Shown here piece by piece: positions 1-64,000 of a stretch of DNA of 64,000 nt. Source of the stretch: an uncultured Spirochaetales bacterium (GTDB lineage Bacteria > Spirochaetota > Spirochaetia > Sphaerochaetales > Sphaerochaetaceae); NCBI GenBank assembly GCA_949285145.1, contig CASDXQ010000007.1:35532-99531 (forward strand). The letters are read 5' to 3'. Numbering within the stretch: position 1 is the stretch's first letter; each line of letters opens with the position of its first letter. The position numbers and the translations under genes were made by a program. Below the pieces are notes generated by a model. That model saw nothing but the letters and a program-made list of their open reading frames with translations, ran no database searches and was not told the DNA's origin.

Positions 1-149
1 TATGTCTTTCTGTGCGGGTCGAATACCGTGAAACATGGACGTGATGGAAAGCGGGAGAGCGAAATGGCGAACATCTGATAGATTGTCGGCCATTCTCCGT
101 CAAAATACTTGCCTCTGTAAGTGCTTAATTCACTCTGGATATCAGTCAT
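1..149 (-). CDS. N-terminal fragment of a probable AMP-binding (acyl-CoA synthetase-like) protein
   Basis: Reading leftward from an ATG at 149 gives about 50 open codons running off the window edge. The peptide begins MTDIQSELSTYRGKYFDGEW and continues with a stretch resembling the start of AMP-forming acyl-CoA ligases, which typically open with a Pro-Thr-(Ile/Val)-x-x-(Met/Leu)-Phe segment followed by a 'yP-x-x-(Pro/Ala)' segment. A GAGGG ribosome binding site lies about 10 nt upstream of the ATG. Only the first 50 residues are visible, without the ATP/AMP signature, so the family call is tentative. The gene diverges from cysK. Confidence 0.45.
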   Translation of the reverse strand, partial: MTDIQSELSTYRGKYFDGEWPTIYQMFAISLSRFPSRPCFTVFDPHRKT

Positions 150-346
150 AAATTGTAAACCCTCGGAAAAAAATAATAGCCATATTATGCTATGTGCTTA
201 ATATGACAAAATTGATTTGTTTTGTCAATAAAAAACTATTTTTTATTTTGTAAAGATTTATATATATAGTTAAAAAGTACTATTATGAGTCTTTTCGCTA
301 TTTTGCATTTCTGTAATATAATCATTGATGAAGAGGAGGAATGATT
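150..346. promoter_or_regulatory. AT-rich divergent promoter region
   Basis: This 197-bp gap between two divergent starts is strongly AT-rich. On the + strand TATAAT at 317-322 is a good -10 for cysK; the -35 is weak. AGGAGG at 334-339 is the cysK ribosome binding site. The left-facing promoter could not be placed with certainty. Confidence 0.5.
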
Positions 347-1267
347 ATGATTCACGAATCGCTTCTTTCACTGGTCGGATGCACTCCGCATGTCAGGATA
401 AGCAGAATATGTACGGAAGGTGCACAAGTTTATGTAAAGTGTGAACGTTTCAATCCCGTGGGGTCAAGCAAGGACCGGGCTGCCTTGCATATGATCGAGA
501 AGGCAGAGGAGCGCGGCATTCTGAAAAAAGGTTCTGTGATAATTGAGCCGACAAGCGGGAACACCGGAATCGCACTTTCCTTCATCGCGGCGATAAAAGG
601 ATATGAATGCATCATTGTGATGCCGGATACAATGAGTGTTGAGAGGCAGCGCATGATCAAGGCGTTTGGAAGCAGGGTTGTCCTGACGGACGGGAAGCTG
701 GGTATGAAAGGCGCAATAGAGGAAGCTGAGAAGATTGCGCTTGCAATGAATGGTGCTTTCATTCCGATGCAGTTTGACAACAAAGACAATGTTCTTGCCC
801 ATTATGAGACTACTGCCTGTGAGATCGAGAGTGATTTCGGCGGCAGTCTTGACAAAATAGTGTTCCCTGTCGGCAGTGGCGGAAGCATAACGGGAACTGC
901 GCGTTATTTCAGGGAAAAAGGATATAAGACAAGGTTCATTGCGGTTGAACCATCCGCCTCTCCTGTTCTTTCCGGCGGAAAACCCGGACGGCATTCCATC
1001 CAGGGAACAGGTGCTGGGTTTGTCCCTTCAATATACGATGCATCAGTGGTTGATGAAATTGTGTGCGTCAGTGATGATGAGGCTTTCGGGATGACCAGGT
1101 GTCTTGCACGTATGGAGGGCATATTTGCCGGCATTTCATCAGGCGCTGCATTGAGCGGTGCCCTTAAAACAGCGCAGGCAGGAGAGAAAATACTTGTATT
1201 TCTGCCCGATTCAGGAGAAAGATATCTGTCAATGTCTTTCTGGGAAGAGAACGGGATCGCCGATTAA
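347..1267 (+). CDS. cysK: Cysteine synthase (O-acetylserine sulfhydrylase)
   Basis: PLP-dependent enzyme that makes L-cysteine from O-acetylserine and sulfide in the cytoplasm. Length (306 aa) is normal for CysK. The PLP lysine is Lys42 in NPVGSSKDRA; the substrate loop EPTSGNTGIAL and the phosphate-binding glycine stretch PVGSGGSITGT are both present. The start at 347 is preferred over the in-frame ATG at 341 because the AGGAGG at 334-339 is 7 nt from 347 but only 1 nt from 341. Its 3' end overlaps the convergent HAD gene by 39 nt. Confidence 0.93.
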   Translation: MIHESLLSLVGCTPHVRISRICTEGAQVYVKCERFNPVGSSKDRAALHMIEKAEERGILKKGSVIIEPTSGNTGIALSFIAAIKGYECIIVMPDTMSVERQRMIKAFGSRVVLTDGKLGMKGAIEEAEKIALAMNGAFIPMQFDNKDNVLAHYETTACEIESDFGGSLDKIVFPVGSGGSITGTARYFREKGYKTRFIAVEPSASPVLSGGKPGRHSIQGTGAGFVPSIYDASVVDEIVCVSDDEAFGMTRCLARMEGIFAGISSGAALSGALKTAQAGEKILVFLPDSGERYLSMSFWEENGIAD

Positions 1268-1999
1268 CTCTTTTATATCGTTGTAAATCACATCTGCATA
1301 TTTCTCAAGTGTGTCACGCTTTCCGTAGCCTGTCATGACTGCGACAACATATCCTGCATGTGCGGCTTTCGCATATTCCATATCGACAATGGAATCCCCG
1401 ACTATGCAGATCTCATCACTTTCCAGGCCGTAGAGAGCTTCAAACTGTCTTATTGATTCAATGTGCGGCTTCTGTCTGCAGTTTGATTCTTTTGTCCTCA
1501 GGAATTTTACATACTGATCAGTCCTTGAAATATCCAGGAAGGCTTTTGTGTTGCTTGTGATATCATTTGTGACAAGACCTATGACTATGCCTTTCTCATC
1601 AAGACGGCTGAATAAATCGGTAAGATAAGTGAAGTCCATGCTCTTCAGCTTGTAAATAAGCCGTGTGCTCTGTCCGTTGAGCATCGGTTTGAGGATTGAC
1701 CACAGCTTGAACGGATTGATTGCGTTCCTGATACAGAAACTCAGGATCCTGAAGAAAATCCTCGCAACCTTGTCGTGGTTGAAAAGAAAACCGTCAGGGT
1801 AATGATTTCCTTTGTTGTCAACGCCGACAATTTCATATATTTCCTGTCTTGCTCTTTTCCCGTTCTTCACACTGAATGTCTTCAGAATTGTATCAACATA
1901 ATCTTTGACTACAGGACCCCATACCTGCGAATAGTTGTACAGGGTTCCGTCTTTGTCGAATATTATTCCTTTTATGCTGTGACTTGAATTCCCGGCCAT
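1229..1999 (-). CDS. HAD-family phosphatase (phosphoglycolate phosphatase-like)
   Basis: Haloacid dehalogenase-type hydrolase, probably acting on a small phosphorylated metabolite. Motif I is IIFDKDGTLYN (nucleophile Asp close to the N-terminus), motif II the Thr of GLVTNDIT, and motif IV the GDSIVDMEYAKAA stretch, with a helical cap between. Of several in-frame starts, the ATG at 1999 places motif I at the usual distance from the N-terminus; a TACACT hexamer (minus strand) ends 6 nt before it and there is no ribosome binding site. Upstream ATGs (2044, 2089) would overlap the divergent glycosylase. The substrate cannot be deduced. Confidence 0.8.
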   Translation of the reverse strand: MAGNSSHSIKGIIFDKDGTLYNYSQVWGPVVKDYVDTILKTFSVKNGKRARQEIYEIVGVDNKGNHYPDGFLFNHDKVARIFFRILSFCIRNAINPFKLWSILKPMLNGQSTRLIYKLKSMDFTYLTDLFSRLDEKGIVIGLVTNDITSNTKAFLDISRTDQYVKFLRTKESNCRQKPHIESIRQFEALYGLESDEICIVGDSIVDMEYAKAAHAGYVVAVMTGYGKRDTLEKYADVIYNDIKELIGDPVLFPERH

Positions 2000-2045
2000 A
2001 TCTGAAGTGTACAACCAATAGCAGACTTGTGCTATAGTTTCCATT

Positions 2046-2762
2046 ATGTATACATCTTCAATTGAACGCCGTACGGAGAAATTCATCACTGATGCGGCCG
2101 GTATCAGCTTCAGGACAGACTGTTTTGTATATAATCCTGTGTCCTATGCCTATGACGTATTCCGCAAATATGAGAATATGGCTCTTTCAGGCAGCAACCG
2201 TGTGCTGTTCATCGGCATGAATCCGGGGCCTGATGGCATGATGCAGCTCGGTGTTCCCTTCGGTGCCCTGTCCATGGTCACAGGCTATCTTGATCTGGAT
2301 GGGGTTGTTGAAAAGCCGGCAAAAGAGCATGAAAGAAAAAAAATACTTGGGTTCTCTGTCAGGAAAGACGAACCGAGCGGAAAGGCATTCTGGTCGATGA
2401 TAAGGAAAGCCTTTCCTGACAGGAATGATTTCTTTTCCTTCGCATCTGTTCAGAATTTCTGTCCGCTTGCTTTCCTGAAGAGGGAAAGCGGTGCAAACCT
2501 GACACCGGACAAACTTCTGAAAGAGGACAGGCATGTGCTTGAGCATCTGTGTCTTGACTATTTCGGATACCTTCTTGACGAACTTGATGTGGAAACAGTC
2601 GTTGCTGTTGGAAACTATGTGGAGAAAATGATGACTGTCCTTGGCTTTCCCCATATAGTGAAAATCATGCATCCATCTCCTGTGAATCCCAGAGCTCATG
2701 AAGTGTGGGCAGATGAGGGAAAAGCGGTAATAGAATATCTTGAAAAGGAGAAAGTGTTTTGA
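2046..2762 (+). CDS. SMUG1-type single-strand-selective uracil-DNA glycosylase
   Basis: Base-excision repair enzyme removing uracil and oxidised pyrimidines from DNA. The SMUG1 signature is visible in both active-site motifs: GMNPGPDGMMQLGVPFG at about residues 57-73 and HPSPVNPRAH near the C-terminus. Length (238 aa) fits the family. TATAGT at 2033-2038 ends only 7 nt before the ATG and there is no ribosome binding site, so the mRNA is probably leaderless. The stop codon overlaps the ispE start. SMUG1 is best known from animals but occurs in scattered bacteria; horizontal transfer cannot be judged from this window. Confidence 0.88.
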   Translation: MYTSSIERRTEKFITDAAGISFRTDCFVYNPVSYAYDVFRKYENMALSGSNRVLFIGMNPGPDGMMQLGVPFGALSMVTGYLDLDGVVEKPAKEHERKKILGFSVRKDEPSGKAFWSMIRKAFPDRNDFFSFASVQNFCPLAFLKRESGANLTPDKLLKEDRHVLEHLCLDYFGYLLDELDVETVVAVGNYVEKMMTVLGFPHIVKIMHPSPVNPRAHEVWADEGKAVIEYLEKEKVF

Positions 2763-3613
2763 CTGAAATAACCCGTAATTCATATGCAAAGGTGAATATC
2801 GGTCTGAGAATTCTCGGCCGGAGACCTGATGGCTTTCATGATATTGATACTTACTTTCATCTTATTGATCTGCACGATGTGATTCATCTTTCATTCAGCA
2901 AATCATCCTGTCTCTCGATAAACATCACAGGCAATGAATCGTATCTTGAAGAAGGGAAGACGGATCTGATGGAAAAAAGCGCACGGCTGTTTTCCCTGCT
3001 TTCAGGCATTTCCTTCCATCTTGAGATCGCAATAGAAAAAAACATTCCCTTTCAGGCCGGACTTGGCGGCGGCTCCGGAAATGCGGCTTCCGTTCTTGAT
3101 GCACTGAATGAACTTTGTTCATTTCCATTCAGCCGGAGCGAGCTGGAGAGAGTTTCCCTCTCTCTGGGCTCGGATGTTCCTTTTTTCCTCTGCGGCTGTG
3201 CTGCGGCACATGGACAGGGAAGAGGCGAGCTGCTTTCTCCTGTTGTTCCTGTATCATGCCCTGCACTTGTTGTACAGCATTCCGGTGACAGGGTCGATAC
3301 TTCGCTTGCATTCCGTCAGCTTGACATGAACGGAAAGCGCAGGCTGAGTCCGCTTGCACCCTGGACCACCGACATCAGGTGCTGGAAGGATCTTTACACG
3401 AATGATTTTGACGCGATACAGCCTGTTCTGGAAAACAGCGGATATCTGAATGAACGGGAAAAAGCAGTTTACGCATCGACTTCCGGTTCCGGTTCAAGCC
3501 AGATCCTGCTTTATGATAATAACTGTGAGTTAAACAAGGCTCATGACCGTTTCCGCGCTTTGGGCAGTTGTTTTACAGTTTGGAAGACAAATCTCAGAAA
3601 TAATATTCACTAA
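2759..3613 (+). CDS. ispE: 4-diphosphocytidyl-2-C-methyl-D-erythritol kinase
   Basis: GHMP kinase phosphorylating CDP-methylerythritol in the MEP isoprenoid pathway. The family glycine loop AGLGGGSGNAASVL lies at about residues 99-112, and the N-terminal SYAKVNIGLRILGRRPDGFH is typical of IspE. It starts with TTG at 2759, overlapping the previous stop by 4 nt; AAGGAGAAAG about 10 nt upstream supports it. Coupling to the uracil-DNA glycosylase suggests one transcript. The MEP pathway supplies undecaprenyl phosphate, recycled by uppP at 17.3 kb. Confidence 0.92.
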   Translation: MTEITRNSYAKVNIGLRILGRRPDGFHDIDTYFHLIDLHDVIHLSFSKSSCLSINITGNESYLEEGKTDLMEKSARLFSLLSGISFHLEIAIEKNIPFQAGLGGGSGNAASVLDALNELCSFPFSRSELERVSLSLGSDVPFFLCGCAAAHGQGRGELLSPVVPVSCPALVVQHSGDRVDTSLAFRQLDMNGKRRLSPLAPWTTDIRCWKDLYTNDFDAIQPVLENSGYLNEREKAVYASTSGSGSSQILLYDNNCELNKAHDRFRALGSCFTVWKTNLRNNIH

Positions 3614-3628
3614 AAGTTGTGTTTTTTA

Positions 3629-3657
3629 TTGAAGAATATGGCTGAGAGTAGTAAAAT
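3629..3657 (+). promoter_or_regulatory. spoVG promoter
   Basis: TTGAAG at 3629-3634 and TAAAAT at 3652-3657 are separated by 17 nt, a good sigma70-type promoter about 30 nt before the spoVG start. Confidence 0.7.
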
Positions 3658-3686
3658 AACATCTGAAAGAGTATTTAGGTGCATAT

Positions 3687-3968
3687 ATGGAAGTTACAGA
3701 CATAAAAATCCGGCTAGTATCCGAGACAGATCAGTTGAGAGCTTTTGCTACAGTGGTTTTTGATTCTGTTCTCGTCGTTCATAATATCAAGGTTATTTCT
3801 ACTGGTGATAAGCTGATAATAGCAATGCCTTCCCGACTTGTAAGTAATGGGGAATTCAAGGATGTTGTCCATCCTATATCCAGCGAATTCAGAAATGAAC
3901 TTGCCTCCCAGGTTCTGGATGCGTATGAAAAGGCAAGGTGCGCCAGGTCTGATAAAAGCATCAGGTAA
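3687..3968 (+). CDS. spoVG: SpoVG nucleic-acid-binding regulator
   Basis: Small (93 aa) SpoVG-family protein. In Bacillus, Staphylococcus and Borrelia members bind DNA or RNA site-specifically and modulate gene expression. The family start MEVTDIKIRLV and the central IAMPSRLVSNGEFKDVVHPI segment are diagnostic. It is a single gene behind its own promoter, with TTTAGGTG as ribosome binding site. A second promoter begins 5 nt after its stop, so the RNA and tRNA-Gln downstream need not depend on spoVG transcription. Confidence 0.93.
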   Translation: MEVTDIKIRLVSETDQLRAFATVVFDSVLVVHNIKVISTGDKLIIAMPSRLVSNGEFKDVVHPISSEFRNELASQVLDAYEKARCARSDKSIR

Positions 3969-3972
3969 GAGC

Positions 3973-4001
3973 TTTACATATACTGACTGTTCTGATATAA
4001 A
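3973..4001 (+). promoter_or_regulatory. Promoter of the putative ncRNA / tRNA-Gln unit
   Basis: TTTACA (3973-3978) and TATAAA (3996-4001) with a 17-nt spacer give a good promoter right after the spoVG stop. Transcription would start near 4008. Confidence 0.65.
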
Positions 4002-4007
4002 TTTAGT

Positions 4008-4195
4008 GCCTGAAAGCCTGTGACGTCTAAACATGAAACGAAAAGCATGTAAGGCGGCCGCACAGGGAAACTGTTGTCTTTCTGCAGCATAAAGCCGGGT
4101 CAAGGCATTGCCGGTTCAGGCCGCGGTAAGGCTCTCGGAAGAGATGAATCTCTTTAAGACAGAATACAGGCGCGGCGGAGAAATTCATCCGCATG
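4008..4195 (+). ncRNA. Putative structured non-coding RNA of unknown class
   Basis: No plausible reading frame fills this region, yet it has a promoter and dense complementary pairs. GCCTGT 4016-4021 pairs with ACAGGC 4166-4171 and closes a multibranch; inside it are ACATG/CATGT (4031-4035/4046-4050), GCGGCC/GGCCGC (4054-4059/4119-4124), ACAG/CTGT (4062-4065/4071-4074) and AAGAGA/TCTCTT (4139-4144/4149-4154). GCGGA/TCCGC (4175-4179/4188-4192) follows. AGATGAAT, then ACAGAA 9 nt later, next to the closing helix, recalls the 3' core of RNase P RNA. However, the usual 5' core, the bulged U of helix P4 and the 350-400 nt length are missing. The class is unassigned. It is probably co-transcribed with tRNA-Gln. 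Confidence 0.5.
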
Positions 4196-4226
4196 AGGTT
4201 CAGAACAGCAGTTTCGCAAAAGGTAC

Positions 4227-4298
4227 TGGGAAGTCGCCAAGTGGTTAAGGCTCTGGTTTTTGGTGCCGGCATCGCAGGTTCGAATCCTGCCTTCCCAG
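4227..4298 (+). tRNA. tRNA-Gln (anticodon TTG)
   Basis: Cloverleaf with acceptor TGGGAAG (4227-4233) pairing CTTCCCA (4291-4297) and discriminator G. The anticodon arm CTGGT/GCCGG carries loop TTTTGGT, giving anticodon TTG; the T arm is GCAGG TTCGAAT CCTGC. No CCA is encoded. A run of T follows directly. Confidence 0.95.
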
Positions 4299-4340
4299 CT
4301 TTTTTGTCTTCGCTGGCACATGAGATGCCGTTTTTCTCTA

Positions 4341-4370
4341 TTGCAATGAAACCTTGAACTCTGATATAGT
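4341..4370 (+). promoter_or_regulatory. rplY promoter
   Basis: TTGCAA (4341-4346) and TATAGT (4365-4370) with an 18-nt spacer; the leader to the rplY start is about 68 nt. Confidence 0.6.
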
Positions 4371-4445
4371 TATCCGGTGCGCCGCAGGGCGTGCGTAAAT
4401 CCATGGTAATTGGTTTTTACCAATGAGAGTACAAGGAGTAATGAT

Positions 4446-5081
4446 ATGTCTGATGAGAAAATGAGCCTCAAGGCTAAAGCAAGGACAACAGATTTCGGCA
4501 GCGCTGGCAGCCGCCGTCTTCTCCGTGCCGGTTACATTCCTGCTGTAATTTACGGGAAGCAGGCACCGGTTCACTGCGCAGTAGGTGCAAAGGAATTCAT
4601 GATGAAGATGCATTCTTTCACAGGTTCCACTCTTATTGCACTGGATGTTGATGGAACAGAACACAGAGTATTCATCAAGAGTTTCCAGGAGAATCTTCTC
4701 AAAGGGATTGTCAACCACATTGATTTCTATGAAGTCACTGCCGGCGTCAAGGTAAGGGCAAAGGTCATGATCGAACTTGTCGGAACTCCGACCGGTGTCA
4801 GAAACGGCGGTGTCCTTGATCAGGTTCTTCATGAAATCGATATCGAATGCTTCCCGAGAGATCTTCCATCTGTCATTCAGGCTGATGTTTCAGCTCTTGA
4901 TCTCAATGAAGGTATCCGCGTAAGTCAGCTTGTTGTTCCTGAGACAATCAAGATCCATACACCTGGAGACGAAACTGTCGCAACAGTGAAACCTGTAAAG
5001 GTAGAGGCAGCTCCTGTAGCAGATGAATCAGCTGATGCATCAGCGGATGCGGCAGCAACAGCATCTTCTGCAAACGCCTGA
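4446..5081 (+). CDS. rplY: Ribosomal protein bL25 (general stress protein Ctc form)
   Basis: 5S-rRNA-binding protein of the large subunit, in the long two-domain Ctc/TL5 form (211 aa). The RRLLRAGYIPAVIYGK segment is the hallmark of the N-terminal 5S-binding domain; the C-terminal beta domain is followed by an Ala/Ser/Asp-rich tail of about 25 residues. The start at 4446 has AAGGAG (4433-4438) 7 nt upstream; an earlier in-frame start at 4410 has no such site. It heads the run rplY-pth-tilS with almost no spacing, an arrangement common in spirochaetes. Confidence 0.93.
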   Translation: MSDEKMSLKAKARTTDFGSAGSRRLLRAGYIPAVIYGKQAPVHCAVGAKEFMMKMHSFTGSTLIALDVDGTEHRVFIKSFQENLLKGIVNHIDFYEVTAGVKVRAKVMIELVGTPTGVRNGGVLDQVLHEIDIECFPRDLPSVIQADVSALDLNEGIRVSQLVVPETIKIHTPGDETVATVKPVKVEAAPVADESADASADAAATASSANA

Positions 5082-5085
5082 TGGT

Positions 5086-5658
5086 ATGTTGATAATCTTT
5101 GGACTTGGGAATCCGGGTCCGGAGTATGAAGGCACACGTCACAATGCAGGTGTGGAAACACTTGAGAAACTGGCAGCATCTTACCGCGCAAAGCTGGTAA
5201 GACGCTGTTTTTCTTCTTACAGGACATGCATCATAACTTCGGAATGCGGAAATAAGGCGCGTCTTGTTTTTCCACTGACTTACATGAACGGGTCAGGGAA
5301 AACTGTTCCCCGGGTAGTGAAGGAAAATGATGAGGTCATTGTCATCTGCGATCAGATGGATCTTCCACCAGGCCGTGTCCGTCTGCGTGCATCAGGATCT
5401 TCAGCTGGACATAACGGTCTGAAGTCAATGATGGCTTATCTTCCCGGGAATTTCAAAAGACTTTATATCGGAGTCGGCCGTCCCGTGGAGGGAACAAGTG
5501 TGGTGGATCATGTGCTTTCCATATACAGCGATGACGACAGAAAGCTGGTTGATGCTGCGCAGATGGAAGCTGTGAAATGCCTGAGACGCTATATTGACGG
5601 AGAGGATTTCAGCAGATGTGCACAGGATCTGAATTCATTCAGGGGTGATCTGCAGTGA
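5086..5658 (+). CDS. pth: Peptidyl-tRNA hydrolase
   Basis: Hydrolyses peptidyl-tRNA released from stalled ribosomes. FGLGNPGPEYEGTRHNAG carries the catalytic His19; TYMNGSG and CDQMDLPPGRVRLR (Asp89) complete the active site, and SSAGHNGLKS is the family motif. Length (190 aa) is standard. The ATG at 5086 is 5 nt after the rplY stop, and the stop overlaps the tilS GTG start (GTGA), so the three genes are translationally coupled. Confidence 0.94.
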   Translation: MLIIFGLGNPGPEYEGTRHNAGVETLEKLAASYRAKLVRRCFSSYRTCIITSECGNKARLVFPLTYMNGSGKTVPRVVKENDEVIVICDQMDLPPGRVRLRASGSSAGHNGLKSMMAYLPGNFKRLYIGVGRPVEGTSVVDHVLSIYSDDDRKLVDAAQMEAVKCLRRYIDGEDFSRCAQDLNSFRGDLQ

Positions 5659-6914
5659 CGCCTCTTGAGTCTGTTTCCTCTTTTTTTGAACGGTATCCGG
5701 AGTACGGAGGACAGCAGATAACACTTGCCTTTTCAGGCGGTTATGATTCACTGTGCCTTCTTGCCTGTCTTTCTCATCTCGGCTTCAGTGTGCAGCCTGT
5801 CTACGTTAATCATAATCTGAGAGGGAGGAAGGAGCTTTCTGATGAAATTGAAGTGAACAGGGCTAACTGTGCCGTATTTGGCTGTACTCTTGAGGTAATC
5901 ACCATTGAGAAGGGAAAGATTGATTCATATGCACGTGATCATGGTCTGACATGTGAGGCCGCCGCCCGTTCACTGCGTTATGAGATATTATCCCGTTTTC
6001 CTCTTGTCGCCACTGCTCATAATAAGGATGATCAGGTAGAGAGCCTGATGATGAAACTTATTTCCGGTGGCACTTTTCTCTCTCTTGCCGGAATAAGGGA
6101 AAAAAGAGGGGGAATAATACGCCCGCTTCTTGAATGTGCACGAAGCGAGATTGAGTCATACGTCAACTCACTTCATCTCTCTCCAAGTAGTGACAGCACA
6201 AATGATGAGCTGTTCTGCTTCAGGAACAAGGTGCGTTTCCTTGTAACACCGTACCTGGATTCCAGTGTGAAGAAAAGACTTCTGAATATATCAAAAAACA
6301 TTCAGATAATTGAAGATAATGCAGAAACAATATCTGTAGATGAGATTTCAGGCTATTATCGTGTGTCGAGAGAGAGATTTTTGAATGCGTCTTCCATATC
6401 AAGGCTGAAATGCATTTACAGTATATATTCCATCTTCGACCCCGGACGTCTCAGTGATGCGGAGGTCAGGCATATCGTAGACTCTTGCCTGGATGGCAGA
6501 AGCTATGATTCGTACTTTTTTCATATGCGCTGCACTGCTGATGAAATACGCTTCTATCATCTGAAAACATGGTTCGCTTTGCCTTTCGTAAAAGGAACTT
6601 TTCTGCCGCATGGGCTCATGCTTGATGAAAGCTGTGCTGCTGATGCCCTGTGCATTGATATGAGGAAGATTCATTTTCCCGCACTGATCAGGCTGAGCGG
6701 TGAAGATGACACCATAGTCCTTTCCGGGCACAGCGTCAGAGTTGCCGGGCTTTGTGCTTCATACAAGTGTCCTTATGCATTTGTGCTCCAGGACATGGAC
6801 GGGATAAAGGCAGTATGGGCACGATGTTTTGGCGGGCGCAACAGGATTTCAGACACACTAAAAAGTCCGCAGTGGAAAAACCTTCCAGGTCTGGAGATGA
6901 CGAAAAAACACTGA
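5655..6914 (+). CDS. tilS: tRNA(Ile)-lysidine synthase
   Basis: ATP-dependent enzyme that converts C34 of the CAU-anticodon tRNA-Ile to lysidine, switching its reading to AUA. The PP-loop is AFSGGYDSLCLLA near the N-terminus; YVNHNLRG, ATAHNKDDQVE and STNDELFCFRNKVR are the other conserved TilS stretches. 419 aa, normal length. It starts with GTG overlapping the pth stop. The C-terminal half is divergent, as usual for the family. Confidence 0.92.
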   Translation: MTPLESVSSFFERYPEYGGQQITLAFSGGYDSLCLLACLSHLGFSVQPVYVNHNLRGRKELSDEIEVNRANCAVFGCTLEVITIEKGKIDSYARDHGLTCEAAARSLRYEILSRFPLVATAHNKDDQVESLMMKLISGGTFLSLAGIREKRGGIIRPLLECARSEIESYVNSLHLSPSSDSTNDELFCFRNKVRFLVTPYLDSSVKKRLLNISKNIQIIEDNAETISVDEISGYYRVSRERFLNASSISRLKCIYSIYSIFDPGRLSDAEVRHIVDSCLDGRSYDSYFFHMRCTADEIRFYHLKTWFALPFVKGTFLPHGLMLDESCAADALCIDMRKIHFPALIRLSGEDDTIVLSGHSVRVAGLCASYKCPYAFVLQDMDGIKAVWARCFGGRNRISDTLKSPQWKNLPGLEMTKKH

Positions 6915-6921
6915 CTGCGCC

Positions 6922-6950
6922 TTGCATGTGAAGCATATAAATATTATATT
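6922..6950 (+). promoter_or_regulatory. ftsH promoter
   Basis: TTGCAT (6922-6927) and TATATT (6945-6950) with a 17-nt spacer in the short gap after tilS. Confidence 0.6.
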
Positions 6951-6998
6951 TAGGAACAATTAAGCATTTTTGCTTTGAATGTGTTTAATGGAAAAAAT

Positions 6999-9032
6999 AT
7001 GGACGAATATAAAGACGACGAAAAGAAAGATCTGAAAGAGGAACCGGGTGCTGAAAAACAGGACAGAAAACCTGAGGACGGCATCAGGGATGAGGACAGA
7101 AAGGACGAGGGCTCAAAGGAAAACAAGAGCGGGAAGAAGACAAAAAAAGACAATGTCTACGATCAGTACCGTTACTGGGGCAGCGATAATAACGACAAAG
7201 ATTCCAAGATCAAGCTGAACGGCCGCAACAGATTCACGCTGTTTATTTTCCTTGCGCTGATCATTTCTTTTGCATTCCTCTTTTTCAATCAGGGTTCCGG
7301 GCAAAGGGCAACGGAGGTTTCCTATTCTGCTTTCAAGACGGCTCTTGATTCAGGTTCTGTCACACAGGTTGATATACAGGATGAGTCCGAGATCTCATTC
7401 ATTACGTCAAATGGCTTCTATGGGGTTGCGAGAATACCGTACTATGATTCTTCTCTCATGGATGAGCTTGAGAAAATGAATGTTGACATCGCAGGATCTG
7501 TTGCAGATGTTTCCATATGGGTTCTGCTTCTCAATCTCCTGCCCTGGATAATCTTCCTCGTGATCATTTTCTCAATGTACAGACAGGTCGGTGCTGCCGG
7601 AGGTTCCAGAATGATGGGACAGTTCGGCAAGAGCCATGCGACGCAGTATTCGGCAAAGGATAACAAAGTCCTTTTCAAAGATGTTGCAGGCCAGAAAGAA
7701 AGCAAGTATGAACTTCAGGAAGTCGTGGATTTCCTGAAGAATCCGGAGCGTTATGTCAAGATAGGTGCGAAGATTCCAAAAGGTGTCCTGCTCGTCGGTC
7801 CTCCGGGAACGGGAAAAACACTTCTTGCCCGTGCTGTTGCAGGAGAGGCAGGTGTGAGCTTTTTCCATACATCAGGTTCTGATTTCGTTGAAATGTTCGT
7901 CGGTATGGGTGCTGCACGTGTCAGGGATCTTTTTGAGACAGGCCGCAAGAATGCACCATGCATCATATTCATTGATGAGATTGATGCGGTTGGAAGAAGC
8001 CGTGGCTCAGGACTTGGCGGCGGACATGATGAGAGGGAACAGACTCTCAACCAGATACTTGTGGAGATGGACGGTTTCTCGACTGATCCCGGGGTTATCG
8101 TAATGGCTGCGACAAACAGACCGGATGTTCTTGATCCCGCGCTTCTGCGTCCGGGCAGATTCGACCGTCAGGTCACGGTTGATCTGCCGGATGTTCAGGA
8201 AAGACTTGATATACTGCGCATTCACTCGGCGAAAGTCAAATGCGAACCCGGCATTGATCTTGAGCGTGTTGCCCGCGCAACCCCCGGTTCTTCCGGTGCG
8301 GATCTGGCTAACCTCGTGAACGAAGCTGCATTGTATGCAGCCCGTTCAAAAAGGGAAATGGTCAGCATGGATGATTTCGAGAAAGCCAGAGACAAGATGA
8401 TTCTCGGTGTCGCAAGAGAAAGCAAGTTCATGACAGCAGAAGAGAAAAAAGCTACAGCGTACCATGAGGCAGGACACACCCTGCTGCATTATTACCTCAA
8501 GCATGTTGATCCTCTTCATAAGGTTACGATCATTCCTCACGGCAATGCTCTCGGTCTTACCATTTCACTTCCGGAAAAAGATCAGTATACGCTCAGGGCG
8601 GGATATCTGAAGGACAGGATTGTCATCTGCATGGGCGGCTATGTCGCTGAGGACATAGTCTATGGAGAGACAACTACCGGAACTTCAAATGATATCAAGC
8701 AGGCTACGAGCATTGCACGCAGAATGGTTACAGAGTGGGGCATGAGCGATCTCGGCTTCATCCATCTTTCCAATGAGGGTGAACCTCTGTTCCTTGGTCG
8801 TGAGATAACGCAGCATAAAGATTTCTCGGATGCCACAGCGAAGAGAATTGATGAGGAAACTGAAAAGATCCTTGATGAATGCCTGAAGACGACCAGGGAA
8901 ATCCTTACCGCACACAGAGACCAGCTTGACAAGCTTACCGACGCTCTTTGCGAGAAGGAAACTCTTGATGATGCCCAGATCAGGGAACTTCTCGGATTTA
9001 AACCTGAACATCATGAATCGGAGCTTGTCTGA
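6999..9032 (+). CDS. ftsH: ATP-dependent zinc metalloprotease FtsH
   Basis: Membrane-anchored AAA+ protease that extracts and degrades membrane and short-lived cytoplasmic proteins. Order of parts: a charged, Lys/Glu/Asp-rich N-terminal extension of about 70 residues (long for FtsH), TM1 ([18 protein letters not shown]), a periplasmic loop, TM2, the AAA module with Walker A GPPGTGKT (about 267), Walker [12 protein letters not shown] and the second region of homology, then the zinc site HEAGH at about 489. The start is uncertain: ATG 6999 has only a weak ribosome binding site and an in-frame TTG lies at 6975. The stop overlaps the lepA ATG. Confidence 0.95.
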
Positions 9033-10849
9033 TGGCACTCAGTACTGCATATAAAAGAAATTTCTGCATTATCGCGCATATTGATCACGGCAAGAGCACT
9101 CTTGCTGACAGATTCATAGAAAAAGCCCGTATTGTCACGTCACGCGGTCCTGTTCAGACTCAGCTTCTGGACAGCATGGATATAGAGAGAGAGCGTGGCA
9201 TTACAATAAAAAGTCAGGCTGTTACAATACCTTATCATGCTGCTGACGGGCACGATTATGAGCTGAATCTTGTAGATACACCGGGACATGTGGACTTTAC
9301 ATATGAGGTTTCCCGCGCGATTTCGTCATGCGAAGGAGCTCTGCTGCTGATTGATGCATCTCAGGGAGTGGAAGCTCAGACGCTTGCCAATCTTTATCTT
9401 GCCATGGAACATAATCTTGAGATAATTCCTGTTATCAACAAGATAGATCTTCCATCTGCCGACATTCCTTCATGTCTTCACCAGATTGATCATGATCTCG
9501 GGCTGGATCCGGATGCGGCCTGTTTTGTTTCCGCAAAAACCGGAGAGGGTGTCGATTCTCTTTTTGAAGCAATCGTCAATCAGATACCGGCCCCTGAAGG
9601 CAGGGATGAAGATCCGCTCAAGGCTCTTATCTTTGACAGCCATTATGATTCATACAGGGGTGTTATAGTTCATTGCCGTCTTTTTGACGGAATGCTCAAG
9701 ACAGGCGATGAAATCCGTTTCATGCACTCCGATGCCGTATATAAAATTGAAGACTGCGGCATATTCCAGCTTCAGCTTGTATCAAAAGGCGAACTTCATG
9801 CAGGCGATGTAGGTTATTTCATTGCCGGAATAAAAAACATAAGTGATATAAGAGTCGGCGATACTGTGACGAGCTTGAAAAATCCGGCAGAATCCCCGCT
9901 GGAAGGATTCAAGGAAGTCAAGCCGGTTGTCTTTTCATCAATTTATCCTGTTGACAGCAATGACTATGAAGAACTGCAGGATGCCATCGACCGCCTTAAG
10001 CTCAATGATGCAAGTCTTGTTTATGAAAAGGACAGTTCTGCTGCGCTCGGGTTCGGCTTCAGATGCGGGTTCCTCGGTCTGCTTCATCTTGAAGTGATCC
10101 AGGAAAGGATTGAGAGGGAATTTGATCTTTCGATTGTTTTCACCTCTCCTTCTGTCCGCTATATCGTGCATATGAAAAACGGTGATACTCTGAGTATCGA
10201 TAATCCGCTGGAATATCCGGATGTGATGAAGATAGAAAGCGTTGAGGAGCCATATATAAGGGCAAACATCATCACTCCGACTTCATATGTGGGGCCTATC
10301 ATTTCCCTTTGTCTAGAGAAAAGAGGGTATCAGACAAACATGAATTATCTGGATGAGAAGAGAGTCGAGCTGATTTATGAGATGCCTCTTGCTGAGGTTC
10401 TGTTTGATTTCTATGACAGATTGAAGAGCATATCAAGAGGATATGCATCATTCGATTACGAAGTGATTGACTATAAGAAGACGGATCTTGTACGTCTTGA
10501 TATTCTTGTCAACGGGGAACCGGTTGATGCGCTTTCCCAGCTGGTGTTCAAAGATAATGCACAGTCAAGGGGCAGACAGGTTTGTGAACGTCTTAAAGAT
10601 GAGATACCCCGCCAGCAGTTCAAGATAGCGATTCAGGGCGCTATCGGCGGTACGATCATCTCAAGAGAAACGATTTCAGCCTACAGAAAGGATGTCACTG
10701 CAAAGTGTTATGGCGGTGATATTTCCAGAAAGAGAAAACTGCTTGAGAAACAGAAAGAAGGAAAGAAGCGCATGAAGATGGTCGGCAATGTTGAAATTCC
10801 TCAGAGTGCTTTCCTTGCCGTCCTGAAGACGGAGGATGACAAGAACTGA
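9032..10849 (+). CDS. lepA: Translation elongation factor 4 (LepA)
   Basis: Ribosome-associated GTPase that acts on elongating ribosomes and in small-subunit biogenesis. G1 is AHIDHGKSTL, the switch I region has ERERGITIKSQAV, G3 is DTPGHVDF and G4 is NKIDLP; the LepA-specific C-terminal domain ends with KQKEGKKRMKMVGNVEIPQ. 605 aa, normal length. It overlaps ftsH by one base (TGATG). Confidence 0.96.
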   Translation: MALSTAYKRNFCIIAHIDHGKSTLADRFIEKARIVTSRGPVQTQLLDSMDIERERGITIKSQAVTIPYHAADGHDYELNLVDTPGHVDFTYEVSRAISSCEGALLLIDASQGVEAQTLANLYLAMEHNLEIIPVINKIDLPSADIPSCLHQIDHDLGLDPDAACFVSAKTGEGVDSLFEAIVNQIPAPEGRDEDPLKALIFDSHYDSYRGVIVHCRLFDGMLKTGDEIRFMHSDAVYKIEDCGIFQLQLVSKGELHAGDVGYFIAGIKNISDIRVGDTVTSLKNPAESPLEGFKEVKPVVFSSIYPVDSNDYEELQDAIDRLKLNDASLVYEKDSSAALGFGFRCGFLGLLHLEVIQERIEREFDLSIVFTSPSVRYIVHMKNGDTLSIDNPLEYPDVMKIESVEEPYIRANIITPTSYVGPIISLCLEKRGYQTNMNYLDEKRVELIYEMPLAEVLFDFYDRLKSISRGYASFDYEVIDYKKTDLVRLDILVNGEPVDALSQLVFKDNAQSRGRQVCERLKDEIPRQQFKIAIQGAIGGTIISRETISAYRKDVTAKCYGGDISRKRKLLEKQKEGKKRMKMVGNVEIPQSAFLAVLKTEDDKN

Positions 10850-10850
10850 T

Positions 10851-11717
10851 ATGCTTTCTCTCTCTTCCTTCCGGATGCTTGCAATGATCAGGGAAAATCC
10901 CTCATTGATCTGCTTGTCAGAGAAAACGGGATTATCAGTCCAGACTGTCAGGAGAACACTTGAAGCAGTTGATAAGGAGTATGATTGCCAGCTGTTCAGC
11001 AGTTTCTCATCTGAATCAGCAGAGCTTTCGGATGCAGGTGATGTGTATGCTGCAGCAGCACAGAAAATCATCAGAATCCTTTCTGATGCTGATGCAAGGG
11101 CAGAGAAGATAATACGTGAGCGCCGCAATGCAGTTGTTGTCGGTTCTGTTTCGAAAAGCCTCGATAAAAGACTCAGGAATCTTGATGGTTTCAGATTAAG
11201 GAATGTGTTTTTTGATATAACAGACACTAATGCCGGGGATTCAATGAGAAATCTGGGAAAGTCCCTTGATATGGTTATAGGTTTCTATGATGATGCCCTT
11301 CTGAAGCGATATAAGCTGGAAGCACTGACTTTCTCTGATAAGGCAATGGCTGTTGCGGCTTCCTCCTCATCTTCTGTATCCAGAAAAAAGCATCTGGATA
11401 TCGAGGACATATATGAGCACAGGCTTTACGTGCCGCGCAAGGGTTTTTCCCGTCGCATTGACAATTTTGTAAACGATATAAAAGATTTTCATCCGCGGAT
11501 TGAAATTATGAATGCTGAATCATATTCGCCCGAACTCATGAGAAAAATCAGAGAGGATGATGATTTTCTGCTTGCATCACAGGATATGGATCTTTCTGGT
11601 TATTCACTTAAATGCATTCCTGTAGACTGGAATTATAAAATCAGTTACGGTCTGCTTTACAGTGCAAAATGTGAAAAAGCAGTACAGGTCGTTGATTCTC
11701 TGTTGTCAGATGATTGA
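10851..11717 (+). CDS. LysR-like transcriptional regulator
   Basis: The N-terminus (FRMLAMIRENPSLICLSEKT, then GLSVQTVRRTLEAVDKE) is a winged helix-turn-helix like LysR, followed by a linker helix and a domain resembling the periplasmic-binding-protein-like effector domain. 288 aa is near the LysR norm (about 300), but similarity is low and the usual 'LNFTRAA' wording is lost, so this is a divergent member. ATG 10851 directly follows the lepA stop; an earlier in-frame ATG at 10836 would overlap lepA. The target and ligand are unknown. Confidence 0.7.
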   Translation: MLSLSSFRMLAMIRENPSLICLSEKTGLSVQTVRRTLEAVDKEYDCQLFSSFSSESAELSDAGDVYAAAAQKIIRILSDADARAEKIIRERRNAVVVGSVSKSLDKRLRNLDGFRLRNVFFDITDTNAGDSMRNLGKSLDMVIGFYDDALLKRYKLEALTFSDKAMAVAASSSSSVSRKKHLDIEDIYEHRLYVPRKGFSRRIDNFVNDIKDFHPRIEIMNAESYSPELMRKIREDDDFLLASQDMDLSGYSLKCIPVDWNYKISYGLLYSAKCEKAVQVVDSLLSDD

Positions 11718-11889
11718 TTATAATCTGACTGATTTTTGTGATTATTGCAGGCTGAAACAATTTGTTTGAAATATAAATATCAGATAAATATTCCTTTTAA
11801 GGAATGATTAATTTTAATAAATATTAATTTGTTCATTCAGTTTCTTTTTCACTCTGTTATCCCGTGACGTTTTGGTTTATACTTCCTCC
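11718..11889. promoter_or_regulatory. AT-rich region with inverted repeat and leaderless galM promoter
   Basis: The 172-bp gap holds an inverted repeat with 7-bp arms, ATTCCTT/AAGGAAT, at 11790-11805, and AT-rich partial palindromes to about 11830. TATACT at 11878-11883 ends 6 nt before the galM ATG; the -35 is weak. The inverted repeat could be an operator, which is inference only. Confidence 0.4.
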
Positions 11890-12876
11890 ATGGCTATTAA
11901 TACATCAACATTCGGACATCTTGCCGACGGGCAGGAAATCAAAAAGATCACTATAAAAGAAGAAAGCGGAGTGCAGGTCTCGATTCTCACTTTCGGTGCG
12001 GTAATTCAGGAATTTCTCGTTCCATGCAGAGGCGGAATGAGAAATATCGTTTTTTCCTCTCCCTCTCTTGATGACTATATCTCAGATGGGTCATACAAAG
12101 GACAGATTGTAGCGCCGTATGCAAACAGAATTTCCGGTGCCCGGTTTGTTCTGGATGGCAATGAATATCTTCTTGATAAGAACAACGGAGAAAATAATCT
12201 TCACAGCGGAAGCGCCAACCTGGGACAGAAGGTGTGGAACATTATCTTTCAGACAGACAATTCTGTTGTTCTCAACTGCGCTCATAAAGACGGAGATGGA
12301 GGTTTTCCCGGAAATATAGGAGTCACAGTCGCATATCTGCTTGAAAACGGACGGCTTACCATTTCTTATACAATGTCTTCGGACAGAAAGTGTGTTGTAA
12401 ATCCGACAAATCATGCTTATTTCAATCTTAAGGGCGACGGATCGTCTGTTCTGGATCATAAGATCAGGATTGAGGCAGATAAAGTCGTGATGGTTGATGA
12501 AAGTCTTATTCCGACCTCGCTTGTTCCTGTGAAAGGAACTGATTTCGATTTCACTGCATTCCATGAAATCGGAGAAAGAAGGGGTGGCAGATATGATCAC
12601 TGTTTTGTCTTCAATGCGGCCCGCAGAGCTGAAGCGGTATGCGATGGTCTGTCTCTTACTGTGGATACAGATCGTCCGGGAATGCAGCTTTACACCGGTG
12701 AATTCAATCCGTCGTGCAAGTGTATGTGGCCGGCATCCGGTGCATTTTGTGCATTTGCCCTGGAAACAAGCGAGTATCCTGATGCTGTCAACAGGAAAGA
12801 TTTCCCTTCTGCGGTGCTTGAGGCCGGGCATGTATTTAAAACAAGAACATCCTATACAGTCAGAGAGGTTGAGTGA
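11890..12876 (+). CDS. galM: Aldose 1-epimerase (galactose mutarotase)
   Basis: Interconverts alpha and beta anomers of hexoses in the cytoplasm. FGAVIQEFLVP, the YKGQIVAPYANRISGARF stretch, NNLHSG, NPTNHAYFNLKG (catalytic His) and GMQLYTGEF with the late Glu (LETSEYPDAVNR) fit the GalM fold; 328 aa is normal. The ATG at 11890 sits 6 nt behind a TATACT hexamer with no ribosome binding site, suggesting a leaderless mRNA. It overlaps udk by one base. GalE is encoded at 37-38 kb, but no galK or galT is in this window. Confidence 0.88.
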   Translation: MAINTSTFGHLADGQEIKKITIKEESGVQVSILTFGAVIQEFLVPCRGGMRNIVFSSPSLDDYISDGSYKGQIVAPYANRISGARFVLDGNEYLLDKNNGENNLHSGSANLGQKVWNIIFQTDNSVVLNCAHKDGDGGFPGNIGVTVAYLLENGRLTISYTMSSDRKCVVNPTNHAYFNLKGDGSSVLDHKIRIEADKVVMVDESLIPTSLVPVKGTDFDFTAFHEIGERRGGRYDHCFVFNAARRAEAVCDGLSLTVDTDRPGMQLYTGEFNPSCKCMWPASGAFCAFALETSEYPDAVNRKDFPSAVLEAGHVFKTRTSYTVREVE

Positions 12877-13490
12877 TGAATGTTAAGCTGATCGGAATCA
12901 CAGGAGGCTCCGGATCCGGTAAAAGCACGGTTGTGCGTAAAATATATGAAGCCCATCCTGATGCTGTCTGCATTGAACAGGACAATTATTACAAAAGTGC
13001 ATCTTATATAAACAACGACAATATCACCGCATACAATTTTGATCATCCTGATGCTTTTGATATGGATCTGATGATGCAGAATCTGATGGATCTTAAAAAT
13101 GGGAAAGCGATTGAGATGCCACAGTATGATTTCGTCCACCATCAGAGAAAGGATGAGACTGTGCATATCGAGCCGAAGAAAATAATCATTGTGGACGGCC
13201 TGATGGTTCTTTACGACAAGAGAATCCGTGATCTGCTTGATCTGAAACTTTATGTCGATACTCCCGCAGACATACGTTTTGTCAGAAGGCTCATGAGAGA
13301 TATAAGCGAAAGGGGCAGAACTGTTGACTCTGTTGTGGAACAGTATGTCAATGTTGTCCGTCCCGGCCATATGAATTTCATAGAGCCGTGCAAGGAATAT
13401 GCTGATCTGATCATACCTGAAGGCGGGTACAATCAGAATGCTCTGGATGTTCTGATAAATTATGTTCAGATGCTGGCGGGAAAGAATTAG
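12876..13490 (+). CDS. udk: Uridine kinase
   Basis: Phosphorylates uridine and cytidine in pyrimidine salvage. Walker A is GITGGSGSGKST at the N-terminus; EQDNYYK, YNFDHPDAFD and the LID-type RRLMRDISERGR are conserved Udk segments. 204 aa, typical. The ATG overlaps the galM stop by one base, indicating coupling. In galactose use UDP-sugars are recycled, so the pairing may be functional, but this is inference. Confidence 0.9.
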   Translation: MNVKLIGITGGSGSGKSTVVRKIYEAHPDAVCIEQDNYYKSASYINNDNITAYNFDHPDAFDMDLMMQNLMDLKNGKAIEMPQYDFVHHQRKDETVHIEPKKIIIVDGLMVLYDKRIRDLLDLKLYVDTPADIRFVRRLMRDISERGRTVDSVVEQYVNVVRPGHMNFIEPCKEYADLIIPEGGYNQNALDVLINYVQMLAGKN

Positions 13491-13586
13491 TTAACATCAC
13501 TGACTAAATATAATTATTTATAAAGGCAGAAATTATATTCTTGCTTTCTTTATTTGTTCATCAAATTGCAGACATGGATTTCCGAT

Positions 13587-13877
13587 TTACCGGTCTTTTT
13601 TTCTTTTTCTGTATATGATGAATCCATTGCGTATCGAGCTGAAACTCCATTTATCAGGAACCTCATCCGGGCCGCCGAGAAAGAAACGCGAGCAGCGAAG
13701 TATCCGGGCAGTCCCCATAATGCTTCCTCTGATTATGCCGAATCTCATTACAGCCTTTTCGAAGTAAGAAGAGCAGGAAGGTGTATAGCGGCATTTGCAT
13801 GGCCCGAGCATGGGAGATATGCAGAATTTATAGATGTAAAGCGGGAAAAGAAAAGCTTTTCGAAGTATGTTCTTCAT
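13587..13877 (-). CDS. yidD: YidD, membrane protein insertion efficiency factor
   Basis: Small (96 aa) protein that assists YidC-mediated membrane insertion. The family core CRYTPSCSSYFEKAV with both cysteines and the SRFFLGGPDEVP segment (normally 'CHPFHPGGYDPVP') identify it; an amphipathic Phe/Tyr-rich N-terminus precedes the core and a basic tail follows. It is convergent with udk and far from any rpmH-rnpA-yidC cluster within the window, where it usually lies. The overlapping + strand frame has no recognisable content. Confidence 0.85.
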   Translation of the reverse strand: MKNILRKAFLFPLYIYKFCISPMLGPCKCRYTPSCSSYFEKAVMRFGIIRGSIMGTARILRCSRFFLGGPDEVPDKWSFSSIRNGFIIYRKRKKDR

Positions 13878-13970
13878 ATTCTAAATTTACAATGTCGTAT
13901 CCGGCTATATAAAGGTGACGTTTGTGATTGTACATGAATTTGTAATTTAGATGAAGAGAAAACGATTATG

Positions 13971-13999
13971 TTGATTTTTATTCTCTGCAGAATTATATC
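13971..13999 (+). promoter_or_regulatory. Leaderless promoter of the two-component operon
   Basis: TTGATT (13971-13976) and TATATC (13994-13999; or TTATAT one base earlier) with a 16-17 nt spacer. The -10 ends 6-7 nt before the ATG at 14006 and there is no ribosome binding site. Confidence 0.6.
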
Positions 14000-14005
14000 A
14001 ATTGT

Positions 14006-14716
14006 ATGAAGCTGATATATGTGGTTGAAGATCATGATGTCATAAAAGATGGTGTTGTGCAGTATCTTTCGATAAACGGGTATGAAGCAAAAGGTTTCGG
14101 AGATCTTGCTTCAGTCAGAAATGCCATTGCATCTCGTCTTCCTGATCTCATCATACAGGATGTGATGCTGCCTGATGGCGACGGATTCATGTTCATAAAG
14201 GAAATAAAGCAGCGTCATCCGATGCTGCCTGTCATATTCATGACAGCAAGAACGGAGGAATCGGACAGAATACTCGGTTTTGAAATCGGTGCTGATGATT
14301 ATATTTCAAAACCTTTCAGCCCGAAGGAACTCGTCCTGCGGGTCAATGTACTTTTCAGACGGATCGAAGGCTCCTCAGGCAGGCAGACATCTGACAGCAG
14401 ACTTTCTTTTGAGGACGGAGAGAATGTCCTTGTCATTGACATGGATGAGCATCGTCTTGTAATCAATGGAAAAGAGATTTCTCTTACTGCAGCGGAATGG
14501 AAGATAGTCACTTTCCTTGCGCAGAACGAAGGCCGCCTGATTTCAAGAGGACTCATACTTGAAAAATGTTTCGACTATTCATTTGAAAGCTACGAGAGAG
14601 TGGTTGATACCCATATCAAGAATATAAGGGCTAAGCTGCGTCCGGGAAACTGGATTGAAACTGTCAGAGGTTACGGATACAGGTTTTCAGCTCCTTTTTC
14701 AGGAGAAAAAGGGTGA
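14006..14716 (+). CDS. OmpR/PhoB-family response regulator
   Basis: Receiver domain (about 1-120) with acidic pair VVEDHD, phosphorylated Asp in IIQDVMLPDGDG, Thr of FMTART and Lys of ISKPFSP. The C-terminal winged helix (about 140-232) has EISLTAAEWKIVTFLAQNEG and VVDTHIKNIRAKLRPG, typical of the OmpR class. 236 aa. The stop overlaps the GTG of the kinase gene, so the pair forms one unit. The signal and regulon are unknown. Confidence 0.93.
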   Translation: MKLIYVVEDHDVIKDGVVQYLSINGYEAKGFGDLASVRNAIASRLPDLIIQDVMLPDGDGFMFIKEIKQRHPMLPVIFMTARTEESDRILGFEIGADDYISKPFSPKELVLRVNVLFRRIEGSSGRQTSDSRLSFEDGENVLVIDMDEHRLVINGKEISLTAAEWKIVTFLAQNEGRLISRGLILEKCFDYSFESYERVVDTHIKNIRAKLRPGNWIETVRGYGYRFSAPFSGEKG

Positions 14717-16200
14717 AAAGGAAAGCCGACGGACTGCTTTTTTTCAGAATATTCTTTACAGTGCTGGGTATTTCAGCGCTGATTGTACTGTGCGAGCTGG
14801 CGGTTTTTTTCTCAACGATAATGAAAATGGGAAACAGATGGACGGAATACATAGCCCGCGACTATGTTCAGACACTGGTTTCCCTTCTTGATGGAAAGGA
14901 GAGCCTGAGTGCTGAAGATGTGTATGAGGCAATTGTAGCTGCTTCTGATGACAGTATTTCCGGTTTGCTGATCCGCAGTTTTGCCGACGATGCGATCTAT
15001 ATGTACGGCGGCCTTCCTGAAAATGGCCAGGGCCGCATAAGCAGAAAGCTTTCAGAAGTCGTTGATACCGGCTGGCATTCTTTTGAGAAAAACAACCCTG
15101 TATATGTTCTATCGCTTGCTGAAAATGAGAATGGCGGCTATTCACATATGCTTTCCGCTTTAGGTACCGGAAGCGGAGGCCGGACATCTGTGACCTACAG
15201 TGTTCCTTCTTTCATCGGTGAAAATGACATTGCAGCAACTGTGTTCATTGAACACAATGAAGATTTGCTTGTCGGTCTTGATCTTCTGATCTTTGACATG
15301 TACTCATTCGGCCCGACCAGTTTTGTCCTTGATACGATACTGCTTACTGCAATCTGGCTTATTCCTCTGAGTCTTGTAATTGCAGTTGCTGCTTCTTTTG
15401 TCTTTTCCCGCCGGACCTCTGATTCCGTTGGAGACATTCTCAGTGCCCTGCGCAGAATGGCTGACGGTGATTTTGACGTAAGCATAAGGAAGCAGAAAAC
15501 GTATGAGCTGAATGAAATCGGCAACTCGATTGTTGAATTGTCGCACCAGCTTGAGAAGAACAGAAGAAGCCGTGATGAATGGATACGTTCAATTGCTCAT
15601 GATCTGAATACGCCTCTGACTAGCATGAATATGATCATTCAGGCAATTGAAGACGGCATTTACGAAGCGGATGGGAAAACGATCGCTTCTCTTAAAAATG
15701 AAGTTGAAACACTTACCAGACGTGTCCTTTCCGTAAGATACTATGTCTCACTCCTGAACTATGATTCTGAAGTGAGGAAGGATGAAATAAACGCGGCAAA
15801 GTGTGTGGAGCAGGTTGTTTCTCTCTGTCCTTCACCCGGGAGGATTTCCATTGAAATCGGCGCGGATGAAATGATACATGCTGATTCAGACCTTTTCTCT
15901 CATGCGCTTGGAGAGGTGATCAGCAATGCGCTTGAATACGGAAGCAAAGATGAGCAGATCTCTGTCAGGGCTGAAAACAATACAGTTTACGTCACTGACA
16001 AGGGCAGGCTGAGCAATACTGATGCCTCCATCTTGTTTGAACCATGGGCAAGAGGTGATGAATCGCGTCACGAAGGCGGTTCTGGACTTGGCCTGCCGAT
16101 AGCAGGACAGATTGCCTCTCTGCATGGAGGATATGCCTCCATAAGACAGGATGGTTCTCATGTTGTTGTCGCTCTCAATTTCGGTCCAGTTCAAGGCTGA
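14713..16200 (+). CDS. Sensor histidine kinase, partner of the upstream regulator
   Basis: Inner-membrane kinase of 495 aa: TM1 (about 14-36), a periplasmic sensor of roughly 170 residues, TM2 (about 205-232), a HAMP-like linker (LSALRRMADGDFDVSIRKQ), the H-box SIAHDLNTPLTSMN and an ATPase domain with N-box (ISNALEYGS), G1-like VTDKGR and G2 GGSGLGLPIA. It starts with GTG overlapping the regulator stop. The 3' end overlaps the convergent phosphoesterase gene by 26 nt. No sensor-domain family is recognised. Confidence 0.92.
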   Translation: MKRKADGLLFFRIFFTVLGISALIVLCELAVFFSTIMKMGNRWTEYIARDYVQTLVSLLDGKESLSAEDVYEAIVAASDDSISGLLIRSFADDAIYMYGGLPENGQGRISRKLSEVVDTGWHSFEKNNPVYVLSLAENENGGYSHMLSALGTGSGGRTSVTYSVPSFIGENDIAATVFIEHNEDLLVGLDLLIFDMYSFGPTSFVLDTILLTAIWLIPLSLVIAVAASFVFSRRTSDSVGDILSALRRMADGDFDVSIRKQKTYELNEIGNSIVELSHQLEKNRRSRDEWIRSIAHDLNTPLTSMNMIIQAIEDGIYEADGKTIASLKNEVETLTRRVLSVRYYVSLLNYDSEVRKDEINAAKCVEQVVSLCPSPGRISIEIGADEMIHADSDLFSHALGEVISNALEYGSKDEQISVRAENNTVYVTDKGRLSNTDASILFEPWARGDESRHEGGSGLGLPIAGQIASLHGGYASIRQDGSHVVVALNFGPVQG

Positions 16201-16726
16201 ACAGCTGTCTGCCGTTTTCCAGAGATGATATTCTGAGGATGCCATTGTCATATTCTCCATAGCTGGATGGGAATCCTCCTTTCGGAATGCTGGCCGAGCC
16301 GGGGTTGAAAATGAAAATTCCGTTCTGTTTTCTTGCTGTCGGGATGTGGGTGTGGCCATAGAGGAAAACAGAGCCTTCAGCCATTGGAGGAAGGTTTTCC
16401 TCATTGTAAATATGTCCGTGAGACATGATGAATGTTCGCTGATCGCACTGTACGACAGATGTAGTGCTCATTATTGGAAAAGAGAGCACCATCTGATCGA
16501 CCTCCGCATCACAGTTTCCTCTGACAGCTATCATCTTTTCTTTCAGGCTGTTTAGAAGCGGAATGACGGCTTTGGGGTTATAAGATGATGGAAGATCGTT
16601 CCTCGGACCGTGATAAAGTGCGTCACCAAGCATTATGACATGCCTGTATCCTGATGCAAGCCGGACAATTTTCTGTGTGCTTTCAAGTGCTCCGTGGATA
16701 TCGGAAACAATAAGAAATTCTTTCAA
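16175..16726 (-). CDS. YfcE/MJ0936-type metallophosphoesterase
   Basis: Cytoplasmic two-metal phosphodiesterase. Metal ligands are in VSDIHG, LGDALYHGPRN, VRGNCDAEV, MSHGH and YGHTHIP, the full order of the calcineurin-like family; NPGSASIPKGG is typical of the YfcE subgroup. 183 aa, normal. It starts with TTG at 16726, backed by GGAGGTGA 5 nt upstream. It follows trmL by 13 nt, so both probably share an mRNA. The physiological substrate is unknown. Confidence 0.88.
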   Translation of the reverse strand: MKEFLIVSDIHGALESTQKIVRLASGYRHVIMLGDALYHGPRNDLPSSYNPKAVIPLLNSLKEKMIAVRGNCDAEVDQMVLSFPIMSTTSVVQCDQRTFIMSHGHIYNEENLPPMAEGSVFLYGHTHIPTARKQNGIFIFNPGSASIPKGGFPSSYGEYDNGILRISSLENGRQLFSLELDRN

Positions 16727-16739
16727 GATTCACCTCCCG

Positions 16740-17213
16740 TCATCTTTCCAGAAAAGGAAAGCCGAGCTGTCTGTAATATTCATAAGCTGCCACAGCTGCA
16801 CAGTTTGCAAGATTCAGGCATCTGACATCATTGCGGATGGGGATTTTCCAGCATGAGCCGGAGTATCTGCTGATTATCTGCTGTGACAGACCGCATGATT
16901 CCTTTCCAAATATGAAACAAGTGTCATGGCTTCTGTCTGCCTTGAATTCATAGAAATTTTTCTGCGCGTGGGCTGAGAAGAATATAAGTTCGTCATTTTC
17001 TCCCCTGTCTGCAAGGAAAGCATCAAAGGATGGATACTCCTTTATGCTGACATCATGCCAGTAGTCCACTCCTGCACGTTTAAGACTCCTGTCATCGGTT
17101 CTGAAACCCAGAGGGTGTATGAGGATCAGATCTGTTGATGTCACTGCACATGTTCTTGCAATATTTCCTGTGTTCTGAGGTATTTCAGGCTCAACAAGTA
17201 CAATCGATAGCAT
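16740..17213 (-). CDS. trmL: tRNA (cytidine(34)-2'-O)-methyltransferase
   Basis: SPOUT-family (trefoil-knot) methyltransferase modifying the wobble base of tRNA-Leu. MLSIVLVEPEIPQNTGNIAR at the N-terminus, FGKESCGLSQQII and IPIRNDVRCLNLANCAAVAA at the C-terminus match TrmL; 157 aa is normal. A TAGAAT hexamer (minus strand) ends 10 nt before the ATG and no ribosome binding site is seen, so the leader is very short. Divergent from uppP. Confidence 0.9.
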   Translation of the reverse strand: MLSIVLVEPEIPQNTGNIARTCAVTSTDLILIHPLGFRTDDRSLKRAGVDYWHDVSIKEYPSFDAFLADRGENDELIFFSAHAQKNFYEFKADRSHDTCFIFGKESCGLSQQIISRYSGSCWKIPIRNDVRCLNLANCAAVAAYEYYRQLGFPFLER

Positions 17214-17265
17214 AACAGTGCAGATTCTAGCCTATTTTCTCTCTTGATGATAGTATTTGTCTGCT

Positions 17266-18078
17266 ATGAATCTTATTGAATCGATAAAGGTGATTATACT
17301 TGGAATAATTCAGGGCATTACAGAATGGCTCCCTGTCTCTTCAACAGGTCATATGCTGCTTTTTGACCAGATAATGCCGCTGAAATTAAGCAGTTCATTC
17401 ATTTCCGTTTTCATGGTGGTTGTTCAGCTGGGATCAATCATGGCTGTTGTCGTACTCTATTTTGGCGAGCTGTGGCCATTGAAGAAAGACAGAAGTGAGA
17501 CCGTGAGAACACTGCATCTCTGGCTTAAAGTCATGATTGCCACAATACCTGCCGGCATTGCAGGACTTCTTCTGGATAATGTCATTGATGAAAAACTTTC
17601 TTCATGGCCGGTAATAGCTGCAGCTCTTTTCATCTATGGTGTGCTGTATCTTTTTCTTGAAAAAAAAACAGGGGCAAAAGTGAGAGTCAGAAGTATCGAT
17701 GAGCTTACGATTAAAGACAGTATATTCATGGGTCTGTTCCAGATGCTTGCCCTGATACCGGGAACATCCCGCTCAGGTTCCACAATACTTGGCGGTCTGA
17801 TCGGAGGAATAAGCCGTCCGGTTGCAGCGAAGTTCAGCTTTTTCATGGCTATTCCCGTGATGGCGGGAGCGTCTCTTCTGAGACTGGTGAAATCCGGTTT
17901 TTCCTTTTCTGCTGCAGAGTGGGGATATCTTGCGCTAGGATCAGCTGTGGCTTTCATTGTTTCTCTTGCCGCGATAAAAGGTCTCATGAGCTATGTGAGA
18001 GAACATGATTTCTCAATATTCGGCGTGTACAGGATAATACTGTCTGTGATTGTCGTGATTTATTTCACTGTTTTCTGA
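17266..18078 (+). CDS. uppP: Undecaprenyl-diphosphatase
   Basis: Integral membrane phosphatase (BacA family) that recycles undecaprenyl pyrophosphate for cell-wall synthesis and can give bacitracin resistance. Motifs QGITEWLPVSSTGHM and LALIPGTSRSGSTILGG are diagnostic; about 7-8 membrane segments; 270 aa. TAGTAT at 17251-17256 ends 9 nt before the ATG without a ribosome binding site. A run of nine A (17660-17668) lies inside the gene. It overlaps the convergent dinB by 14 nt. Confidence 0.94.
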   Translation: MNLIESIKVIILGIIQGITEWLPVSSTGHMLLFDQIMPLKLSSSFISVFMVVVQLGSIMAVVVLYFGELWPLKKDRSETVRTLHLWLKVMIATIPAGIAGLLLDNVIDEKLSSWPVIAAALFIYGVLYLFLEKKTGAKVRVRSIDELTIKDSIFMGLFQMLALIPGTSRSGSTILGGLIGGISRPVAAKFSFFMAIPVMAGASLLRLVKSGFSFSAAEWGYLALGSAVAFIVSLAAIKGLMSYVREHDFSIFGVYRIILSVIVVIYFTVF

Positions 18079-19234
18079 TATCAATGAGGGAGCTTGCTTT
18101 TGTGATGCGGGCTCCCTTTTTATTTATTGAGAGAATTGTTCTTTCAAGCTGTCTTTTTTTCTGTGAGACATCGTTGAAGAGCTCTCCCTGTTCAATTTCA
18201 TCGCCTTCATACATCTGGTAAAGTCCGACACCGAGGAGGCGCACTCCGCCTCCTTTGTATTTTGACAGGAAGAGCTTTCTTGCCATCAGGAAAATGTCTT
18301 CCGAATTGTAAATGCCATCCTGCGGCGTTGTCTGGACGCTTACTGTCGTGAAGTCTGCGTAACGTATCTTTATTCCGACTGTGCGTCCCACAAAATGTTC
18401 ATCAAGGGACCGGAAGCTTACTTCCTGGCTCAGCTCAAGAAGAACGCAGTCAATTGCATCCTGGCTTATGAGATCAGGGTAGAAGGTTTTCTCACTTGAG
18501 ATTGAGTGGCTTCTGCTGTCTGATGAATAGATTCCCGGATCAATGCCTCTCGCGATTTTGTATAGATAACTGCCTCCTTTTATGCCGAAAAGCCCCTGAA
18601 GCCTTTCCTGTGAAAGTTCTCTCATATCGCTTACGCTTCTGATATTGCAGCGTATGAGCTTGTCATAGGTCACTTTCCCGATTCCCCAGAGCTTTCTCAG
18701 CCCTACGGCATCAACGAAACGGCATTCCATGCCCGTAGGCACTATTGTCAGTCCGTCAGGTTTTCTGTAGTCAGATGCGAGTTTTGCGATGAAACGGGAT
18801 GAACCGACACCGACTGAAATTGTAAGGCCGGTTTCATTTCTGACCCTTTCTTTCAGCAGCATGGCTGCATCTTTCGCACTTGAATAGAGTCTTTCAGTTC
18901 CGCTCATATCAAGATAGGCTTCATCAATGGAGGCCTGGATGAATGATGGAGCCATGTCCCTGATTATTGCCATGACTTCTTTTGATTTTTCGCTGTACCG
19001 TTTCATGCGTCCGTGAATGACGACTGCCTGAGGGCAGAGTTTCATTGCGCTTGTCATCGGCATTGCGGAATGAACACCGTATTTTCTCGCTTCATATGAA
19101 CAGGTTGATACAACGCTGCGCGGGCCTTCATGTCCGATGATGAGCGGTTTCCCTTTCAGGGCAGGATTGTCAAGCACTTCCACCGCTGCGAAGAATGCAT
19201 CAAGATCGACATGGAAAAACAGATCCTCAGCCAT
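18065..19234 (-). CDS. dinB: DNA polymerase IV (Y family)
   Basis: Error-prone translesion polymerase. The catalytic aspartates lie in FFHVDLDAFFAAVE and SIDEAYLD; the SVGVGSSRFIAKLASD stretch and the helix-hairpin-helix region LWGIGKVTYDKL are conserved; 389 aa with little finger domain; a putative clamp-binding QGELF sits near the C-terminus. The start at 19234 has CAGGAGA just upstream. It overlaps ddl by 8 nt, placing it in the murE-ddl-dinB operon, an unusual setting for an SOS-type polymerase. No LexA-like box was seen. Confidence 0.92.
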   Translation of the reverse strand: MAEDLFFHVDLDAFFAAVEVLDNPALKGKPLIIGHEGPRSVVSTCSYEARKYGVHSAMPMTSAMKLCPQAVVIHGRMKRYSEKSKEVMAIIRDMAPSFIQASIDEAYLDMSGTERLYSSAKDAAMLLKERVRNETGLTISVGVGSSRFIAKLASDYRKPDGLTIVPTGMECRFVDAVGLRKLWGIGKVTYDKLIRCNIRSVSDMRELSQERLQGLFGIKGGSYLYKIARGIDPGIYSSDSRSHSISSEKTFYPDLISQDAIDCVLLELSQEVSFRSLDEHFVGRTVGIKIRYADFTTVSVQTTPQDGIYNSEDIFLMARKLFLSKYKGGGVRLLGVGLYQMYEGDEIEQGELFNDVSQKKRQLERTILSINKKGARITKASSLIDIRKQ

Positions 19235-20204
19235 ACAGTCTCCTGAGCTTTTTGTCTTTCTCATGTTTTGCAATCGCACTTTCCAGCATTATGGCGATTA
19301 CGCAGGAGAAGCCTCCCAGTTCATTTGAGAGAATATTGAAATGACTTGTCGGTGTGCTTCCAGGTATGGTATTCACCTCATTAAGGTAGATCATCCCTTC
19401 CTTGTCCATGAAGAAATCAACACGCATGTAAAGACTGCCTTCAAGGGCTGTGAAAGCTTGAGAGGCAAGAGCATGCAGTCTGTGTACTGTTTCCTGTGTC
19501 AGGTTTTCATTGTCTTTTGCTTCTACGGTATGTGTGACAGCAGCCGAATACTTATTCTCATAATCCGTGTAGGGTTTGTCCGCGATCACCTCCAGAGGTC
19601 CTGCTGTCAGAATTCTGCCGTCCTTATCCTTGATCACCAGACATTCAAATTCTCTCAGCGGCGATATCCTTTTCTGTACAAGAACGGTATCATCATAGGC
19701 AAAAGCTTCTTCAAGTGCATTTGCGAGACTGTTTCTGTCACAGCTGAAAACACCGATCGAAGAGCCGCCTTCATTGATTTTGACAATGAAAGAGTCTTCC
19801 TGAGTCATGAAATTTTCAAGCATCATCCTTTCAGTTTCTTTTTCGTCGCGGTGAAGTCCTATCGTCGGAACAAGTGGAATGGAATGATAATGCAAGATTT
19901 CATGCTGTTTCAGCTTGTTCATTCCGATGCTGCTTGTAAACACTTTCTCACTCACGTATGGCTTTCCGATCAGTTCCAGAAGTCCCTGTATGCAGCCGTC
20001 TTCTCCGAGTCGGCCGTGCATGACGGGGTAGGCTATGTCATAGTCGCATTGAAATAGCTGAAGAGGTATATCTCCTGATGGGGGAAGCAGCAGTTCTTTC
20101 ACTTCATGTCCCATTTCCTCAAGCACATTCCTGACGGTCTGGGCACTTCTGAGACTTATATTGTGTTCGAGGCTCCGTCCCCCTTTTATAAGCAGGATTT
20201 TCAT
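19227..20204 (-). CDS. ddl: D-alanine--D-alanine ligase
   Basis: ATP-grasp ligase making the D-Ala-D-Ala terminus of peptidoglycan precursors. MHGRLGEDGCIQGLLELIG, VKINEGGSSIGV, the SPLREFECLV stretch (normally 'REVEV') and NEVNTIPGSTPTSHF are conserved Ddl elements; 325 aa. The start at 20204 has AGGAGG 6-7 nt upstream. It overlaps both neighbours slightly (murE by 4 nt, dinB by 8 nt). Some motifs are relaxed against E. coli Ddl, but the catalytic layout is kept. Confidence 0.9.
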   Translation of the reverse strand: MKILLIKGGRSLEHNISLRSAQTVRNVLEEMGHEVKELLLPPSGDIPLQLFQCDYDIAYPVMHGRLGEDGCIQGLLELIGKPYVSEKVFTSSIGMNKLKQHEILHYHSIPLVPTIGLHRDEKETERMMLENFMTQEDSFIVKINEGGSSIGVFSCDRNSLANALEEAFAYDDTVLVQKRISPLREFECLVIKDKDGRILTAGPLEVIADKPYTDYENKYSAAVTHTVEAKDNENLTQETVHRLHALASQAFTALEGSLYMRVDFFMDKEGMIYLNEVNTIPGSTPTSHFNILSNELGGFSCVIAIMLESAIAKHEKDKKLRRLYG

Positions 20205-21667
20205 CTTATACCCTCCTGTGCGGCTTTCAGTATCTCTTCTTTTTCGTTCCACTTCCGTTTGTGTGTATGATAGTCAATGGTTTTCTGATTTCCCAGTCCG
20301 AGTGAGAAGATTATGTCATTCTCTCCGGATATCTGAAAGGCTTTCAGCAATGCATCCTCTCTTTTTTCAATCAGGAAAACCTGCGTGTCCTTTGTTTTTA
20401 TTCCCTTCAGGATATCTTCGCTTATTCTGGCAAATCCTTCCTCCCTGGGATCATCTTCCGTAATTATGAGTGCACGGCATGCAGAGGCTGCTGCAGTACC
20501 CATTGCTGCGCGTTTTGACACATCACGGCAGCCTGATGCGCCGAATACTGCAATGAATGTCTTATCCGGATATATTTTCCTGAAGGAGGAGAAAAGGGAG
20601 GAAAACGCGTCAGGAGTGTGTGCAAAATCAATGACCGCTATCCTTCCTTTTATATTCAGTCTCTCAATACGGCCTGCAGGAGTCCTGATGTCAGCAAGAA
20701 GCGGCAGGACATCGTCAGCTCCGAGTCCTGTAATATCCTGTACGGCAACAGCTGCAAGATATGCGTTATCCAGAGCGAAGTCTTCAGGATACGGGAACGA
20801 ATATGTTTTCCCATTATACTGGAAAAACAGTCTGTCTGCGGTGCATCCCGTGATTTCAGGATGATCCGGCATGATTGTTCTGAAACCTTTCATCCGACCG
20901 CCCAGCACGTTGTCCTGATAAATCACTGTTTTACCGTCGCAGCGGCGTGCGAGGTTGAGCTTTGCGCTGTAGTAATTCTCAAGCGTTTCATGAAATTCCA
21001 GGTGATCACTAGAGACCTTTGTATAGACGCACTGTGTGTAACGGATTGAATTGAGACGGTCATAGCGGGAACTCAGGGCATGGCTTGCAGCTTCGATGAT
21101 GAAATAATCCACATTGTTCTCATATGCCTTATTCAGGATGGAATGTATGTGAAATGCTTCCGGAGTGGTGTTCGGATACGGATTTTCGGCAAGCCCGCTG
21201 CCATCATCAATGTACACTGTTGATATGAGTCCGGTTTTGAAGCCCGAAGCTTTCAGAAGCTGATAGATGTAAAACGATGTCGATGTCTTGCCGTCTGTTC
21301 CTGTAACACCTATTATCCTGAGTTTGTCGCTGACTTTGTTGAAAAACAGATATGATGCATAAGCATAAACTGATCTTATATTCCTGTCAGTCACGATATA
21401 ATCCGTATTCTTATTGGAGCATGGTCTGTCAGTCACCACCAGAGCAGCTCCGTTCTCCACGGCATCGTCTATATAGTTCCTGCCGCTGCCGTGGACACCT
21501 TCAAATGCGAAGAACGCAGAACCTTCAATACAGTCTCGTGAATCATAACACAGACTGGTGATCTGGCCGTCCTGTCTGTTTTTTATGAACTGTCCACCGA
21601 TTGCGGAAAAGAGTGTTTCATGGCTGAACATGTTTTTATGATAATCATTTTGCTTGTTTATTGCCAT
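20201..21667 (-). CDS. murE: UDP-N-acetylmuramyl-tripeptide synthetase (MurE)
   Basis: Adds the third, diamino acid residue to UDP-MurNAc-L-Ala-D-Glu. The P-loop is GVTGTDGKTSTS; the ATP-binding and C-terminal domains show EAASHALS, DFAHTPDA and FGASGCRDVSKRAAMG. The diamino-acid selectivity motif reads DDPR: DNPR marks diaminopimelate enzymes, and spirochaetes often carry L-ornithine, so the residue used here is open. 488 aa. TATAAA (minus strand, 21675-21680) ends 7 nt before the ATG at 21667, a leaderless arrangement. An alternative start lies at 21631. Confidence 0.9.
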   Translation of the reverse strand: MAINKQNDYHKNMFSHETLFSAIGGQFIKNRQDGQITSLCYDSRDCIEGSAFFAFEGVHGSGRNYIDDAVENGAALVVTDRPCSNKNTDYIVTDRNIRSVYAYASYLFFNKVSDKLRIIGVTGTDGKTSTSFYIYQLLKASGFKTGLISTVYIDDGSGLAENPYPNTTPEAFHIHSILNKAYENNVDYFIIEAASHALSSRYDRLNSIRYTQCVYTKVSSDHLEFHETLENYYSAKLNLARRCDGKTVIYQDNVLGGRMKGFRTIMPDHPEITGCTADRLFFQYNGKTYSFPYPEDFALDNAYLAAVAVQDITGLGADDVLPLLADIRTPAGRIERLNIKGRIAVIDFAHTPDAFSSLFSSFRKIYPDKTFIAVFGASGCRDVSKRAAMGTAAASACRALIITEDDPREEGFARISEDILKGIKTKDTQVFLIEKREDALLKAFQISGENDIIFSLGLGNQKTIDYHTHKRKWNEKEEILKAAQEGIR

Positions 21668-21682
21668 CCGATCTTTTATATT
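21654..21682 (+). promoter_or_regulatory. Overlapping divergent leaderless promoters (murE / outer-membrane protein)
   Basis: On the + strand TTGTTT (21654-21659), a 17-nt spacer and TATATT (21677-21682) end 6 nt before the ATG at 21689. On the - strand TATAAA (21675-21680) ends 7 nt before the murE ATG at 21667. The two -10 boxes share bases, so the start sites face away from one short AT segment and should compete for RNA polymerase. Confidence 0.65.
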
Positions 21683-21688
21683 AATCGC

Positions 21689-22735
21689 ATGAGGAAATTT
21701 CTGCTCTCAATTCTTTTACTGAGTGCTGCAGCCGGTATTCTGTGTGCATCTGCAGGCAGTGTCGTGATGCCGGGGCGCTACAGCGCTTTTGCAGCAATGG
21801 CTGGAAGATTTGTCAATGTCTTTGCCAATCCTGCGGCGTTGACTTTCTCAAAAGAAAGTGACGGCACTTTCCTCATGAGTGTCAACTATTATGACGAACA
21901 GTATCCCGCACTCTATGAAAGAGGGGAAAAACTCAGTTTCTTCAATACAGCAGATTCGTCTGTTACTGTTTCTTTCGGCGGACGTAACGTACAGCTCACG
22001 GCAGCTCTTGGATTCGATCTGGAAAACAGACAGTACAATGGCAGCATGCTTACGTTTGACATGCTTTATAAAATGCATTTCCAGCTTGATGCGGCATACA
22101 GCATCGGCCCTGTATCAGGCGGTGTGAGGCTGAAAGGCGGAAGTTCCCTCATAAGAGATGAAAAGAAGATTGATTCTGCAGGAGATATCTTTTCGAACTT
22201 TTTCTTTTCTGAATTCGAAAGCATGAATGACAGCGAGTATTTTTCGATCGGTGCCGGTCTGATGTGGCATGAGGACTATTTTACACTTGGTCTCTATATT
22301 GACAAGATACTGAGTACGGAAGCAGGAGAACTGAATATAGGATGGAAGCAGATAAGCGATACGATGAGTATCGGGGTTTCTGCATATCTGCCGCGTTTCA
22401 ACAGCCACGGCGATCTTCATGTCATCAGGCCATATCTCATGCTGCAGGCCGGAGATATCACATCAAGGAACAGCTACGTTTTCTTTGGCGCTGAACTTTG
22501 TCTCCAGCTGCTGCCGGATGTCAATCTCTGCTTTGGAACAGGTATCACGAATTACAGAAATGCAGAAGCCGGATACAGTCATATCACAAAGCGTATCCAT
22601 GATTATTCCATTGAGCTTGAGATTTCATCTTTTGCCGTAAGCTTGAAAACCAGTGTCCCGGTTGCATATTACACAGGCGACACATCTCAGCCTGTGAGCT
22701 TCACGCTTTCAATGCGTTATAATCCGCAGGTGTGA
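21689..22735 (+). CDS. Outer-membrane beta-barrel-like protein, unknown function
   Basis: 348 aa with a clear signal peptide (MRKFLLSILLLSAAAGILCA) and alternating hydrophobic strands to the end, finishing in FTLSMRYNPQV, a barrel-like C-terminus. A FANPAAL segment soon after the signal recalls the 'NPA' start of FadL/PorV/UPF0164-type barrels common in spirochaetes. This is a resemblance, not a firm assignment. It shares a divergent promoter region with murE. A transport or adhesion role is possible; nothing decides it. Confidence 0.6.
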   Translation: MRKFLLSILLLSAAAGILCASAGSVVMPGRYSAFAAMAGRFVNVFANPAALTFSKESDGTFLMSVNYYDEQYPALYERGEKLSFFNTADSSVTVSFGGRNVQLTAALGFDLENRQYNGSMLTFDMLYKMHFQLDAAYSIGPVSGGVRLKGGSSLIRDEKKIDSAGDIFSNFFFSEFESMNDSEYFSIGAGLMWHEDYFTLGLYIDKILSTEAGELNIGWKQISDTMSIGVSAYLPRFNSHGDLHVIRPYLMLQAGDITSRNSYVFFGAELCLQLLPDVNLCFGTGITNYRNAEAGYSHITKRIHDYSIELEISSFAVSLKTSVPVAYYTGDTSQPVSFTLSMRYNPQV

Positions 22736-22763
22736 GGGGAACATTCTGATACGGAATCCGGAT

Positions 22764-22790
22764 AAAAAAAGGAAGGCTGAAGAGCCTTCC
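22764..22790 (-). terminator. Intrinsic terminator
   Basis: Stem GGAAGGCT/AGCCTTCC (22771-22778/22783-22790) with a 4-nt loop, followed on the minus strand by seven T (A run 22764-22770). It ends the repeat-protein gene and may also slow + strand transcripts. Confidence 0.85.
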
Positions 22791-22810
22791 TTCCTGAAGA
22801 GACGTTTTTC

Positions 22811-23962
22811 TTACAGACCAGCTTCTGCCATTCTGACAAGAGATGCTGCATCTGCCTGACTGCCGCTGAGAGTTGCACAGGAAAATTCAATTCCTTTCAA
22901 TCTGCTTTCCTTTGCATTTATCATCGATGCGGTTTCCTCTTCGTTTGCGAATGAGAATATGAGTGCATAGTCTTTATCTCTGTCAAAGATGAAAGCATTG
23001 CTGGAAAATAGTGTGCAGAGAACGTTTTCACTGATGCTGTCTGTTTTTCTTATCAGAACCAGCGTTATGTCATTACCGAGCTCATTTGCCTCTCTGCATT
23101 CCTCTGCAAGCACTTCCTCAAAACCGAGCATCTTCGTCTCCGCTGCAGAGCCTTCAGCTGCCTGCACCGGAACTTCTTTCTCAACAATTCTTTCAACAGG
23201 AACTTCCTTTTCGACGATCTTCTCAACCGGAACTTCAATTGGCACTTCCTTGATGATCTCAATCGGAATCTCCTTGATGATCTCCTTGATCTGAGCACCT
23301 GCGGCTGCTGTGCTGTCTTCAGCCTTTGAGGGAACTTCCCTGATGACTTCCTTGATGACTTCGACAGGAACCTCTACAATTTTCTCAACTTCCTTTACGA
23401 CCTCAACCGGGACTTCCTTGATGACTTCGACAGGAACTTCGATTCTTTCCGGCTGTGCACTGCCTGTACCGTCAGAAACCCTGACTTCCCTGATCACCTC
23501 ACGGACAACAGGAACTTCTTTCTCGATCTCCTTTATGACTTCAACCGGGACTTCTCTGATGACTTCCTTGACAACGGGAACTTCTCTTATGATTTCTCCT
23601 GCCGCTGCCGTCTGTTTCGGCTCTACCTGATCATAGGCCTTTGCAGCATCAATGCTGACGTTCATCGGATCATCCTTTGCCGGAGCCTCAAAGGGCTTTG
23701 TATAGGCATTAGGAGGAAGCTTGTCAACCTGATCCTTGAACTCATCTTCATTTCTCTTTGCAATCATGACACCGATCTGTATGAGAATCAGGCCGATCAG
23801 AACAGGGAACAGCTTTATGAGCACAGAGTATATCTGTTCTTCTGTAACCTGATAGGTCGGAACAATGTAATTAAGGAAGATCAGAGCAAAAATTGCAATG
23901 ACAGCAAAAGAAATGACAACACTTGTTATAACAAGCTTTGCCGTACTCTTCGGTTTCGGCAT
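22811..23962 (-). CDS. Membrane protein with long VPVEVIKE repeats and a degenerate GGDEF-like end
   Basis: 383 aa. Two membrane segments near the N-terminus (about 9-33 and 46-66) form a hairpin. After a linker, roughly residues 118-285 are a run of Glu/Val/Ile/Lys repeats built on VPVEVIKEVP, REVP and VEKIV, which should give a long charged rod or coiled coil. The last 100 residues (FEEVLAEECREANELGNDIT onward) have the strand pattern of a GGDEF-like domain but no GGDEF residues, so it is unlikely to make c-di-GMP. It ends at a strong terminator and has its own start with a GGAGG site. Function unknown. Confidence 0.7.
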   Translation of the reverse strand: MPKPKSTAKLVITSVVISFAVIAIFALIFLNYIVPTYQVTEEQIYSVLIKLFPVLIGLILIQIGVMIAKRNEDEFKDQVDKLPPNAYTKPFEAPAKDDPMNVSIDAAKAYDQVEPKQTAAAGEIIREVPVVKEVIREVPVEVIKEIEKEVPVVREVIREVRVSDGTGSAQPERIEVPVEVIKEVPVEVVKEVEKIVEVPVEVIKEVIREVPSKAEDSTAAAGAQIKEIIKEIPIEIIKEVPIEVPVEKIVEKEVPVERIVEKEVPVQAAEGSAAETKMLGFEEVLAEECREANELGNDITLVLIRKTDSISENVLCTLFSSNAFIFDRDKDYALIFSFANEEETASMINAKESRLKGIEFSCATLSGSQADAASLVRMAEAGL

Positions 23963-24035
23963 AACGTATTCACCTCCGGCTTAACATATATACATTAAGT
24001 CACACATATTGATATTATACAAGTCAAGATCAGAT

Positions 24036-24515
24036 ATGACAACAAAAAAACTGCTTTTACCCATTTTAATATTTCTTGTTCTCTTCTGTCTTCTTTTTTC
24101 ATTTTTCGGCAGAAGCGGATATCTTGTGAACAGGAGCCTTGAAAACTATCTTGACGGACTTCTTCAGGAGGAAGAGGAAAAGAAGCTTTCCCTTGCATCG
24201 CTTGAAGAGAGAAAGAACAGTCTGTCTTCTCTCTCTGCGCTCAATGACATCGCCCTGTCGCTTGGCTATAACAACGACGGCGACGTGGTGTATTATTTTG
24301 AAACTCCGGATGAGATAGAAAGAAATTCTTCCGTTCCTGAAGAAGATGAAGATGTCCTTTTTGAAGGACTTGAAACGTGGATCCTCGCACTGATCTCGCT
24401 TGCGGCAACTTCCCTCATCATGCTTTGCCTTGCATTTGCCCGCCGTCACGGAGGATCTGATGATGCTGAAAAAACAGGAAAATACGGCGGCCATTATGAT
24501 GAATTCGACTGGTAG
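24036..24515 (+). CDS. DivIC/FtsB-like septum formation initiator with an extra C-terminal membrane segment
   Basis: 159 aa. N-terminal TM (about 6-24), then a heptad-rich coiled coil (NRSLENYLDGLLQEEEEKKL region), then IALSLGYNNDGDVVYYFETP, which matches the 'LGY...GE.VYYF' end of DivIC/FtsB cell-division proteins. Unlike those, a second hydrophobic segment (about 115-137) and an acidic tail follow. It lies 8 nt before tsaC. The ATG at 24036 has TATTAT 17 nt before it and no ribosome binding site. A role in division is inferred from the motif only. Confidence 0.65.
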   Translation: MTTKKLLLPILIFLVLFCLLFSFFGRSGYLVNRSLENYLDGLLQEEEEKKLSLASLEERKNSLSSLSALNDIALSLGYNNDGDVVYYFETPDEIERNSSVPEEDEDVLFEGLETWILALISLAATSLIMLCLAFARRHGGSDDAEKTGKYGGHYDEFDW

Positions 24516-24523
24516 GAGGAGAG

Positions 24524-25087
24524 ATGGAGATTTTCTATAACGATGTATCATCACTTGAGGCAGTCGCCGCTCTTTTGAAAAACGGATGTACCGGTGTTAT
24601 TCCTGCTGATACCATTTACGGCATTTCCGCGCTTGCATGCCAGAGTACGGCAGAGCGGATTTATGAGATAAAGAAGCGACCTGCAAACAAAAGTCTGATC
24701 ATGCTTTCAGATGCTGACTACCTCAGGAACTGCGGTTTGTATGATGTCCCCGCTGTCCTTTATGATCTCTGGCCATGCAGTCTGACTGCAGTGCTTTCCT
24801 GCCGTGACGGCGGAACGCAGGCCGTCAGGGTTCCGTCAGATGATTTCATTCTCGCTCTTGTAAGGCAGAGCGGACCGATCTGGTCGACGAGCGTGAATGT
24901 CTCAGGCCGTCCATGCATGAATCATGCTGATGAAATCATCGAAGCTTTTGCCGGAGAGCTTGACTTTGTCGTAAGAAAAAGAGCTGAAGGAGCTTCTTCC
25001 GTTCCTTCAACTCTTGTTGACTGCAGCGTGAAGCCATACCGGCTGCTCAGGCAGGGATCATACGATGCGTCAGTCCTGCTTTATTGA
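24524..25087 (+). CDS. tsaC: Threonylcarbamoyl-AMP synthase (Sua5/YrdC family)
   Basis: Makes L-threonylcarbamoyladenylate for t6A37 modification of ANN-reading tRNAs. GVIPADTIYGISALA, YEIKKRPANKSLIML and STSVNVSGRPC are the conserved YrdC-fold segments; 187 aa, short TsaC form without the Sua5 extension. TAGGAGGAGAG precedes the ATG. Operon with the DivIC-like gene. Overlaps the convergent DUF1015 gene by 18 nt. Confidence 0.9.
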   Translation: MEIFYNDVSSLEAVAALLKNGCTGVIPADTIYGISALACQSTAERIYEIKKRPANKSLIMLSDADYLRNCGLYDVPAVLYDLWPCSLTAVLSCRDGGTQAVRVPSDDFILALVRQSGPIWSTSVNVSGRPCMNHADEIIEAFAGELDFVVRKRAEGASSVPSTLVDCSVKPYRLLRQGSYDASVLLY

Positions 25088-26380
25088 CCTGGCTTCCATG
25101 TAGTATCTCTTTTCCTCTGCATGCCCGATGGAGAATGTCTTGCGAGGGAAGGCTCCGTCTCTGATGATCGCATCGAAGAATGTTTCTTTTGAGATATCAG
25201 GGAGTATGACTGCTATGTTCCCTTCTTTTTCTGCAATATCCCGGGCAACAGATGCTCCGTGTATGTAATCTACGCCGCAGCCTTCAGGAAGATTGTCTAT
25301 GCATTCCTGTATCAGGCTTGCACTGAGTGCCTGCTTTGCTTTCTTCATTCTGTAGACAAAACAGTCTTCGCCGGTCAGCACTGCGAATTTGAGACATCCG
25401 CTGTCTTTTTCAAGTTCCTTCTGCGCATCTTCAAGAGTGGGGACTTTGTCTTTTGTTATCGAACCGCCCCTGCGGCTCAGCAGCGAGTCGAAGGCCGGAA
25501 GCTTCATATTGAAGAATACTCTGTGTATTGCCTCAAACTGAAGTGCGGGGTCAAAAATATTTTCTATCTCCACAAGTGCGTAACGGCATGGGTTGTCAAG
25601 AGCTTCTTTCCCTTTTTCTTTTTTCATGTCCTCGTAAATGCTTTTCGCAGTTGCAAGCGAGTGGTTGCCGTCTCCCATCGCATAAAGCAGCGGGTTTGCC
25701 TTGTCCAGAGCCTTGTACAGAATGCTTATACCGTCCGCCACCGCTTTTATATCCTCATCGCTGTTGACGAGATAGCCTTTTATGTGACCGCCGCCCTTCA
25801 TGAGATCCGTATCGTAAATGCATTCAAGTTCTGCGCGTCTGGCAACCAGAGGTTCTATGACGAGCCGTCTGGCATCATTGATCAGAACCATGATATGAGG
25901 AAGTTCAAGGCTCGCGTTTCTCCTTATCTCCTTTCTTGGCGGAATGCGGGAGAGAATTGTTCCCTCTGTCGCTCTTATAAGCGATCTGCTGTCAGATGCG
26001 TATGAATATTTTTCGAGATCAAGCGATGCCATAAGACCGTAACGCGTTCCGCTCATTGTCGTTCTCTCGACAAGGATGAACGAATCGGGATAGCAGTCGA
26101 AAAGGCCAATCTTCAGATAATTGTCCATTGCGGCATTGATGCTTCTGATTCTCTGTTGCTTGTCTTCATCCTCAAGATAGCATTCAGGGAAAATCAGCCT
26201 GGAAGTTGAGGGAACGTCTGCTGTGAGGACTTCCACATCATTCCAGTATTCTTTCTGACTTGTGAACTGATCGCATGCGACGACAGCCCATTTGTAATAA
26301 TCGATGTCTTTTTTGGGAAGCAGAATGTCGCTTGTGCTTATGGCATAACTCCTCAGCTGTTCTTTTATGCTTTCTCTCAT
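25070..26380 (-). CDS. DUF1015 family protein
   Basis: 436 aa protein of the DUF1015 family, which contains free-serine kinases (SerK-like, ParB/Srx fold) and many uncharacterised bacterial members. Family traits seen are KWAVVACDQFTSQKEYW near the N-terminus and AMGDGNHSLATAKSIYE in the centre, the His being the likely key residue. GGAGG stands 5 nt before the ATG at 26380. It is a single gene facing thiN. A serine- or nucleotide-related kinase activity is possible but not shown here. Confidence 0.8.
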   Translation of the reverse strand: MRESIKEQLRSYAISTSDILLPKKDIDYYKWAVVACDQFTSQKEYWNDVEVLTADVPSTSRLIFPECYLEDEDKQQRIRSINAAMDNYLKIGLFDCYPDSFILVERTTMSGTRYGLMASLDLEKYSYASDSRSLIRATEGTILSRIPPRKEIRRNASLELPHIMVLINDARRLVIEPLVARRAELECIYDTDLMKGGGHIKGYLVNSDEDIKAVADGISILYKALDKANPLLYAMGDGNHSLATAKSIYEDMKKEKGKEALDNPCRYALVEIENIFDPALQFEAIHRVFFNMKLPAFDSLLSRRGGSITKDKVPTLEDAQKELEKDSGCLKFAVLTGEDCFVYRMKKAKQALSASLIQECIDNLPEGCGVDYIHGASVARDIAEKEGNIAVILPDISKETFFDAIIRDGAFPRKTFSIGHAEEKRYYMEARSIKQD

Positions 26381-26454
26381 ATGTCCTCCGTATTTCTAAT
26401 GGTAAGACAGCTTTCAGTATGGTACAAGGATAAAATCATGGCTAGAATATCTGC

Positions 26455-27105
26455 ATGGATGACAGATGTTCTCTTGTGTTCACCGGAGGAGAAGGGCCGG
26501 TTTCAAAGCCTGTTTTATTTGACAGATTCCATTACAGCCGGATAATTGCAGCTGACAGCGGATATGATACAGCTGTCAGTCTTGCAATGAAAGCCGATGA
26601 TGTCGTAGGCGACTTCGATTCAAGCGCATATAAGGCGGAGCTGGCCGCAATGGGCTTTTCCGCCTGTCCCAGAGACAAGGATTATTCAGACAGTGAACTG
26701 GCACTGATGCGTGTCAGCACACCATGCTACGATCTTGCAGGAGGAGGCGGTGCAAGGCTTGATCATCTTATGTCCCTGACAGGACTTTTCCCCCGTTACG
26801 GATATCCGCGTTTCTGGTTCACACGTACCGATCTCCTCATTACTCTTGACAACTGCAGGGCTTCTTTCTCCCTTCCTCTGGAAAGCGACATAAGCTTTCT
26901 CACGCTTGAACAAGGAGCATATGTGTCATGTCTCCAGCTTGTGTGGCCGCTTGATTCTTTTCTCCTGTCCCGCACGGCGATCAGCCTTTCCAACAGAAAC
27001 AGTGAAAAGGATCTGGAAATCAGCACGGAAGGCATTGTCCTGTGCCGTGTCGGCATGGAAAATGCAGATTGTGTGACAGAAAGCTTCAAAATGGAACGCA
27101 ATTAG
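26455..27105 (+). CDS. thiN: Thiamine pyrophosphokinase
   Basis: Converts thiamine and ATP to TPP. The sequence shows AADSGYDTA, VVGDFDSS and RDKDYSDSELAL, the substrate-binding Asp-rich motifs of the family, and GGGGARLDHLM; 216 aa. TAGAAT at 26443-26448 ends 6 nt before the ATG with no ribosome binding site (leaderless). Together with the riboswitch-controlled thiBPQ transporter at 58-62 kb it completes uptake and activation of external thiamine. Confidence 0.88.
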   Translation: MDDRCSLVFTGGEGPVSKPVLFDRFHYSRIIAADSGYDTAVSLAMKADDVVGDFDSSAYKAELAAMGFSACPRDKDYSDSELALMRVSTPCYDLAGGGGARLDHLMSLTGLFPRYGYPRFWFTRTDLLITLDNCRASFSLPLESDISFLTLEQGAYVSCLQLVWPLDSFLLSRTAISLSNRNSEKDLEISTEGIVLCRVGMENADCVTESFKMERN

Positions 27106-27120
27106 GTTATTATTCAGTAT

Positions 27121-27459
27121 ATGCTGCAGTTCAGAAGAATACTTGCATTCTCATCCAGAATACATACGTACATCATGGTACTGTATCTTTTTTTTGCATT
27201 GCTGTTCTCACTTACCTTCTTCATAACAGTCAGCGAGGATCTTGTGAGACTTCTGTCTTTCCTGATGACTGTCACGTCATGGCTGATCATTTTTGAAGGC
27301 GTCTGGATAATCCTTGCAAGTATTTACCAGCTTTTCTATACAAGGGTATTTGCTTTTTTCCCGGTGATACTCACCTTGATACGGTGTGCTGTGACAATTG
27401 CATGTGCTGCTTTTCTGGACAGCATAAATGTAGCCATCATGTACGGAATCTCAATATAG
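27121..27459 (+). CDS. Small membrane protein, unknown function
   Basis: 112 aa with about four predicted membrane segments (roughly 16-36, 43-64, 78-95 and 97-111) and few charges outside the first ten residues. No family was recognised. TATTAT at 27108-27113 ends 7 nt before the ATG, so it may be transcribed separately from thiN although only 15 nt away. aroH follows after 12 nt. Confidence 0.6.
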   Translation: MLQFRRILAFSSRIHTYIMVLYLFFALLFSLTFFITVSEDLVRLLSFLMTVTSWLIIFEGVWIILASIYQLFYTRVFAFFPVILTLIRCAVTIACAAFLDSINVAIMYGISI

Positions 27460-27471
27460 AGGAGGGCGAAG

Positions 27472-27840
27472 ATGAAGAACAGTTATGCAGTACGAGGGGC
27501 GACTACTGTTGAAATGGACAGCCCGGCAGCAATGGATGAGGCTGTATGCGAGCTTTTTGATGAGATGCTCAAACGTAATGGACTGGATACAGATGAGATT
27601 GTCTGCATAATTGCATCCCAGACATCTGATCTGAAGACAAAGAATACGGCAACATGCCTGAGAAAAACCGGCAAGTGTGATGATATTCCTCTTTTCTGTG
27701 TCCAGGAGGCCGAGATAAACGGCATGATGCCGCGTGTCATCAGACTTATGCTTCTTATCGGGCATGAAAAAACAAATGAGGCGAGAATGGTGTACCTCCG
27801 GCGTGCTGCCGCACTGCGGCCTGATCTGAAAAAGGAATGA
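27472..27840 (+). CDS. aroH: Chorismate mutase, AroH type
   Basis: Trimeric monofunctional chorismate mutase that commits chorismate to Phe/Tyr synthesis via prephenate. YAVRGATTVEMD (Arg7-type ligand and the GATT motif), IASQTSDLKTKNTATCLRK, CVQEAEINGMMPRVIRLML and the C-terminal YLRRAAALRPDL align with Bacillus subtilis AroH; 122 aa. The ribosome binding site is GGAGGGCG. No other aromatic pathway gene is nearby. Confidence 0.85.
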   Translation: MKNSYAVRGATTVEMDSPAAMDEAVCELFDEMLKRNGLDTDEIVCIIASQTSDLKTKNTATCLRKTGKCDDIPLFCVQEAEINGMMPRVIRLMLLIGHEKTNEARMVYLRRAAALRPDLKKE

Positions 27841-27875
27841 AAAAGAGAAAAATGAAAATTTTTTTCTCAAACATA

Positions 27876-27904
27876 TTGCCAAGATAGAAAAGATTGTGTA
27901 TGTT
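27876..27904 (+). promoter_or_regulatory. tRNA-Thr promoter
   Basis: TTGCCA (27876-27881), 17-nt spacer, TATGTT (27899-27904), followed 20 nt later by the tRNA. Confidence 0.65.
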
Positions 27905-27924
27905 AAACCTCGTTGCTGAGAAAT

Positions 27925-27997
27925 GCCGACTTAGCTCAGCTGGCAGAGCAGCTGATTTGTAATCAGCCGGTCGTTGGTTCAAATCCGACAGTCGGCT
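27925..27997 (+). tRNA. tRNA-Thr (anticodon TGT)
   Basis: Acceptor GCCGACT (27925-27931) pairs AGTCGGC (27990-27996), discriminator T. The D arm has AGCTCAGCTGGCAGAGC, the anticodon arm CTGAT/ATCAG with loop containing TGT, the T arm GTTGG TTCAAAT CCGAC. No encoded CCA. Confidence 0.96.
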
Positions 27998-28003
27998 CAA
28001 TCG

Positions 28004-28037
28004 AAAGGCTGTTACAGCGATGTAGCAGCCTTTTTTT
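28004..28037 (+). terminator. Terminator after tRNA-Thr
   Basis: Long hairpin, arms 28004-28016 and 28021-28033 (AAAGGCTGTTACA / TGTAGCAGCCTTT, one T-G pair), 4-nt loop, followed by a T run. Confidence 0.88.
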
Positions 28038-28070
28038 GATGCAACAAAAACTAACTATCCTGCTGTTTCG

Positions 28071-28099
28071 TTGACATGCACCGTGCTAGTTAGTATTAT
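28071..28099 (+). promoter_or_regulatory. Near-consensus sigma70 promoter
   Basis: Perfect -35 TTGACA (28071-28076), 17-nt spacer, TATTAT (28094-28099). It is the best promoter seen in the window and drives the 56-residue gene at 28136. Confidence 0.85.
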
Positions 28100-28135
28100 A
28101 GTTTCAGTTTTGAGAATTCTGGAGGACGAAGAGAT

Positions 28136-28306
28136 ATGGCAGGTAATGTTTCTAAGAACGCTCACCGTGAAGGTGCCAAGATCTTAATGAGCAGATGGGG
28201 CGGTGTAATCAAGATGAAGAGTGTTTTCGAAAATGGAAAACTCCGCCACTATGCTGTATGCGAGAAAAGCGGCAATACTGCCCGCAAGGCAAAGGATCTG
28301 ATGTAA
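28136..28306 (+). CDS. Small basic protein of 56 residues, unknown function
   Basis: Encodes MAGNVSKNAHREGAKILMSR followed by a Gly-Gly-Val turn and a basic second half with HYAVCEKSG and a Lys-Asp-Leu-Met end. Expression signals are exceptional: a near-consensus promoter, GGAGG 10 nt before the ATG and a dedicated terminator at 28331, implying high expression. The ...NG(x)nVC(x)nSG(x)nKA pattern faintly recalls ribosomal protein bL28, but the zinc-binding start and the RRW segment are absent, so this is not a safe call. It lies directly after tRNA-Thr. Function not recognised. Confidence 0.65.
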   Translation: MAGNVSKNAHREGAKILMSRWGGVIKMKSVFENGKLRHYAVCEKSGNTARKAKDLM

Positions 28307-28330
28307 TCATAATCACTGATCTTTCATATT

Positions 28331-28353
28331 GAGCCCGGTCACGGGCTTTTTTT
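28331..28353 (+). terminator. Terminator of the 56-residue gene
   Basis: Stem AGCCCG/CGGGCT with loop GTCA followed by a run of T at about 28347-28353. Confidence 0.88.
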
Positions 28354-28570
28354 GTTCTTCCTGCAATTGTTCTGATGTCAGATCTGTCAGATATAAAAAA
28401 GTCCAGCTGGTAAACATGTATCAGCATCTTCCCCATGGTCAGCATTCCTGCATGAACGGGCTGCAAGCATTTTGGGATATGATTTAGCTGTTTTTGTTTT
28501 TTCTGTGTATTGTGACACCAATGCATGTCTTTTATGTCTCCTTTGTGTAAGATACCGCTTGGGAGGATTC

Positions 28571-29017
28571 ATGAAAAGAAACATAAATATATTTGTTTGT
28601 ATTCTATATTTAATTATCCTGCTGTCAGGATGTGCCGGCTCTGCTCTTCTTGATGAGAATATTACTGTTCAATTCCCGCAGGAAGAAAGTGAGGTGGACG
28701 GTGAAGTGGAATCTCTGATCCTGGAAGGCTCTGTCACTGCTGGGGGAATAAAGCTTTTCTATGAGGCTTCAAACGGAAAGGCTGTAGTACATTATCCTCA
28801 GGAAATACCGGATTCTGCCGTAAATGCTTTTTTTGCATATTCATTCAGCAAGACTCCGGCTCTGCTTATGCAGACTTTTTTCACAATAAAAGAGCCGGGT
28901 ATTGTGGAGATGACATTCTCCTCTGCAGTTCCGGCAGCCACTTGTGAAGCTTTTGTCGAGGTTCTATCACTCAATCTTGACGAATTCACAGCTGATTATC
29001 TTCCGTATTATATCTGA
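28571..29017 (+). CDS. Lipoprotein with a ~95-residue domain shared by the next two genes
   Basis: 148 aa. The signal peptide ends in the lipobox LLSGC (Cys at about 20). The mature part consists of one domain: GSVTAGGIKLFYEASNGKAV, a YPQEIPDSAV stretch, and a later VEMTFSSAVPAATCEAF part. The neighbours at 29155 and 29857 carry the same domain (YTLSYEA...ARVTYPQFITEADV; MVVTFPESVTVEDAA). Here it is complete and in frame, so it serves as the reference copy. The start has GGGAGG 4 nt upstream. No known family. Gap 28354-28570 shows only weak promoter-like hexamers. Confidence 0.72.
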   Translation: MKRNINIFVCILYLIILLSGCAGSALLDENITVQFPQEESEVDGEVESLILEGSVTAGGIKLFYEASNGKAVVHYPQEIPDSAVNAFFAYSFSKTPALLMQTFFTIKEPGIVEMTFSSAVPAATCEAFVEVLSLNLDEFTADYLPYYI

Positions 29018-29154
29018 AACTGCCAGGGCTGTTCACTGCAGGCAAAGCATCAAGAAGTTCAATGCTGTTTTTGATTTCACATTATCCTGAATTGTGGTAT
29101 CATCAATACCAGCAGATTCAAAAAATGATTAATGTCTGAAAAAGGAGGAAACAA

Positions 29155-29566
29155 ATGAATCGCATAATCAATCCTCTTTCCATTGTTTTGATGGCAGCTG
29201 TACTTTCTTTTTCCCTTATCGGATGTCAGAGTACAGATCCTGTAGAATCAGTCCCTGAGATTGAAGTCCCGGTACCGGTACCTGCAGCGGAAGCTCCCGC
29301 ACCGGCTCCGGTTGTAGAAGAAGAGGATGAAGTGCCTGCAATTACAGGATCCCTTTCATTCTACGGTTATACTCTCAGTTACGAAGCAGTACCGGGAGAA
29401 GCAAGAGTGACATATCCCCAGTTCATCACTGAAGCTGATGTTGACAGGCCCCGGCGAGATGGTTGTCACATTCCCTGAGAGCGTCACAGTTGAAGATGCG
29501 GCTGCTGTCGTGAATCTTCTCTCTGCTGATCTTGCTGTTTTCGCTGCTCCGTACATGGAAGCATAG
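29155..29566 (+). pseudogene. Second lipoprotein of the paralogous set, frameshifted
   Basis: Starts with a lipoprotein signal (FSLIGCQS lipobox), a Pro/Ala/Glu-rich spacer and the shared domain up to ITEADV at 29442. The frame then changes by +1: the original frame stops at 29478, while the +1 frame continues as PGEMVVTFPESVTVEDAAAV to a stop at 29566 and matches the end of the domain in the gene at 28571. About 23 residues present in that paralogue are missing at the junction. The break falls exactly at the end of a 99-bp perfect repeat (29344-29442), so an assembly error is as likely as a real deletion. AAAGGAGG precedes the ATG. Confidence 0.65.
29344..29442 (+). repeat. 99-bp perfect direct repeat, copy 1
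   Basis: Identical base for base to 30112-30210. It encodes the first half of the shared lipoprotein domain (GSLSFYGYTLSYEAV ... ITEADV). The reading frame shifts by +1 immediately after both copies. Confidence 0.9.
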
Positions 29567-29589
29567 ACAAAACAGAAAACCAATGATTC

Positions 29590-29627
29590 TCCGTTCAGAT
29601 CCGGATATCGGTTCTGGACGGATTTTT
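29590..29627 (+). terminator. Terminator after the second lipoprotein gene
   Basis: Interrupted hairpin TCCGT-CAGA-CCG / CGG-TCTG-ACGGA (29590-29622) followed by five T. The rest of the gap to 29856 is AT-rich; TATTAT at 29803-29808 is a candidate -10 for the next gene, with AGGAGG just before its start. Confidence 0.7.
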
Positions 29628-29856
29628 CTTTAATATGACGTTTTCATAGTTTCCCCATGTCTGCATGTCGTAGAGAAAAAGAAATCACCATGTATCAGAA
29701 ATAAAATATGAACAGATTTGTTTTCTGCATGATTTTGTAAAAATTTGAAAAATTTTGCTTTTCGACGTATTTTTTTTGTTACTTCTTTGTTTTAAGCCAT
29801 GTTATTATTAGCACGGTAGATTTATTTTTATTCGGCTTAAAAACAGGAGGAAACAA

Positions 29857-30225
29857 GTGAAGCATTTGACAAAATCACTTTTCATCGTTTTATTGGCAGT
29901 GTTGCTTTCTCTGTCTCTTATCGGTTGTCAGAGTACTGCTGCTGTTGATTCTGTCCCAGAGATTGTAGTTCCGGCACCGGCACCTGCAGCAGAAGCTCCC
30001 GCACCTGCTCCGGAAGCAGAAGAAACGCCAGCTTCTGCAGTTGAAGAAGTTCCTGCACCTGCAGAGGAGGCTTCCTCTGTTTCAGTAACTGTTCCTGTCG
30101 TCATCAAGGAAACAGGATCCCTTTCATTCTACGGTTATACTCTCAGTTACGAAGCAGTACCGGGAGAAGCAAGAGTGACATATCCCCAGTTCATCACTGA
30201 AGCTGATGTTTCTTCTCTCTGCTGA
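29857..30225 (+). CDS. N-terminal lipoprotein part of a domain-fused 5'-nucleotidase (frame broken)
   Basis: Signal peptide with lipobox SLIGC, a Pro/Ala/Glu-rich linker of about 55 residues and the first half of the shared domain ending ITEADV at 30210. The frame then closes at 30225, and the +1 frame continues as LLSADLASFVAAYLDVEEEE into the nucleotidase at 30206-31855. Restoring the frame would make one exported lipoprotein of about 665 aa. About 50 domain residues are missing at the junction compared with the gene at 28571. It may be a true pseudogene junction or an assembly fault at the 99-bp repeat. Confidence 0.65.
   Translation: MKHLTKSLFIVLLAVLLSLSLIGCQSTAAVDSVPEIVVPAPAPAAEAPAPAPEAEETPASAVEEVPAPAEEASSVSVTVPVVIKETGSLSFYGYTLSYEAVPGEARVTYPQFITEADVSSLC
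30112..30210 (+). repeat. 99-bp perfect direct repeat, copy 2
   Basis: Identical to 29344-29442; ends exactly where the reading frame of the nucleotidase gene breaks. Confidence 0.9.
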
Positions 30226-31855
30226 TCTTGCTTCATTCGTGGCTGCCTACCTTGATGTCGAGGAAGAGGAAGTTGTCGTAACAGTAGATGAGCAGATCGT
30301 GGCTCCTGTAGAGGTTGCTGTCCAGAAACCCGCAGCAGAAGCACAGGAGTATCCTTTCGGTGTCACAGGTATTGTAAAGGCTGACGGAGATGATGATACG
30401 TTCAACCTTTACGTTGTCCATACAAATGATGTTCATGCAAGAATAGTTGAAGGCGAGGACGGATCAATGGGTTACGCAAAGCTTTCAACACTTCTCAAGA
30501 TGGCCCGTTCTGTAACAGATAACATACTTGTCCTTGATGCAGGCGATGTTCTCCATGGAACAAACCTTGCAAATGTGTTTGAAGGCGAGTCTGTAGGAGT
30601 TCTGCTTACAATGCTGGGATATGATGCTGTAAGCCCCGGAAATCATGATTTCAATTATGGTGCCGCACAGCTTGAGGATCTTGCTGCTCTCAGCGAGGCT
30701 ATCGGCGGCCCTAAGGTTCTTGCGGCCAACATCGTGGACGGAAATGGGAACTTTGTCTTCCAGCCTTATCAGGTATATGAATTCAACGGTTTTGACGTAG
30801 TTGTCATCGGACTTTCAACACCGGATACAAAGACAAAGTCTCATCCGAAAAACACAGAAGGTCTTACATTCTGGGATGATTCATATATCCAGTATGCACA
30901 GTCTGCAATCGATCTTGCACACGAAATCGGCGATTATGTAATCGTTCTCGGCCATATGGGGCTTGGAGAAGACGGTACACTCGGAATGACATCTGAAGAT
31001 ATCTGCACATATCTTGATGGCATTGATCTTTTTGTTGACGGGCACAGCCATACCGTTCTTGAGAATGGTCTTGAAGTCAACGGTTCGCTCATTGTCTCAA
31101 CAGGTCAGTATCTGAATAATGTCGGTGTTGTGGAAATTCAGGTTGTTGACGGCAAGGCAGCAGGCGAGACAGCTCTTCTCGTTCCTGCCTCTGCAGTTTC
31201 CGATCCTTCAACAAGTCAGCTTGCAAAGAATCTTGGCATCACAGAGGTTGCTGCCGATCCCGCAGTCACTGCATATGTTGATGAGCTCAATGCGGAACTT
31301 GACGAGAGATTCAGTGAAGTTGTCGCATCAGTTCCTGTATTCCTCGACGGTGAAAGAGAGAATGTCAGGACAAAGCAGACAAATCTTTCACGTCTCATCT
31401 GTGAAGCGCTTACTGCTGAAACCGGTTCTGATTTCACTATCATCAATGGCGGTGGAATCAGAGCTTCAATTGAAGCAGGTGATGTCACACTCGGAGATAT
31501 CAACAATGTTCTTCCATTCACAAATACAGTTGCCGTATGCGAGATGACAGGTGCTCAGGTTCTTGAAGCTCTTGAATTCGGCTATTCACTTATCCCGGAA
31601 CAGAACGGCGGCTTTGCACAGAGCGATCTCAAAGTTGTCTACAGCCGTTTTGCCGATCCAGGCAGCAGAATCCGTCGTGTTCTTCTTCCAGACGGTACTC
31701 CGCTTGATGTTAATGCCACATACCTTGTGACTACAAACGACTTCATGGCAGCTGGCGGTGACGGATTCACAATGTTCGGTGCAGTTGTTCAGGAAGGTGG
31801 ACTTCTGAATGAGGTATTTGCAGATTACCTCTCAGAGATTTATCCTGCAAATTGA
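30206..31855 (+). CDS. 5'-nucleotidase / UshA-family metallophosphoesterase (body of the fusion)
   Basis: Extracytoplasmic nucleotidase or phosphodiesterase that dephosphorylates nucleotides so the nucleoside can be taken up. The N-terminal metallophosphatase domain shows VVHTNDVHARI, LDAGDVLHGT, SPGNHDFNYG, LGHMGLG and VDGHSHT. The C-terminal substrate domain has FTIINGGGIRASIEAGDV and TTNDFMAAGGDGFTMFG. An Ala/Glu/Val-rich linker precedes them. An ATG at 30206 exists, but the true N-terminus is probably the lipoprotein part at 29857, one frame away. Uridine kinase at 12.9 kb could use released nucleosides (inference). Confidence 0.88.
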   Translation: MFLLSADLASFVAAYLDVEEEEVVVTVDEQIVAPVEVAVQKPAAEAQEYPFGVTGIVKADGDDDTFNLYVVHTNDVHARIVEGEDGSMGYAKLSTLLKMARSVTDNILVLDAGDVLHGTNLANVFEGESVGVLLTMLGYDAVSPGNHDFNYGAAQLEDLAALSEAIGGPKVLAANIVDGNGNFVFQPYQVYEFNGFDVVVIGLSTPDTKTKSHPKNTEGLTFWDDSYIQYAQSAIDLAHEIGDYVIVLGHMGLGEDGTLGMTSEDICTYLDGIDLFVDGHSHTVLENGLEVNGSLIVSTGQYLNNVGVVEIQVVDGKAAGETALLVPASAVSDPSTSQLAKNLGITEVAADPAVTAYVDELNAELDERFSEVVASVPVFLDGERENVRTKQTNLSRLICEALTAETGSDFTIINGGGIRASIEAGDVTLGDINNVLPFTNTVAVCEMTGAQVLEALEFGYSLIPEQNGGFAQSDLKVVYSRFADPGSRIRRVLLPDGTPLDVNATYLVTTNDFMAAGGDGFTMFGAVVQEGGLLNEVFADYLSEIYPAN

Positions 31856-31878
31856 TCTGAACGATTAGCATGAAACAT

Positions 31879-31907
31879 GGCTCCTGCTGAAAAGCAGGGG
31901 CTTTTTT
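31879..31907 (+). terminator. Terminator after the nucleotidase
   Basis: Hairpin GCTCCTGCT/AGCAGGGGC (one G-T pair) with a GAAA loop and a run of six T. Confidence 0.9.
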
Positions 31908-31985
31908 GTGAGAGGATGATGTATATATGTTATTCGAATTGAAAGTTAAGTTAAAAATTTAATTGTGGTAAAGAGAAAGTTAGCA

Positions 31986-32014
31986 TTGACTAAAAAATCT
32001 GTGTTTTCTATATT
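31986..32014 (+). promoter_or_regulatory. copA promoter
   Basis: TTGACT (31986-31991), 17-nt spacer, TATATT (32009-32014), followed within 7 nt by the AGGGGGTGA ribosome binding site. A TTAAAAATTTAA palindrome lies about 35 nt upstream, but no known copper operator was recognised. Confidence 0.75.
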
Positions 32015-32032
32015 CTCAAAAGGGGGTGAACA

Positions 32033-34588
32033 TTGAAAGAAGAGAAGTTCAGAATAAGCGGTATGAGCTGTGCAAGCTGCCAGACTCATATACAGAAAGG
32101 TGTCGGTGATATGCCGGGAATGGAAGTATGCAGCGTTTCTCTCATGAATAACGAAATGCTGTGTCGCTATGACGAAACACAGATTTCCGCTGAAGATATA
32201 GAGAATAAGGTAAGTGATATCGGATACGGTGCCAGCAGCATGGAGAGTGCCGGAAAGGAAAAGTCCGGATACAAAAGCGAATGGGAAGAAAGGCGCAGAA
32301 ACGTTGAGGAAGAACAGAATGGAATGCGGAAAAGACTTGTCTGGTCGCTCATCATACTGGTTCCTCTTCTGTATCTTGCAATGGGTCATATGGTCGGTCT
32401 TCCCGTTCCTTCTGTCATCTCAGGTCTGGAAAGAAGCCCTGCATTCGCATTCACGCAGCTGCTTCTGACAATTCCTGTGCTCATAATAAACAGGAAATTC
32501 TTTATCGGAGGCCTGAAGGCTCTTTTCAAAAAGAATCCGAACATGGACTCTCTTGTTGCAATCGGCTCCGGTTCTGCCTTCCTTTATGGAATATATGTGA
32601 TATATGAAATGCTTTTTGCCCTTGCTGAAGGTGATATGGCTTCGCTCCGGCATTTTTCGCATCTGCTCTATTTCGAGTCTTCAGCAACGATTCTGACCCT
32701 CGTCACGGTCGGAAAGTACATGGAGGCAAAGTCGAAAGCAAGAACAAGCAGTGCTCTTTCAAAGCTTGTCGATCTGACACCGGGCAAGGCGAGAATTCTG
32801 AAGGACGGTGTTGAAGTCGAAGTGAACAGCGAGGATATCAAGGTTGGAGACATTGTCATCATCCGTCCCGGCGAGACGATTCCCGTCGACGGTCATGTAG
32901 TCAGCGGAAACGGATATGTGGATCAGAGTTCCATTACCGGTGAAAGCATTCCAGTTGAAGTGAGCGAGGGCTCACAGGTCATATCAGCAACGATAAACAG
33001 GAACGGAAGCTTCAATTTCAGGGCAGAGAGAGTGGGTGAGGATACAACTATCAGCCAGATCATCCATCTTGTGGATGATGCCTCAAACACAAAGGCTCCG
33101 ATTGCCCGTCTTGCAGACAAGGTCGCCTATTATTTTGTTCCCTCTGTAATACTGATCGCGCTTGTCACTCTTGCCTCCTGGCTTGTTGCCGGATACGGAT
33201 TTGAGTTTGCATTCAATACCGCCATTTCCGTACTTGTGATTTCATGCCCGTGTGCGCTCGGCCTTGCAACGCCGGTTGCAATAATGGTTGCCACAGGCAA
33301 GGGAGCTGAAAGCGGTGTTCTCATCAAAAGCGCTGAGGCGCTTGAACATCTCAGGTCCTGTGACACTGTCGTGATGGACAAGACCGGAACCATCACAACA
33401 GGACACATGAGTGTTGCGTCTGTGGTATCGCTTGATCCTTCGCTGAGTGAGGATGATGTGCTGATGCTGCTTGCCAGTCTTGAGAAAGGCAGCGAACATC
33501 CTTTAGGCCGCGCAGTGGTCGAAAGCGCTCTGGACAGAGGTATCATTCTTAAAAACGCTGATGATTTCATTTCTGTATTCGGCCGCGGCGTTGAAGGTGT
33601 GCTGGATGGACGGAAACTTTATGCGGGAAACATCAGATTCCTCAGGGAAAACGGTTATGAAGAGAAAGGAAATGAGATGGATCATGTAAGAAAAGCCTGT
33701 ACACCGATATTCCTTTCCGATGGCAGAAATCTGCTCGGTGCGGTAAGCATTTCCGATACTGTGAGAAGTGACAGCAGGCGTGCAATCGCAATGCTGAAGG
33801 ATATGGGACTTGATGTCATCATGCTGACAGGAGACGGAAGAAGAAGTGCTGAAAGCGTTGCCGCGGATGTAGGTGTCACCTCCGTGATCTCCGATGTCCT
33901 TCCGCAGAACAAGGACAGTGTCATCTTAGATCTCAAGGCAAAGGGAAAGAAGGTGATCATGGTCGGTGACGGAATAAATGATGCACCCTCCCTTGCCCGT
34001 GCGGATGTCGGCATAGCAATCGGTGCCGGTACCGACATCGCGATTGAGGAAAGCGATATAGTGCTTGTAAAGAGTTCTCTTGTGGATGTCGTGAATGCGA
34101 TCAGACTCAGCCGCAGGACAGTCAGGAACATACACGAGAATCTCTTCTGGGCATTCATCTACAACTGTATCGGCATTCCTCTTGCAGCAGGCGTGCTCTA
34201 TCCTGCATTCGGACTTCTTCTCTCTCCGATGATAGGTTCTCTTGCAATGAGTCTGTCATCCGTGTGCGTTGTCTCAAATGCACTCAGACTGAATTTCTTC
34301 AGGCCGGAGAAAGCTGATGCAGAAGTAAAGGAAGAAAAGAAAACGGAAAAGAAAATAGAAGGAGAAAACAAGATGAAGAAAGAACTTTCGATTGAAGGAA
34401 TGATGTGTGGCAACTGTGTGAAGCATGTTGACAAGGCACTCAGAGGTGTTGATGGTGTTGCTGATGCTGCAGTCTCACTGGAAGGAAAGAATGCGGTCGT
34501 GACACTTGACAAGGATGTGTCTGATGAGGTTCTAAAGGCGGCTGTCACTGAGGAAGGTTATGAGGTAACTTCAGTGAAAACACTTTAA
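32033..34588 (+). CDS. copA: Copper-exporting P1B-type ATPase with N- and C-terminal metal-binding domains
   Basis: 851 aa inner-membrane pump for Cu(I) efflux. Order: HMA domain with GMSCASC (residues about 9-15), a linker, membrane helices, TGES actuator loop, intramembrane CPC at about 405, phosphorylation site DKTGT at about 449, ATP-binding HP (SEHPLG) and GDGINDAP. After the last helices an acidic/Lys linker leads to a second HMA domain with GMMCGNC at about 789, which is unusual at this end. TTG start with AGGGGGTGA. Within the linker a GAAGGAGA site precedes an in-frame ATG at 34373, which could release the last 71 residues as a CopZ-like chaperone. Confidence 0.93.
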   Translation: MKEEKFRISGMSCASCQTHIQKGVGDMPGMEVCSVSLMNNEMLCRYDETQISAEDIENKVSDIGYGASSMESAGKEKSGYKSEWEERRRNVEEEQNGMRKRLVWSLIILVPLLYLAMGHMVGLPVPSVISGLERSPAFAFTQLLLTIPVLIINRKFFIGGLKALFKKNPNMDSLVAIGSGSAFLYGIYVIYEMLFALAEGDMASLRHFSHLLYFESSATILTLVTVGKYMEAKSKARTSSALSKLVDLTPGKARILKDGVEVEVNSEDIKVGDIVIIRPGETIPVDGHVVSGNGYVDQSSITGESIPVEVSEGSQVISATINRNGSFNFRAERVGEDTTISQIIHLVDDASNTKAPIARLADKVAYYFVPSVILIALVTLASWLVAGYGFEFAFNTAISVLVISCPCALGLATPVAIMVATGKGAESGVLIKSAEALEHLRSCDTVVMDKTGTITTGHMSVASVVSLDPSLSEDDVLMLLASLEKGSEHPLGRAVVESALDRGIILKNADDFISVFGRGVEGVLDGRKLYAGNIRFLRENGYEEKGNEMDHVRKACTPIFLSDGRNLLGAVSISDTVRSDSRRAIAMLKDMGLDVIMLTGDGRRSAESVAADVGVTSVISDVLPQNKDSVILDLKAKGKKVIMVGDGINDAPSLARADVGIAIGAGTDIAIEESDIVLVKSSLVDVVNAIRLSRRTVRNIHENLFWAFIYNCIGIPLAAGVLYPAFGLLLSPMIGSLAMSLSSVCVVSNALRLNFFRPEKADAEVKEEKKTEKKIEGENKMKKELSIEGMMCGNCVKHVDKALRGVDGVADAAVSLEGKNAVVTLDKDVSDEVLKAAVTEEGYEVTSVKTL

Positions 34589-34640
34589 TGTTTACAGCGC
34601 AACGAGATGATAAAAAGTTGAAAAAATAGTCTGAAAACTA

Positions 34641-34669
34641 TTGAATAAAATTCCGTTTTCGCTTAGTAT
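34641..34669 (+). promoter_or_regulatory. tRNA-Asn promoter
   Basis: TTGAAT (34641-34646), 17-nt spacer, TAGTAT (34664-34669). Confidence 0.65.
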
Positions 34670-34690
34670 TTTCATCGTTGCGTTAAGCAT

Positions 34691-34763
34691 TCCCCTTTAG
34701 CTCAGTCGGTAGAGCAGCGGACTGTTAATCCGCCTGTCGCAAGTTCAAATCTTGCAGGGGGAG
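34691..34763 (+). tRNA. tRNA-Asn (anticodon GTT)
   Basis: Acceptor TCCCCTT (34691-34697) pairs AGGGGGA (34756-34762, one T-G pair), discriminator G. The anticodon arm CGGAC..GTT..GTCCG-type loop reads GTT; the T arm is TGCAAG TTCAAAT CTTGCA. No encoded CCA. Confidence 0.95.
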
Positions 34764-34767
34764 CGAT

Positions 34768-34799
34768 CGAAAGGCATTCTGGAAACAGGATGCCTTTCC
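34768..34799 (+). terminator. Probable terminator after tRNA-Asn
   Basis: Hairpin with arms AAAGGCATTCTG and CAGGATGCCTTT (one mismatch) around GAAA; the T tract is short (CCTGTTTTC), so read-through into the DUF3795 gene is possible. Confidence 0.65.
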
Positions 34800-34827
34800 T
34801 GTTTTCAGGAGGTATGGAGGTCTTAAC

Positions 34828-35205
34828 GTGAAAAGGGAACTTGGAATTGCCAGATGCGGTCTTGCCTGCTGTTTGTGCTCTGAAAATGCCACATGCCGCG
34901 GCTGTAATTCAGGTGATTGTCCTGACAAAGACTGGTGTGAAAACAGAAAATGCTCATCTGAAAAAGGCATTGACCATTGCTTTGACTGTCCTGAAGCAGA
35001 GTGCAGAAAGGGAATGCTTTCCAAAATCAAACCGTATGGCTTTTCTCTGTTTGCACATAGATATGGAGATGAAAAGCTTCTTGACTGTCTGGAACGTAAT
35101 GAGAAAGATGGGGTGGTGTATCACCGGGAAGGTATCACAGGGGACTATGATGATTTCACTGACGCGGAAGAACTTGTTTCATTCATATTGAATGGCAGAA
35201 AATGA
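34828..35205 (+). CDS. Cysteine-rich DUF3795 family protein
   Basis: 125 aa with 13 cysteines in the first 75 residues, in close pairs (CGLACCLC, CRGCNSGDC, CENRKC, CFDCPEAEC), a layout typical of DUF3795 proteins and suggestive of zinc or iron-sulfur binding. The C-terminal third is ordinary (SLFAHRYGDEKLLDCLERN). It starts with GTG at 34828. The stop overlaps the next ATG, so it is coupled to an acetyltransferase. Function unknown. Confidence 0.75.
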   Translation: MKRELGIARCGLACCLCSENATCRGCNSGDCPDKDWCENRKCSSEKGIDHCFDCPEAECRKGMLSKIKPYGFSLFAHRYGDEKLLDCLERNEKDGVVYHREGITGDYDDFTDAEELVSFILNGRK

Positions 35206-35636
35206 TCCGTCTTGTATCTCAGGGGAGAATGATGAGAGCGAATATAGTAAGAAGCAATGAAGATGAGTGCCGCCTCATTCATGAATGTCTTCAGGATTAC
35301 AACAGGAAATACATGGACAATGGAAAGGATTATTCCTTTCATATTGAGCTTGATGGCGTAATCGCGGCAGGCATTGTGGCAGAGAGTGTTGAGGATACCC
35401 TTGAAATTTCCTATCTGTTTGTCAGAAGTGAATACAGGGGAAGCGGACTGGGAACCAAGCTGGTCTGTCATGTCGAGAGTCTTGCAAAGGAAAACGGAAT
35501 AAAGCGAATTCTTCTTAATACATACAGCTTTCAGGCTCCAGATTTTTACCGCTATCTCGGGTACAGGGAGATTCTGTGCATTGATCCTGTATTCGGTGTT
35601 CACAGACAGCACTATTTTGTAAAAGAACTGCAATAA
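35202..35636 (+). CDS. GNAT-family N-acetyltransferase
   Basis: 144 aa. The GNAT core is visible as ISYLFVRSEYRGSGLGTKLV (motif A, acetyl-CoA pyrophosphate loop) followed by RILLNTYSFQAPDFYRYLGY (motif B). The start at 35202 overlaps the DUF3795 stop (ATGA); in-frame ATGs at 35229 and 35232 lie behind CAGGGGAGA and are realistic alternatives. The substrate (protein, small amine or antibiotic) cannot be deduced. Confidence 0.82.
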   Translation: MIRLVSQGRMMRANIVRSNEDECRLIHECLQDYNRKYMDNGKDYSFHIELDGVIAAGIVAESVEDTLEISYLFVRSEYRGSGLGTKLVCHVESLAKENGIKRILLNTYSFQAPDFYRYLGYREILCIDPVFGVHRQHYFVKELQ

Positions 35637-35668
35637 AAAGCGGCCTGTGAAAAGCCGCTTTCCAAATA
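35637..35668. terminator. Bidirectional terminator
   Basis: Stem AAGCGGC/GCCGCTT with flanking A (left) and T (right) tracts, between convergent acetyltransferase and dpaL genes. Confidence 0.75.
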
Positions 35669-35687
35669 ATATGAGAGAGGAGATGGA

Positions 35688-36935
35688 TCAGCGTTCCGTC
35701 CAGTAGTCCTGAGGCACCTGGTCACAGCCGTCCCACAGGATCTGGCGGAAATGGACAGGATCAGTGTTTCCTTCACTGTTTATGAAAAGAATCCTGCTGT
35801 TTGAGTCAATTCCGAGATGCTTTATGAGTTCACCGCAGGCTTCTTTCTCATTCATCATTGAGTAGAAGGCACCAAGTCCTACAGCTCCGGATTCCCCGCT
35901 GATCACGAACGGATCTCCCTTGAGAGGGGTGGCAAGGATTCTCATGCCGCGTGCCGCGATGTAGTCAGGTACTTTGATGAAGGCATCAACAAGCGGCCAG
36001 AGAACATCCCATGCAATACCGGAAGGTTCTCCGCAGGCAAGACCTGCCATGATTGTGTCAAGATCTCCTGTGACATTGTGAGGCTGTCCGTCCCCGACTT
36101 CCGCAGAGAGGTAAAGACATGCGGCTTTGTCCGGTTCCACAACAACGAACTTCGGCAGATCATTCTTGAAGAGGGAAGCATAGAAACCTATTACCGATGC
36201 TGCAAGTGCACCGACACCGGCCTGTACGAATATGTGTGTGGGTCTTTCAATTCCCATTCCTGCAAACTGTTCCTGAGCTTCAAGCAGCATTGTTGTGTAT
36301 CCCTGCATGATCCAGGTGGGAACTTCCGTGTAACCTGCCCATGAGGTATCTGAGATTATTATCCAGCCGTTGTCGCGGGCATCTTCGGCAACCTGACGTA
36401 CCGCATCATCATAATTGCCGTCAACGACAGTCACATTCGCACCGAACATCCTGATTGCGTCAATGCGGGCCTGGCTTGTTTCCTTATGGACATAGATGTT
36501 GCACTTGTGACCCAGCATCCTGCTTGCCCATGCGATGCCCTTGCCGTGATTGCCGTCGGTTGCGCTTGCAAAGGTGAGTGTTCCTGTCATATCATGGCAT
36601 TCCTTGCTGATGAGGAATTTGTAAGTCATCTCTTCGTCGCTGAGGCCCAGTCTTTTCTGCAGATACCGGAAGATTGCAAATGAACCTCCCATAGCCTTGA
36701 AGCTGTTGAGTTCAAGACGCTGTGATTCGTCTTTCACATAGATTCCCTCAACACCGAGCATCTGTGCAAGCTCGGAAAGAGAGCACAGCGGTGTCTGGCG
36801 GAAGGATGGAAGCTGTCTGTGGAAATGTCTGGCTTTTCTTGCTGTTTCTACATTGAAAAGATTGTCCGCATGCCATATCTCATGGCTGGGGTTTCTGAGT
36901 ATCCAGCTGAAATCAGGGGAAAGTATTCTGCTCAT
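35688..36935 (-). CDS. dpaL: Diaminopropionate ammonia-lyase
   Basis: PLP enzyme that splits 2,3-diaminopropionate into pyruvate and ammonia. The PLP lysine is in ELNSFKAMGGSFA; the asparagine loop ATDGNHGKGIAW and the SEGNTDP end are family features; 415 aa, normal for DpaL/YgeX. ATG 36935 is preferred to 36941 because AAGGA is then 8 nt away. It is a stand-alone gene with its own promoter. In E. coli the relative ygeX lies in a purine/diaminopropionate catabolic cluster; no such partners are here. Confidence 0.9.
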   Translation of the reverse strand: MSRILSPDFSWILRNPSHEIWHADNLFNVETARKARHFHRQLPSFRQTPLCSLSELAQMLGVEGIYVKDESQRLELNSFKAMGGSFAIFRYLQKRLGLSDEEMTYKFLISKECHDMTGTLTFASATDGNHGKGIAWASRMLGHKCNIYVHKETSQARIDAIRMFGANVTVVDGNYDDAVRQVAEDARDNGWIIISDTSWAGYTEVPTWIMQGYTTMLLEAQEQFAGMGIERPTHIFVQAGVGALAASVIGFYASLFKNDLPKFVVVEPDKAACLYLSAEVGDGQPHNVTGDLDTIMAGLACGEPSGIAWDVLWPLVDAFIKVPDYIAARGMRILATPLKGDPFVISGESGAVGLGAFYSMMNEKEACGELIKHLGIDSNSRILFINSEGNTDPVHFRQILWDGCDQVPQDYWTER

Positions 36936-36970
36936 AATCATGTTCCTTGTATTTGATTCTCTATGTTTTC

Positions 36971-36999
36971 ACTATATGGCCTTTTGCAACAAAAGACAA
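36971..36999 (-). promoter_or_regulatory. dpaL promoter
   Basis: On the minus strand TTGTCT (36994-36999), 17-nt spacer, TATAGT (36971-36976). Confidence 0.65.
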
Positions 37000-37040
37000 C
37001 AGATTGTTTCGTTGTGTCCGCATTTTGCAGGCTGATATGA

Positions 37041-37066
37041 AAAAGCCTCCGCATTTTTGCGGAGGC
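37041..37066 (-). terminator. galE terminator
   Basis: Stem GCCTCCGC/GCGGAGGC (37045-37052/37059-37066) with a 6-nt loop; followed on the minus strand by TTTTT. Confidence 0.9.
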
Positions 37067-37091
37067 CGTGCACAGCATTATCGCTTCTGTC

Positions 37092-38084
37092 TTATACTTC
37101 CTTTCCCTGTGCCTGGAGATTTGCCTTGTAGACATTCCATGTGGAGGAGATGATCGTGTCAAGGTCGGAGTAGTGAGCCTTCCAGCCGAGAAGATCATAG
37201 GCCATCTTGCTGGATGCGACAAGCTTTGCGGGATCGCCCGGACGGCGTGCGACGATTTCAGCCGGGATAGGCTTTCCTGTGATTCTTCTGGAAGCTTCTA
37301 CGATCTGCTTTACGGAAAGACCTGTCTCGGAACCGAGTCCTACGATGAGATCCTTGTTCTGCTTCATGATGTAGTCAGCAGCTCTTACATGTGCATCAGC
37401 AAGGTCAGTCACATGTACATAGTCTCTGACGCCTGTACCGTCGATTGTGTCATAGTCGTCACCGAAGATGAGGACGTTCGGTCTCATGCCGGCAGCAGCT
37501 TCCATTACGACAGGAATGAGGTTTGCGGGATTCTTCTCAAGGCCGAGCATTCTTCCGTTTACATCATAACCTGCTGCATTGAAGTAGCGCAGTGCGGCAA
37601 AGCGGAGGTTCTTGAGCTTTGAATACCACTTCAGGTTCTCTTCGATGCAGAGTTTTGTATAGCCGTAATAGTTCTCCGGATTTGTCGGATGCTTCTCATC
37701 AATCGGCAGATACTGCGGCTCACCGAAAGTCGCGGCAGAGGATGAGAGAATGAAGTTCATGCAGCCGGCGGCAACACATTCCGTGATCACGATGAGAGCA
37801 CCTGTGATGTTGTTCTCGCTGTATTTCTCAGGCTTGATCATGCTTTCTCCTGCTGCCTTGAAAGCTGCAAGGAACACCGCACAGTCCCAGCCTTTGGAGA
37901 GAACTTCTCTGACTCTCTGTCTGTCAAGAATGTCGCCTTCGAAGAATTCAGCATCCTTTGAGACATTTGACCTCAGTCCTGATGAAAGGTTGTCGTAGAT
38001 ACCGACATGGTCTCCTCTGTCCATGAATGCCATTGCAACGTGTGTACCGATATAGCCGGCACCGCCAAATAAGAGTACTTTCAT
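37092..38084 (-). CDS. galE: UDP-glucose 4-epimerase
   Basis: NAD-dependent epimerase interconverting UDP-glucose and UDP-galactose. The Rossmann start is MKVLLFGGAGYIGTHVA; SSAATFGEP and the catalytic YGYTKLCIE (Tyr-x-x-x-Lys) follow; RYFNAAG and RRPGDPAKLVA complete the family. 330 aa. The start at 38084 has GGAGAAGGA upstream. It is 16 nt after the phosphohexomutase gene, a natural partnership in supplying sugar nucleotides for surface glycans. Confidence 0.93.
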   Translation of the reverse strand: MKVLLFGGAGYIGTHVAMAFMDRGDHVGIYDNLSSGLRSNVSKDAEFFEGDILDRQRVREVLSKGWDCAVFLAAFKAAGESMIKPEKYSENNITGALIVITECVAAGCMNFILSSSAATFGEPQYLPIDEKHPTNPENYYGYTKLCIEENLKWYSKLKNLRFAALRYFNAAGYDVNGRMLGLEKNPANLIPVVMEAAAGMRPNVLIFGDDYDTIDGTGVRDYVHVTDLADAHVRAADYIMKQNKDLIVGLGSETGLSVKQIVEASRRITGKPIPAEIVARRPGDPAKLVASSKMAYDLLGWKAHYSDLDTIISSTWNVYKANLQAQGKEV

Positions 38085-38100
38085 TTTTTCCTTCTCCTCT

Positions 38101-39450
38101 TTAGTTGAATCTATGTATGATTGATGATATCTCATCCATCTTTTCCTTTAACAGTATAGCATCTTTTGCTTCACATACTATTCTCAGATACGGCTCTGTG
38201 TTGCTTTTCCTCACATTGAACCACCAGGAAGGGAACTCTATGCGCCAGCCGTCAAAGTCGAGAATCTTTTCAGGTTTCTCCTCTGATGTGAAGAAGGAGA
38301 CAAGCGCATTGATCGCGCCGTCTTTGTCATCAAGAGGGAAATTCACCTCTCCGCTGTTTGCATATGACACGATTTCCTTCATGAATGAGCTGATCGTTTT
38401 TCCTTCTTTCTTGAGGTCTGATGCAACGGAGAGAACGAACAGGGATGCCAGAATGCCGGAGTCGCAGTTCCCGAAGTCGCGGAAGTAGTAATGTCCGGCA
38501 AGCTCGCCTCCGAAGAGGCCGTCGATTTCCCTTATCTTGAGCTTCGCATATGCATGTCCGACTTTCCATGTGGTGACGTGAAAGCCGAGTTTTTCAAGAT
38601 ACCGGGAGGTTGAGCGGCTTGTCCTTATGTCGATCAGGGCATTGCCCGTTATTCCCTTTTTCTTGTAATAATATCCTATAAGTGCCGTGATATAGTCAGG
38701 CTGGATGAAGCTTCCTTCCTCATCGATGAACATGACCCTGTCGGCATCTCCGTCATAAATCACGCCGATATCGCTTCTGTTCTGTTTCACTGCCGCCATG
38801 ATCTGTGCACAGTTCCTCACTTCAAGCGGATTGGGCTCGTGGGCGGGGAATGAACCGTCAAGGGTGTCGTTGATATATTTTATATCCTTCCGGTCTGAGA
38901 GTATGTCCTTTATGACAAGCGCGCTCATTCCGTTTGAGGCATCAATTGTTATCTTCAGATCTGAAAGATCGGGCACGAACTGTCTCTGGTAATCCACATA
39001 TATTTTTCTGAAGGAGGAATAATCCTCAACTTTTCCTTTGTTCCGCACAGGGACGGTTTTTTCCCCATTCACCAGTTTCTCAAGATCCCTGAGACCTGTT
39101 TCCCCTCCTACCGGAAGTGCATCCTTCCTGCTGATTTTCAACCCGTTGTATTGCGGCGGATTGTGGCTTGCTGTTATCTGGACGGATGCATCTGCATCGT
39201 AATACTTTGTCGCATAGTAGACCATAGGTGTTGTGCACAGCCCGAGATCATGCACATCGCATCCGGCATCTGTGATGCCGCTGATGAGCGCATCGTGGAT
39301 CTCGGGACTGGAAAGCCTGACATCGCGTCCGACAAGAACTGTGCTGCAGTTCAGAAGACGTGGAAGGAAAAATCCGATTTTATAAACGGTATCTCTGTCA
39401 AAATCGACATTGTATATTCCTCTGATATCGTAGGCCTTAAATGCTCCCAT
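38101..39450 (-). CDS. Phosphomannomutase / phosphoglucomutase
   Basis: Alpha-D-phosphohexomutase moving phosphate between C1 and C6 of glucose or mannose. The FKAYDIRGIY start, the phosphoserine loop QITASHNPPQYNG, the metal loop YDGDADRVMFID, the sugar loop GGELAGHYYFRD and the phosphate-binding RKSNTEPYLRI near the C-terminus are all intact. 449 aa. It overlaps the upstream hypothetical gene by 14 nt and precedes galE. Glucose or mannose preference cannot be told from sequence. Confidence 0.9.
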   Translation of the reverse strand: MGAFKAYDIRGIYNVDFDRDTVYKIGFFLPRLLNCSTVLVGRDVRLSSPEIHDALISGITDAGCDVHDLGLCTTPMVYYATKYYDADASVQITASHNPPQYNGLKISRKDALPVGGETGLRDLEKLVNGEKTVPVRNKGKVEDYSSFRKIYVDYQRQFVPDLSDLKITIDASNGMSALVIKDILSDRKDIKYINDTLDGSFPAHEPNPLEVRNCAQIMAAVKQNRSDIGVIYDGDADRVMFIDEEGSFIQPDYITALIGYYYKKKGITGNALIDIRTSRSTSRYLEKLGFHVTTWKVGHAYAKLKIREIDGLFGGELAGHYYFRDFGNCDSGILASLFVLSVASDLKKEGKTISSFMKEIVSYANSGEVNFPLDDKDGAINALVSFFTSEEKPEKILDFDGWRIEFPSWWFNVRKSNTEPYLRIVCEAKDAILLKEKMDEISSIIHRFN

Positions 39451-39922
39451 TGCTTTCTCCTCTGAGTTTTGAAAGCGCTGTCATGAATTCCCTGTGGCTT
39501 ATCAATTCAAAATAATAGCACTCCTTTGAATTTAATTCTATCTGAGTGACTACCGGAAAGAACGTCTTCATGAATCTTCCGGCTTCCGTCAGAGGGATTC
39601 TTGATTTCGCACTACAGGTATCTGCAGCCTGTTTTTTCTTCACTCTGTGTATTGTCTTTATCTCTCTGATTTCAATTGCTTTCGAGTATTTTTCATACTT
39701 CACCTGGTTTCTGGGCTTGAGAGTATAGCCCAGAATCTGTGGAAGACGTTCGAAATCCTCGAAGTAAAGCCTGCCGTCATCCGTAAGGCAGAGGAAAACC
39801 CCGTATTCCCTTATTATTCCGCTGTTGTCAGCATACCACGGTGCGAAGGTTCTCCAGCCGATCTTCGCTCCAAGAGATGCCTCGATTCCATTAATGAATT
39901 CAACTGCTTCCTGACTATCCAA
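39437..39922 (-). CDS. Conserved-looking hypothetical protein
   Basis: 161 aa, no signal peptide, no membrane segment. Mixed alpha/beta composition with a YGVFLCLTDDGRLYFEDFER stretch and a basic middle (KTIHRVKKKQ). No family was recognised. It is the first gene of the run with phosphohexomutase and galE (14-nt overlap), so it may act with them or simply share the transcript. Confidence 0.6.
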   Translation of the reverse strand: MDSQEAVEFINGIEASLGAKIGWRTFAPWYADNSGIIREYGVFLCLTDDGRLYFEDFERLPQILGYTLKPRNQVKYEKYSKAIEIREIKTIHRVKKKQAADTCSAKSRIPLTEAGRFMKTFFPVVTQIELNSKECYYFELISHREFMTALSKLRGESNGSI

Positions 39923-39969
39923 CTTATCTACTATCCTTACATCTCTTTTTCCTATAATATTAGCGGGAA

Positions 39970-41475
39970 ATGAAAGAATATCAAAGGAAAGATTTTTCGA
40001 AATTGTTGAAAAAAGGTGCTCTGGAAGGCAGACGCTATCTGAACTCCAGCGGCAGCACTGCAGTAAGGATATATGACAGGAATATTGACGACATCCCCGT
40101 CACGGTCGAGCTTTACGGACCGTATGCCAAGATTGTGGATTATTCTGCCGACGGACTTTCTCCTGAAGATGAGGAAACTGTCATTGATCTGGTAAACCGC
40201 ATGGTCTATGTGGAACGGTCAAAGATTATCTATCAGCAGCGGCGCAAGAGGGAAGGCACAGAACAGCATGTAAAGCAGAGCGGAGATGCACTTGAGCTTA
40301 CAGTACGGGAAGGAGGTCTTTCCTTCCTTGTCGATCTTGTCAGCCATATTGATACGGGGCTGTTTCTTGATCAGGCACTCACACGGGATATGGTGCGCAC
40401 CCTTTCCTTCGGCCTGAGAGTCCTGAATCTCTTCAGCTACACGGGAAGTTTTTCCGTATATGCTGCAGCAGGCGGAGCTGAAAGCGTTACGAGTGTGGAT
40501 CTTTCAAATACATACTGTGCTGTTGCCAGACGTAATCTTCAGGCAAACGGCTTTCTTGACGAGGACAAGTACCGCGTCATAAGGGAAGACTGTCTTTCAT
40601 TCATTGAGAGCGAGATCTCCGCAAAATCCTCATATGATCTGATAATCTTTGATCCTCCGAGCTTTTCCAATTCACACAACATGAAGAAAAAGTTTGATGT
40701 AAAAAAGGATTATCTTGAGTGGATATACATGCTCAGCAAGATAATGAGTGAGCATGCTCTATTGATTTTTTCCTGCAATTTAGGTAATTTCGCCCTTGAC
40801 AAGCAGACTTTGAAGCAGGCTTTCAAGATACGGGTTCTTACAGATGAGGTCAGAGCTCCGGGGTTCACCAGATCAGGGAGCGGTACCGTTCAGGTGTGGA
40901 TGCTTGAAAAGACTGCGCCTATGAAGGAAATCAGGAAAAAAGTCAGGAAATATGCTGAAGGTGGTTTCAGAAAAGATATGAAGAAAATTAATGATAATGA
41001 TTTTGATGCTCTTATAAACAGTCTCGCAGGTGAGTCAGGAGATGAGGAGAAAGACAGACAGGAGAGAAGATCTTATACAGGAAAGCCTTCATACGGCAGA
41101 GGAAGGGAAGAAGGCAGGGAAGGCTCCCGTTATCCATTCAGCCGCAGAGAGGACAGATCTTCTGACAGATACCGTGAGTACGGTAAAGACCGCTATTCAT
41201 CACGCGGTGAGAGATCTTATTACCGTAACGGAAGAAGTGAGAGACCGTACCGTGATGACGGACCCGGCCGCTACGGCAGAAGAGACGACAGGGATGGCTT
41301 CAGAGGCAGGGATGGCCGTGCTGATGATGACTATCCGCGCCGCAGAAGCTATGAAGGTGAAGAAAGAAAGCCTTACCGCGAAAAAAAACAGGACTCTTAC
41401 AGATCACGTCCCAAGGCATATGGCTATGACAATATCAAGAGAAGCCGCAGCCGCAGGGATGAGGATGATGAATGA
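39970..41475 (+). CDS. RlmI/RlmL-type SAM-dependent rRNA methyltransferase with an Arg-rich tail
   Basis: Residues about 1-340 form a class I methyltransferase of the RlmI/RlmK type: VRVLNLFSYTGSFSVYAA-like motif I (RVLNLFSYTGSFSVYAAAGG), SVDLSN, and the catalytic FDPPSF. A substrate such as a cytosine or guanine of 23S rRNA is likely. Residues about 350-501 are a low-complexity tail rich in Arg, Asp, Tyr, Gly and Ser (RGREEGREGSR, RYREYGKDRYSSRG), like the RGG-type tails of RNA helicases. TATAAT at 39953-39958 is 11 nt before the ATG. Confidence 0.82.
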   Translation: MKEYQRKDFSKLLKKGALEGRRYLNSSGSTAVRIYDRNIDDIPVTVELYGPYAKIVDYSADGLSPEDEETVIDLVNRMVYVERSKIIYQQRRKREGTEQHVKQSGDALELTVREGGLSFLVDLVSHIDTGLFLDQALTRDMVRTLSFGLRVLNLFSYTGSFSVYAAAGGAESVTSVDLSNTYCAVARRNLQANGFLDEDKYRVIREDCLSFIESEISAKSSYDLIIFDPPSFSNSHNMKKKFDVKKDYLEWIYMLSKIMSEHALLIFSCNLGNFALDKQTLKQAFKIRVLTDEVRAPGFTRSGSGTVQVWMLEKTAPMKEIRKKVRKYAEGGFRKDMKKINDNDFDALINSLAGESGDEEKDRQERRSYTGKPSYGRGREEGREGSRYPFSRREDRSSDRYREYGKDRYSSRGERSYYRNGRSERPYRDDGPGRYGRRDDRDGFRGRDGRADDDYPRRRSYEGEERKPYREKKQDSYRSRPKAYGYDNIKRSRSRRDEDDE

Positions 41476-41505
41476 ACAGGAGGGCATGCCGGAAGGCATG
41501 CTTGC

Positions 41506-42678
41506 TTATTTTCCGCACTTCCTGTTCTTCATTGTTATGACAAAAAAATGCAGTGCGACGAGTATGAAAAGGTATACCGGAAGCAGATCCTGCCTGCCTG
41601 TGAGGGAGCTGATCACGCCGTAAAGCGGGGGCAGCGTCATTCCTCCGATATACCCGAAGCTCATCTGCAGCCCTATGATGCCTACACTGTATGATGGGTG
41701 AAAATAGCTGACTGTCTGCTTCACCATTACAGGGAAGATCGGACCGAAGCTGAAACCCAGGATGAATACAAGGACATATATCAGTGCCTCAATGCGTGTG
41801 AAATAAAGCAGGACAAGTGTCAGGAGTATCATGATCTGGCTTATTGTTATCAGTTTTTTCGGCTGTATCCTGTCAACTATGAATGCAGATGCTATCCTTC
41901 CTGCGGTGATGCCGAGATATATCATTGAGCTGACTGAAGCGGCGAGGGATGCATTCATCCCTTTTCCATATACCAGATAACTTGCCATCCACAGCATGCT
42001 GACGCTTTCAAATGAATAGAAAAGAAAACCAAGACAGGAATAGGCGGCTCCCTTTACTTTCAGAAGCTGTCCGATTGAATATACTTTTCTGTCCTCGTTC
42101 AGCATATCATCAACCTGGGTCCTTTCGCTTTCCCCGTTTTTCCACAGCCGTTTTGAAAACAGCACGATGAAGAATATTGCTATCTGTATTGCCGCCAGCA
42201 CATGATAACCGTCCCTCCATGTCTTTCCACTGTCAAAGTAAATGGAAAGAAGGAAAGGTGCGATGATTGTTCCTATTCCCCAGAAGGCATGCAGGAAATT
42301 CATCTGCATCGCACTGTAGTGCTTCGCGACATAGTTGTTCAGGGCAGTGTCTATGGCACCGCCTCCGAGTCCAAGCGGCAGAGAGAAGAGTACAAGGAAG
42401 AGAAAACTCTCCGTTGTCGATATAAGCAGAAGACCGGTTATTGTCAGGAGAATCGAGGATGCCGTGACGGCATAAGTGCCGAATTTCCTGATCACTCTCT
42501 GTGACGAGACTGATGCAATCACTGTGCAGATGCATACTGCCATGTTGATCACTCCCGCAACGTTGACAGGAGCGTTGATGTCGATGTGCATCATGGGCCA
42601 TGCGGTGCCCAGTACGGAGTCCGGAAGGCCTAATGATATGAATGCCATGTAGATCACAATGAGAAGAACTGTTGCCAT
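41506..42678 (-). CDS. Major facilitator superfamily transporter
   Basis: 390 aa with about 12 hydrophobic segments in two halves separated by a charged central loop (KNGESERTQVDDMLNEDRKV). The N-terminal FISLGLPDSVLGTAWP and the GLGGGAIDTALNNYV segment in TM4 resemble the fucose/sugar permease branch of the MFS. Divergent from the AraC-type gene, whose product is the likely regulator. The substrate is probably a sugar or small metabolite (inference). Confidence 0.85.
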   Translation of the reverse strand: MATVLLIVIYMAFISLGLPDSVLGTAWPMMHIDINAPVNVAGVINMAVCICTVIASVSSQRVIRKFGTYAVTASSILLTITGLLLISTTESFLFLVLFSLPLGLGGGAIDTALNNYVAKHYSAMQMNFLHAFWGIGTIIAPFLLSIYFDSGKTWRDGYHVLAAIQIAIFFIVLFSKRLWKNGESERTQVDDMLNEDRKVYSIGQLLKVKGAAYSCLGFLFYSFESVSMLWMASYLVYGKGMNASLAASVSSMIYLGITAGRIASAFIVDRIQPKKLITISQIMILLTLVLLYFTRIEALIYVLVFILGFSFGPIFPVMVKQTVSYFHPSYSVGIIGLQMSFGYIGGMTLPPLYGVISSLTGRQDLLPVYLFILVALHFFVITMKNRKCGK

Positions 42679-42758
42679 ACTGAGCGTGATGATAACAGAA
42701 TGTCATTCCTTTTTTCTATCTCATAAGTGCCATTTTCTTTTCTTCCGCTGCCATTCTC

Positions 42759-42787
42759 TTGACTATTGTTTTCCTCATCTGCAAGAT
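42759..42787 (+). promoter_or_regulatory. Leaderless promoter of the AraC-type gene
   Basis: TTGACT (42759-42764), 17-nt spacer, CAAGAT (42782-42787), which ends 7 nt before the ATG at 42795. No ribosome binding site. Confidence 0.55.
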
Positions 42788-42794
42788 TTTCCGT

Positions 42795-43604
42795 ATGAAA
42801 GAGACGATGCTTTTCGATTCCGCCTTGTTCCCCATCACTCTCGTACGCTGCAGCCTTGAAAAAGAAGAGCGGCTTGAAGAAGGAAACGGCAGTGGTCTGT
42901 CATTCTACCTGTGTGAGGATGGCGATATGAGCTTTTTCTTTACAGAAACAGCCATACCGCTTGTCTCCGGCGGTGCCGTATATGTTAACAGGGCAGGGCA
43001 GCTTGGGCTGAAGGCAAACAGCGATTCCACATATACCAAGCTCACTTTCCTCCGTTCCATTGCCGAAGAGAACGCCTTTACAAAGGAGAAATATCTTGAT
43101 CCTCTTTTTTCATCGCAGCTTGAGTTCGCTGTGCTTTCAAAACAGAGTGCGCTTCCTCTCAGACGAGCATTCGACACAATTGAAAGAGGTGCCTTCGCTT
43201 ATGAGCTTTCCGTCCTTTCAGCACTTTATGAGATATTCGGCATCATAGCATATGAGAAGCAGGATATGCTGAGGGTGAAAAAGGAAAAGGATGAAAGACT
43301 TGAAAGAATGCTTACATTCATGCAGTCACATCTTGATGAGAAGCTGACTCTTCCGGATATTGCCGGTGCAGGCTATGTTTCGCTCAGGGAGGCTTCCCGT
43401 CTCTTCGAGCGCCATCTCGGCACATCTCCCATGAAGTATTTCCTCACTCTCCGTCTTGAGAAGGCGAAGGAACTCCTGGAAGACAGATCGATGACCATTG
43501 GGGAGGCGGCTTACCGTCTTGGCTTTGAGTCTGTCAGCCATTTTTCCACGTGCTTCAGGAAGCTTTACGCTATTTCGCCGAGCGAGTGGCGGGATCGTTT
43601 CTGA
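42795..43604 (+). CDS. AraC-family transcriptional regulator
   Basis: 269 aa. The N-terminal part (about 1-160) is a beta-rich, cupin-like sensing region without clear similarity. The C-terminal ~100 residues hold the two AraC helix-turn-helices: LTLPDIAGAGYVSLREASRL, then FERHLGTSPMKYFLTLRLEK, and IGEAAYRLGFESVSHFSTCF with the final FRKLYAISPSEWR. It probably controls the divergent MFS gene and perhaps the overlapping amidohydrolase. The effector is unknown. Confidence 0.87.
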   Translation: MKETMLFDSALFPITLVRCSLEKEERLEEGNGSGLSFYLCEDGDMSFFFTETAIPLVSGGAVYVNRAGQLGLKANSDSTYTKLTFLRSIAEENAFTKEKYLDPLFSSQLEFAVLSKQSALPLRRAFDTIERGAFAYELSVLSALYEIFGIIAYEKQDMLRVKKEKDERLERMLTFMQSHLDEKLTLPDIAGAGYVSLREASRLFERHLGTSPMKYFLTLRLEKAKELLEDRSMTIGEAAYRLGFESVSHFSTCFRKLYAISPSEWRDRF

Positions 43605-44907
43605 AAAACGGGAGGCGGAATCTTTTTTCCGCACTTTCCGCTGATTGTACGCTCTTCAGGTTCAGAAATCTCATCGGGTTCTCAGTGACCATCCTCTCTT
43701 TGACTTCATCTGACAGGGGTGAGTCTTCAAATACCTTGAAATAAGCGCTGTATGACTCGACCTTCAGCAGATTGATGGAAAAATCGGAGCCGAACATGAG
43801 CCTGCTTTCTATATTCTTTCTCTCACTTTCGCCGACACCTTCAAGATACCTTACGAGCTGTGCGTAGAATTCAGGATAGCAGCCTGTGAATGATATATCC
43901 GAATAGACGGAAGGAAATTCATTCATCAGCTTCATGATTGTGTAGAACCAGTCGTCCGCAGGCTGACCTTTCAGTTTCGCATTTATTGTCTCCAGCAGGC
44001 TGCCTCTCATGTTGAGCAGGCCGTACTGCTTGCCGACATGGGCGAAATCGAGGATGAGGCGGGGATAGTTCTCAAGTACGCTTCTGTAAGAGGAAGGATC
44101 CGTAAATTTCCATGCATCCTTTGCATCTATTGTCCTGAAGCCCTGATCATCGCAGTGGGTTATGACAGGTATGCCGTTCTTCTCGCAGAATGCATATATG
44201 GTTCTCATTTTCCTCAGTTCTGTCCCGTCAGACGGCCACGGGCAGGTTCCAAGCGGCGGATACAGCTTGATGCCGAAAAAAGCCTTTGAGCAATCCCCGT
44301 CACTTCTTCTGCTGAATTCCCTGTTCAGGCAAAGATACTGATGCAGGAATTCCTCCACATATTCCTGACTGTGGGCAGGCGGATTGATTCCTGCAAAAGG
44401 ACAGAACGAAATTATGGAGCTGCTGTTCTTTCTGTAGAAGAGTGACATGGCCTGCATCGTATCTTTCAGGAACGGAATTATCTTGTCGTCATTCCTCACG
44501 TCGTAGTATGTTCTTTTCGCACTTGTGTTCTTGTGCGTGAAATCGATGAGCATCGGACAGATTATCATCATGTCATAGCTGCTGTTCCCGAAATGAAGCA
44601 TTCCGTCTCTCAGATACGGAAGATCCGGATATCTGGCAGCATTGCAGCTGCTCCTGTAGCGGCCTTTCATATCTTCTTCCATCAGCTCCATTGTCTCGCT
44701 TATTGATTCCGTGAAAGTGATGAGTGTGTTCTCTACTGCGGCAGCAGGAGATACTTTTCCGTCGTACAGGGATGTGAAGATGTAGTCTTTTGAAAGAGAG
44801 CCGGAAATGAATGACGCGGGATTCTCTATGATGGGGGAGAGGAAGGCCGCAAAATCCGGCTCCTTCAGCGTCATCAGGTGAGTATGTACATCGATGAACG
44901 GGTGCAT
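43570..44907 (-). CDS. Amidohydrolase-superfamily protein
   Basis: 445 aa TIM-barrel metal hydrolase of the amidohydrolase_2 (TatD/ACMSD-like) sort. MHPFIDVHTHLM supplies the first metal histidines, IPVITHCDDQG the third, LDFAHVG another, and LMFGSDFSIN the conserved Asp. The mid region is long and unlike known members. It overlaps the 3' end of the AraC-type gene by 35 nt on the opposite strand. The reaction is unknown; decarboxylase, lactonase and hydrolase activities all occur in the family. Confidence 0.78.
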   Translation of the reverse strand: MHPFIDVHTHLMTLKEPDFAAFLSPIIENPASFISGSLSKDYIFTSLYDGKVSPAAAVENTLITFTESISETMELMEEDMKGRYRSSCNAARYPDLPYLRDGMLHFGNSSYDMMIICPMLIDFTHKNTSAKRTYYDVRNDDKIIPFLKDTMQAMSLFYRKNSSSIISFCPFAGINPPAHSQEYVEEFLHQYLCLNREFSRRSDGDCSKAFFGIKLYPPLGTCPWPSDGTELRKMRTIYAFCEKNGIPVITHCDDQGFRTIDAKDAWKFTDPSSYRSVLENYPRLILDFAHVGKQYGLLNMRGSLLETINAKLKGQPADDWFYTIMKLMNEFPSVYSDISFTGCYPEFYAQLVRYLEGVGESERKNIESRLMFGSDFSINLLKVESYSAYFKVFEDSPLSDEVKERMVTENPMRFLNLKSVQSAESAEKRFRLPFFRNDPATRSAK

Positions 44908-44944
44908 ATGATAACTTTAGAATAAATCCGGCTTGCGGACAATA

Positions 44945-44980
44945 AAGAAACGGGAAAACCGTATGAAAAAGGTTTTCCCG
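44945..44980 (-). terminator. glnS terminator
   Basis: Stem CGGGAAAACC/GGTTTTCCCG (44951-44960/44971-44980), followed on the minus strand by TTTCTTTATT. Confidence 0.85.
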
Positions 44981-45005
44981 CCGCATATTGCCTTGCAGGC
45001 ATGTT

Positions 45006-46697
45006 TCAAAGTCCCATCTTCGCTTTCTGCTTTGCCCATGAATCCTTGAGGGTGCAGGTCCTGTTGAATACCATGTGATCCGGCCTGCTGTCTTTGCTGT
45101 CAACACAGTAATAGCCGTTTCTGATGAACTGGAGGTATTCTCCTGCACTGGCTTTTTCCCCTTCTTCCTCTATGCGGGCATTATCAAGAATGATGAGTGA
45201 ATCTGGGTTGAGGTCGTCAAGGTAGTTTCCTGTCGCTTCTCCCGGATTCTCTGCCTTGAAGAGCTTGTCATACTGGCGCACTTCCGCCTTGATTGAATGC
45301 TCTTTGCTGACCCAGTGGCTTGTCCCCTTGACCTTGCGTCCGTCCGGAGCTTCTCCGCCGCGGCTGAGCGGGTCGTATTCAGCATGGATGAGAGTGATGT
45401 TGCCATCATCATCCTTCTCAAATCCCGTAGCCGTGATGTAGTAAGCGTACTTCAGGCGGATTTCATTGCCGACGTAAAGACGGTGATAGCCTTTGACCGG
45501 ATTCTCCATGAAGTCTTCCCTTTCGATGTAGATGTGCTTTGAGAAGGCAATCTGATGTGTTCCGCTTTCAGGGTCTTCCGGATTGTTTCCGGCTTCAAAG
45601 TATTCAACCTCATCATCCGGATAGTTGTCTATGACAACTTCAACAGGATCAAGGACTGCCATCAGGCGTTTTGCTCTCTTGTTGAGGTCTTCTCTGACAC
45701 AGAATTCCATGAGAGCGTAGTCTACAACGCCTTCAACTTTGGCAACACCGACACGGTTCACGAAATCCTTCATGGCTTCAGGTGAATAACCTCTTCTTCT
45801 TATGCCGGCGATGGTCGGCATTCTGGGATCGTCCCAGCCTGAGACGAAGTTGTTGTTCACGAGGTAGAGAAGTTTTCTCTTGCTCATCAGCAGATAGTTG
45901 ATATTGAGACGGGCAAACTCATACTGATGCGGGGTGTGCTCGATTCCGTCAATGCTTGTTGCCCAGTCATAGGCCGGCCTGTGATCTTCAAACTCAAGGG
46001 TGCAGATTGAATGCGTTATGCCTTCAATTGCATCGCTGATCGGATGTGTGAAGTCATACATCGGATAGATGCACCACTTATCTCCGGTACGCGGGTGATG
46101 AGCGAACTTGATTCTGTAAAGCGCAGGATCCCTCATGTTGATGTTCGGGCTGGACATGTCGATTTTGGCACGCAGTGTATATGATCCCTCCGGATGCTTT
46201 CCCTGTCTCATCTCCTCGAAAAGCCGGAGATTTTCCTCAATGCTGCGATCCCTGTCGGGGCTGTTCTTTCCGGCAGTGGTGAGAGTGCCTCTGTATTCTT
46301 TCATCTCTTCTGCGGAAAGAGAATCCACATAGGCTTTTCCTTCCTTGATAAGACGTACAGCGATCTCATAAAGTCTGTCATAGTAGTCTGAGGCATAATA
46401 TTCATGCTTTCCCCAGTCGAAACCGAGCCATCGGATGTCTTCCTTGATGGCATCAATGTATTCATTTTCTTCTTTTGCAGGGTTTGTGTCATCAAGCCGC
46501 AGGTGACAGCGGCCGCCGTATTTCTGTGCCAGCGAGAAATTGAGACAGATGCTCTTGATGTGTCCGATATGCAGATAACCGTTCGGCTCAGGCGGGAAGC
46601 GTGTTACGATTTCACCGCCGGGAACTCTTCCCTCTTTCAAATCATCTTCAATGATCTTCTCAATGAAATTCAGCGGGCGTTCATTTGTTTCAGCCAT
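45006..46697 (-). CDS. glnS: Glutaminyl-tRNA synthetase
   Basis: Class I synthetase charging tRNA-Gln directly; the cognate tRNA is encoded at 4.2 kb. The HIGH motif appears in PPEPNGYLHIGHIKS, the KMSKS motif as LMSKRKL, and YDFTHPISDAIEGITHSICT is typical of GlnRS. The C-terminal anticodon-binding beta barrels end with SKDSRPDHMVFNRTCTLKDS. 563 aa, standard. GGAGGAG stands 9 nt before the ATG. Presence of GlnRS suggests tRNA-Gln need not be made through GatCAB. Confidence 0.95.
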   Translation of the reverse strand: MAETNERPLNFIEKIIEDDLKEGRVPGGEIVTRFPPEPNGYLHIGHIKSICLNFSLAQKYGGRCHLRLDDTNPAKEENEYIDAIKEDIRWLGFDWGKHEYYASDYYDRLYEIAVRLIKEGKAYVDSLSAEEMKEYRGTLTTAGKNSPDRDRSIEENLRLFEEMRQGKHPEGSYTLRAKIDMSSPNINMRDPALYRIKFAHHPRTGDKWCIYPMYDFTHPISDAIEGITHSICTLEFEDHRPAYDWATSIDGIEHTPHQYEFARLNINYLLMSKRKLLYLVNNNFVSGWDDPRMPTIAGIRRRGYSPEAMKDFVNRVGVAKVEGVVDYALMEFCVREDLNKRAKRLMAVLDPVEVVIDNYPDDEVEYFEAGNNPEDPESGTHQIAFSKHIYIEREDFMENPVKGYHRLYVGNEIRLKYAYYITATGFEKDDDGNITLIHAEYDPLSRGGEAPDGRKVKGTSHWVSKEHSIKAEVRQYDKLFKAENPGEATGNYLDDLNPDSLIILDNARIEEEGEKASAGEYLQFIRNGYYCVDSKDSRPDHMVFNRTCTLKDSWAKQKAKMGL

Positions 46698-46764
46698 AAT
46701 ATAACTCCTCCTGTCCTTCCAAAGGGACTATTGGTTTTTCAAAGATAGTAACCTAAAGAGTGTT

Positions 46765-47202
46765 TTATGAAAAGGTGAAAGTTGTCTGGCCTCTGCCTTT
46801 TGCATAGAATGAAATCGAGACACTCGCGGCTATTGAGCGGAATGCAAAGGATGTGAGGACAACACCGTCATGGGAGAAGATGATCTCATCATCTCTTTTC
46901 TCGACGCACAGACTTGTTACTGTCCCCTGTGTCTGCCAGCTTGATCTCTTTCTGATGTCAAGGAAGTTAATCTCCTCCACAATCTTGTCTTTGCATGGAT
47001 AGATCCTGAGGCCCTGGTCAATGCTGAATATTACGGCAATTCCGCATTCACACCGGCTCTGAAATGAGAAAATGATTTTCTCATCTGTATCCGTAGTGTG
47101 GACGAAATGATGTTCGTTTTCACTGAGAAATGTCAATGATCTGGATGTGAGGAACCTCACTTTTTCCGGTTTGTTTATCCACTGGCACTTTTTAAGTTTC
47201 AT
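46765..47202 (-). CDS. Beta-rich hypothetical protein
   Basis: 145 aa with alternating hydrophobic strands (FLTSRSLTFLSENEHHFVHT; ISFYAKGRGQTTFTF at the end). The pattern resembles a concanavalin-like beta sandwich such as the C-terminal domain of sucrose-type glycosidases, but no firm match was recognised. No signal peptide. TATAAC (minus strand) ends 7 nt before the ATG at 47202, with a weak AGGCG in between. Divergent from the PfkB-like gene, 51 bp apart; the two may belong together. Confidence 0.55.
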   Translation of the reverse strand: MKLKKCQWINKPEKVRFLTSRSLTFLSENEHHFVHTTDTDEKIIFSFQSRCECGIAVIFSIDQGLRIYPCKDKIVEEINFLDIRKRSSWQTQGTVTSLCVEKRDDEIIFSHDGVVLTSFAFRSIAASVSISFYAKGRGQTTFTFS

Positions 47203-47253
47203 CACGCCTGTTATATTTAAAGAAAAAAAGTGTTTTGTAAAGGGAGAGATGAG

Positions 47254-47961
47254 ATGGTCTATCTTGCAGGAATCATAGAAGCAGAGATTGAAATAGAAGG
47301 AAGGAGTGCATCGGTTTCGGCAGGAGGCTATGTGTATGAACTTGCAAAGCGTATCAGAAATGAAATAGATCCCAGAGTGGGACTGCTGACGGGGCTGAGC
47401 AACGACGGACCGGGACGTGTCATTCTGGAGTCCCTCGTCCATGAAAAGCTTTTCTTTGATCCTTCTCTTGTCTCTCCGGCTCTCACATCATTCATCCGCA
47501 TTTCAGACAAGGGCGGACGGATGACCGTATATTCCACAGGAAGCGCTCCCGTGAGCGCACAGAGCCGGGAACTCCTTGATTCGCTTCGTGCGAACAGCGA
47601 TGTCGATGTGATAGTCCTGGCTTCCTCTGCGCTTTATTATCAGCCGCTGTATTCTTCTCTGCTCGATGCCGCGACTTTTCTTGATCCTCGTCCCCGTCTT
47701 GTGGTAGATGTTGCATCTTCAAGTTTCAGGCATGAAGATGAAAAAAGATATGCGAAGCAGCTTTGCGAGGCTGCCTCATATGCTGATCTTCTGATTCTTG
47801 AGCCGGAGGATGTTCCTCTTTTTGGCAATAAGGATGTGTTTTCTCTTTCTCCTGATGTCGCGCTTGTCAGTGAAGGAGGAACTGTGACTTTTTCCCATAA
47901 TGGAGAAAAGCACGTGACCAGCGGAGATAAAATGACACTTTACAGAAGTCTTTTCCTCTAA
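47254..47961 (+). CDS. Shortened PfkB-family carbohydrate kinase-like protein
   Basis: 235 aa against about 300 for active PfkB/ribokinase enzymes. The N-terminal half follows the fold: VSAGGYVYELAKRIR, VGLLTGLSNDGPGRVILESL, and a strand with LVVDVASSSFR. The late segment ADLLILEPEDVPLFG corresponds to the 'N..E...L' position. The catalytic DTxGAGD motif and the C-terminal ATP-binding part are absent, and nothing similar follows in other frames. Probably a degenerate or non-catalytic family member. GGGAGAG precedes the ATG. Confidence 0.62.
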   Translation: MVYLAGIIEAEIEIEGRSASVSAGGYVYELAKRIRNEIDPRVGLLTGLSNDGPGRVILESLVHEKLFFDPSLVSPALTSFIRISDKGGRMTVYSTGSAPVSAQSRELLDSLRANSDVDVIVLASSALYYQPLYSSLLDAATFLDPRPRLVVDVASSSFRHEDEKRYAKQLCEAASYADLLILEPEDVPLFGNKDVFSLSPDVALVSEGGTVTFSHNGEKHVTSGDKMTLYRSLFL

Positions 47962-47986
47962 GGCTCGATTTCCGTGCGGCTATGTC

Positions 47987-49705
47987 TTACAGATGGGGGG
48001 GGGTAGATGTGCTTTCCGTCTCTTTCCTGTTCTGTATTTTATCATAATACATTCTGTTGTCTGCCTCCCTGAGAATGGATATCATGTCTGTTTTCGCATT
48101 GCCTGCGCTGCGGGACCAGCCGACAGAAAAATCATATTTCTTCACAGGAAGATATTCCCTGAAATATTTTCTCACCTCGCTGATAAGTTCTGAAGGAGAA
48201 AATCCTTCTTCCTCCTGAACCATGAGAAGGAATTCATCTCCGCCGTAGCGGAAAATATATTTATTGAGCTCTTTTGACGCATCTTTAAGGCTTTTCGCAA
48301 ACGCAATGAGAACCTTGTCACCTGTGAGATGTCCGAATGTGTCGTTGCATTCCTTCATGCCGTCTATATCGAAAATGAATATGCAGAAACGCTGTATTGC
48401 ACTCTGCTGCATATGTTCGATTCTGTTTGCAAGAGCCTTTCTGTTGAGCACTCCCGTAAGAGCATCTGTATACGCCATTCTCAGTGCTTTCTTCCGGTCT
48501 TTCCTGCCTGTGGATATCCTGATGCCATCTCTGAGCGTCTTGAAGAGAAACAGAAGAAGTGCCGTATACATCGGTACATACAGGAAAAGCTGCTCGTTTA
48601 CTGATGAGCCTGAATCAAGGACAGAGTTTTCCAGCATGATTGAAAGCAGATACAGGCAGAGACCGGAAATGAGGAACAGTCCTCCTTCAAAACGGGTTTT
48701 CACATATTTGCCTGCGAAATATGCAATCAGGGAAATGAAGTATGCTCCAAGCATTATGGTAATGAAAGGAAGACTGCTGTCTGTAGGTATGTTGAAGAAT
48801 GCATATCCTGTATATACAGCAGTGTAAATGGCAAGAAACGCATAGCTGAAAATTTCAAATCCTCTCATGCTGAATGCCGTACAATTGTAGTTTTTCCTTA
48901 TGTAGTTGCATATGACAAGCGGAAGAACAGCCATTGCCAGCATGGAAAGATCAATTGCAGCTGTCACATTCGGCATGATGAACTGCTTTGACCTGTTCTG
49001 CAGAACTATCCAGATTCCCGTGGTCAGAAGAAGATTTGCTGTTGACCAGAGGCTTTTTCTTGATTTCCTGTTGTCTATGGTGAGACACAGCAGGCTGATG
49101 ATGAACGCAGCCAGCAGAATTGAAAGCCCGGAACAGAGACTGGGGAAATTGCTTGCGGCTTCATTCACTATGAGAGATGTCTTGTTTCCGATATAGACAG
49201 GATAGATTTCAAACGGTCCGTTCTGTGTGTAACGCGTGCTGTAGATGATTTCGATCACGGAACCTGAATAGTTTTCATCCAGACTTGCAAAGTTGTATCT
49301 GCCTCCGCTGAAAGATGCGCTTTCACCGACCGGATTGCGGTCAGCAAGCGAGAAAATCCTTTTCCCATCCTGATATACTTCAACAGCGCTTGAGTAGGAG
49401 CGGAAACACAGTGTCGGGTCATTGTAGTTTCCACTGATGTTTCCTAGTTCTGTTTTCAGCACATATTCATCAGAAAACCGTCCTGTTTCCTCTCCAGTAA
49501 AATGGCCTGTGACGTTTTGTGCGATCAGTTTCCCGTTAAGATAGACATCAAAACTTCCAAGCATCTCATAGCTTTCCATGAAAATACGGCTTGAAGGCTG
49601 CTGGAAGCGCAATGATCCTGCAATCATTATGATGAAGAAAAGTGCCGATATCATAATAACCGATGCGGCAGCTGAACAGAGGAATATCCTTTTACTTTTC
49701 TTCAT
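47987..49705 (-). CDS. Membrane diguanylate cyclase (GGDEF) 1
   Basis: 572 aa. TM1 near the N-terminus, an extracytoplasmic region of about 160 residues with beta strands (like the 7TMR-DISM input), seven or so membrane segments, then a GGDEF domain from about 410. DALTGVLNRKAL, IFDIDGMKECNDTFGHLTGD and the active site RYGGDEFLLM (about 488) are intact, so c-di-GMP synthesis is expected. No RxxD inhibitory site is evident. The last codons run through a C9 tract (47995-48003). The start is 14 nt inside the second cyclase gene, so both are co-translated. Confidence 0.87.
   Translation of the reverse strand: MKKSKRIFLCSAAASVIMISALFFIIMIAGSLRFQQPSSRIFMESYEMLGSFDVYLNGKLIAQNVTGHFTGEETGRFSDEYVLKTELGNISGNYNDPTLCFRSYSSAVEVYQDGKRIFSLADRNPVGESASFSGGRYNFASLDENYSGSVIEIIYSTRYTQNGPFEIYPVYIGNKTSLIVNEAASNFPSLCSGLSILLAAFIISLLCLTIDNRKSRKSLWSTANLLLTTGIWIVLQNRSKQFIMPNVTAAIDLSMLAMAVLPLVICNYIRKNYNCTAFSMRGFEIFSYAFLAIYTAVYTGYAFFNIPTDSSLPFITIMLGAYFISLIAYFAGKYVKTRFEGGLFLISGLCLYLLSIMLENSVLDSGSSVNEQLFLYVPMYTALLLFLFKTLRDGIRISTGRKDRKKALRMAYTDALTGVLNRKALANRIEHMQQSAIQRFCIFIFDIDGMKECNDTFGHLTGDKVLIAFAKSLKDASKELNKYIFRYGGDEFLLMVQEEEGFSPSELISEVRKYFREYLPVKKYDFSVGWSRSAGNAKTDMISILREADNRMYYDKIQNRKETESTSTPPHL
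47995..48003. repeat. G9/C9 homopolymer tract at the 3' end of cyclase 1
   Basis: Nine G on the + strand, read as C9 in the coding strand, five codons before the stop (tail Thr-Pro-Pro-His-Leu). Loss or gain of one base would replace the tail with ICKT or with an 11-residue extension. Confidence 0.85.
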
Positions 49706-51431
49706 TCTCACTCTCCACCAGATCTTCATCTGTCAGCGTTCTGTATTTCTGCTTGTGCGCTGCCTTGTCTTCATACATCATGGAATCAGCTTTTCTGAGA
49801 GCTTGCGTGAAGTCTGCCTGCTGTCCGCCGTCAAAGATGCTGTAACCGGCTGCAATGGATGTTGAATACGGCGCGTTTCTGCTGTATGCCTTTTTCAGTT
49901 CCTGTGTATAGGCATCAATATTTTCCCTGACCAGTGATGCGGGGAGCAGTGCAACGAATTCATCACCTCCCATGCGGTATATGCTGGAACCTTCCGGAAG
50001 ATATTCATTGATGAATGAACCGAAGTATGAGATTATGCTGTCGCCTTCGCTGTGTCCGAAGCAGTCGTTGATTATCTTCACATCGTTTATGTCAAAAACG
50101 AATATCAGCAGATGTTCTTTTATCATGCCTGCCTTTTTCCTGAATGCTTCGAAATTACGTCTGTTATAACAGCCGGACAGAGAATCCATGTACAGCATTT
50201 CATCCAGCTCGATCTGTCCCATGATTCCCTGCATTTTTGTGTAGTATGAGGAGATTGAGAAAACAATGTAGCATCCTATTGCAGTCAGTCTGACCATGTT
50301 GGCGGCATTGTCAATGGCATTTACGGAATACATTTCCGAAGTCCTGACCAGATCCATGATGAATGCGGCGGTCATGAGAAATGAATAACCCGCGGCATAG
50401 CTTGCGGCAATTGATTCATCCCTCCGTTTCATTTCATAAACACACAGTACTGTGTAGATCATATTTACAGTTATGCATGCATGTTTTATTTTTGCAAAGA
50501 TGTCAAATGCAGCAAGGCTGTCGGAAAGGCTGATGACAGCAGAAAGGGTGCACAGTGATGCAGGCAGGAAAGCCAGCACCCAGTAGACGGTTCCTGAGAG
50601 AAAGCGGATTCTGAGAATCTTGTTGAAGGTTATCATGAAACACAGAGGATAGATCATGTAGCTGAAGACGAGCAGCAGCTGCCATAATTTCTCATTCGGC
50701 AAAATGAAAGTCCGCATCTGGCTGCTTGAAACCGTGATGAGCAGCGACTGCAGCAGCATAAGCATCAGGCCAAGTGAGAAATCCCTTACGTTTTTTAATT
50801 TTATGGATGAAGCAAAGACTCCGCATGTCATGAGCAAAAGCGTGATGTACACAAGTATCTGAATGGCGAGTATCGTGACAGACCTGCGCAGTGATGATAC
50901 CAGATCGAAAAATGAACCGACTGTAAGCCTGTCTATCGTGAATGTATTCGCAAAAGCCAGACCAGAGGGAATGAATTCTATCGATATTGTCCTCACGCTT
51001 TCATTCTCAGGAAACTGACCGATATAAATTGCATGCGTATTGAGATGAAGATCATACAGAAGATTCGATGTTCCGGCAGTGCTCGAGAAGACCGGCTTTT
51101 CGTTTACATAGACATTTACAATGCCGGCATCACTTGAGACCATGAATAAGTCTCCTCTGGTTATGGAACCGGCAGGAACGATGCCTTTCAGAGTGAGAGT
51201 GCTGCCGTTTTCCACTGTCACCGATTTCGGAAGCTGTGCGTTCACTTCAGCCAGTTCCCCATCGACATACAGATCCATATCCATCGGTACCCTGGTTGTT
51301 CCGTCCCTGTAAATTGAGGAATCTGAGATAATTGAATGGAAGAAAACGGCAATGAAAGTGATTATGACCGCCGCACAGACTATCACGGTGCAAATTATTT
51401 TCATAATCCTGCTGCTTTTTTCCTTTTCCAT
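49692..51431 (-). CDS. Membrane diguanylate cyclase (GGDEF) 2
   Basis: 579 aa with the same plan as its neighbour: N-terminal TM, extracytoplasmic input of about 170 residues, a block of membrane segments, then GGDEF. MDSLSGCYNRRNFEAF, VFDINDVKIINDCFGHSEGD and RMGGDEFVALLP (about 488) look active. The two probably arose by duplication but have diverged widely. The start at 51431 is chosen because TTGAAA (51465-51470) and TATGCT (51442-51447, minus strand) with 17-nt spacing place the -10 10 nt before it; longer starts at 51446 or 51455 are possible. Confidence 0.87.
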   Translation of the reverse strand: MEKEKSSRIMKIICTVIVCAAVIITFIAVFFHSIISDSSIYRDGTTRVPMDMDLYVDGELAEVNAQLPKSVTVENGSTLTLKGIVPAGSITRGDLFMVSSDAGIVNVYVNEKPVFSSTAGTSNLLYDLHLNTHAIYIGQFPENESVRTISIEFIPSGLAFANTFTIDRLTVGSFFDLVSSLRRSVTILAIQILVYITLLLMTCGVFASSIKLKNVRDFSLGLMLMLLQSLLITVSSSQMRTFILPNEKLWQLLLVFSYMIYPLCFMITFNKILRIRFLSGTVYWVLAFLPASLCTLSAVISLSDSLAAFDIFAKIKHACITVNMIYTVLCVYEMKRRDESIAASYAAGYSFLMTAAFIMDLVRTSEMYSVNAIDNAANMVRLTAIGCYIVFSISSYYTKMQGIMGQIELDEMLYMDSLSGCYNRRNFEAFRKKAGMIKEHLLIFVFDINDVKIINDCFGHSEGDSIISYFGSFINEYLPEGSSIYRMGGDEFVALLPASLVRENIDAYTQELKKAYSRNAPYSTSIAAGYSIFDGGQQADFTQALRKADSMMYEDKAAHKQKYRTLTDEDLVESENEEK

Positions 51432-51477
51432 CTTGTAATCAAGCATATTCCCCATGAATTTCATTTTCAAGCGAATC

Positions 51478-51506
51478 TTGCCAGTACAGCATGAATTTCC
51501 TATTAT
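51478..51506 (+). promoter_or_regulatory. Leaderless apbE promoter
   Basis: TTGCCA (51478-51483), 17-nt spacer, TATTAT (51501-51506), ending 7 nt before the ATG at 51514. No ribosome binding site. It faces away from the cyclase promoter, whose -35 (51465-51470) lies 8 bp from this -35. Confidence 0.7.
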
Positions 51507-51513
51507 TTTCATG

Positions 51514-52494
51514 ATGAGAAAATACATGTTCCTGCTGCTGTGCGGCACCGTCATCCTGCTTGCTTCATGTTCTGTCACTCCATATTCCGACAGCGAGTTC
51601 ATGATGGATACTCAGTGTGTCATCACCGTGTACAAAAAAAGTGATCTGGAGAAACTTGATGCCGTTTTTGAGGCGTTGAGGGATTTTGAGAAAAAGACAG
51701 ACCGCTATGAAGAGGGCAGTGAGGTTTCCCTGATAAACAGATATGCGGGGATATCTCCCGTGAGAGTGTCAGAGGATGTCTTCTCTCTCATTGCGAAGGC
51801 AAAGGAGATGTGTTCTTTCACCTGCGGAGCCTTCAATCCGCTGCTCGGACGGATTTCGGATATGTGGAATTTCAATTCATCAGATCATCACATTCCATCT
51901 TCTGCGGAGCTTGCCTGTATTGTCCTGGCAGCTTCCGATATCTCCAGTCTTGTGCTTGATGAGGAAAAACTTACCGTTTATCTTGCATCTGACTCTCTTT
52001 CCCTTGATCTGGGCGGCATTGCAAAAGGCTATGCAAGCACACTTGCCGCTTCAATGCTGGAGAATATGGGAATAGAAAGGGCGATAATCAATCTCGGCGG
52101 TAACGTATATGCTGTCGGATCCAGATCTCCATCAGAAGGATGGCGGATAGGGCTGCAGGATCCTCAGGGCGGTGGAGGCAGTTATTTCACAGTTGTCAAT
52201 GCCTGTGATGAAGCGGTTGTCACTTCAGGAGCATATCAGCGTTATTTCATTTCTGACGGTGTTGCATATCATCATATTCTTGACCCTTCCACCGGCTATC
52301 CTGCTGACAGTGATCTGGAAAGCGTTTCAGTGATCAGCAGTGACGGAACTCTTGCTGATGCTCTTTCAACTGCGCTTTTCGTGATGGGCAGCGTCAAAGC
52401 CGAATCATTCTGCAGCCTTCATGGCATAAAGGCTGTTCTTCTCAGTGAAAGCGGAGAAATCTCATACATTGGTTTTGACAGCGCTGAAAGCTAG
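51514..52494 (+). CDS. apbE: FAD:protein FMN transferase (ApbE) lipoprotein
   Basis: Extracytoplasmic flavin transferase that attaches FMN to threonine of partner redox proteins such as RnfG/NqrC. Lipobox LLASC at about residue 17-21. DTQCVITVY, LDLGGIAKGYA, INLGGNVYAVG and HHILDPSTGYPA are the ApbE motifs, and the final D-A-L-S-T-A-L-F segment holds the metal site. 326 aa. No Rnf or Nqr subunit is encoded in the window. The 3' end overlaps the convergent methyltransferase by 33 nt. An ATG at 51511 is an alternative start. Confidence 0.9.
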   Translation: MRKYMFLLLCGTVILLASCSVTPYSDSEFMMDTQCVITVYKKSDLEKLDAVFEALRDFEKKTDRYEEGSEVSLINRYAGISPVRVSEDVFSLIAKAKEMCSFTCGAFNPLLGRISDMWNFNSSDHHIPSSAELACIVLAASDISSLVLDEEKLTVYLASDSLSLDLGGIAKGYASTLAASMLENMGIERAIINLGGNVYAVGSRSPSEGWRIGLQDPQGGGGSYFTVVNACDEAVVTSGAYQRYFISDGVAYHHILDPSTGYPADSDLESVSVISSDGTLADALSTALFVMGSVKAESFCSLHGIKAVLLSESGEISYIGFDSAES

Positions 52495-53238
52495 GTAGCA
52501 GTCCTGGATATAGCTGTCAACCGGTTCAAAACCGCTGGTATCTGAATAAAAATCATCAACTATGAAGCCTGCTGTGCACAGTCCTCCTATTACCGAGTCA
52601 AGCGTATGGCTGAATTCAAATGTTCCTCTGTCTTTCATGAGTCTGTTTCTCTCTTTTACGGACAGACTTCTCATGGCAGAAAAAGGAAGAGTGTATTTTA
52701 TTTTCATACGTCCTTTCTCGAGCTTTGCGACATCAAAGATATACATTACAGGGTTTGCAGTGCCGAACATGAAGCGTCCGCCTTCTTTCAGAACTCTGGA
52801 CACCTGCTGGAAAACTTTTCCGCAGTCTTCGACAAAATTGATGGAGACAGGGCAGATCACGGTATCAAACTCATCTGTGTCAAACATTGACAGATCATTC
52901 ATGCTGGCCCTTACAGTCCTTATTTCAAGATTGTCCCGTTCTGCTACCGCTTTGTCCTGTTCAAGCTGTTTTTGGGAAATATCGACAACGGTGACATCAT
53001 ATCCTGCTGCAGCAAGAAGCGGACCCTGTTGTCCTCCTCCTGAAGCCAGGGCAAGCACTTTTCCTATTATTTTCTCCATCCAGTGCTGAGGCAGCTTTTT
53101 CACAGGAGTGATGCTTATTGAGAAGCTGCCAATCCTGGCTTTGTCCGTTTCATCGCGGCTGACTGCTCTTGTCCACCAGTTGTTTCTTTCTTTCTCTTCA
53201 TCCCATGCCATGCTGTTAAGCTTTTCAATTTCATTCAT
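52462..53238 (-). CDS. Class I SAM-dependent methyltransferase
   Basis: 258 aa. The SAM-binding glycine loop is VLALASGGGQQGPLLAAAGY, with VTVVDISQKQL as motif II acidic strand and LSMFDTDEFDTVIC as the post II segment; FEEG-like FQQVSRVLKEGGRFMFG follows. Small-molecule type; substrate unknown. TATAAT (minus strand, 53246-53251) ends 7 nt before the ATG at 53238, a leaderless arrangement, and the alternative ATG at 53247 lies inside the -10 box. Confidence 0.82.
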   Translation of the reverse strand: MNEIEKLNSMAWDEEKERNNWWTRAVSRDETDKARIGSFSISITPVKKLPQHWMEKIIGKVLALASGGGQQGPLLAAAGYDVTVVDISQKQLEQDKAVAERDNLEIRTVRASMNDLSMFDTDEFDTVICPVSINFVEDCGKVFQQVSRVLKEGGRFMFGTANPVMYIFDVAKLEKGRMKIKYTLPFSAMRSLSVKERNRLMKDRGTFEFSHTLDSVIGGLCTAGFIVDDFYSDTSGFEPVDSYIQDCYLAFSAVKTNV

Positions 53239-53303
53239 GAAGGACATTATAGTACAAAATTGATTGACCAGTGATAATTGTTAGTGTTAGTTTAGCTTTA
53301 GCA

Positions 53304-54557
53304 ATGAGAGAAAAAACACAGCTTTCAAAAATCATTGCGGCAGCATCCGCCGCGGCAGTATTCCTTTTCATATTCATCATTCTGTGTGTCTGGACTGCGA
53401 GGATATATGAGGAGAGAAGGAGAGAAGATCTGCAGAACGAGATTGACAAAGTCACCAGAGAAGGCGGACAGTCCGCACTTCTGTCGCTGGGCGGATATGA
53501 GATTGACAATATATTCTATTCTGATGAAGGCCTGATTCTTTTTGAAGAAGGGGAGAAGGACTGGTTGTATTCCGCTGATGAGATGCAGAATATTTCCGTA
53601 TACAGGCAGTGTGCTCCATCTGTTGTCGAGATATATTCAGGAAGCCTGCTTTCCTCCGCATCCGGTTGCGGGGTCATAATATCTTCTGATGGCTATATCG
53701 TTACAAACACGCATGTCGCCGGCGCAGGAGGAACTCTTACTGTCAAGTTTTTTGATGGAAGTGTTGCGGATGCTCACCTTGCGGGTACAGATCCGCTCAC
53801 AGATATAGCCGTCATAAAAGTTGATGGCAGAGAGAATCTCATGCCTCTGGCTTTCAAGTCTGCTGATGAGCTTGTTGTAGGACAGAAGGTTATCGCCATA
53901 GGATCTCCTTATGGCTATTCATGGTCGCAAAGTGTGGGAACAATCAGTGCGCTTGAGCGTACTGTGACATCTTCAGGCGGAATTTCCCTTTCCATGCTCA
54001 TACAGACCGATGCCCAGATAAATCCCGGAAACAGCGGAGGGCCATTGCTTGACGGAAAAGGAAACATGATCGGGCTGATCACTGCAATCTATTCAACAAG
54101 CGGAAGCGCGCAGGGGATAAGCTTCGCTATTCCCGTCGACACAGTCATCGAGGTTGCCAGTGAGATAATAAGACTTGGACATGTGGACAGAGGCACTCTT
54201 GATATTCTGTGCGTAGAGCTTAACCCGATGATTGTGGATTATGCCTCTCTTCCGGTAAGCGAGGGGATTCTCATCTCCCAGGTCATTCCTGCAGGAGAGG
54301 CGGACAAAGCCGGACTGAAAGGCGGAAGCAGGGCGGTTCAGTATGGCAGCAGCGTAATCTATCTCGGCGGTGATATCATCACCGCACTTGATGATACTCC
54401 CGTGAGGGGATACAGTGATTATTATGCTTTCATGGCTGCCAGCGATTCCGGTGACAAAGTTGACGTGACTGTCATCCGGAACGGAGAGAAAGTAGTGATA
54501 AAGAATGTTCCTCTGGTTGGGCAGACTGTCGAGAATATGAGGTGGGTCATAAGATGA
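53304..54557 (+). CDS. HtrA/DegP-type membrane-anchored serine protease
   Basis: 417 aa envelope quality-control protease: an N-terminal TM (about 9-33), a coiled linker, a trypsin-like domain and one PDZ domain. The triad is in TNTHVAGAG (His), DPLTDIAVIKV (Asp) and NPGNSGGPLL (Ser). The PDZ (about 325-405) has LISQVIPAGEADKAGLKGGS and GGDIITALDDTPVRGY. The start at 53304 is the first ATG before the TM. It overlaps uvrB by 4 nt, an uncommon partner. Confidence 0.92.
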   Translation: MREKTQLSKIIAAASAAAVFLFIFIILCVWTARIYEERRREDLQNEIDKVTREGGQSALLSLGGYEIDNIFYSDEGLILFEEGEKDWLYSADEMQNISVYRQCAPSVVEIYSGSLLSSASGCGVIISSDGYIVTNTHVAGAGGTLTVKFFDGSVADAHLAGTDPLTDIAVIKVDGRENLMPLAFKSADELVVGQKVIAIGSPYGYSWSQSVGTISALERTVTSSGGISLSMLIQTDAQINPGNSGGPLLDGKGNMIGLITAIYSTSGSAQGISFAIPVDTVIEVASEIIRLGHVDRGTLDILCVELNPMIVDYASLPVSEGILISQVIPAGEADKAGLKGGSRAVQYGSSVIYLGGDIITALDDTPVRGYSDYYAFMAASDSGDKVDVTVIRNGEKVVIKNVPLVGQTVENMRWVIR

Positions 54558-56623
54558 GCGAGAACAGGCCGGATCCTTCCTGGGCCGGAAATGAAGTGGT
54601 CAATGTTCATCAGAATGCGGTTCTCAGAAACCGCAGCTTTCATGTAGTCTCTCCGTTTGACGTATCAGGAGATCAGGGACAGGCCATAGACAGGCTGGCA
54701 AAAGGGATCGAGAACGGAGACCGGGCACAGACATTGAAAGGTGTTACAGGTTCGGGAAAGACTTTCACGATGGCAAAGATAATTGAACGCATCAACCGCC
54801 CGACTCTTGTACTTTCCCACAACAAAACCCTGGCGGCACAGCTGTACAGGGAATTCAAGTCTTTCTTCCCTGATAATGCTGTCGAGTATTTCGTGTCGAC
54901 TTATGATTATTACCAGCCTGAAGCCTATGTGCCGGGCAAGGATCTGTACATTGAGAAGGAAGCCGACATAAATGATGAAATAGACAGGCTTCGTCTTTCT
55001 GCGTCATTTTCCCTTATGGAGCGGCGTGATGTCATAGTCATATCCACAGTAAGCTGTATCTACGGTCTTGGAAACCCTGTTTCGATCAAGGACATGATAC
55101 ATACATTCTCTGTCGGAGAGATCTTTGATCATAAAACAGAGCTTGAACAGCTTGTGCGCATGCTTTATGAACGTAACGATGTGGTGCTCAGCCGCGGCAC
55201 CTTCCGCGTCCGCGGGGATATTATCGAAATATATCCGGCCTATCTTGAGAGTGCTGTCAGAATAACACTTGACTGGGACGAGATCGTTTCGATTGAGGTC
55301 TTTGATCCTCTTACCCTTGAGAAGCTTGACAGACTCGAGAGCTTCACTCTTTATCCTGCCAAGCAGTTTGTCATGCCTAAGGAAGCTCTGGACAGTGCAA
55401 TAGGCAGGATAGAAAGCGAGCTTGAGGATCAGCTTCAGTATTTTGACAGTCAAGGCAAACTGCTTGAGAAGGAACGTCTCAAAAGCCGTGTCGAATATGA
55501 TATCGAGATGCTCAGGGAAGTCGGACACTGTGCCGGCATAGAGAACTATTCAAGGCCTCTTTCAGGAAGGGCTCCCGGAGAGAGACCTGCGGTTCTTCTT
55601 GATTACTTTCCTGATGATTTCATAGTCTTCATTGACGAATCACATGTCACGCTGCCGCAGATAGGTGCGATGTATGAGGGAGACAGATCAAGGAAAGTCA
55701 ACCTTGTGAACTATGGCTTCCGTCTTCCTTCCGCGCTGGACAACAGACCTCTCAAATACGAGGAATTCGACAGAAAAGTCGGGCAGCGGATCTATGTGAG
55801 CGCGACTCCCGGCAGGACTGAACTTAAAGAAAGCACCAGAATAGTCGAACAGATCATAAGGCCTACCGGCCTGCTTGATCCTGAAATCGAAGTGCGTCCG
55901 ACTGAAGGCCAGATGGAGGATCTTTACGGAGAGATCGTCAGAACAGTCAAGAAAGGCGAAAGGGTTCTCGTAACCACGCTTACCAAGAAGATGGCAGAGG
56001 ATCTGTCCGGATATCTTTCATCTCTCGGTCTCAAGGTTCGCTATCTCCACAGTGAAGTCGAGACTATTGAGCGTGTCGAGATCCTTACTGATCTCAGAAA
56101 AGGCGTTTTTGATGTTCTTGTCGGCATCAATCTGCTGCGTGAGGGACTTGATCTTCCTGAAGTCTCGCTTGTCGCCATTCTTGATGCGGATAAAATAGGA
56201 TTTCTGCGTTCTGCGACTTCACTGATCCAGACTATAGGACGTGCTGCGAGAAATGCGAACGGACGTGTGCTGATGTATGCAGATCAGATGAGTGATGCCA
56301 TGAAGGAAGCCATCAATGAGACCGAGCACAGGCGCGCTGTCCAGATGGCCTACAACAAGGAACACGGCATTACGCCGAAGACTATCAGGAAGGCTGTTGA
56401 GGATATTCTTGAGCGTCAGATGAAGGATGCAGAGGAAATCCAGCAGGAAGAGCTCAAGATCCAGCGTTCGGCTTTCAATCTGCTTCTCGAAAAGGACAGA
56501 AAGAAGTACCTGAGGTCTCTTGAGAAGGAGATGAGGGAATGCGCCGAACGTCTTGAATTCGAAAAGGCCGCCGCAATAAGGGATGAAATCGAAAGGGTGA
56601 AGAAGGGTGCTATCGGAAACTGA
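54554..56623 (+). CDS. uvrB: Excinuclease ABC subunit B
   Basis: Damage-verifying DEAD-like helicase of nucleotide excision repair. Walker A LKGVTGSGKTFTMA, the beta-hairpin VSTYDYYQPEAYVP, FIDESHVTLPQ (DEAD-box position), INLLREGLDLPEVSLVAILD, QTIGRAARN and the C-terminal UvrC-binding motif (LEKEMRECAERLEFEKAAA) are all intact. 689 aa, normal. Its ATG overlaps the protease stop (ATGA). With SMUG1 and dinB this is the third repair gene of the window. Confidence 0.96.
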   Translation: MSENRPDPSWAGNEVVNVHQNAVLRNRSFHVVSPFDVSGDQGQAIDRLAKGIENGDRAQTLKGVTGSGKTFTMAKIIERINRPTLVLSHNKTLAAQLYREFKSFFPDNAVEYFVSTYDYYQPEAYVPGKDLYIEKEADINDEIDRLRLSASFSLMERRDVIVISTVSCIYGLGNPVSIKDMIHTFSVGEIFDHKTELEQLVRMLYERNDVVLSRGTFRVRGDIIEIYPAYLESAVRITLDWDEIVSIEVFDPLTLEKLDRLESFTLYPAKQFVMPKEALDSAIGRIESELEDQLQYFDSQGKLLEKERLKSRVEYDIEMLREVGHCAGIENYSRPLSGRAPGERPAVLLDYFPDDFIVFIDESHVTLPQIGAMYEGDRSRKVNLVNYGFRLPSALDNRPLKYEEFDRKVGQRIYVSATPGRTELKESTRIVEQIIRPTGLLDPEIEVRPTEGQMEDLYGEIVRTVKKGERVLVTTLTKKMAEDLSGYLSSLGLKVRYLHSEVETIERVEILTDLRKGVFDVLVGINLLREGLDLPEVSLVAILDADKIGFLRSATSLIQTIGRAARNANGRVLMYADQMSDAMKEAINETEHRRAVQMAYNKEHGITPKTIRKAVEDILERQMKDAEEIQQEELKIQRSAFNLLLEKDRKKYLRSLEKEMRECAERLEFEKAAAIRDEIERVKKGAIGN

Positions 56624-57598
56624 ACAGGATCACGTCCATGTAGAATTTGTTCATGACAGGATTCTGGTCTTTTAAAAGAAGACGGTCGTCCGTGAGCCTG
56701 TCATAAAGATAAGATGCTGAGATCTTTTTCTCAGACGGCATTCCGGCTCTTTCTTCCTCCGCATCTATGAATCTGTATCCAAGTGCTTCCAGCAGCGATG
56801 CGGTGAAACGTCCATGCACTCTTCCCCTAGAGCTGTCTTCATAGCTCTCCTGATCCGCTCTGGCACCGGAGAGTATGTATGTGCTGCCGTTTCCGTAACT
56901 TCCTCTGCTGAAGAGAGCTGAGAATGCTCCTTTTATGTCTCCTTTGCTTGTTATGTCAGGATCATCCTTCACCATGCTTCCTGAAAAACATGAGTCCAGG
57001 ATTATTATTTTCTCTCCTTTCATCATTGATAAAGCACTTTCCAGTTCTGGCAGCGATATGATTTTCTGAAGGTTCCTGCTGTCGTCATGCCAGTATCCTA
57101 TAGCCGGAAGAGTATCAAAATAATCCAGGGCGAGGGCGCCGTTAAGGTATTCCTTTCCTTTGTCGCTGCATTCAATGCCATGGCCTGCGTAGTAGAAAAT
57201 GAATATATCGGAAGGCCGGATCCTTTCTGTGAGTTTATCAAGTTCTTCAAGGATTACTGTCTTGAGTTCATCCCTTCCGATTTTGCAGCTGGTCTGCACC
57301 GCATCTGTTTCTGTCGCATCCTTTGAATAAGCGGAAAGGCTGCAGCTACCGTTTTCCCCGGTGATTGCGACAGAGTGGAAAGAAGTGTTCTCCTTTGCAG
57401 CAAGGTATGCCATCTGGTTTATCATGGCCTTCTGGTCATTGACTGTTCCATTCAGAATGCTGGCACCGGTTCCCTTGTAGTCAAGACCTGCCGAGAGCAT
57501 GAAAATCCGTTTTCCTGCGGCTTTTCAGCTATGAGCTCGCAGCCGGAGAGAGTGATGCACAGTATGATAGCCAGTATTATGAAGGATATTTTTCTCAT
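56610..57598 (-). CDS. Caspase-like (C14) lipoprotein protease, interrupted by a one-base frameshift
   Basis: The main frame (56610-57500) encodes a caspase-fold domain: FIFYYAGHGIECS (catalytic His) and IIILDSCFSGSMV (catalytic Cys), then SGARADQESYEDSSRGRVHG, like metacaspase/paracaspase proteins of bacteria. Upstream, an ATG at 57598 starts MRKISFIILAIILCITLSGC, a lipoprotein signal with lipobox LSGC, which runs into the caspase frame only if one base is added near 57502-57513. That repair gives EKRIFMLSAGLDYKG, a normal caspase start. The 57598 ATG overlaps the previous stop (ATGA), strong evidence that it is the native start. Real mutation, phase variation and sequencing error are all possible. 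Confidence 0.75.
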
Positions 57599-58131
57599 TT
57601 CCTGTCCTCCGGCGGCAGAATGAGGCATGCCCCGATTCCCGGCTGGATTTCAAAACGCTGCCTGTAATAGACGAAACCTGTTCTGAAGTTCATTGAAAAA
57701 CAGGATGTGAGCTGCCATGCAAGGGTGAGGGAAGAATCCAGGAATGCGTACATTATATTCTGACGGTTCACGAATGCGAGTCCTATTCCGGCATCAGCGC
57801 CTATGGCAAGGTGTTTGAAAGCTTTTTCATAGCCTATGAAAACAGACAGCCGGTCACTGCCAAGAAGCGTTGTATTCATGTATTCAAGCGAGTCGGATGT
57901 TATTGATAGCCTCAGACCTGATGACAGTCTGTGACTGCTGAAGCTTACGGCAAGCGGGCTTGCCTCTATGTTCAATGCGAAAGCTGTCCTGCCTGGGAGT
58001 TTATCGTTGTCATCTGCCGTATTAATGCTGAAAACTGCTGACGCATATGCTTTGACATCAGGAGTCCATGATGCGGCACTGAGTGAAGCTGTGATCAGCA
58101 TCAGGGTCAAAAGTAAAAACAGTCGTTTCAT
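57595..58131 (-). CDS. Exported beta-barrel-like protein upstream of the caspase-like gene
   Basis: 178 aa with a signal peptide (MKRLFLLLTLMLITASLSAA) and alternating amphipathic strands afterwards (SPLAVSFSSHRLSSGLRLSI; CFSMNFRTGFVYYRQRFEI), suggesting a small outer-membrane barrel of about eight strands. No family was recognised. The start at 58131 has AGAGGTG just upstream. It is translationally coupled to the caspase-like lipoprotein gene, so the two products probably act at the same envelope site. Confidence 0.62.
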   Translation of the reverse strand: MKRLFLLLTLMLITASLSAASWTPDVKAYASAVFSINTADDNDKLPGRTAFALNIEASPLAVSFSSHRLSSGLRLSITSDSLEYMNTTLLGSDRLSVFIGYEKAFKHLAIGADAGIGLAFVNRQNIMYAFLDSSLTLAWQLTSCFSMNFRTGFVYYRQRFEIQPGIGACLILPPEDRK

Positions 58132-58256
58132 ATACACCTCTGAAACTATATACGCAGAAAACCGCATTTCCGGCTCAAACCGGCAGACATCCATTAACTC
58201 AATTAAGTATATATTTTACTGCTGCAGGATTCCAGCTGCCGGTATGTGCTGGCACT

Positions 58257-59264
58257 TCATCTGATATTCGCACCGTCTTTGAAAAAAAGCAGCCGGTTTT
58301 TGCTTATGTAAATGTTTACATGCTTTTTCTGTGGAAAAACGGGTGACTCGGCGAGTATCCTGTGCCCTTTGTAGCTCAGACCCAGGAGATAGCAGCGGCC
58401 CAGATATTCGCTGCTGATGACCTCACATTCATCAAGTATTATGTGTGAATCACTGCCGGCAAAGAACGGTTCTTCCTTTACCAGCACATCTTCCGGCCTG
58501 AAAAACACTGTGTCTGCCGGAATGCTCATATTGAAAAGGCCGGCATTCAAAGCGGTTCCTTCTCCCGTGAAGTACGCACAGAGAAGCGTTGCAGGGTTTC
58601 TGTATATGTTTTCCGGTGTGTCCGTCATTTCAAGTCTGCCGCCTTTTATTATCGCAATCCTGTCACTTATCGCAAATGCTTCCTCCCTGTCATGGGTGAC
58701 ATAGATTGTTGTAAGAGATGGGTTTGCATCGTGTATTCTTCTTATCTCATCTCTCAGATGGCGTCTCAGATTCGCATCCAGAGCCGAAAGAGGCTCGTCA
58801 AGCAGCAGTATTGAAGGATTTGAAGAAAGCGCACGGGCAAGTGCGACACGCTGGGCTTCTCCTCCTGAGAGAGTCATGACCTTGCGTTTGCTGTATCCGG
58901 AAAGATTCACGAGTGAGAGCAGCTGGCCGGCAGCTGAATGGCGTTCCCGGGCTTTCACCTTTCTTATCTTCATGGCCCAGGCGATATTCTTCTCAACATT
59001 CATGGAGGGAAAGAGTGCATAATCCTGGAATACCATGCTTATGCCCCTTTTCTGAACAGGAGTGGCGGTGATGTCCCTGCCGTCAAGCAGAATCTTGCCC
59101 TCGGAGGGGCTGTCAAGTCCTGCTATTATATTCAGCAGCGTTGATTTTCCTGATCCGCTTGGCCCTATTATCGTGAGAAATTCACCTTCATTCACGCTCA
59201 GATTGAGATCAAGAGAGAATTCAGGATAATCCTTCTTTATGTTCTGCAGTTCAAGTTTGCTCAT
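58257..59264 (-). CDS. thiQ: Thiamine ABC transporter, ATP-binding protein
   Basis: 335 aa. Walker A IIGPSGSGKST, Q-loop MVFQDYALFP, signature LSGGEAQRVALARAL, Walker B ILLLDEPLSALD and H-loop VTHDREEAF; a C-terminal TOBE-like beta domain (about 235-335) follows. By itself it resembles FbpC/PotA-type ATPases. The thiamine assignment comes from the TPP riboswitch before this operon. It overlaps the permease gene by 14 nt. Confidence 0.88.
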   Translation of the reverse strand: MSKLELQNIKKDYPEFSLDLNLSVNEGEFLTIIGPSGSGKSTLLNIIAGLDSPSEGKILLDGRDITATPVQKRGISMVFQDYALFPSMNVEKNIAWAMKIRKVKARERHSAAGQLLSLVNLSGYSKRKVMTLSGGEAQRVALARALSSNPSILLLDEPLSALDANLRRHLRDEIRRIHDANPSLTTIYVTHDREEAFAISDRIAIIKGGRLEMTDTPENIYRNPATLLCAYFTGEGTALNAGLFNMSIPADTVFFRPEDVLVKEEPFFAGSDSHIILDECEVISSEYLGRCYLLGLSYKGHRILAESPVFPQKKHVNIYISKNRLLFFKDGANIR

Positions 59265-60912
59265 TGTGCTTTCTCCTTCCCAGTTCTTCCGAGATGCTGA
59301 AGATGATGAATGTCGTGAGTATGAGAATCGTGCCTATTGCACATGCTCCCTGATAATTATATGAGTTGATCAGTCTGTAAAGCAGGATCGGAAGTGTTAT
59401 CACTCGGCCTTCCGCAAGTGTGAGGGTTGCATTCACTTCTCCGGCTGAAAGTGCGAAGGAGAAGATGAAGGCTTTGGCAAGACTGCTTTTCAGCATCGGA
59501 ATTTCTATGCCGAAACATGTTTTCGCCTCGCTTGTGCCCAGTGTGTATGCGGCAAGCAGAATGCGTCTGTTCACGCTTCTTACTGCGGGCGAAAGCGTGC
59601 GCATGGCAAAAGGCAGTGCGATTACCAGATGTGCAAGTATTACCAGGATATATGAGACTATGATGCTGCCGGAGTGTATATGTGCCTTTATTATGTAATA
59701 GCCGAGTCCTAGAGTCACTGAGCTTATTGCAAGTGGAAACATGCCGGTTATCTCAAGGATCCTGCTGTTCTTTTTTGAAGTGTAGAGGGAAAGAAAGAGT
59801 GCCAGAACAGTTGCGGCAGCTGCAACTGCAAGGCCGATGAATATACTGTTCAGCAGGGCTGTATAGGCATCGCCCATGGCCCCTATTGTGGATATGGTAC
59901 CGAATATTTCCTGATAGCTTCTCAGACTGAAACCTTCTCCATACCTCTTTGATGTTGAGATGAAGGATCTTGCGAGGATCGATACTATCGGGCCCAGAAT
60001 GAATATGAGCATAAGAGTGTTGTATATAAGCAGGGTCCAACCGACTTTCCAGCCTTTCGCCGGTACAGCCCGGTCTTCACGGCTTTTGTCCCTGTTCTCA
60101 GTTGTGCGTGAGATGAATGTATATATGATGAGTATTGTAAGATTCACAATGAATGTGAAAATGGAAAGTGCAGATGCGCGTGCAGAGTCAAGAACGATGT
60201 TGTTCGTCCTGTATATTTCCACTTCCAGTGTTGTATATTCAGGTCCGCCTCCAAGTACCAGGATTATTGAGAAACTTGTGAAGCAGAAGAGGAAGATCAG
60301 CAGGAAGGCCGACAGGATTGAGGGTAGAAGCCGTGTCAGTGTTACGGAGAAGAATATCCTCATATTTCCTGCTCCGAGCGTTCTGGCTGCATTTTCCGTA
60401 TTCCTTGACATGTTTGACCAGCTGTCCGTTATGAGGGAGAGGGCTACAGGTATGTTGAGAAATGCATGTGCAAGGATTATTGCCTTGAAACTGTAGAGAA
60501 TCTTTATGCTTTCACTGCTTCCTGTCAGTTTCCTGTAAAGCTCGTTCACGAATCCTGAGTTTCCGTAGAAAATGACGAAACCGAGCACGACCAGAATTGA
60601 AGGAAGAACGAAACACAGGCTTGAAAGGGATAGCATGAGATTCTTTCCCGGAAAGCGGTAGTTTGCATAAAGATATGCACCGGGAAGTGCGATGAGCACA
60701 CTGACAAGGCCGGAAATGAATGCCTGCAGCAGAGTGAATGCAAGCAGGCGGTAAGTGTAGGGAGTCGTGAAGACCTCCCTCACGAGATCAAGAGTGAAGC
60801 CCTCTTCATTGAAGAAGGCTTTGGAAAGATTGAATGAAAGTGGAAGAATGAAGAGCACCAGCAGGATTGCCAGCGGAAGAAGTGCCAGTGAAAAATAAAA
60901 TCTGCTCTTCAT
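59251..60912 (-). CDS. thiP: Thiamine ABC transporter, permease
   Basis: 553 aa with two fused permease halves of about six membrane segments each, the layout of ThiP/FbpB. Each half has an EAA-type loop: NAARTLGAGNMRIFFSVTL in the first and EAKTCFGIEIPMLKSSL in the second. The gene begins 19 nt after thiB and overlaps thiQ. Iron-type FbpB is the structural alternative, excluded mainly by the riboswitch. Confidence 0.88.
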   Translation of the reverse strand: MKSRFYFSLALLPLAILLVLFILPLSFNLSKAFFNEEGFTLDLVREVFTTPYTYRLLAFTLLQAFISGLVSVLIALPGAYLYANYRFPGKNLMLSLSSLCFVLPSILVVLGFVIFYGNSGFVNELYRKLTGSSESIKILYSFKAIILAHAFLNIPVALSLITDSWSNMSRNTENAARTLGAGNMRIFFSVTLTRLLPSILSAFLLIFLFCFTSFSIILVLGGGPEYTTLEVEIYRTNNIVLDSARASALSIFTFIVNLTILIIYTFISRTTENRDKSREDRAVPAKGWKVGWTLLIYNTLMLIFILGPIVSILARSFISTSKRYGEGFSLRSYQEIFGTISTIGAMGDAYTALLNSIFIGLAVAAAATVLALFLSLYTSKKNSRILEITGMFPLAISSVTLGLGYYIIKAHIHSGSIIVSYILVILAHLVIALPFAMRTLSPAVRSVNRRILLAAYTLGTSEAKTCFGIEIPMLKSSLAKAFIFSFALSAGEVNATLTLAEGRVITLPILLYRLINSYNYQGACAIGTILILTTFIIFSISEELGRRKHNEQT

Positions 60913-60931
60913 TTCTTCTTTGCCTCCGTTT

Positions 60932-61963
60932 TCAGTTGATCATTGCTTCTGTCCATTCTGCGGTCCATCTGTCGATATTCGCAGCCACATAGTCGGGATC
61001 CATGCTGAACACGCTCTCCGGCATCGGTGCCCATTCATATGCATCCGGCAGTTCTGTCTGTGAATTCACAGGATACATTGAATTTGCAATTGCGGTTTCT
61101 GCCTGGCCTTCGGTGAGGATGAAATCCACGAATGCTTCTGCTTCTTCCTTGTTGTCGCTTGATTCAAGTATTCCGATTGATTCAATTGTCATATGATGTC
61201 CTTCAGGGAATATGAGTGCCTGATAGCGTGTCGAGTCTTCCCAGAGCACATGATAAACAGGGCTTGTTGTATATGAGATCACAATCGGGGCTTCTCCTTC
61301 AGTGAAGAGACCGTAGGCGGAAGACCATCCGTCAGCGATCGTGAGGGCATTTCCCTTTACGGCTTTCCACCAGTCAAGGTATCCCTCTTCGCCGTATACG
61401 TCGATTGTCCACATGAGAAGTCCGAGTCCGACTGAAGATGTTCTCGGATCAATGAGAATGATCTTGTCCTTGTAGACAGGATCAGTCAGATCGTCAAGAC
61501 TTGCCGGTGCCGGTACGTCAGACTCACTGTCCCATACGAAAGCGAATACACCGTAATCGAAAGGAATGAGACGGTGCTGAGTGTCAAATTCAAGGGAATC
61601 ATCAACAAATTCAAGGGCAGGGGAATCATATGATGTGAAAAGCCCTGATTCATATGCAGTGCTTGCCTGATCATCTGAAATGCCCATTATGAGATCAGCC
61701 GGACAGCTGTCGCCTTCTATTATGGCTCTTGAAAGCATTTCAACAGCATCTCCGCCGCTGACCACGTTCACCTTGATTCCGGTCTCTTCCTCAAAGAGAG
61801 GGATGAGAGTGGGACCGGAACCCCATTCGGATGAGAATGTGTCATAGCAGTAGAGTGTGATTGACTTCTCTTCTGCAGAAGCTGATTCGCTGCTTGCCTG
61901 AGCGAAAAGAGATACACTGCAGAGCAAGACCAGCAAGATGGTTGTAATAAAGTGTCTTTTCAT
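60932..61963 (-). CDS. thiB: Thiamine ABC transporter, substrate-binding protein
   Basis: 343 aa periplasmic binding protein with signal peptide (RHFITTILLVLLCSVSLFAQ). LYCYDTFSSEWGSGPTLIPL at the mature N-terminus, PFDYGVFAFVWD and the Trp/Tyr-rich YGEEGYLDWWKAVKG and SYTTSPVYHVLWED are characteristic of TbpA/ThiB. First gene after the TPP riboswitch, with GGGAGG 8-9 nt before its ATG. Confidence 0.92.
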   Translation of the reverse strand: MKRHFITTILLVLLCSVSLFAQASSESASAEEKSITLYCYDTFSSEWGSGPTLIPLFEEETGIKVNVVSGGDAVEMLSRAIIEGDSCPADLIMGISDDQASTAYESGLFTSYDSPALEFVDDSLEFDTQHRLIPFDYGVFAFVWDSESDVPAPASLDDLTDPVYKDKIILIDPRTSSVGLGLLMWTIDVYGEEGYLDWWKAVKGNALTIADGWSSAYGLFTEGEAPIVISYTTSPVYHVLWEDSTRYQALIFPEGHHMTIESIGILESSDNKEEAEAFVDFILTEGQAETAIANSMYPVNSQTELPDAYEWAPMPESVFSMDPDYVAANIDRWTAEWTEAMIN

Positions 61964-62027
61964 TTGAAAAGCCTCCCAAATCGGTATTTGCCCCAGGAGT
62001 AAAATAAGTAAAGAGAAAATAGTTTTA

Positions 62028-62097
62028 CGCTCCCTACGCTGGTATTACCCAGATCAGGTAACGGGTATAATCTCAGGCTATTTTGGCCACCCCGGAC
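62028..62097 (-). promoter_or_regulatory. TPP riboswitch (THI element)
   Basis: On the minus strand the conserved THI-box order is present: GGGGTG, CTGAGATTATACCC, GTTACCTGATCTGGGTAAT and ACCAGCGTAGGGA. TPP binding would lower expression of thiBPQ. A CTCC about 25 nt before the GGAG of the thiB ribosome binding site could pair with it, which suggests control of translation, though this is inference. Confidence 0.95.
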
Positions 62098-62104
62098 AGA
62101 AAAG

Positions 62105-62133
62105 AGACTAGAATAAGAAAGGTATTTAGTCAA
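62105..62133 (-). promoter_or_regulatory. thiBPQ promoter
   Basis: Minus strand TTGACT (62128-62133), 17-nt spacer, TAGTCT (62105-62110), placing the transcript start just before the riboswitch. Confidence 0.7.
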
Positions 62134-62223
62134 TCTGGAATATGGACATTTTTTTTATCACTTATGAAGCTCTTTCATTTCATAATGCATTTGATTTTTG
62201 TCCGCGATTTGCCCACGCTTTTT

Positions 62224-62278
62224 GAAAATTACCGGTGATTTTCAGGTTTAACTGATATGTGCAAAACGGAACCTGAAA
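62224..62278. repeat. Two overlapping inverted repeats
   Basis: GAAAAT-ACCGGT-ATTTTC (62224-62243) is a near-perfect palindrome. TTTCAGGTT (62240-62248) pairs exactly with AACCTGAAA (62270-62278), 21 nt apart. They share four bases. The region lies between the thi promoter and the oppA terminator and holds no gene. A regulator site or an RNA hairpin pair is possible. Confidence 0.5.
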
Positions 62279-62310
62279 TAGAATAACATGATGCCCTGAA
62301 AAGAAATGAA

Positions 62311-62336
62311 AACGCCCGGAAAAACTCCCGGGCGTT
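62311..62336 (-). terminator. Terminator of the oligopeptide-binding protein gene
   Basis: Stem AACGCCCGG/CCGGGCGTT (62311-62319/62328-62336), followed on the minus strand by TTCATTTCTTTTC. Confidence 0.85.
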
Positions 62337-62356
62337 ATTGGAACATCTGTATCCAA

Positions 62357-64000
62357 CTACTTGAGGTAGATGTTCTTTACCGGATGGTAGTCCATTGTGT
62401 TGTTGTACCAGCCGCCCCACTTGTTGGTATCGATCATACCCTGTGATACGTATACATAAAGCGGGATGATGGCCTGATCCTGGTTGATGAGGATATCTTC
62501 AGCCTGCTTGAGAACTGCGAATCTTTCCTCTCCGGCCGGCATTGATGCAGCCTGTCTGATAAGTGCGTCATACTCTTCGTTTGAGTACTTACCGCCGTTC
62601 ATACCTGCACCTGTGATGAACATATCAAGGAATGTGTTGGGATCCTGATAGTCTCCGACCCATCCGGCACGTGCGATCTGGAAGTTGCCTGCGTTTCTGT
62701 TGGCAAGGTATGTTGCCCATTCCTGGTTCTCAAGCTCAACGTTGATGTTGAGGTTGTCCTTGAGCTGCTGCTGGATGTACTCAGCCTGCTGGCGGTGTGC
62801 GTCATCAGTATTGTAGAGTACTGTGATTGTCGGGAATCCTACACCGTTAGGATAGCCTGCTTCAGCAAGGAGCTGCTGCGCATATTCAGGATCGAAGAGG
62901 ACTCCGCCTCTGGCGCTTTCCTCAAGCGGTTCGTAACCTGCCATTTCAGGAACGATGCCCCAGCAAGGAATCTGACCAGCGCGTGTGACTGTGTCAACAA
63001 GACCCTGTCTGTCGATTGCGTAGCTGATAGCCTTTCTTACGAGAGCGTTGTCAAGTGGCGGCTCAGTTACATTGATTGTGTAATAGTATGTTGAGAGCTG
63101 AGGAGCAACCTGATAATCGGATCTCATGCTGATTGCATCAAGGTTGTTGAGATCGATACCTGTATCCCAGTCAACTTCTCCTGAGAGATACATGTTGTAA
63201 TTTGTGGCTGTATCATCACTTGCGAGGAACACAACTTCATCAAGAGCTACGTTCTCTGCATCCCAGTAGAGCTCATTCTTGACACAGACGATTCTGTCCT
63301 GAGGAGTATGTTCCTTGAGGACAAACGGGCCGTTGCCGACGAAATTCTCGGGCTTTGTCCAGTCTGTACCGTACTTCTCGATTGCATGCTGCGGAACGAT
63401 GCCGAATGAATAGTGGCACAGTGCTCCGATAACATACGGAAGAGGTCCGATAAGAGTCATTTCAAATGTATGATCGTCAATTGCCCTGATCTGAAGTGCG
63501 CTTGCATCTGCTTCGCCTGCATTGAATTCAGTAGCACCTGCGATGAACATTGCAGGGAACCATGCATACGGACTTCCTGTTGCAGGATCAAGCTCACGTG
63601 TCCATGAATAGACAACATCCTGTGCTGTTATTGGAACACCGTCTGACCATACTGCATCTTCTCTGAGATGGAAGGTGTAGGTGAGACCGTCTTCTGAAAT
63701 ATCCCAGCTTTCTGCAACGCCCGGAACGCCGTCAGCTGTCTGAGGATCTACTGCAACAAGACCTTCAAAAAGAGCTTCGAAAATTCTATGCTCAGGAACA
63801 CCCTGGATCTGGCTTGGATCAAGAGATTCCGGTTCTGCAGCATTCGCAATTACGAAAGATACGTAATCATCTTCCGGTGCTGCAGCTGTTGAAGTTGCTG
63901 CTGTTGTGGTTGTCGTGCTGCTTGCTGCCGGAGCGGAAGTAGCTTCACTGCTGCCGCCTGCAAAAGCACTGAAAGAAATAAGAGCAATTAATGCTAATGC
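62357..64000 (-). CDS. oppA: Oligopeptide ABC transporter substrate-binding protein (5' end outside window)
   Basis: 548 codons are visible with the start beyond the right edge. The visible N-terminal part is the end of a signal peptide (ALALIALISFSAFA) followed by a Ser/Thr/Ala-rich linker, with no lipobox Cys. The mature protein is SBP family 5: PESLDPSQIQGVPEHRIFEA, DGLTYTFHLREDAVWSDG and YAIDRQGLVDTV at the expected places, ending WYNNTMDYHPVKNIYLK. OppA or DppA-type peptide binding is likely. No permease follows downstream; a strong terminator closes the gene. Confidence 0.9.
   Translation of the reverse strand, partial: ALALIALISFSAFAGGSSEATSAPAASSTTTTTAATSTAAAPEDDYVSFVIANAAEPESLDPSQIQGVPEHRIFEALFEGLVAVDPQTADGVPGVAESWDISEDGLTYTFHLREDAVWSDGVPITAQDVVYSWTRELDPATGSPYAWFPAMFIAGATEFNAGEADASALQIRAIDDHTFEMTLIGPLPYVIGALCHYSFGIVPQHAIEKYGTDWTKPENFVGNGPFVLKEHTPQDRIVCVKNELYWDAENVALDEVVFLASDDTATNYNMYLSGEVDWDTGIDLNNLDAISMRSDYQVAPQLSTYYYTINVTEPPLDNALVRKAISYAIDRQGLVDTVTRAGQIPCWGIVPEMAGYEPLEESARGGVLFDPEYAQQLLAEAGYPNGVGFPTITVLYNTDDAHRQQAEYIQQQLKDNLNINVELENQEWATYLANRNAGNFQIARAGWVGDYQDPNTFLDMFITGAGMNGGKYSNEEYDALIRQAASMPAGEERFAVLKQAEDILINQDQAIIPLYVYVSQGMIDTNKWGGWYNNTMDYHPVKNIYLK

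Follow-up and report, generated by a model that had tools for sequence, protein, structure and literature searches.

A caspase-type protease with a lipoprotein signal and a small predicted outer-membrane barrel form a conserved gene pair in spirochaetes

Caspase relatives of bacteria have been studied mostly for their involvement in cell death and defence, the function of most of them is obscure, and enzymes of the caspase type are seldom sought in the envelope. Proteases of Arg/Lys specificity are known from the envelope surface, including the gingipains, which belong to clan CD and exit the cell via the type IX system, and the omptins, which are themselves barrels. Barrels of eight strands are normally without an open pore. 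Spirochaetes are already among the groups that contain caspase homologues, and for most homologues of the set described there the function was considered obscure (PMC3501461). Caspase homologues with N-terminal helices that are possible signal peptides are also known, and a TAT-like signal has been noted in cyanobacterial pseudo-orthocaspases; the available portions of these two papers contain no caspase-barrel pair (PMC3501461, PMC6426788). A C14 gene of Brachyspira was listed as a putative virulence factor (PMC8116685). Searches of an open-access library returned no description of a caspase-barrel pair.

The window, the whole stretch of 64,000 nucleotides that was analysed, originates from an uncultured bacterium of the Sphaerochaetaceae (contig CASDXQ010000007.1) and contains the following features:

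57595 to 58131, minus strand: gene for a small exported protein of 178 aa (open reading frame with a signal-peptide-like start; predicted eight-stranded outer-membrane barrel)
57606 to 57610, minus strand: Shine-Dalgarno-like GGAGG, located 7 nt ahead of the lipoprotein ATG and still within the 3' end of the barrel gene
57595 to 57598, minus strand: ATGA, in which the barrel stop overlaps the lipoprotein start (read from the sequence)
57452 to 57598, minus strand: lipoprotein signal segment with lipobox LSGC (Cys codon 57539-57541), in a separate frame that ends after 48 codons
57500 to 57539, minus strand: linker with a frame change between lipobox and caspase in the window contig, uninterrupted in relatives
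56610 to 57500, minus strand: protease domain of the caspase type (296 aa when started at ATG 57500), with His107, Cys171, Asp22, and Asp169

The caspase reading frame (56610-57500) matched PF00656 at 39.3 bits, above the cut-off of 21.4 bits, which places it among C14 proteins of the caspase fold, and it contained the motifs YAGHG and DSCFSG. The claim of the earlier note that this is a C14-type protease with both dyad motifs was therefore borne out, as was that of an exported small gene, which is present with its signal-peptide-like start. In fold, the caspase was nearest to metacaspases 4 and 9 of plants and to the paracaspase MALT1. Orthocaspases and metacaspases (C14, C14B) share with it the caspase fold, the His-Cys dyad, and acidic residues at the positions of the specificity pocket; unlike them, the spirochaete caspase carries a lipoprotein signal (in relatives) and has an exported partner gene. 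The model of EACC1-associated caspases (NF047832) matched 44 of 45 members at E <= 0.001, with the window protein (46.2 bits) below the curated cut-off of 140. A scan for terminators and promoters returned counts close to the shuffled mean.

In the window contig, the lipobox (from 57598) and the caspase domain lie in two different frames, the one of the caspase being interrupted by a stop codon upstream of ATG 57500. The ATGA overlap reported earlier thus applies to the lipobox segment and not to the caspase domain. Likewise, the lipoprotein signal that had been ascribed to the caspase is present in relatives, whereas in the window contig it is separated from the protease by the frame change. 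In the two closest relatives, L034 and L035, lipobox and caspase form a single frame of 339 aa each, and the same single frame was found in P0001 and P0002. When about 12 kb was compared with each of the two closest relatives, the linker held the sole uncompensated single-base length difference clearly within a gene; a second such difference, at 51513, fell into the overlap between the start regions of two divergently oriented reading frames. Since the relatives have one frame, either the window copy is broken or its assembly is in error. Programmed frameshifting is not favoured for this copy, because the relatives need none. For the window copy only, it is quite possible, though not the leading expectation, that the gene is a decaying pseudogene and the organism is without a lipidated caspase, as no further PF00656 match was found anywhere in its genome. 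However, the caspase domain and the barrel gene are still open and resemble those of the relatives, and a single-base assembly error would give an identical picture.

Among the relatives, a lipobox-type signal was found in 148 of 165 full-length caspases with a wider pattern, and most of the remaining 17 were accepted by eye; a first, narrower pattern recovered 137 of 173. The count depends on the pattern, and the set of 165 excludes fragments and reading frames open at the 5' edge. The distance from the lipobox cysteine to the first core strand had a median of 21 residues (163 members). The catalytic dyad was near-invariant in the aligned caspases (His in 169/170, Cys in 168/169), and the two acidic residues were equally well kept, Asp22 in 168/169 and Asp169 in 169/169. 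In a weak alignment, Asp22 pairs with residue 115 of the TbMCA2 chain, which would be Asp95 according to a 20-residue offset from the catalytic His, the catalytic residues of TbMCA2 being presumably numbered His158 and Cys213. Asp95 and Asp211 constitute the basic-specificity pocket (PMC6426788). On the basis of this alignment and that source, Asp22 and Asp169 may be equivalent to the acidic pair of the pocket. Because the dyad and both acidic residues are nearly invariant, the caspase is predicted to cleave after Lys or Arg.

The small protein is predicted to be an eight-stranded outer-membrane barrel. Its N-terminus was signal-like in 124 of 127 barrels, and its profile contained eight alternating segments (counted by eye), with a hydrophobic/polar alternation (period-2 moment of 1.03 vs. 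0.46 in shuffled profiles, sd 0.06) that was reached by none of 1000 shuffles. PF13505 matched 5 of 62 relatives; the window protein had no PF13505 match, and no family model attained its cut-off on it. The best PDB profile matches were all weak and included Opa60 (E 0.029), OmpX (E 0.22), and Ail, with a cutinase (0.14) among them. A protein search with the barrel yielded 10 proteins only, too few for a good structure model, and AlphaFold2, with an alignment of four close sequences, produced an unusable model (pLDDT 30.4). Two somewhat deeper alignments were set aside, as their distant rows were apparently misaligned. With the AlphaFold2 model having failed, the basis of the predicted fold is the pattern in the profile together with the weak matches. 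The small protein thus resembles OmpX/Ail and Opa-type outer-membrane proteins in size, signal peptide, the eight alternating segments, and these PDB matches. Unlike them, it falls below the cut-off of every family model and its gene is tied to a caspase.

The caspase and the small protein were each detected in 130 of 139 genomes of the family; four genomes had a barrel but no caspase match, and four showed the reverse. Among 173 inspected caspase reading frames, derived from 137 stretches that were selected for holding a caspase, 133 had the small protein directly 5': 127 in the stretches, with a barrel-profile match between a 70 nt overlap and a 250 nt gap, and six more from genome places. 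The barrel was directly 3' in two cases. The remaining 38 comprised 19 second caspases without a barrel of their own, five fragments, four at contig or stretch edges, and ten others. When the barrels were taken as the starting point, 127 of the 150 listed in the family lay directly 5' of a listed caspase, a recurrence beyond chance. In most relatives, the neighbour of the caspase is therefore a homologous barrel and not an unrelated protein, and the signal peptide of the protease is retained; this homologous adjacent partner, together with the lipobox in relatives, supports the proposal of the earlier note that the locus encodes an undescribed two-component unit.

The pair was also found outside the family. 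A barrel profile built solely from family f1 matched the reading frame 5' of 18 of 38 compact caspases from elsewhere, in 14 families, and had no match at the other 20. In family f20, a different gene occupies the place of the barrel, and barrel homologues are located elsewhere in the f20 genomes. In other classes of the same phylum, where eight candidates per genome were scored, the listed barrel matches were weak, the best being 1.1e-8 in G466 and the others 1e-5 or worse.

The lipoprotein start overlapped the barrel stop by 4 nt in 105 of 127 pairs and by 1 nt in five, and a Shine-Dalgarno-like word was present at 100 of these 110 overlapping pairs. Barrel and caspase would accordingly be expected to be made in step through translational coupling. 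The conserved GG-x-R tail of many barrels was considered as a functional peptide and rejected, because its codons in the window coincide with the Shine-Dalgarno-like site for the gene that follows and such a word is common to the overlapping pairs. At 11 loci with two pairs each, barrel distances correlated with caspase distances (r 0.874), vs. 0.32 on average (sd 0.17) after swapping of partners within the locus; 3 of 5000 such swaps equalled the true pairing. Judged from these distances, duplicated pairs are inherited jointly, with matching trees.

A thiamine-type ABC operon preceded the pair, and uvrB was convergent to it, in 13 of the 21 representatives of the family, which cover 9 of 16 genera. 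The two genes could therefore be merely co-transcribed, with separate jobs in the envelope, for instance as passengers behind the transporter, and a shared vertical gene order could hold them together. This explanation appears unlikely, as the pair was intact with other flanks in 8 of the 21 representatives (L065 being judged from the survey of caspase stretches), recurs in the 14 other families, and is inherited as a pair after duplication. The distribution was not sporadic or island-like, and the near-universal presence in the family and the largely vertical neighbourhood point to a housekeeping role in the envelope rather than to defence. A defence system was rejected as the main reading on the same grounds, although the PADLOC caspase model, which has no stated cut-off, still matched 28 of 45 members at E <= 0.001 (best 5.9e-11, window 6.7e-4); a shared fold would give this match too.

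A protease beside a predicted membrane barrel could also be imagined to act on a pore, with caspase activation opening the barrel or clearing a plug for passage across the outer membrane, possibly in a programme of death or lysis. This is very improbable, since a barrel of eight predicted strands would not have the usual lumen, and the near-universal, largely vertical occurrence is unlike that of a death or defence cassette. The link of bacterial caspase homologues to cell death (PMC3501461) is in its favour.

On the other hand, the barrel might be the substrate of its own protease, cut after a basic residue in the outward-facing first loop (Arg48 in the window) and thereby switched on or off. 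Of 134 barrels, 101 have Arg or Lys at this position, which is predicted to be the outer end of the second strand, and both the acidic pocket pair of the protease family and the joint inheritance are consistent with the idea. However, the column holds Trp, Tyr, or another residue in the other 33 barrels, and in 28 of these the two positions on either side are also without Arg or Lys, although the pocket of the caspase is nearly invariant; Arg48 as a conserved cleavage site is weakened by these sequences. Ser81, Gly165, Gly167, and Pro150 were more conserved than Arg48, which may therefore be structural. There is accordingly only a small chance that the barrel is the substrate.

The best explanation, with a probability of about 0.55, is that the two genes form a unit of an envelope-anchored Lys/Arg caspase and a dedicated barrel, which likely act together and have been kept in many spirochaetes of one class. 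According to this two-gene explanation, the barrel would insert into the outer membrane and serve as a docking partner, and probably also as a regulator, of the protease, while the short tether of about 20 residues behind the putative lipid anchor would keep the protease close to the membrane, where it may process envelope or surface proteins. More tentatively, and with the odds somewhat against it, the lipid-anchored Lys/Arg caspase and the eight-stranded barrel could constitute one surface complex, a class-wide and previously undescribed protease machine of the outer membrane. In contrast to gingipains and omptins, protease and barrel are separate genes here, and lipidation would provide the anchor.

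These results link one caspase lineage with an exported barrel over a large part of a bacterial class, and a family of small proteins, predicted to reside in the outer membrane and otherwise without a name, gains a partner. The pair, near-universal in the family and with conserved catalytic residues, offers a testable case in cultured Sphaerochaeta for a role of caspases in the bacterial envelope. If the surface complex is real, the caspase fold would serve a housekeeping function beyond the cytoplasm, and the complex would be the equivalent of an omptin or gingipain in two separate parts.

The pair and its flanks in the window comprised the following features (coordinates, strand, feature).

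58257-61963, minus: thiamine-type ABC transporter operon
57595-58131, minus: small partner ORF, 178 aa, with a signal-like N-terminus
start ATG 57598, minus: lipobox segment, downstream of the 178-aa partner ORF
ATG 57500 to 56610, minus: caspase domain (PF00656, 39.3 bits)
53271-56623, plus: convergent uvrB and DegP/HtrA-like gene

The start of the lipobox segment overlapped the stop of the partner ORF (ATGA) in the window sequence, and the 2.06 Mb genome had no PF00656 match besides the caspase. The earlier note had described a single lipidated caspase ORF, which did not hold for this contig because the lipobox frame ended in a stop after 48 codons and a stop codon preceded ATG 57500 in the caspase frame, leaving the two in separate frames. 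A one-frame lipobox-caspase was found in the closest relatives, G012 (92% identical, locus L034) and G001 (87%, L035), and in the protein clusters P0001 (125 members) and P0002 (26 members). Over approximately 12 kb compared with each of these two relatives, the linker difference stood alone as an uncompensated single-base change in length that lay clearly within a gene; a further one occurred at 51513, in the overlap between the start regions of two divergent ORFs. The frame difference in the linker is either an assembly error or a true mutation.

An initial survey detected the caspase in 36/61 genomes, among them 16/16 genomes of the window's genus. Profiles built on 45 caspases and 62 partners each matched 130/139 family genomes. 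The partner alone was matched in four genomes and the caspase alone in another four; both genes were missing in five, with 0.6 expected by chance (Fisher 3.6e-5), an association that is inflated by draft completeness and relatedness. Across the window and 136 retrieved loci, all selected for holding a caspase (137 stretches), a partner match was located 5′ (from a 70 nt overlap up to a 250 nt gap) of 127/173 caspase ORFs. Six more, hidden by start choice, were recovered from genome places (L107, L114, L119, L121, L122, and L196), raising the count to 133/173. Two genomes of genus g16 (L111 and L193) showed the reversed order, with the partner 3′ of the caspase on the same strand; the remaining 38 caspases included 19 second caspases behind a first, five fragments, four at the edge of a contig or stretch, and a further 10. 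Counted from the partner side, 127 of the 150 places listed in the family were directly 5′ of a listed caspase, weaker matches falling outside this count. A start overlapping the partner stop by 4 nt was available in 105/127 pairs and by 1 nt in five, and 100 of these 110 pairs contained an SD-like word. Many loci of genus g3 (L051 and L151-L170) were arranged as barrel-caspase-caspase, the caspase alone being duplicated, and a single barrel might serve two proteases there.

Eleven loci carried tandem double pairs (22 partners and 22 caspases), in which partner and caspase distances were correlated (r 0.874). When partners were exchanged inside each locus, so that species history was preserved, the mean r was 0.32 (sd 0.17), and 3/5000 swaps were as high. 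In 13/21 family representatives (9/16 genera), the pair followed a thiamine-type ABC operon and was convergent with uvrB and with an htrA-like gene, a shared neighbourhood that argues for vertical inheritance; the substrate-binding protein of the window's operon scored above the TIGR01254 cut-off. The other 8/21 had different flanks with the pair still together (including the partner in L065), some flanks being common to genera g9, g11, and g14. The caspase was also beside uvrB and the htrA-like gene in L069 (family f20) and near them in L067 (f5). Elsewhere in the window, an oligopeptide-binding-protein-like gene (62357-64000, minus) was cut off at the window's edge, where the contig ends, so that its listed start (63550) is not the true one. 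Translations also indicated an ApbE-like lipoprotein gene (51454-52494, plus) and a gene whose product has a GGDEF-like C-terminus (49692-51602, minus).

The caspase profile matched 231/394 genomes in a sample of the class that contained the window's family. The sample from outside the family consisted of 46 loci with 38 compact caspases (<460 aa, uncut at the 5′ edge). Training the partner profile on the window's family only gave matches at the ORF directly 5′ of 18/38 of these, in 14 families, and 20 matches in total across the 46 loci. Additions by a broader profile, which had already seen some of the outside sequences, included f10 and f16, and the arrangement in L187 (f2) was alike by eye. 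In three f20 loci, the partner's position was occupied by a gene that its translation identified as metallo-beta-lactamase-like (L069 5530-6096; L192 2499-3065; L182 2524-3084); its product was without an obvious signal, the gene overlapped the caspase start, and barrel homologues (two clear, one weak) were located elsewhere in these genomes. In two f25 genomes, the partner was about 3 kb upstream of the caspase with a sensor-like gene between them. This intervening gene (L183 1147-2952, and L201) had an NMT1/THI5-like N-terminus in translation and resembled a membrane sensor. Barrel matches outside the class were weak.

The protease was filed as an orthocaspase-type C14 enzyme. Asp22, His107, Asp169, and Cys171 (numbered from ATG 57500) were invariant in 45 aligned caspases and, among aligned members of the 173-member set, were found in 168/169, 169/170, 169/169, and 168/169, respectively. 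The structure model (pLDDT 75.8, pTM 0.83) had plant metacaspases, MALT1 paracaspase, and legumains as its nearest folds. The catalytic residues of TbMCA2 are His158 and Cys213. Asp169 is two residues before the catalytic Cys, the same spacing as Asp211 to Cys213. Asp22 was aligned to residue 115 of a TbMCA2 chain (a weak match), and its counterpart would be Asp95 after a 20-residue offset set by the catalytic His. Pocket residues Asp95 and Asp211 accept basic substrates, according to PMC6426788; acidic residues at Asp22 and Asp169 thus predict cleavage after Arg/Lys. The lipobox pattern was present in 148/165 full-length caspases. Most of the other 17, which include the window's copy and L196 (with a long N-terminus), had a similar segment by eye. 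The domain would sit near the membrane, since a median of 21 residues separated the lipobox Cys from the first core strand (163 members).

A signal-like N-terminus was present in 124/127 partners. The partner profile alternated strongly (period-2 moment 1.03 vs. 0.46, sd 0.06; 0/1000 shuffles as strong), and eight segments joined by alternately short and long connections were discerned by eye, as in eight-stranded outer-membrane proteins. PF13505 matched 5/62 partners, and the best PDB profile matches, all weak, were mostly outer-membrane barrels (E-values: Opa60 0.029, Ail 0.17, and OmpX 0.22), with a cutinase (0.14) also among them. The partner is therefore predicted, from sequence, to be an eight-stranded outer-membrane barrel. 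Its more conserved columns included Arg48, Ser81, and Gly91, which would be at outward-facing ends if the termini are periplasmic (an inferred topology), and Pro150, Gly165, and Gly167 in strands. The barrel itself is a possible caspase substrate, but variability at Arg48 makes this reading weaker. The eight predicted strands and the near-universal retention make a pore or a death system less likely.

Spirochaetes are already known to have caspase homologues, and bacterial homologues that are exported or linked to the membrane have been noted (PMC3501461 and PMC6426788); 14 metacaspase operons were listed with OmpA domains (PMC3501461). No description of the barrel-caspase pair was found in the open-access literature searched; the pair is regarded as a new combination built from known folds. 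In the simplest account, partner and caspase would be coupled in translation, and the barrel would dock and perhaps regulate a lipid-anchored caspase that may process envelope or surface proteins after Lys/Arg.
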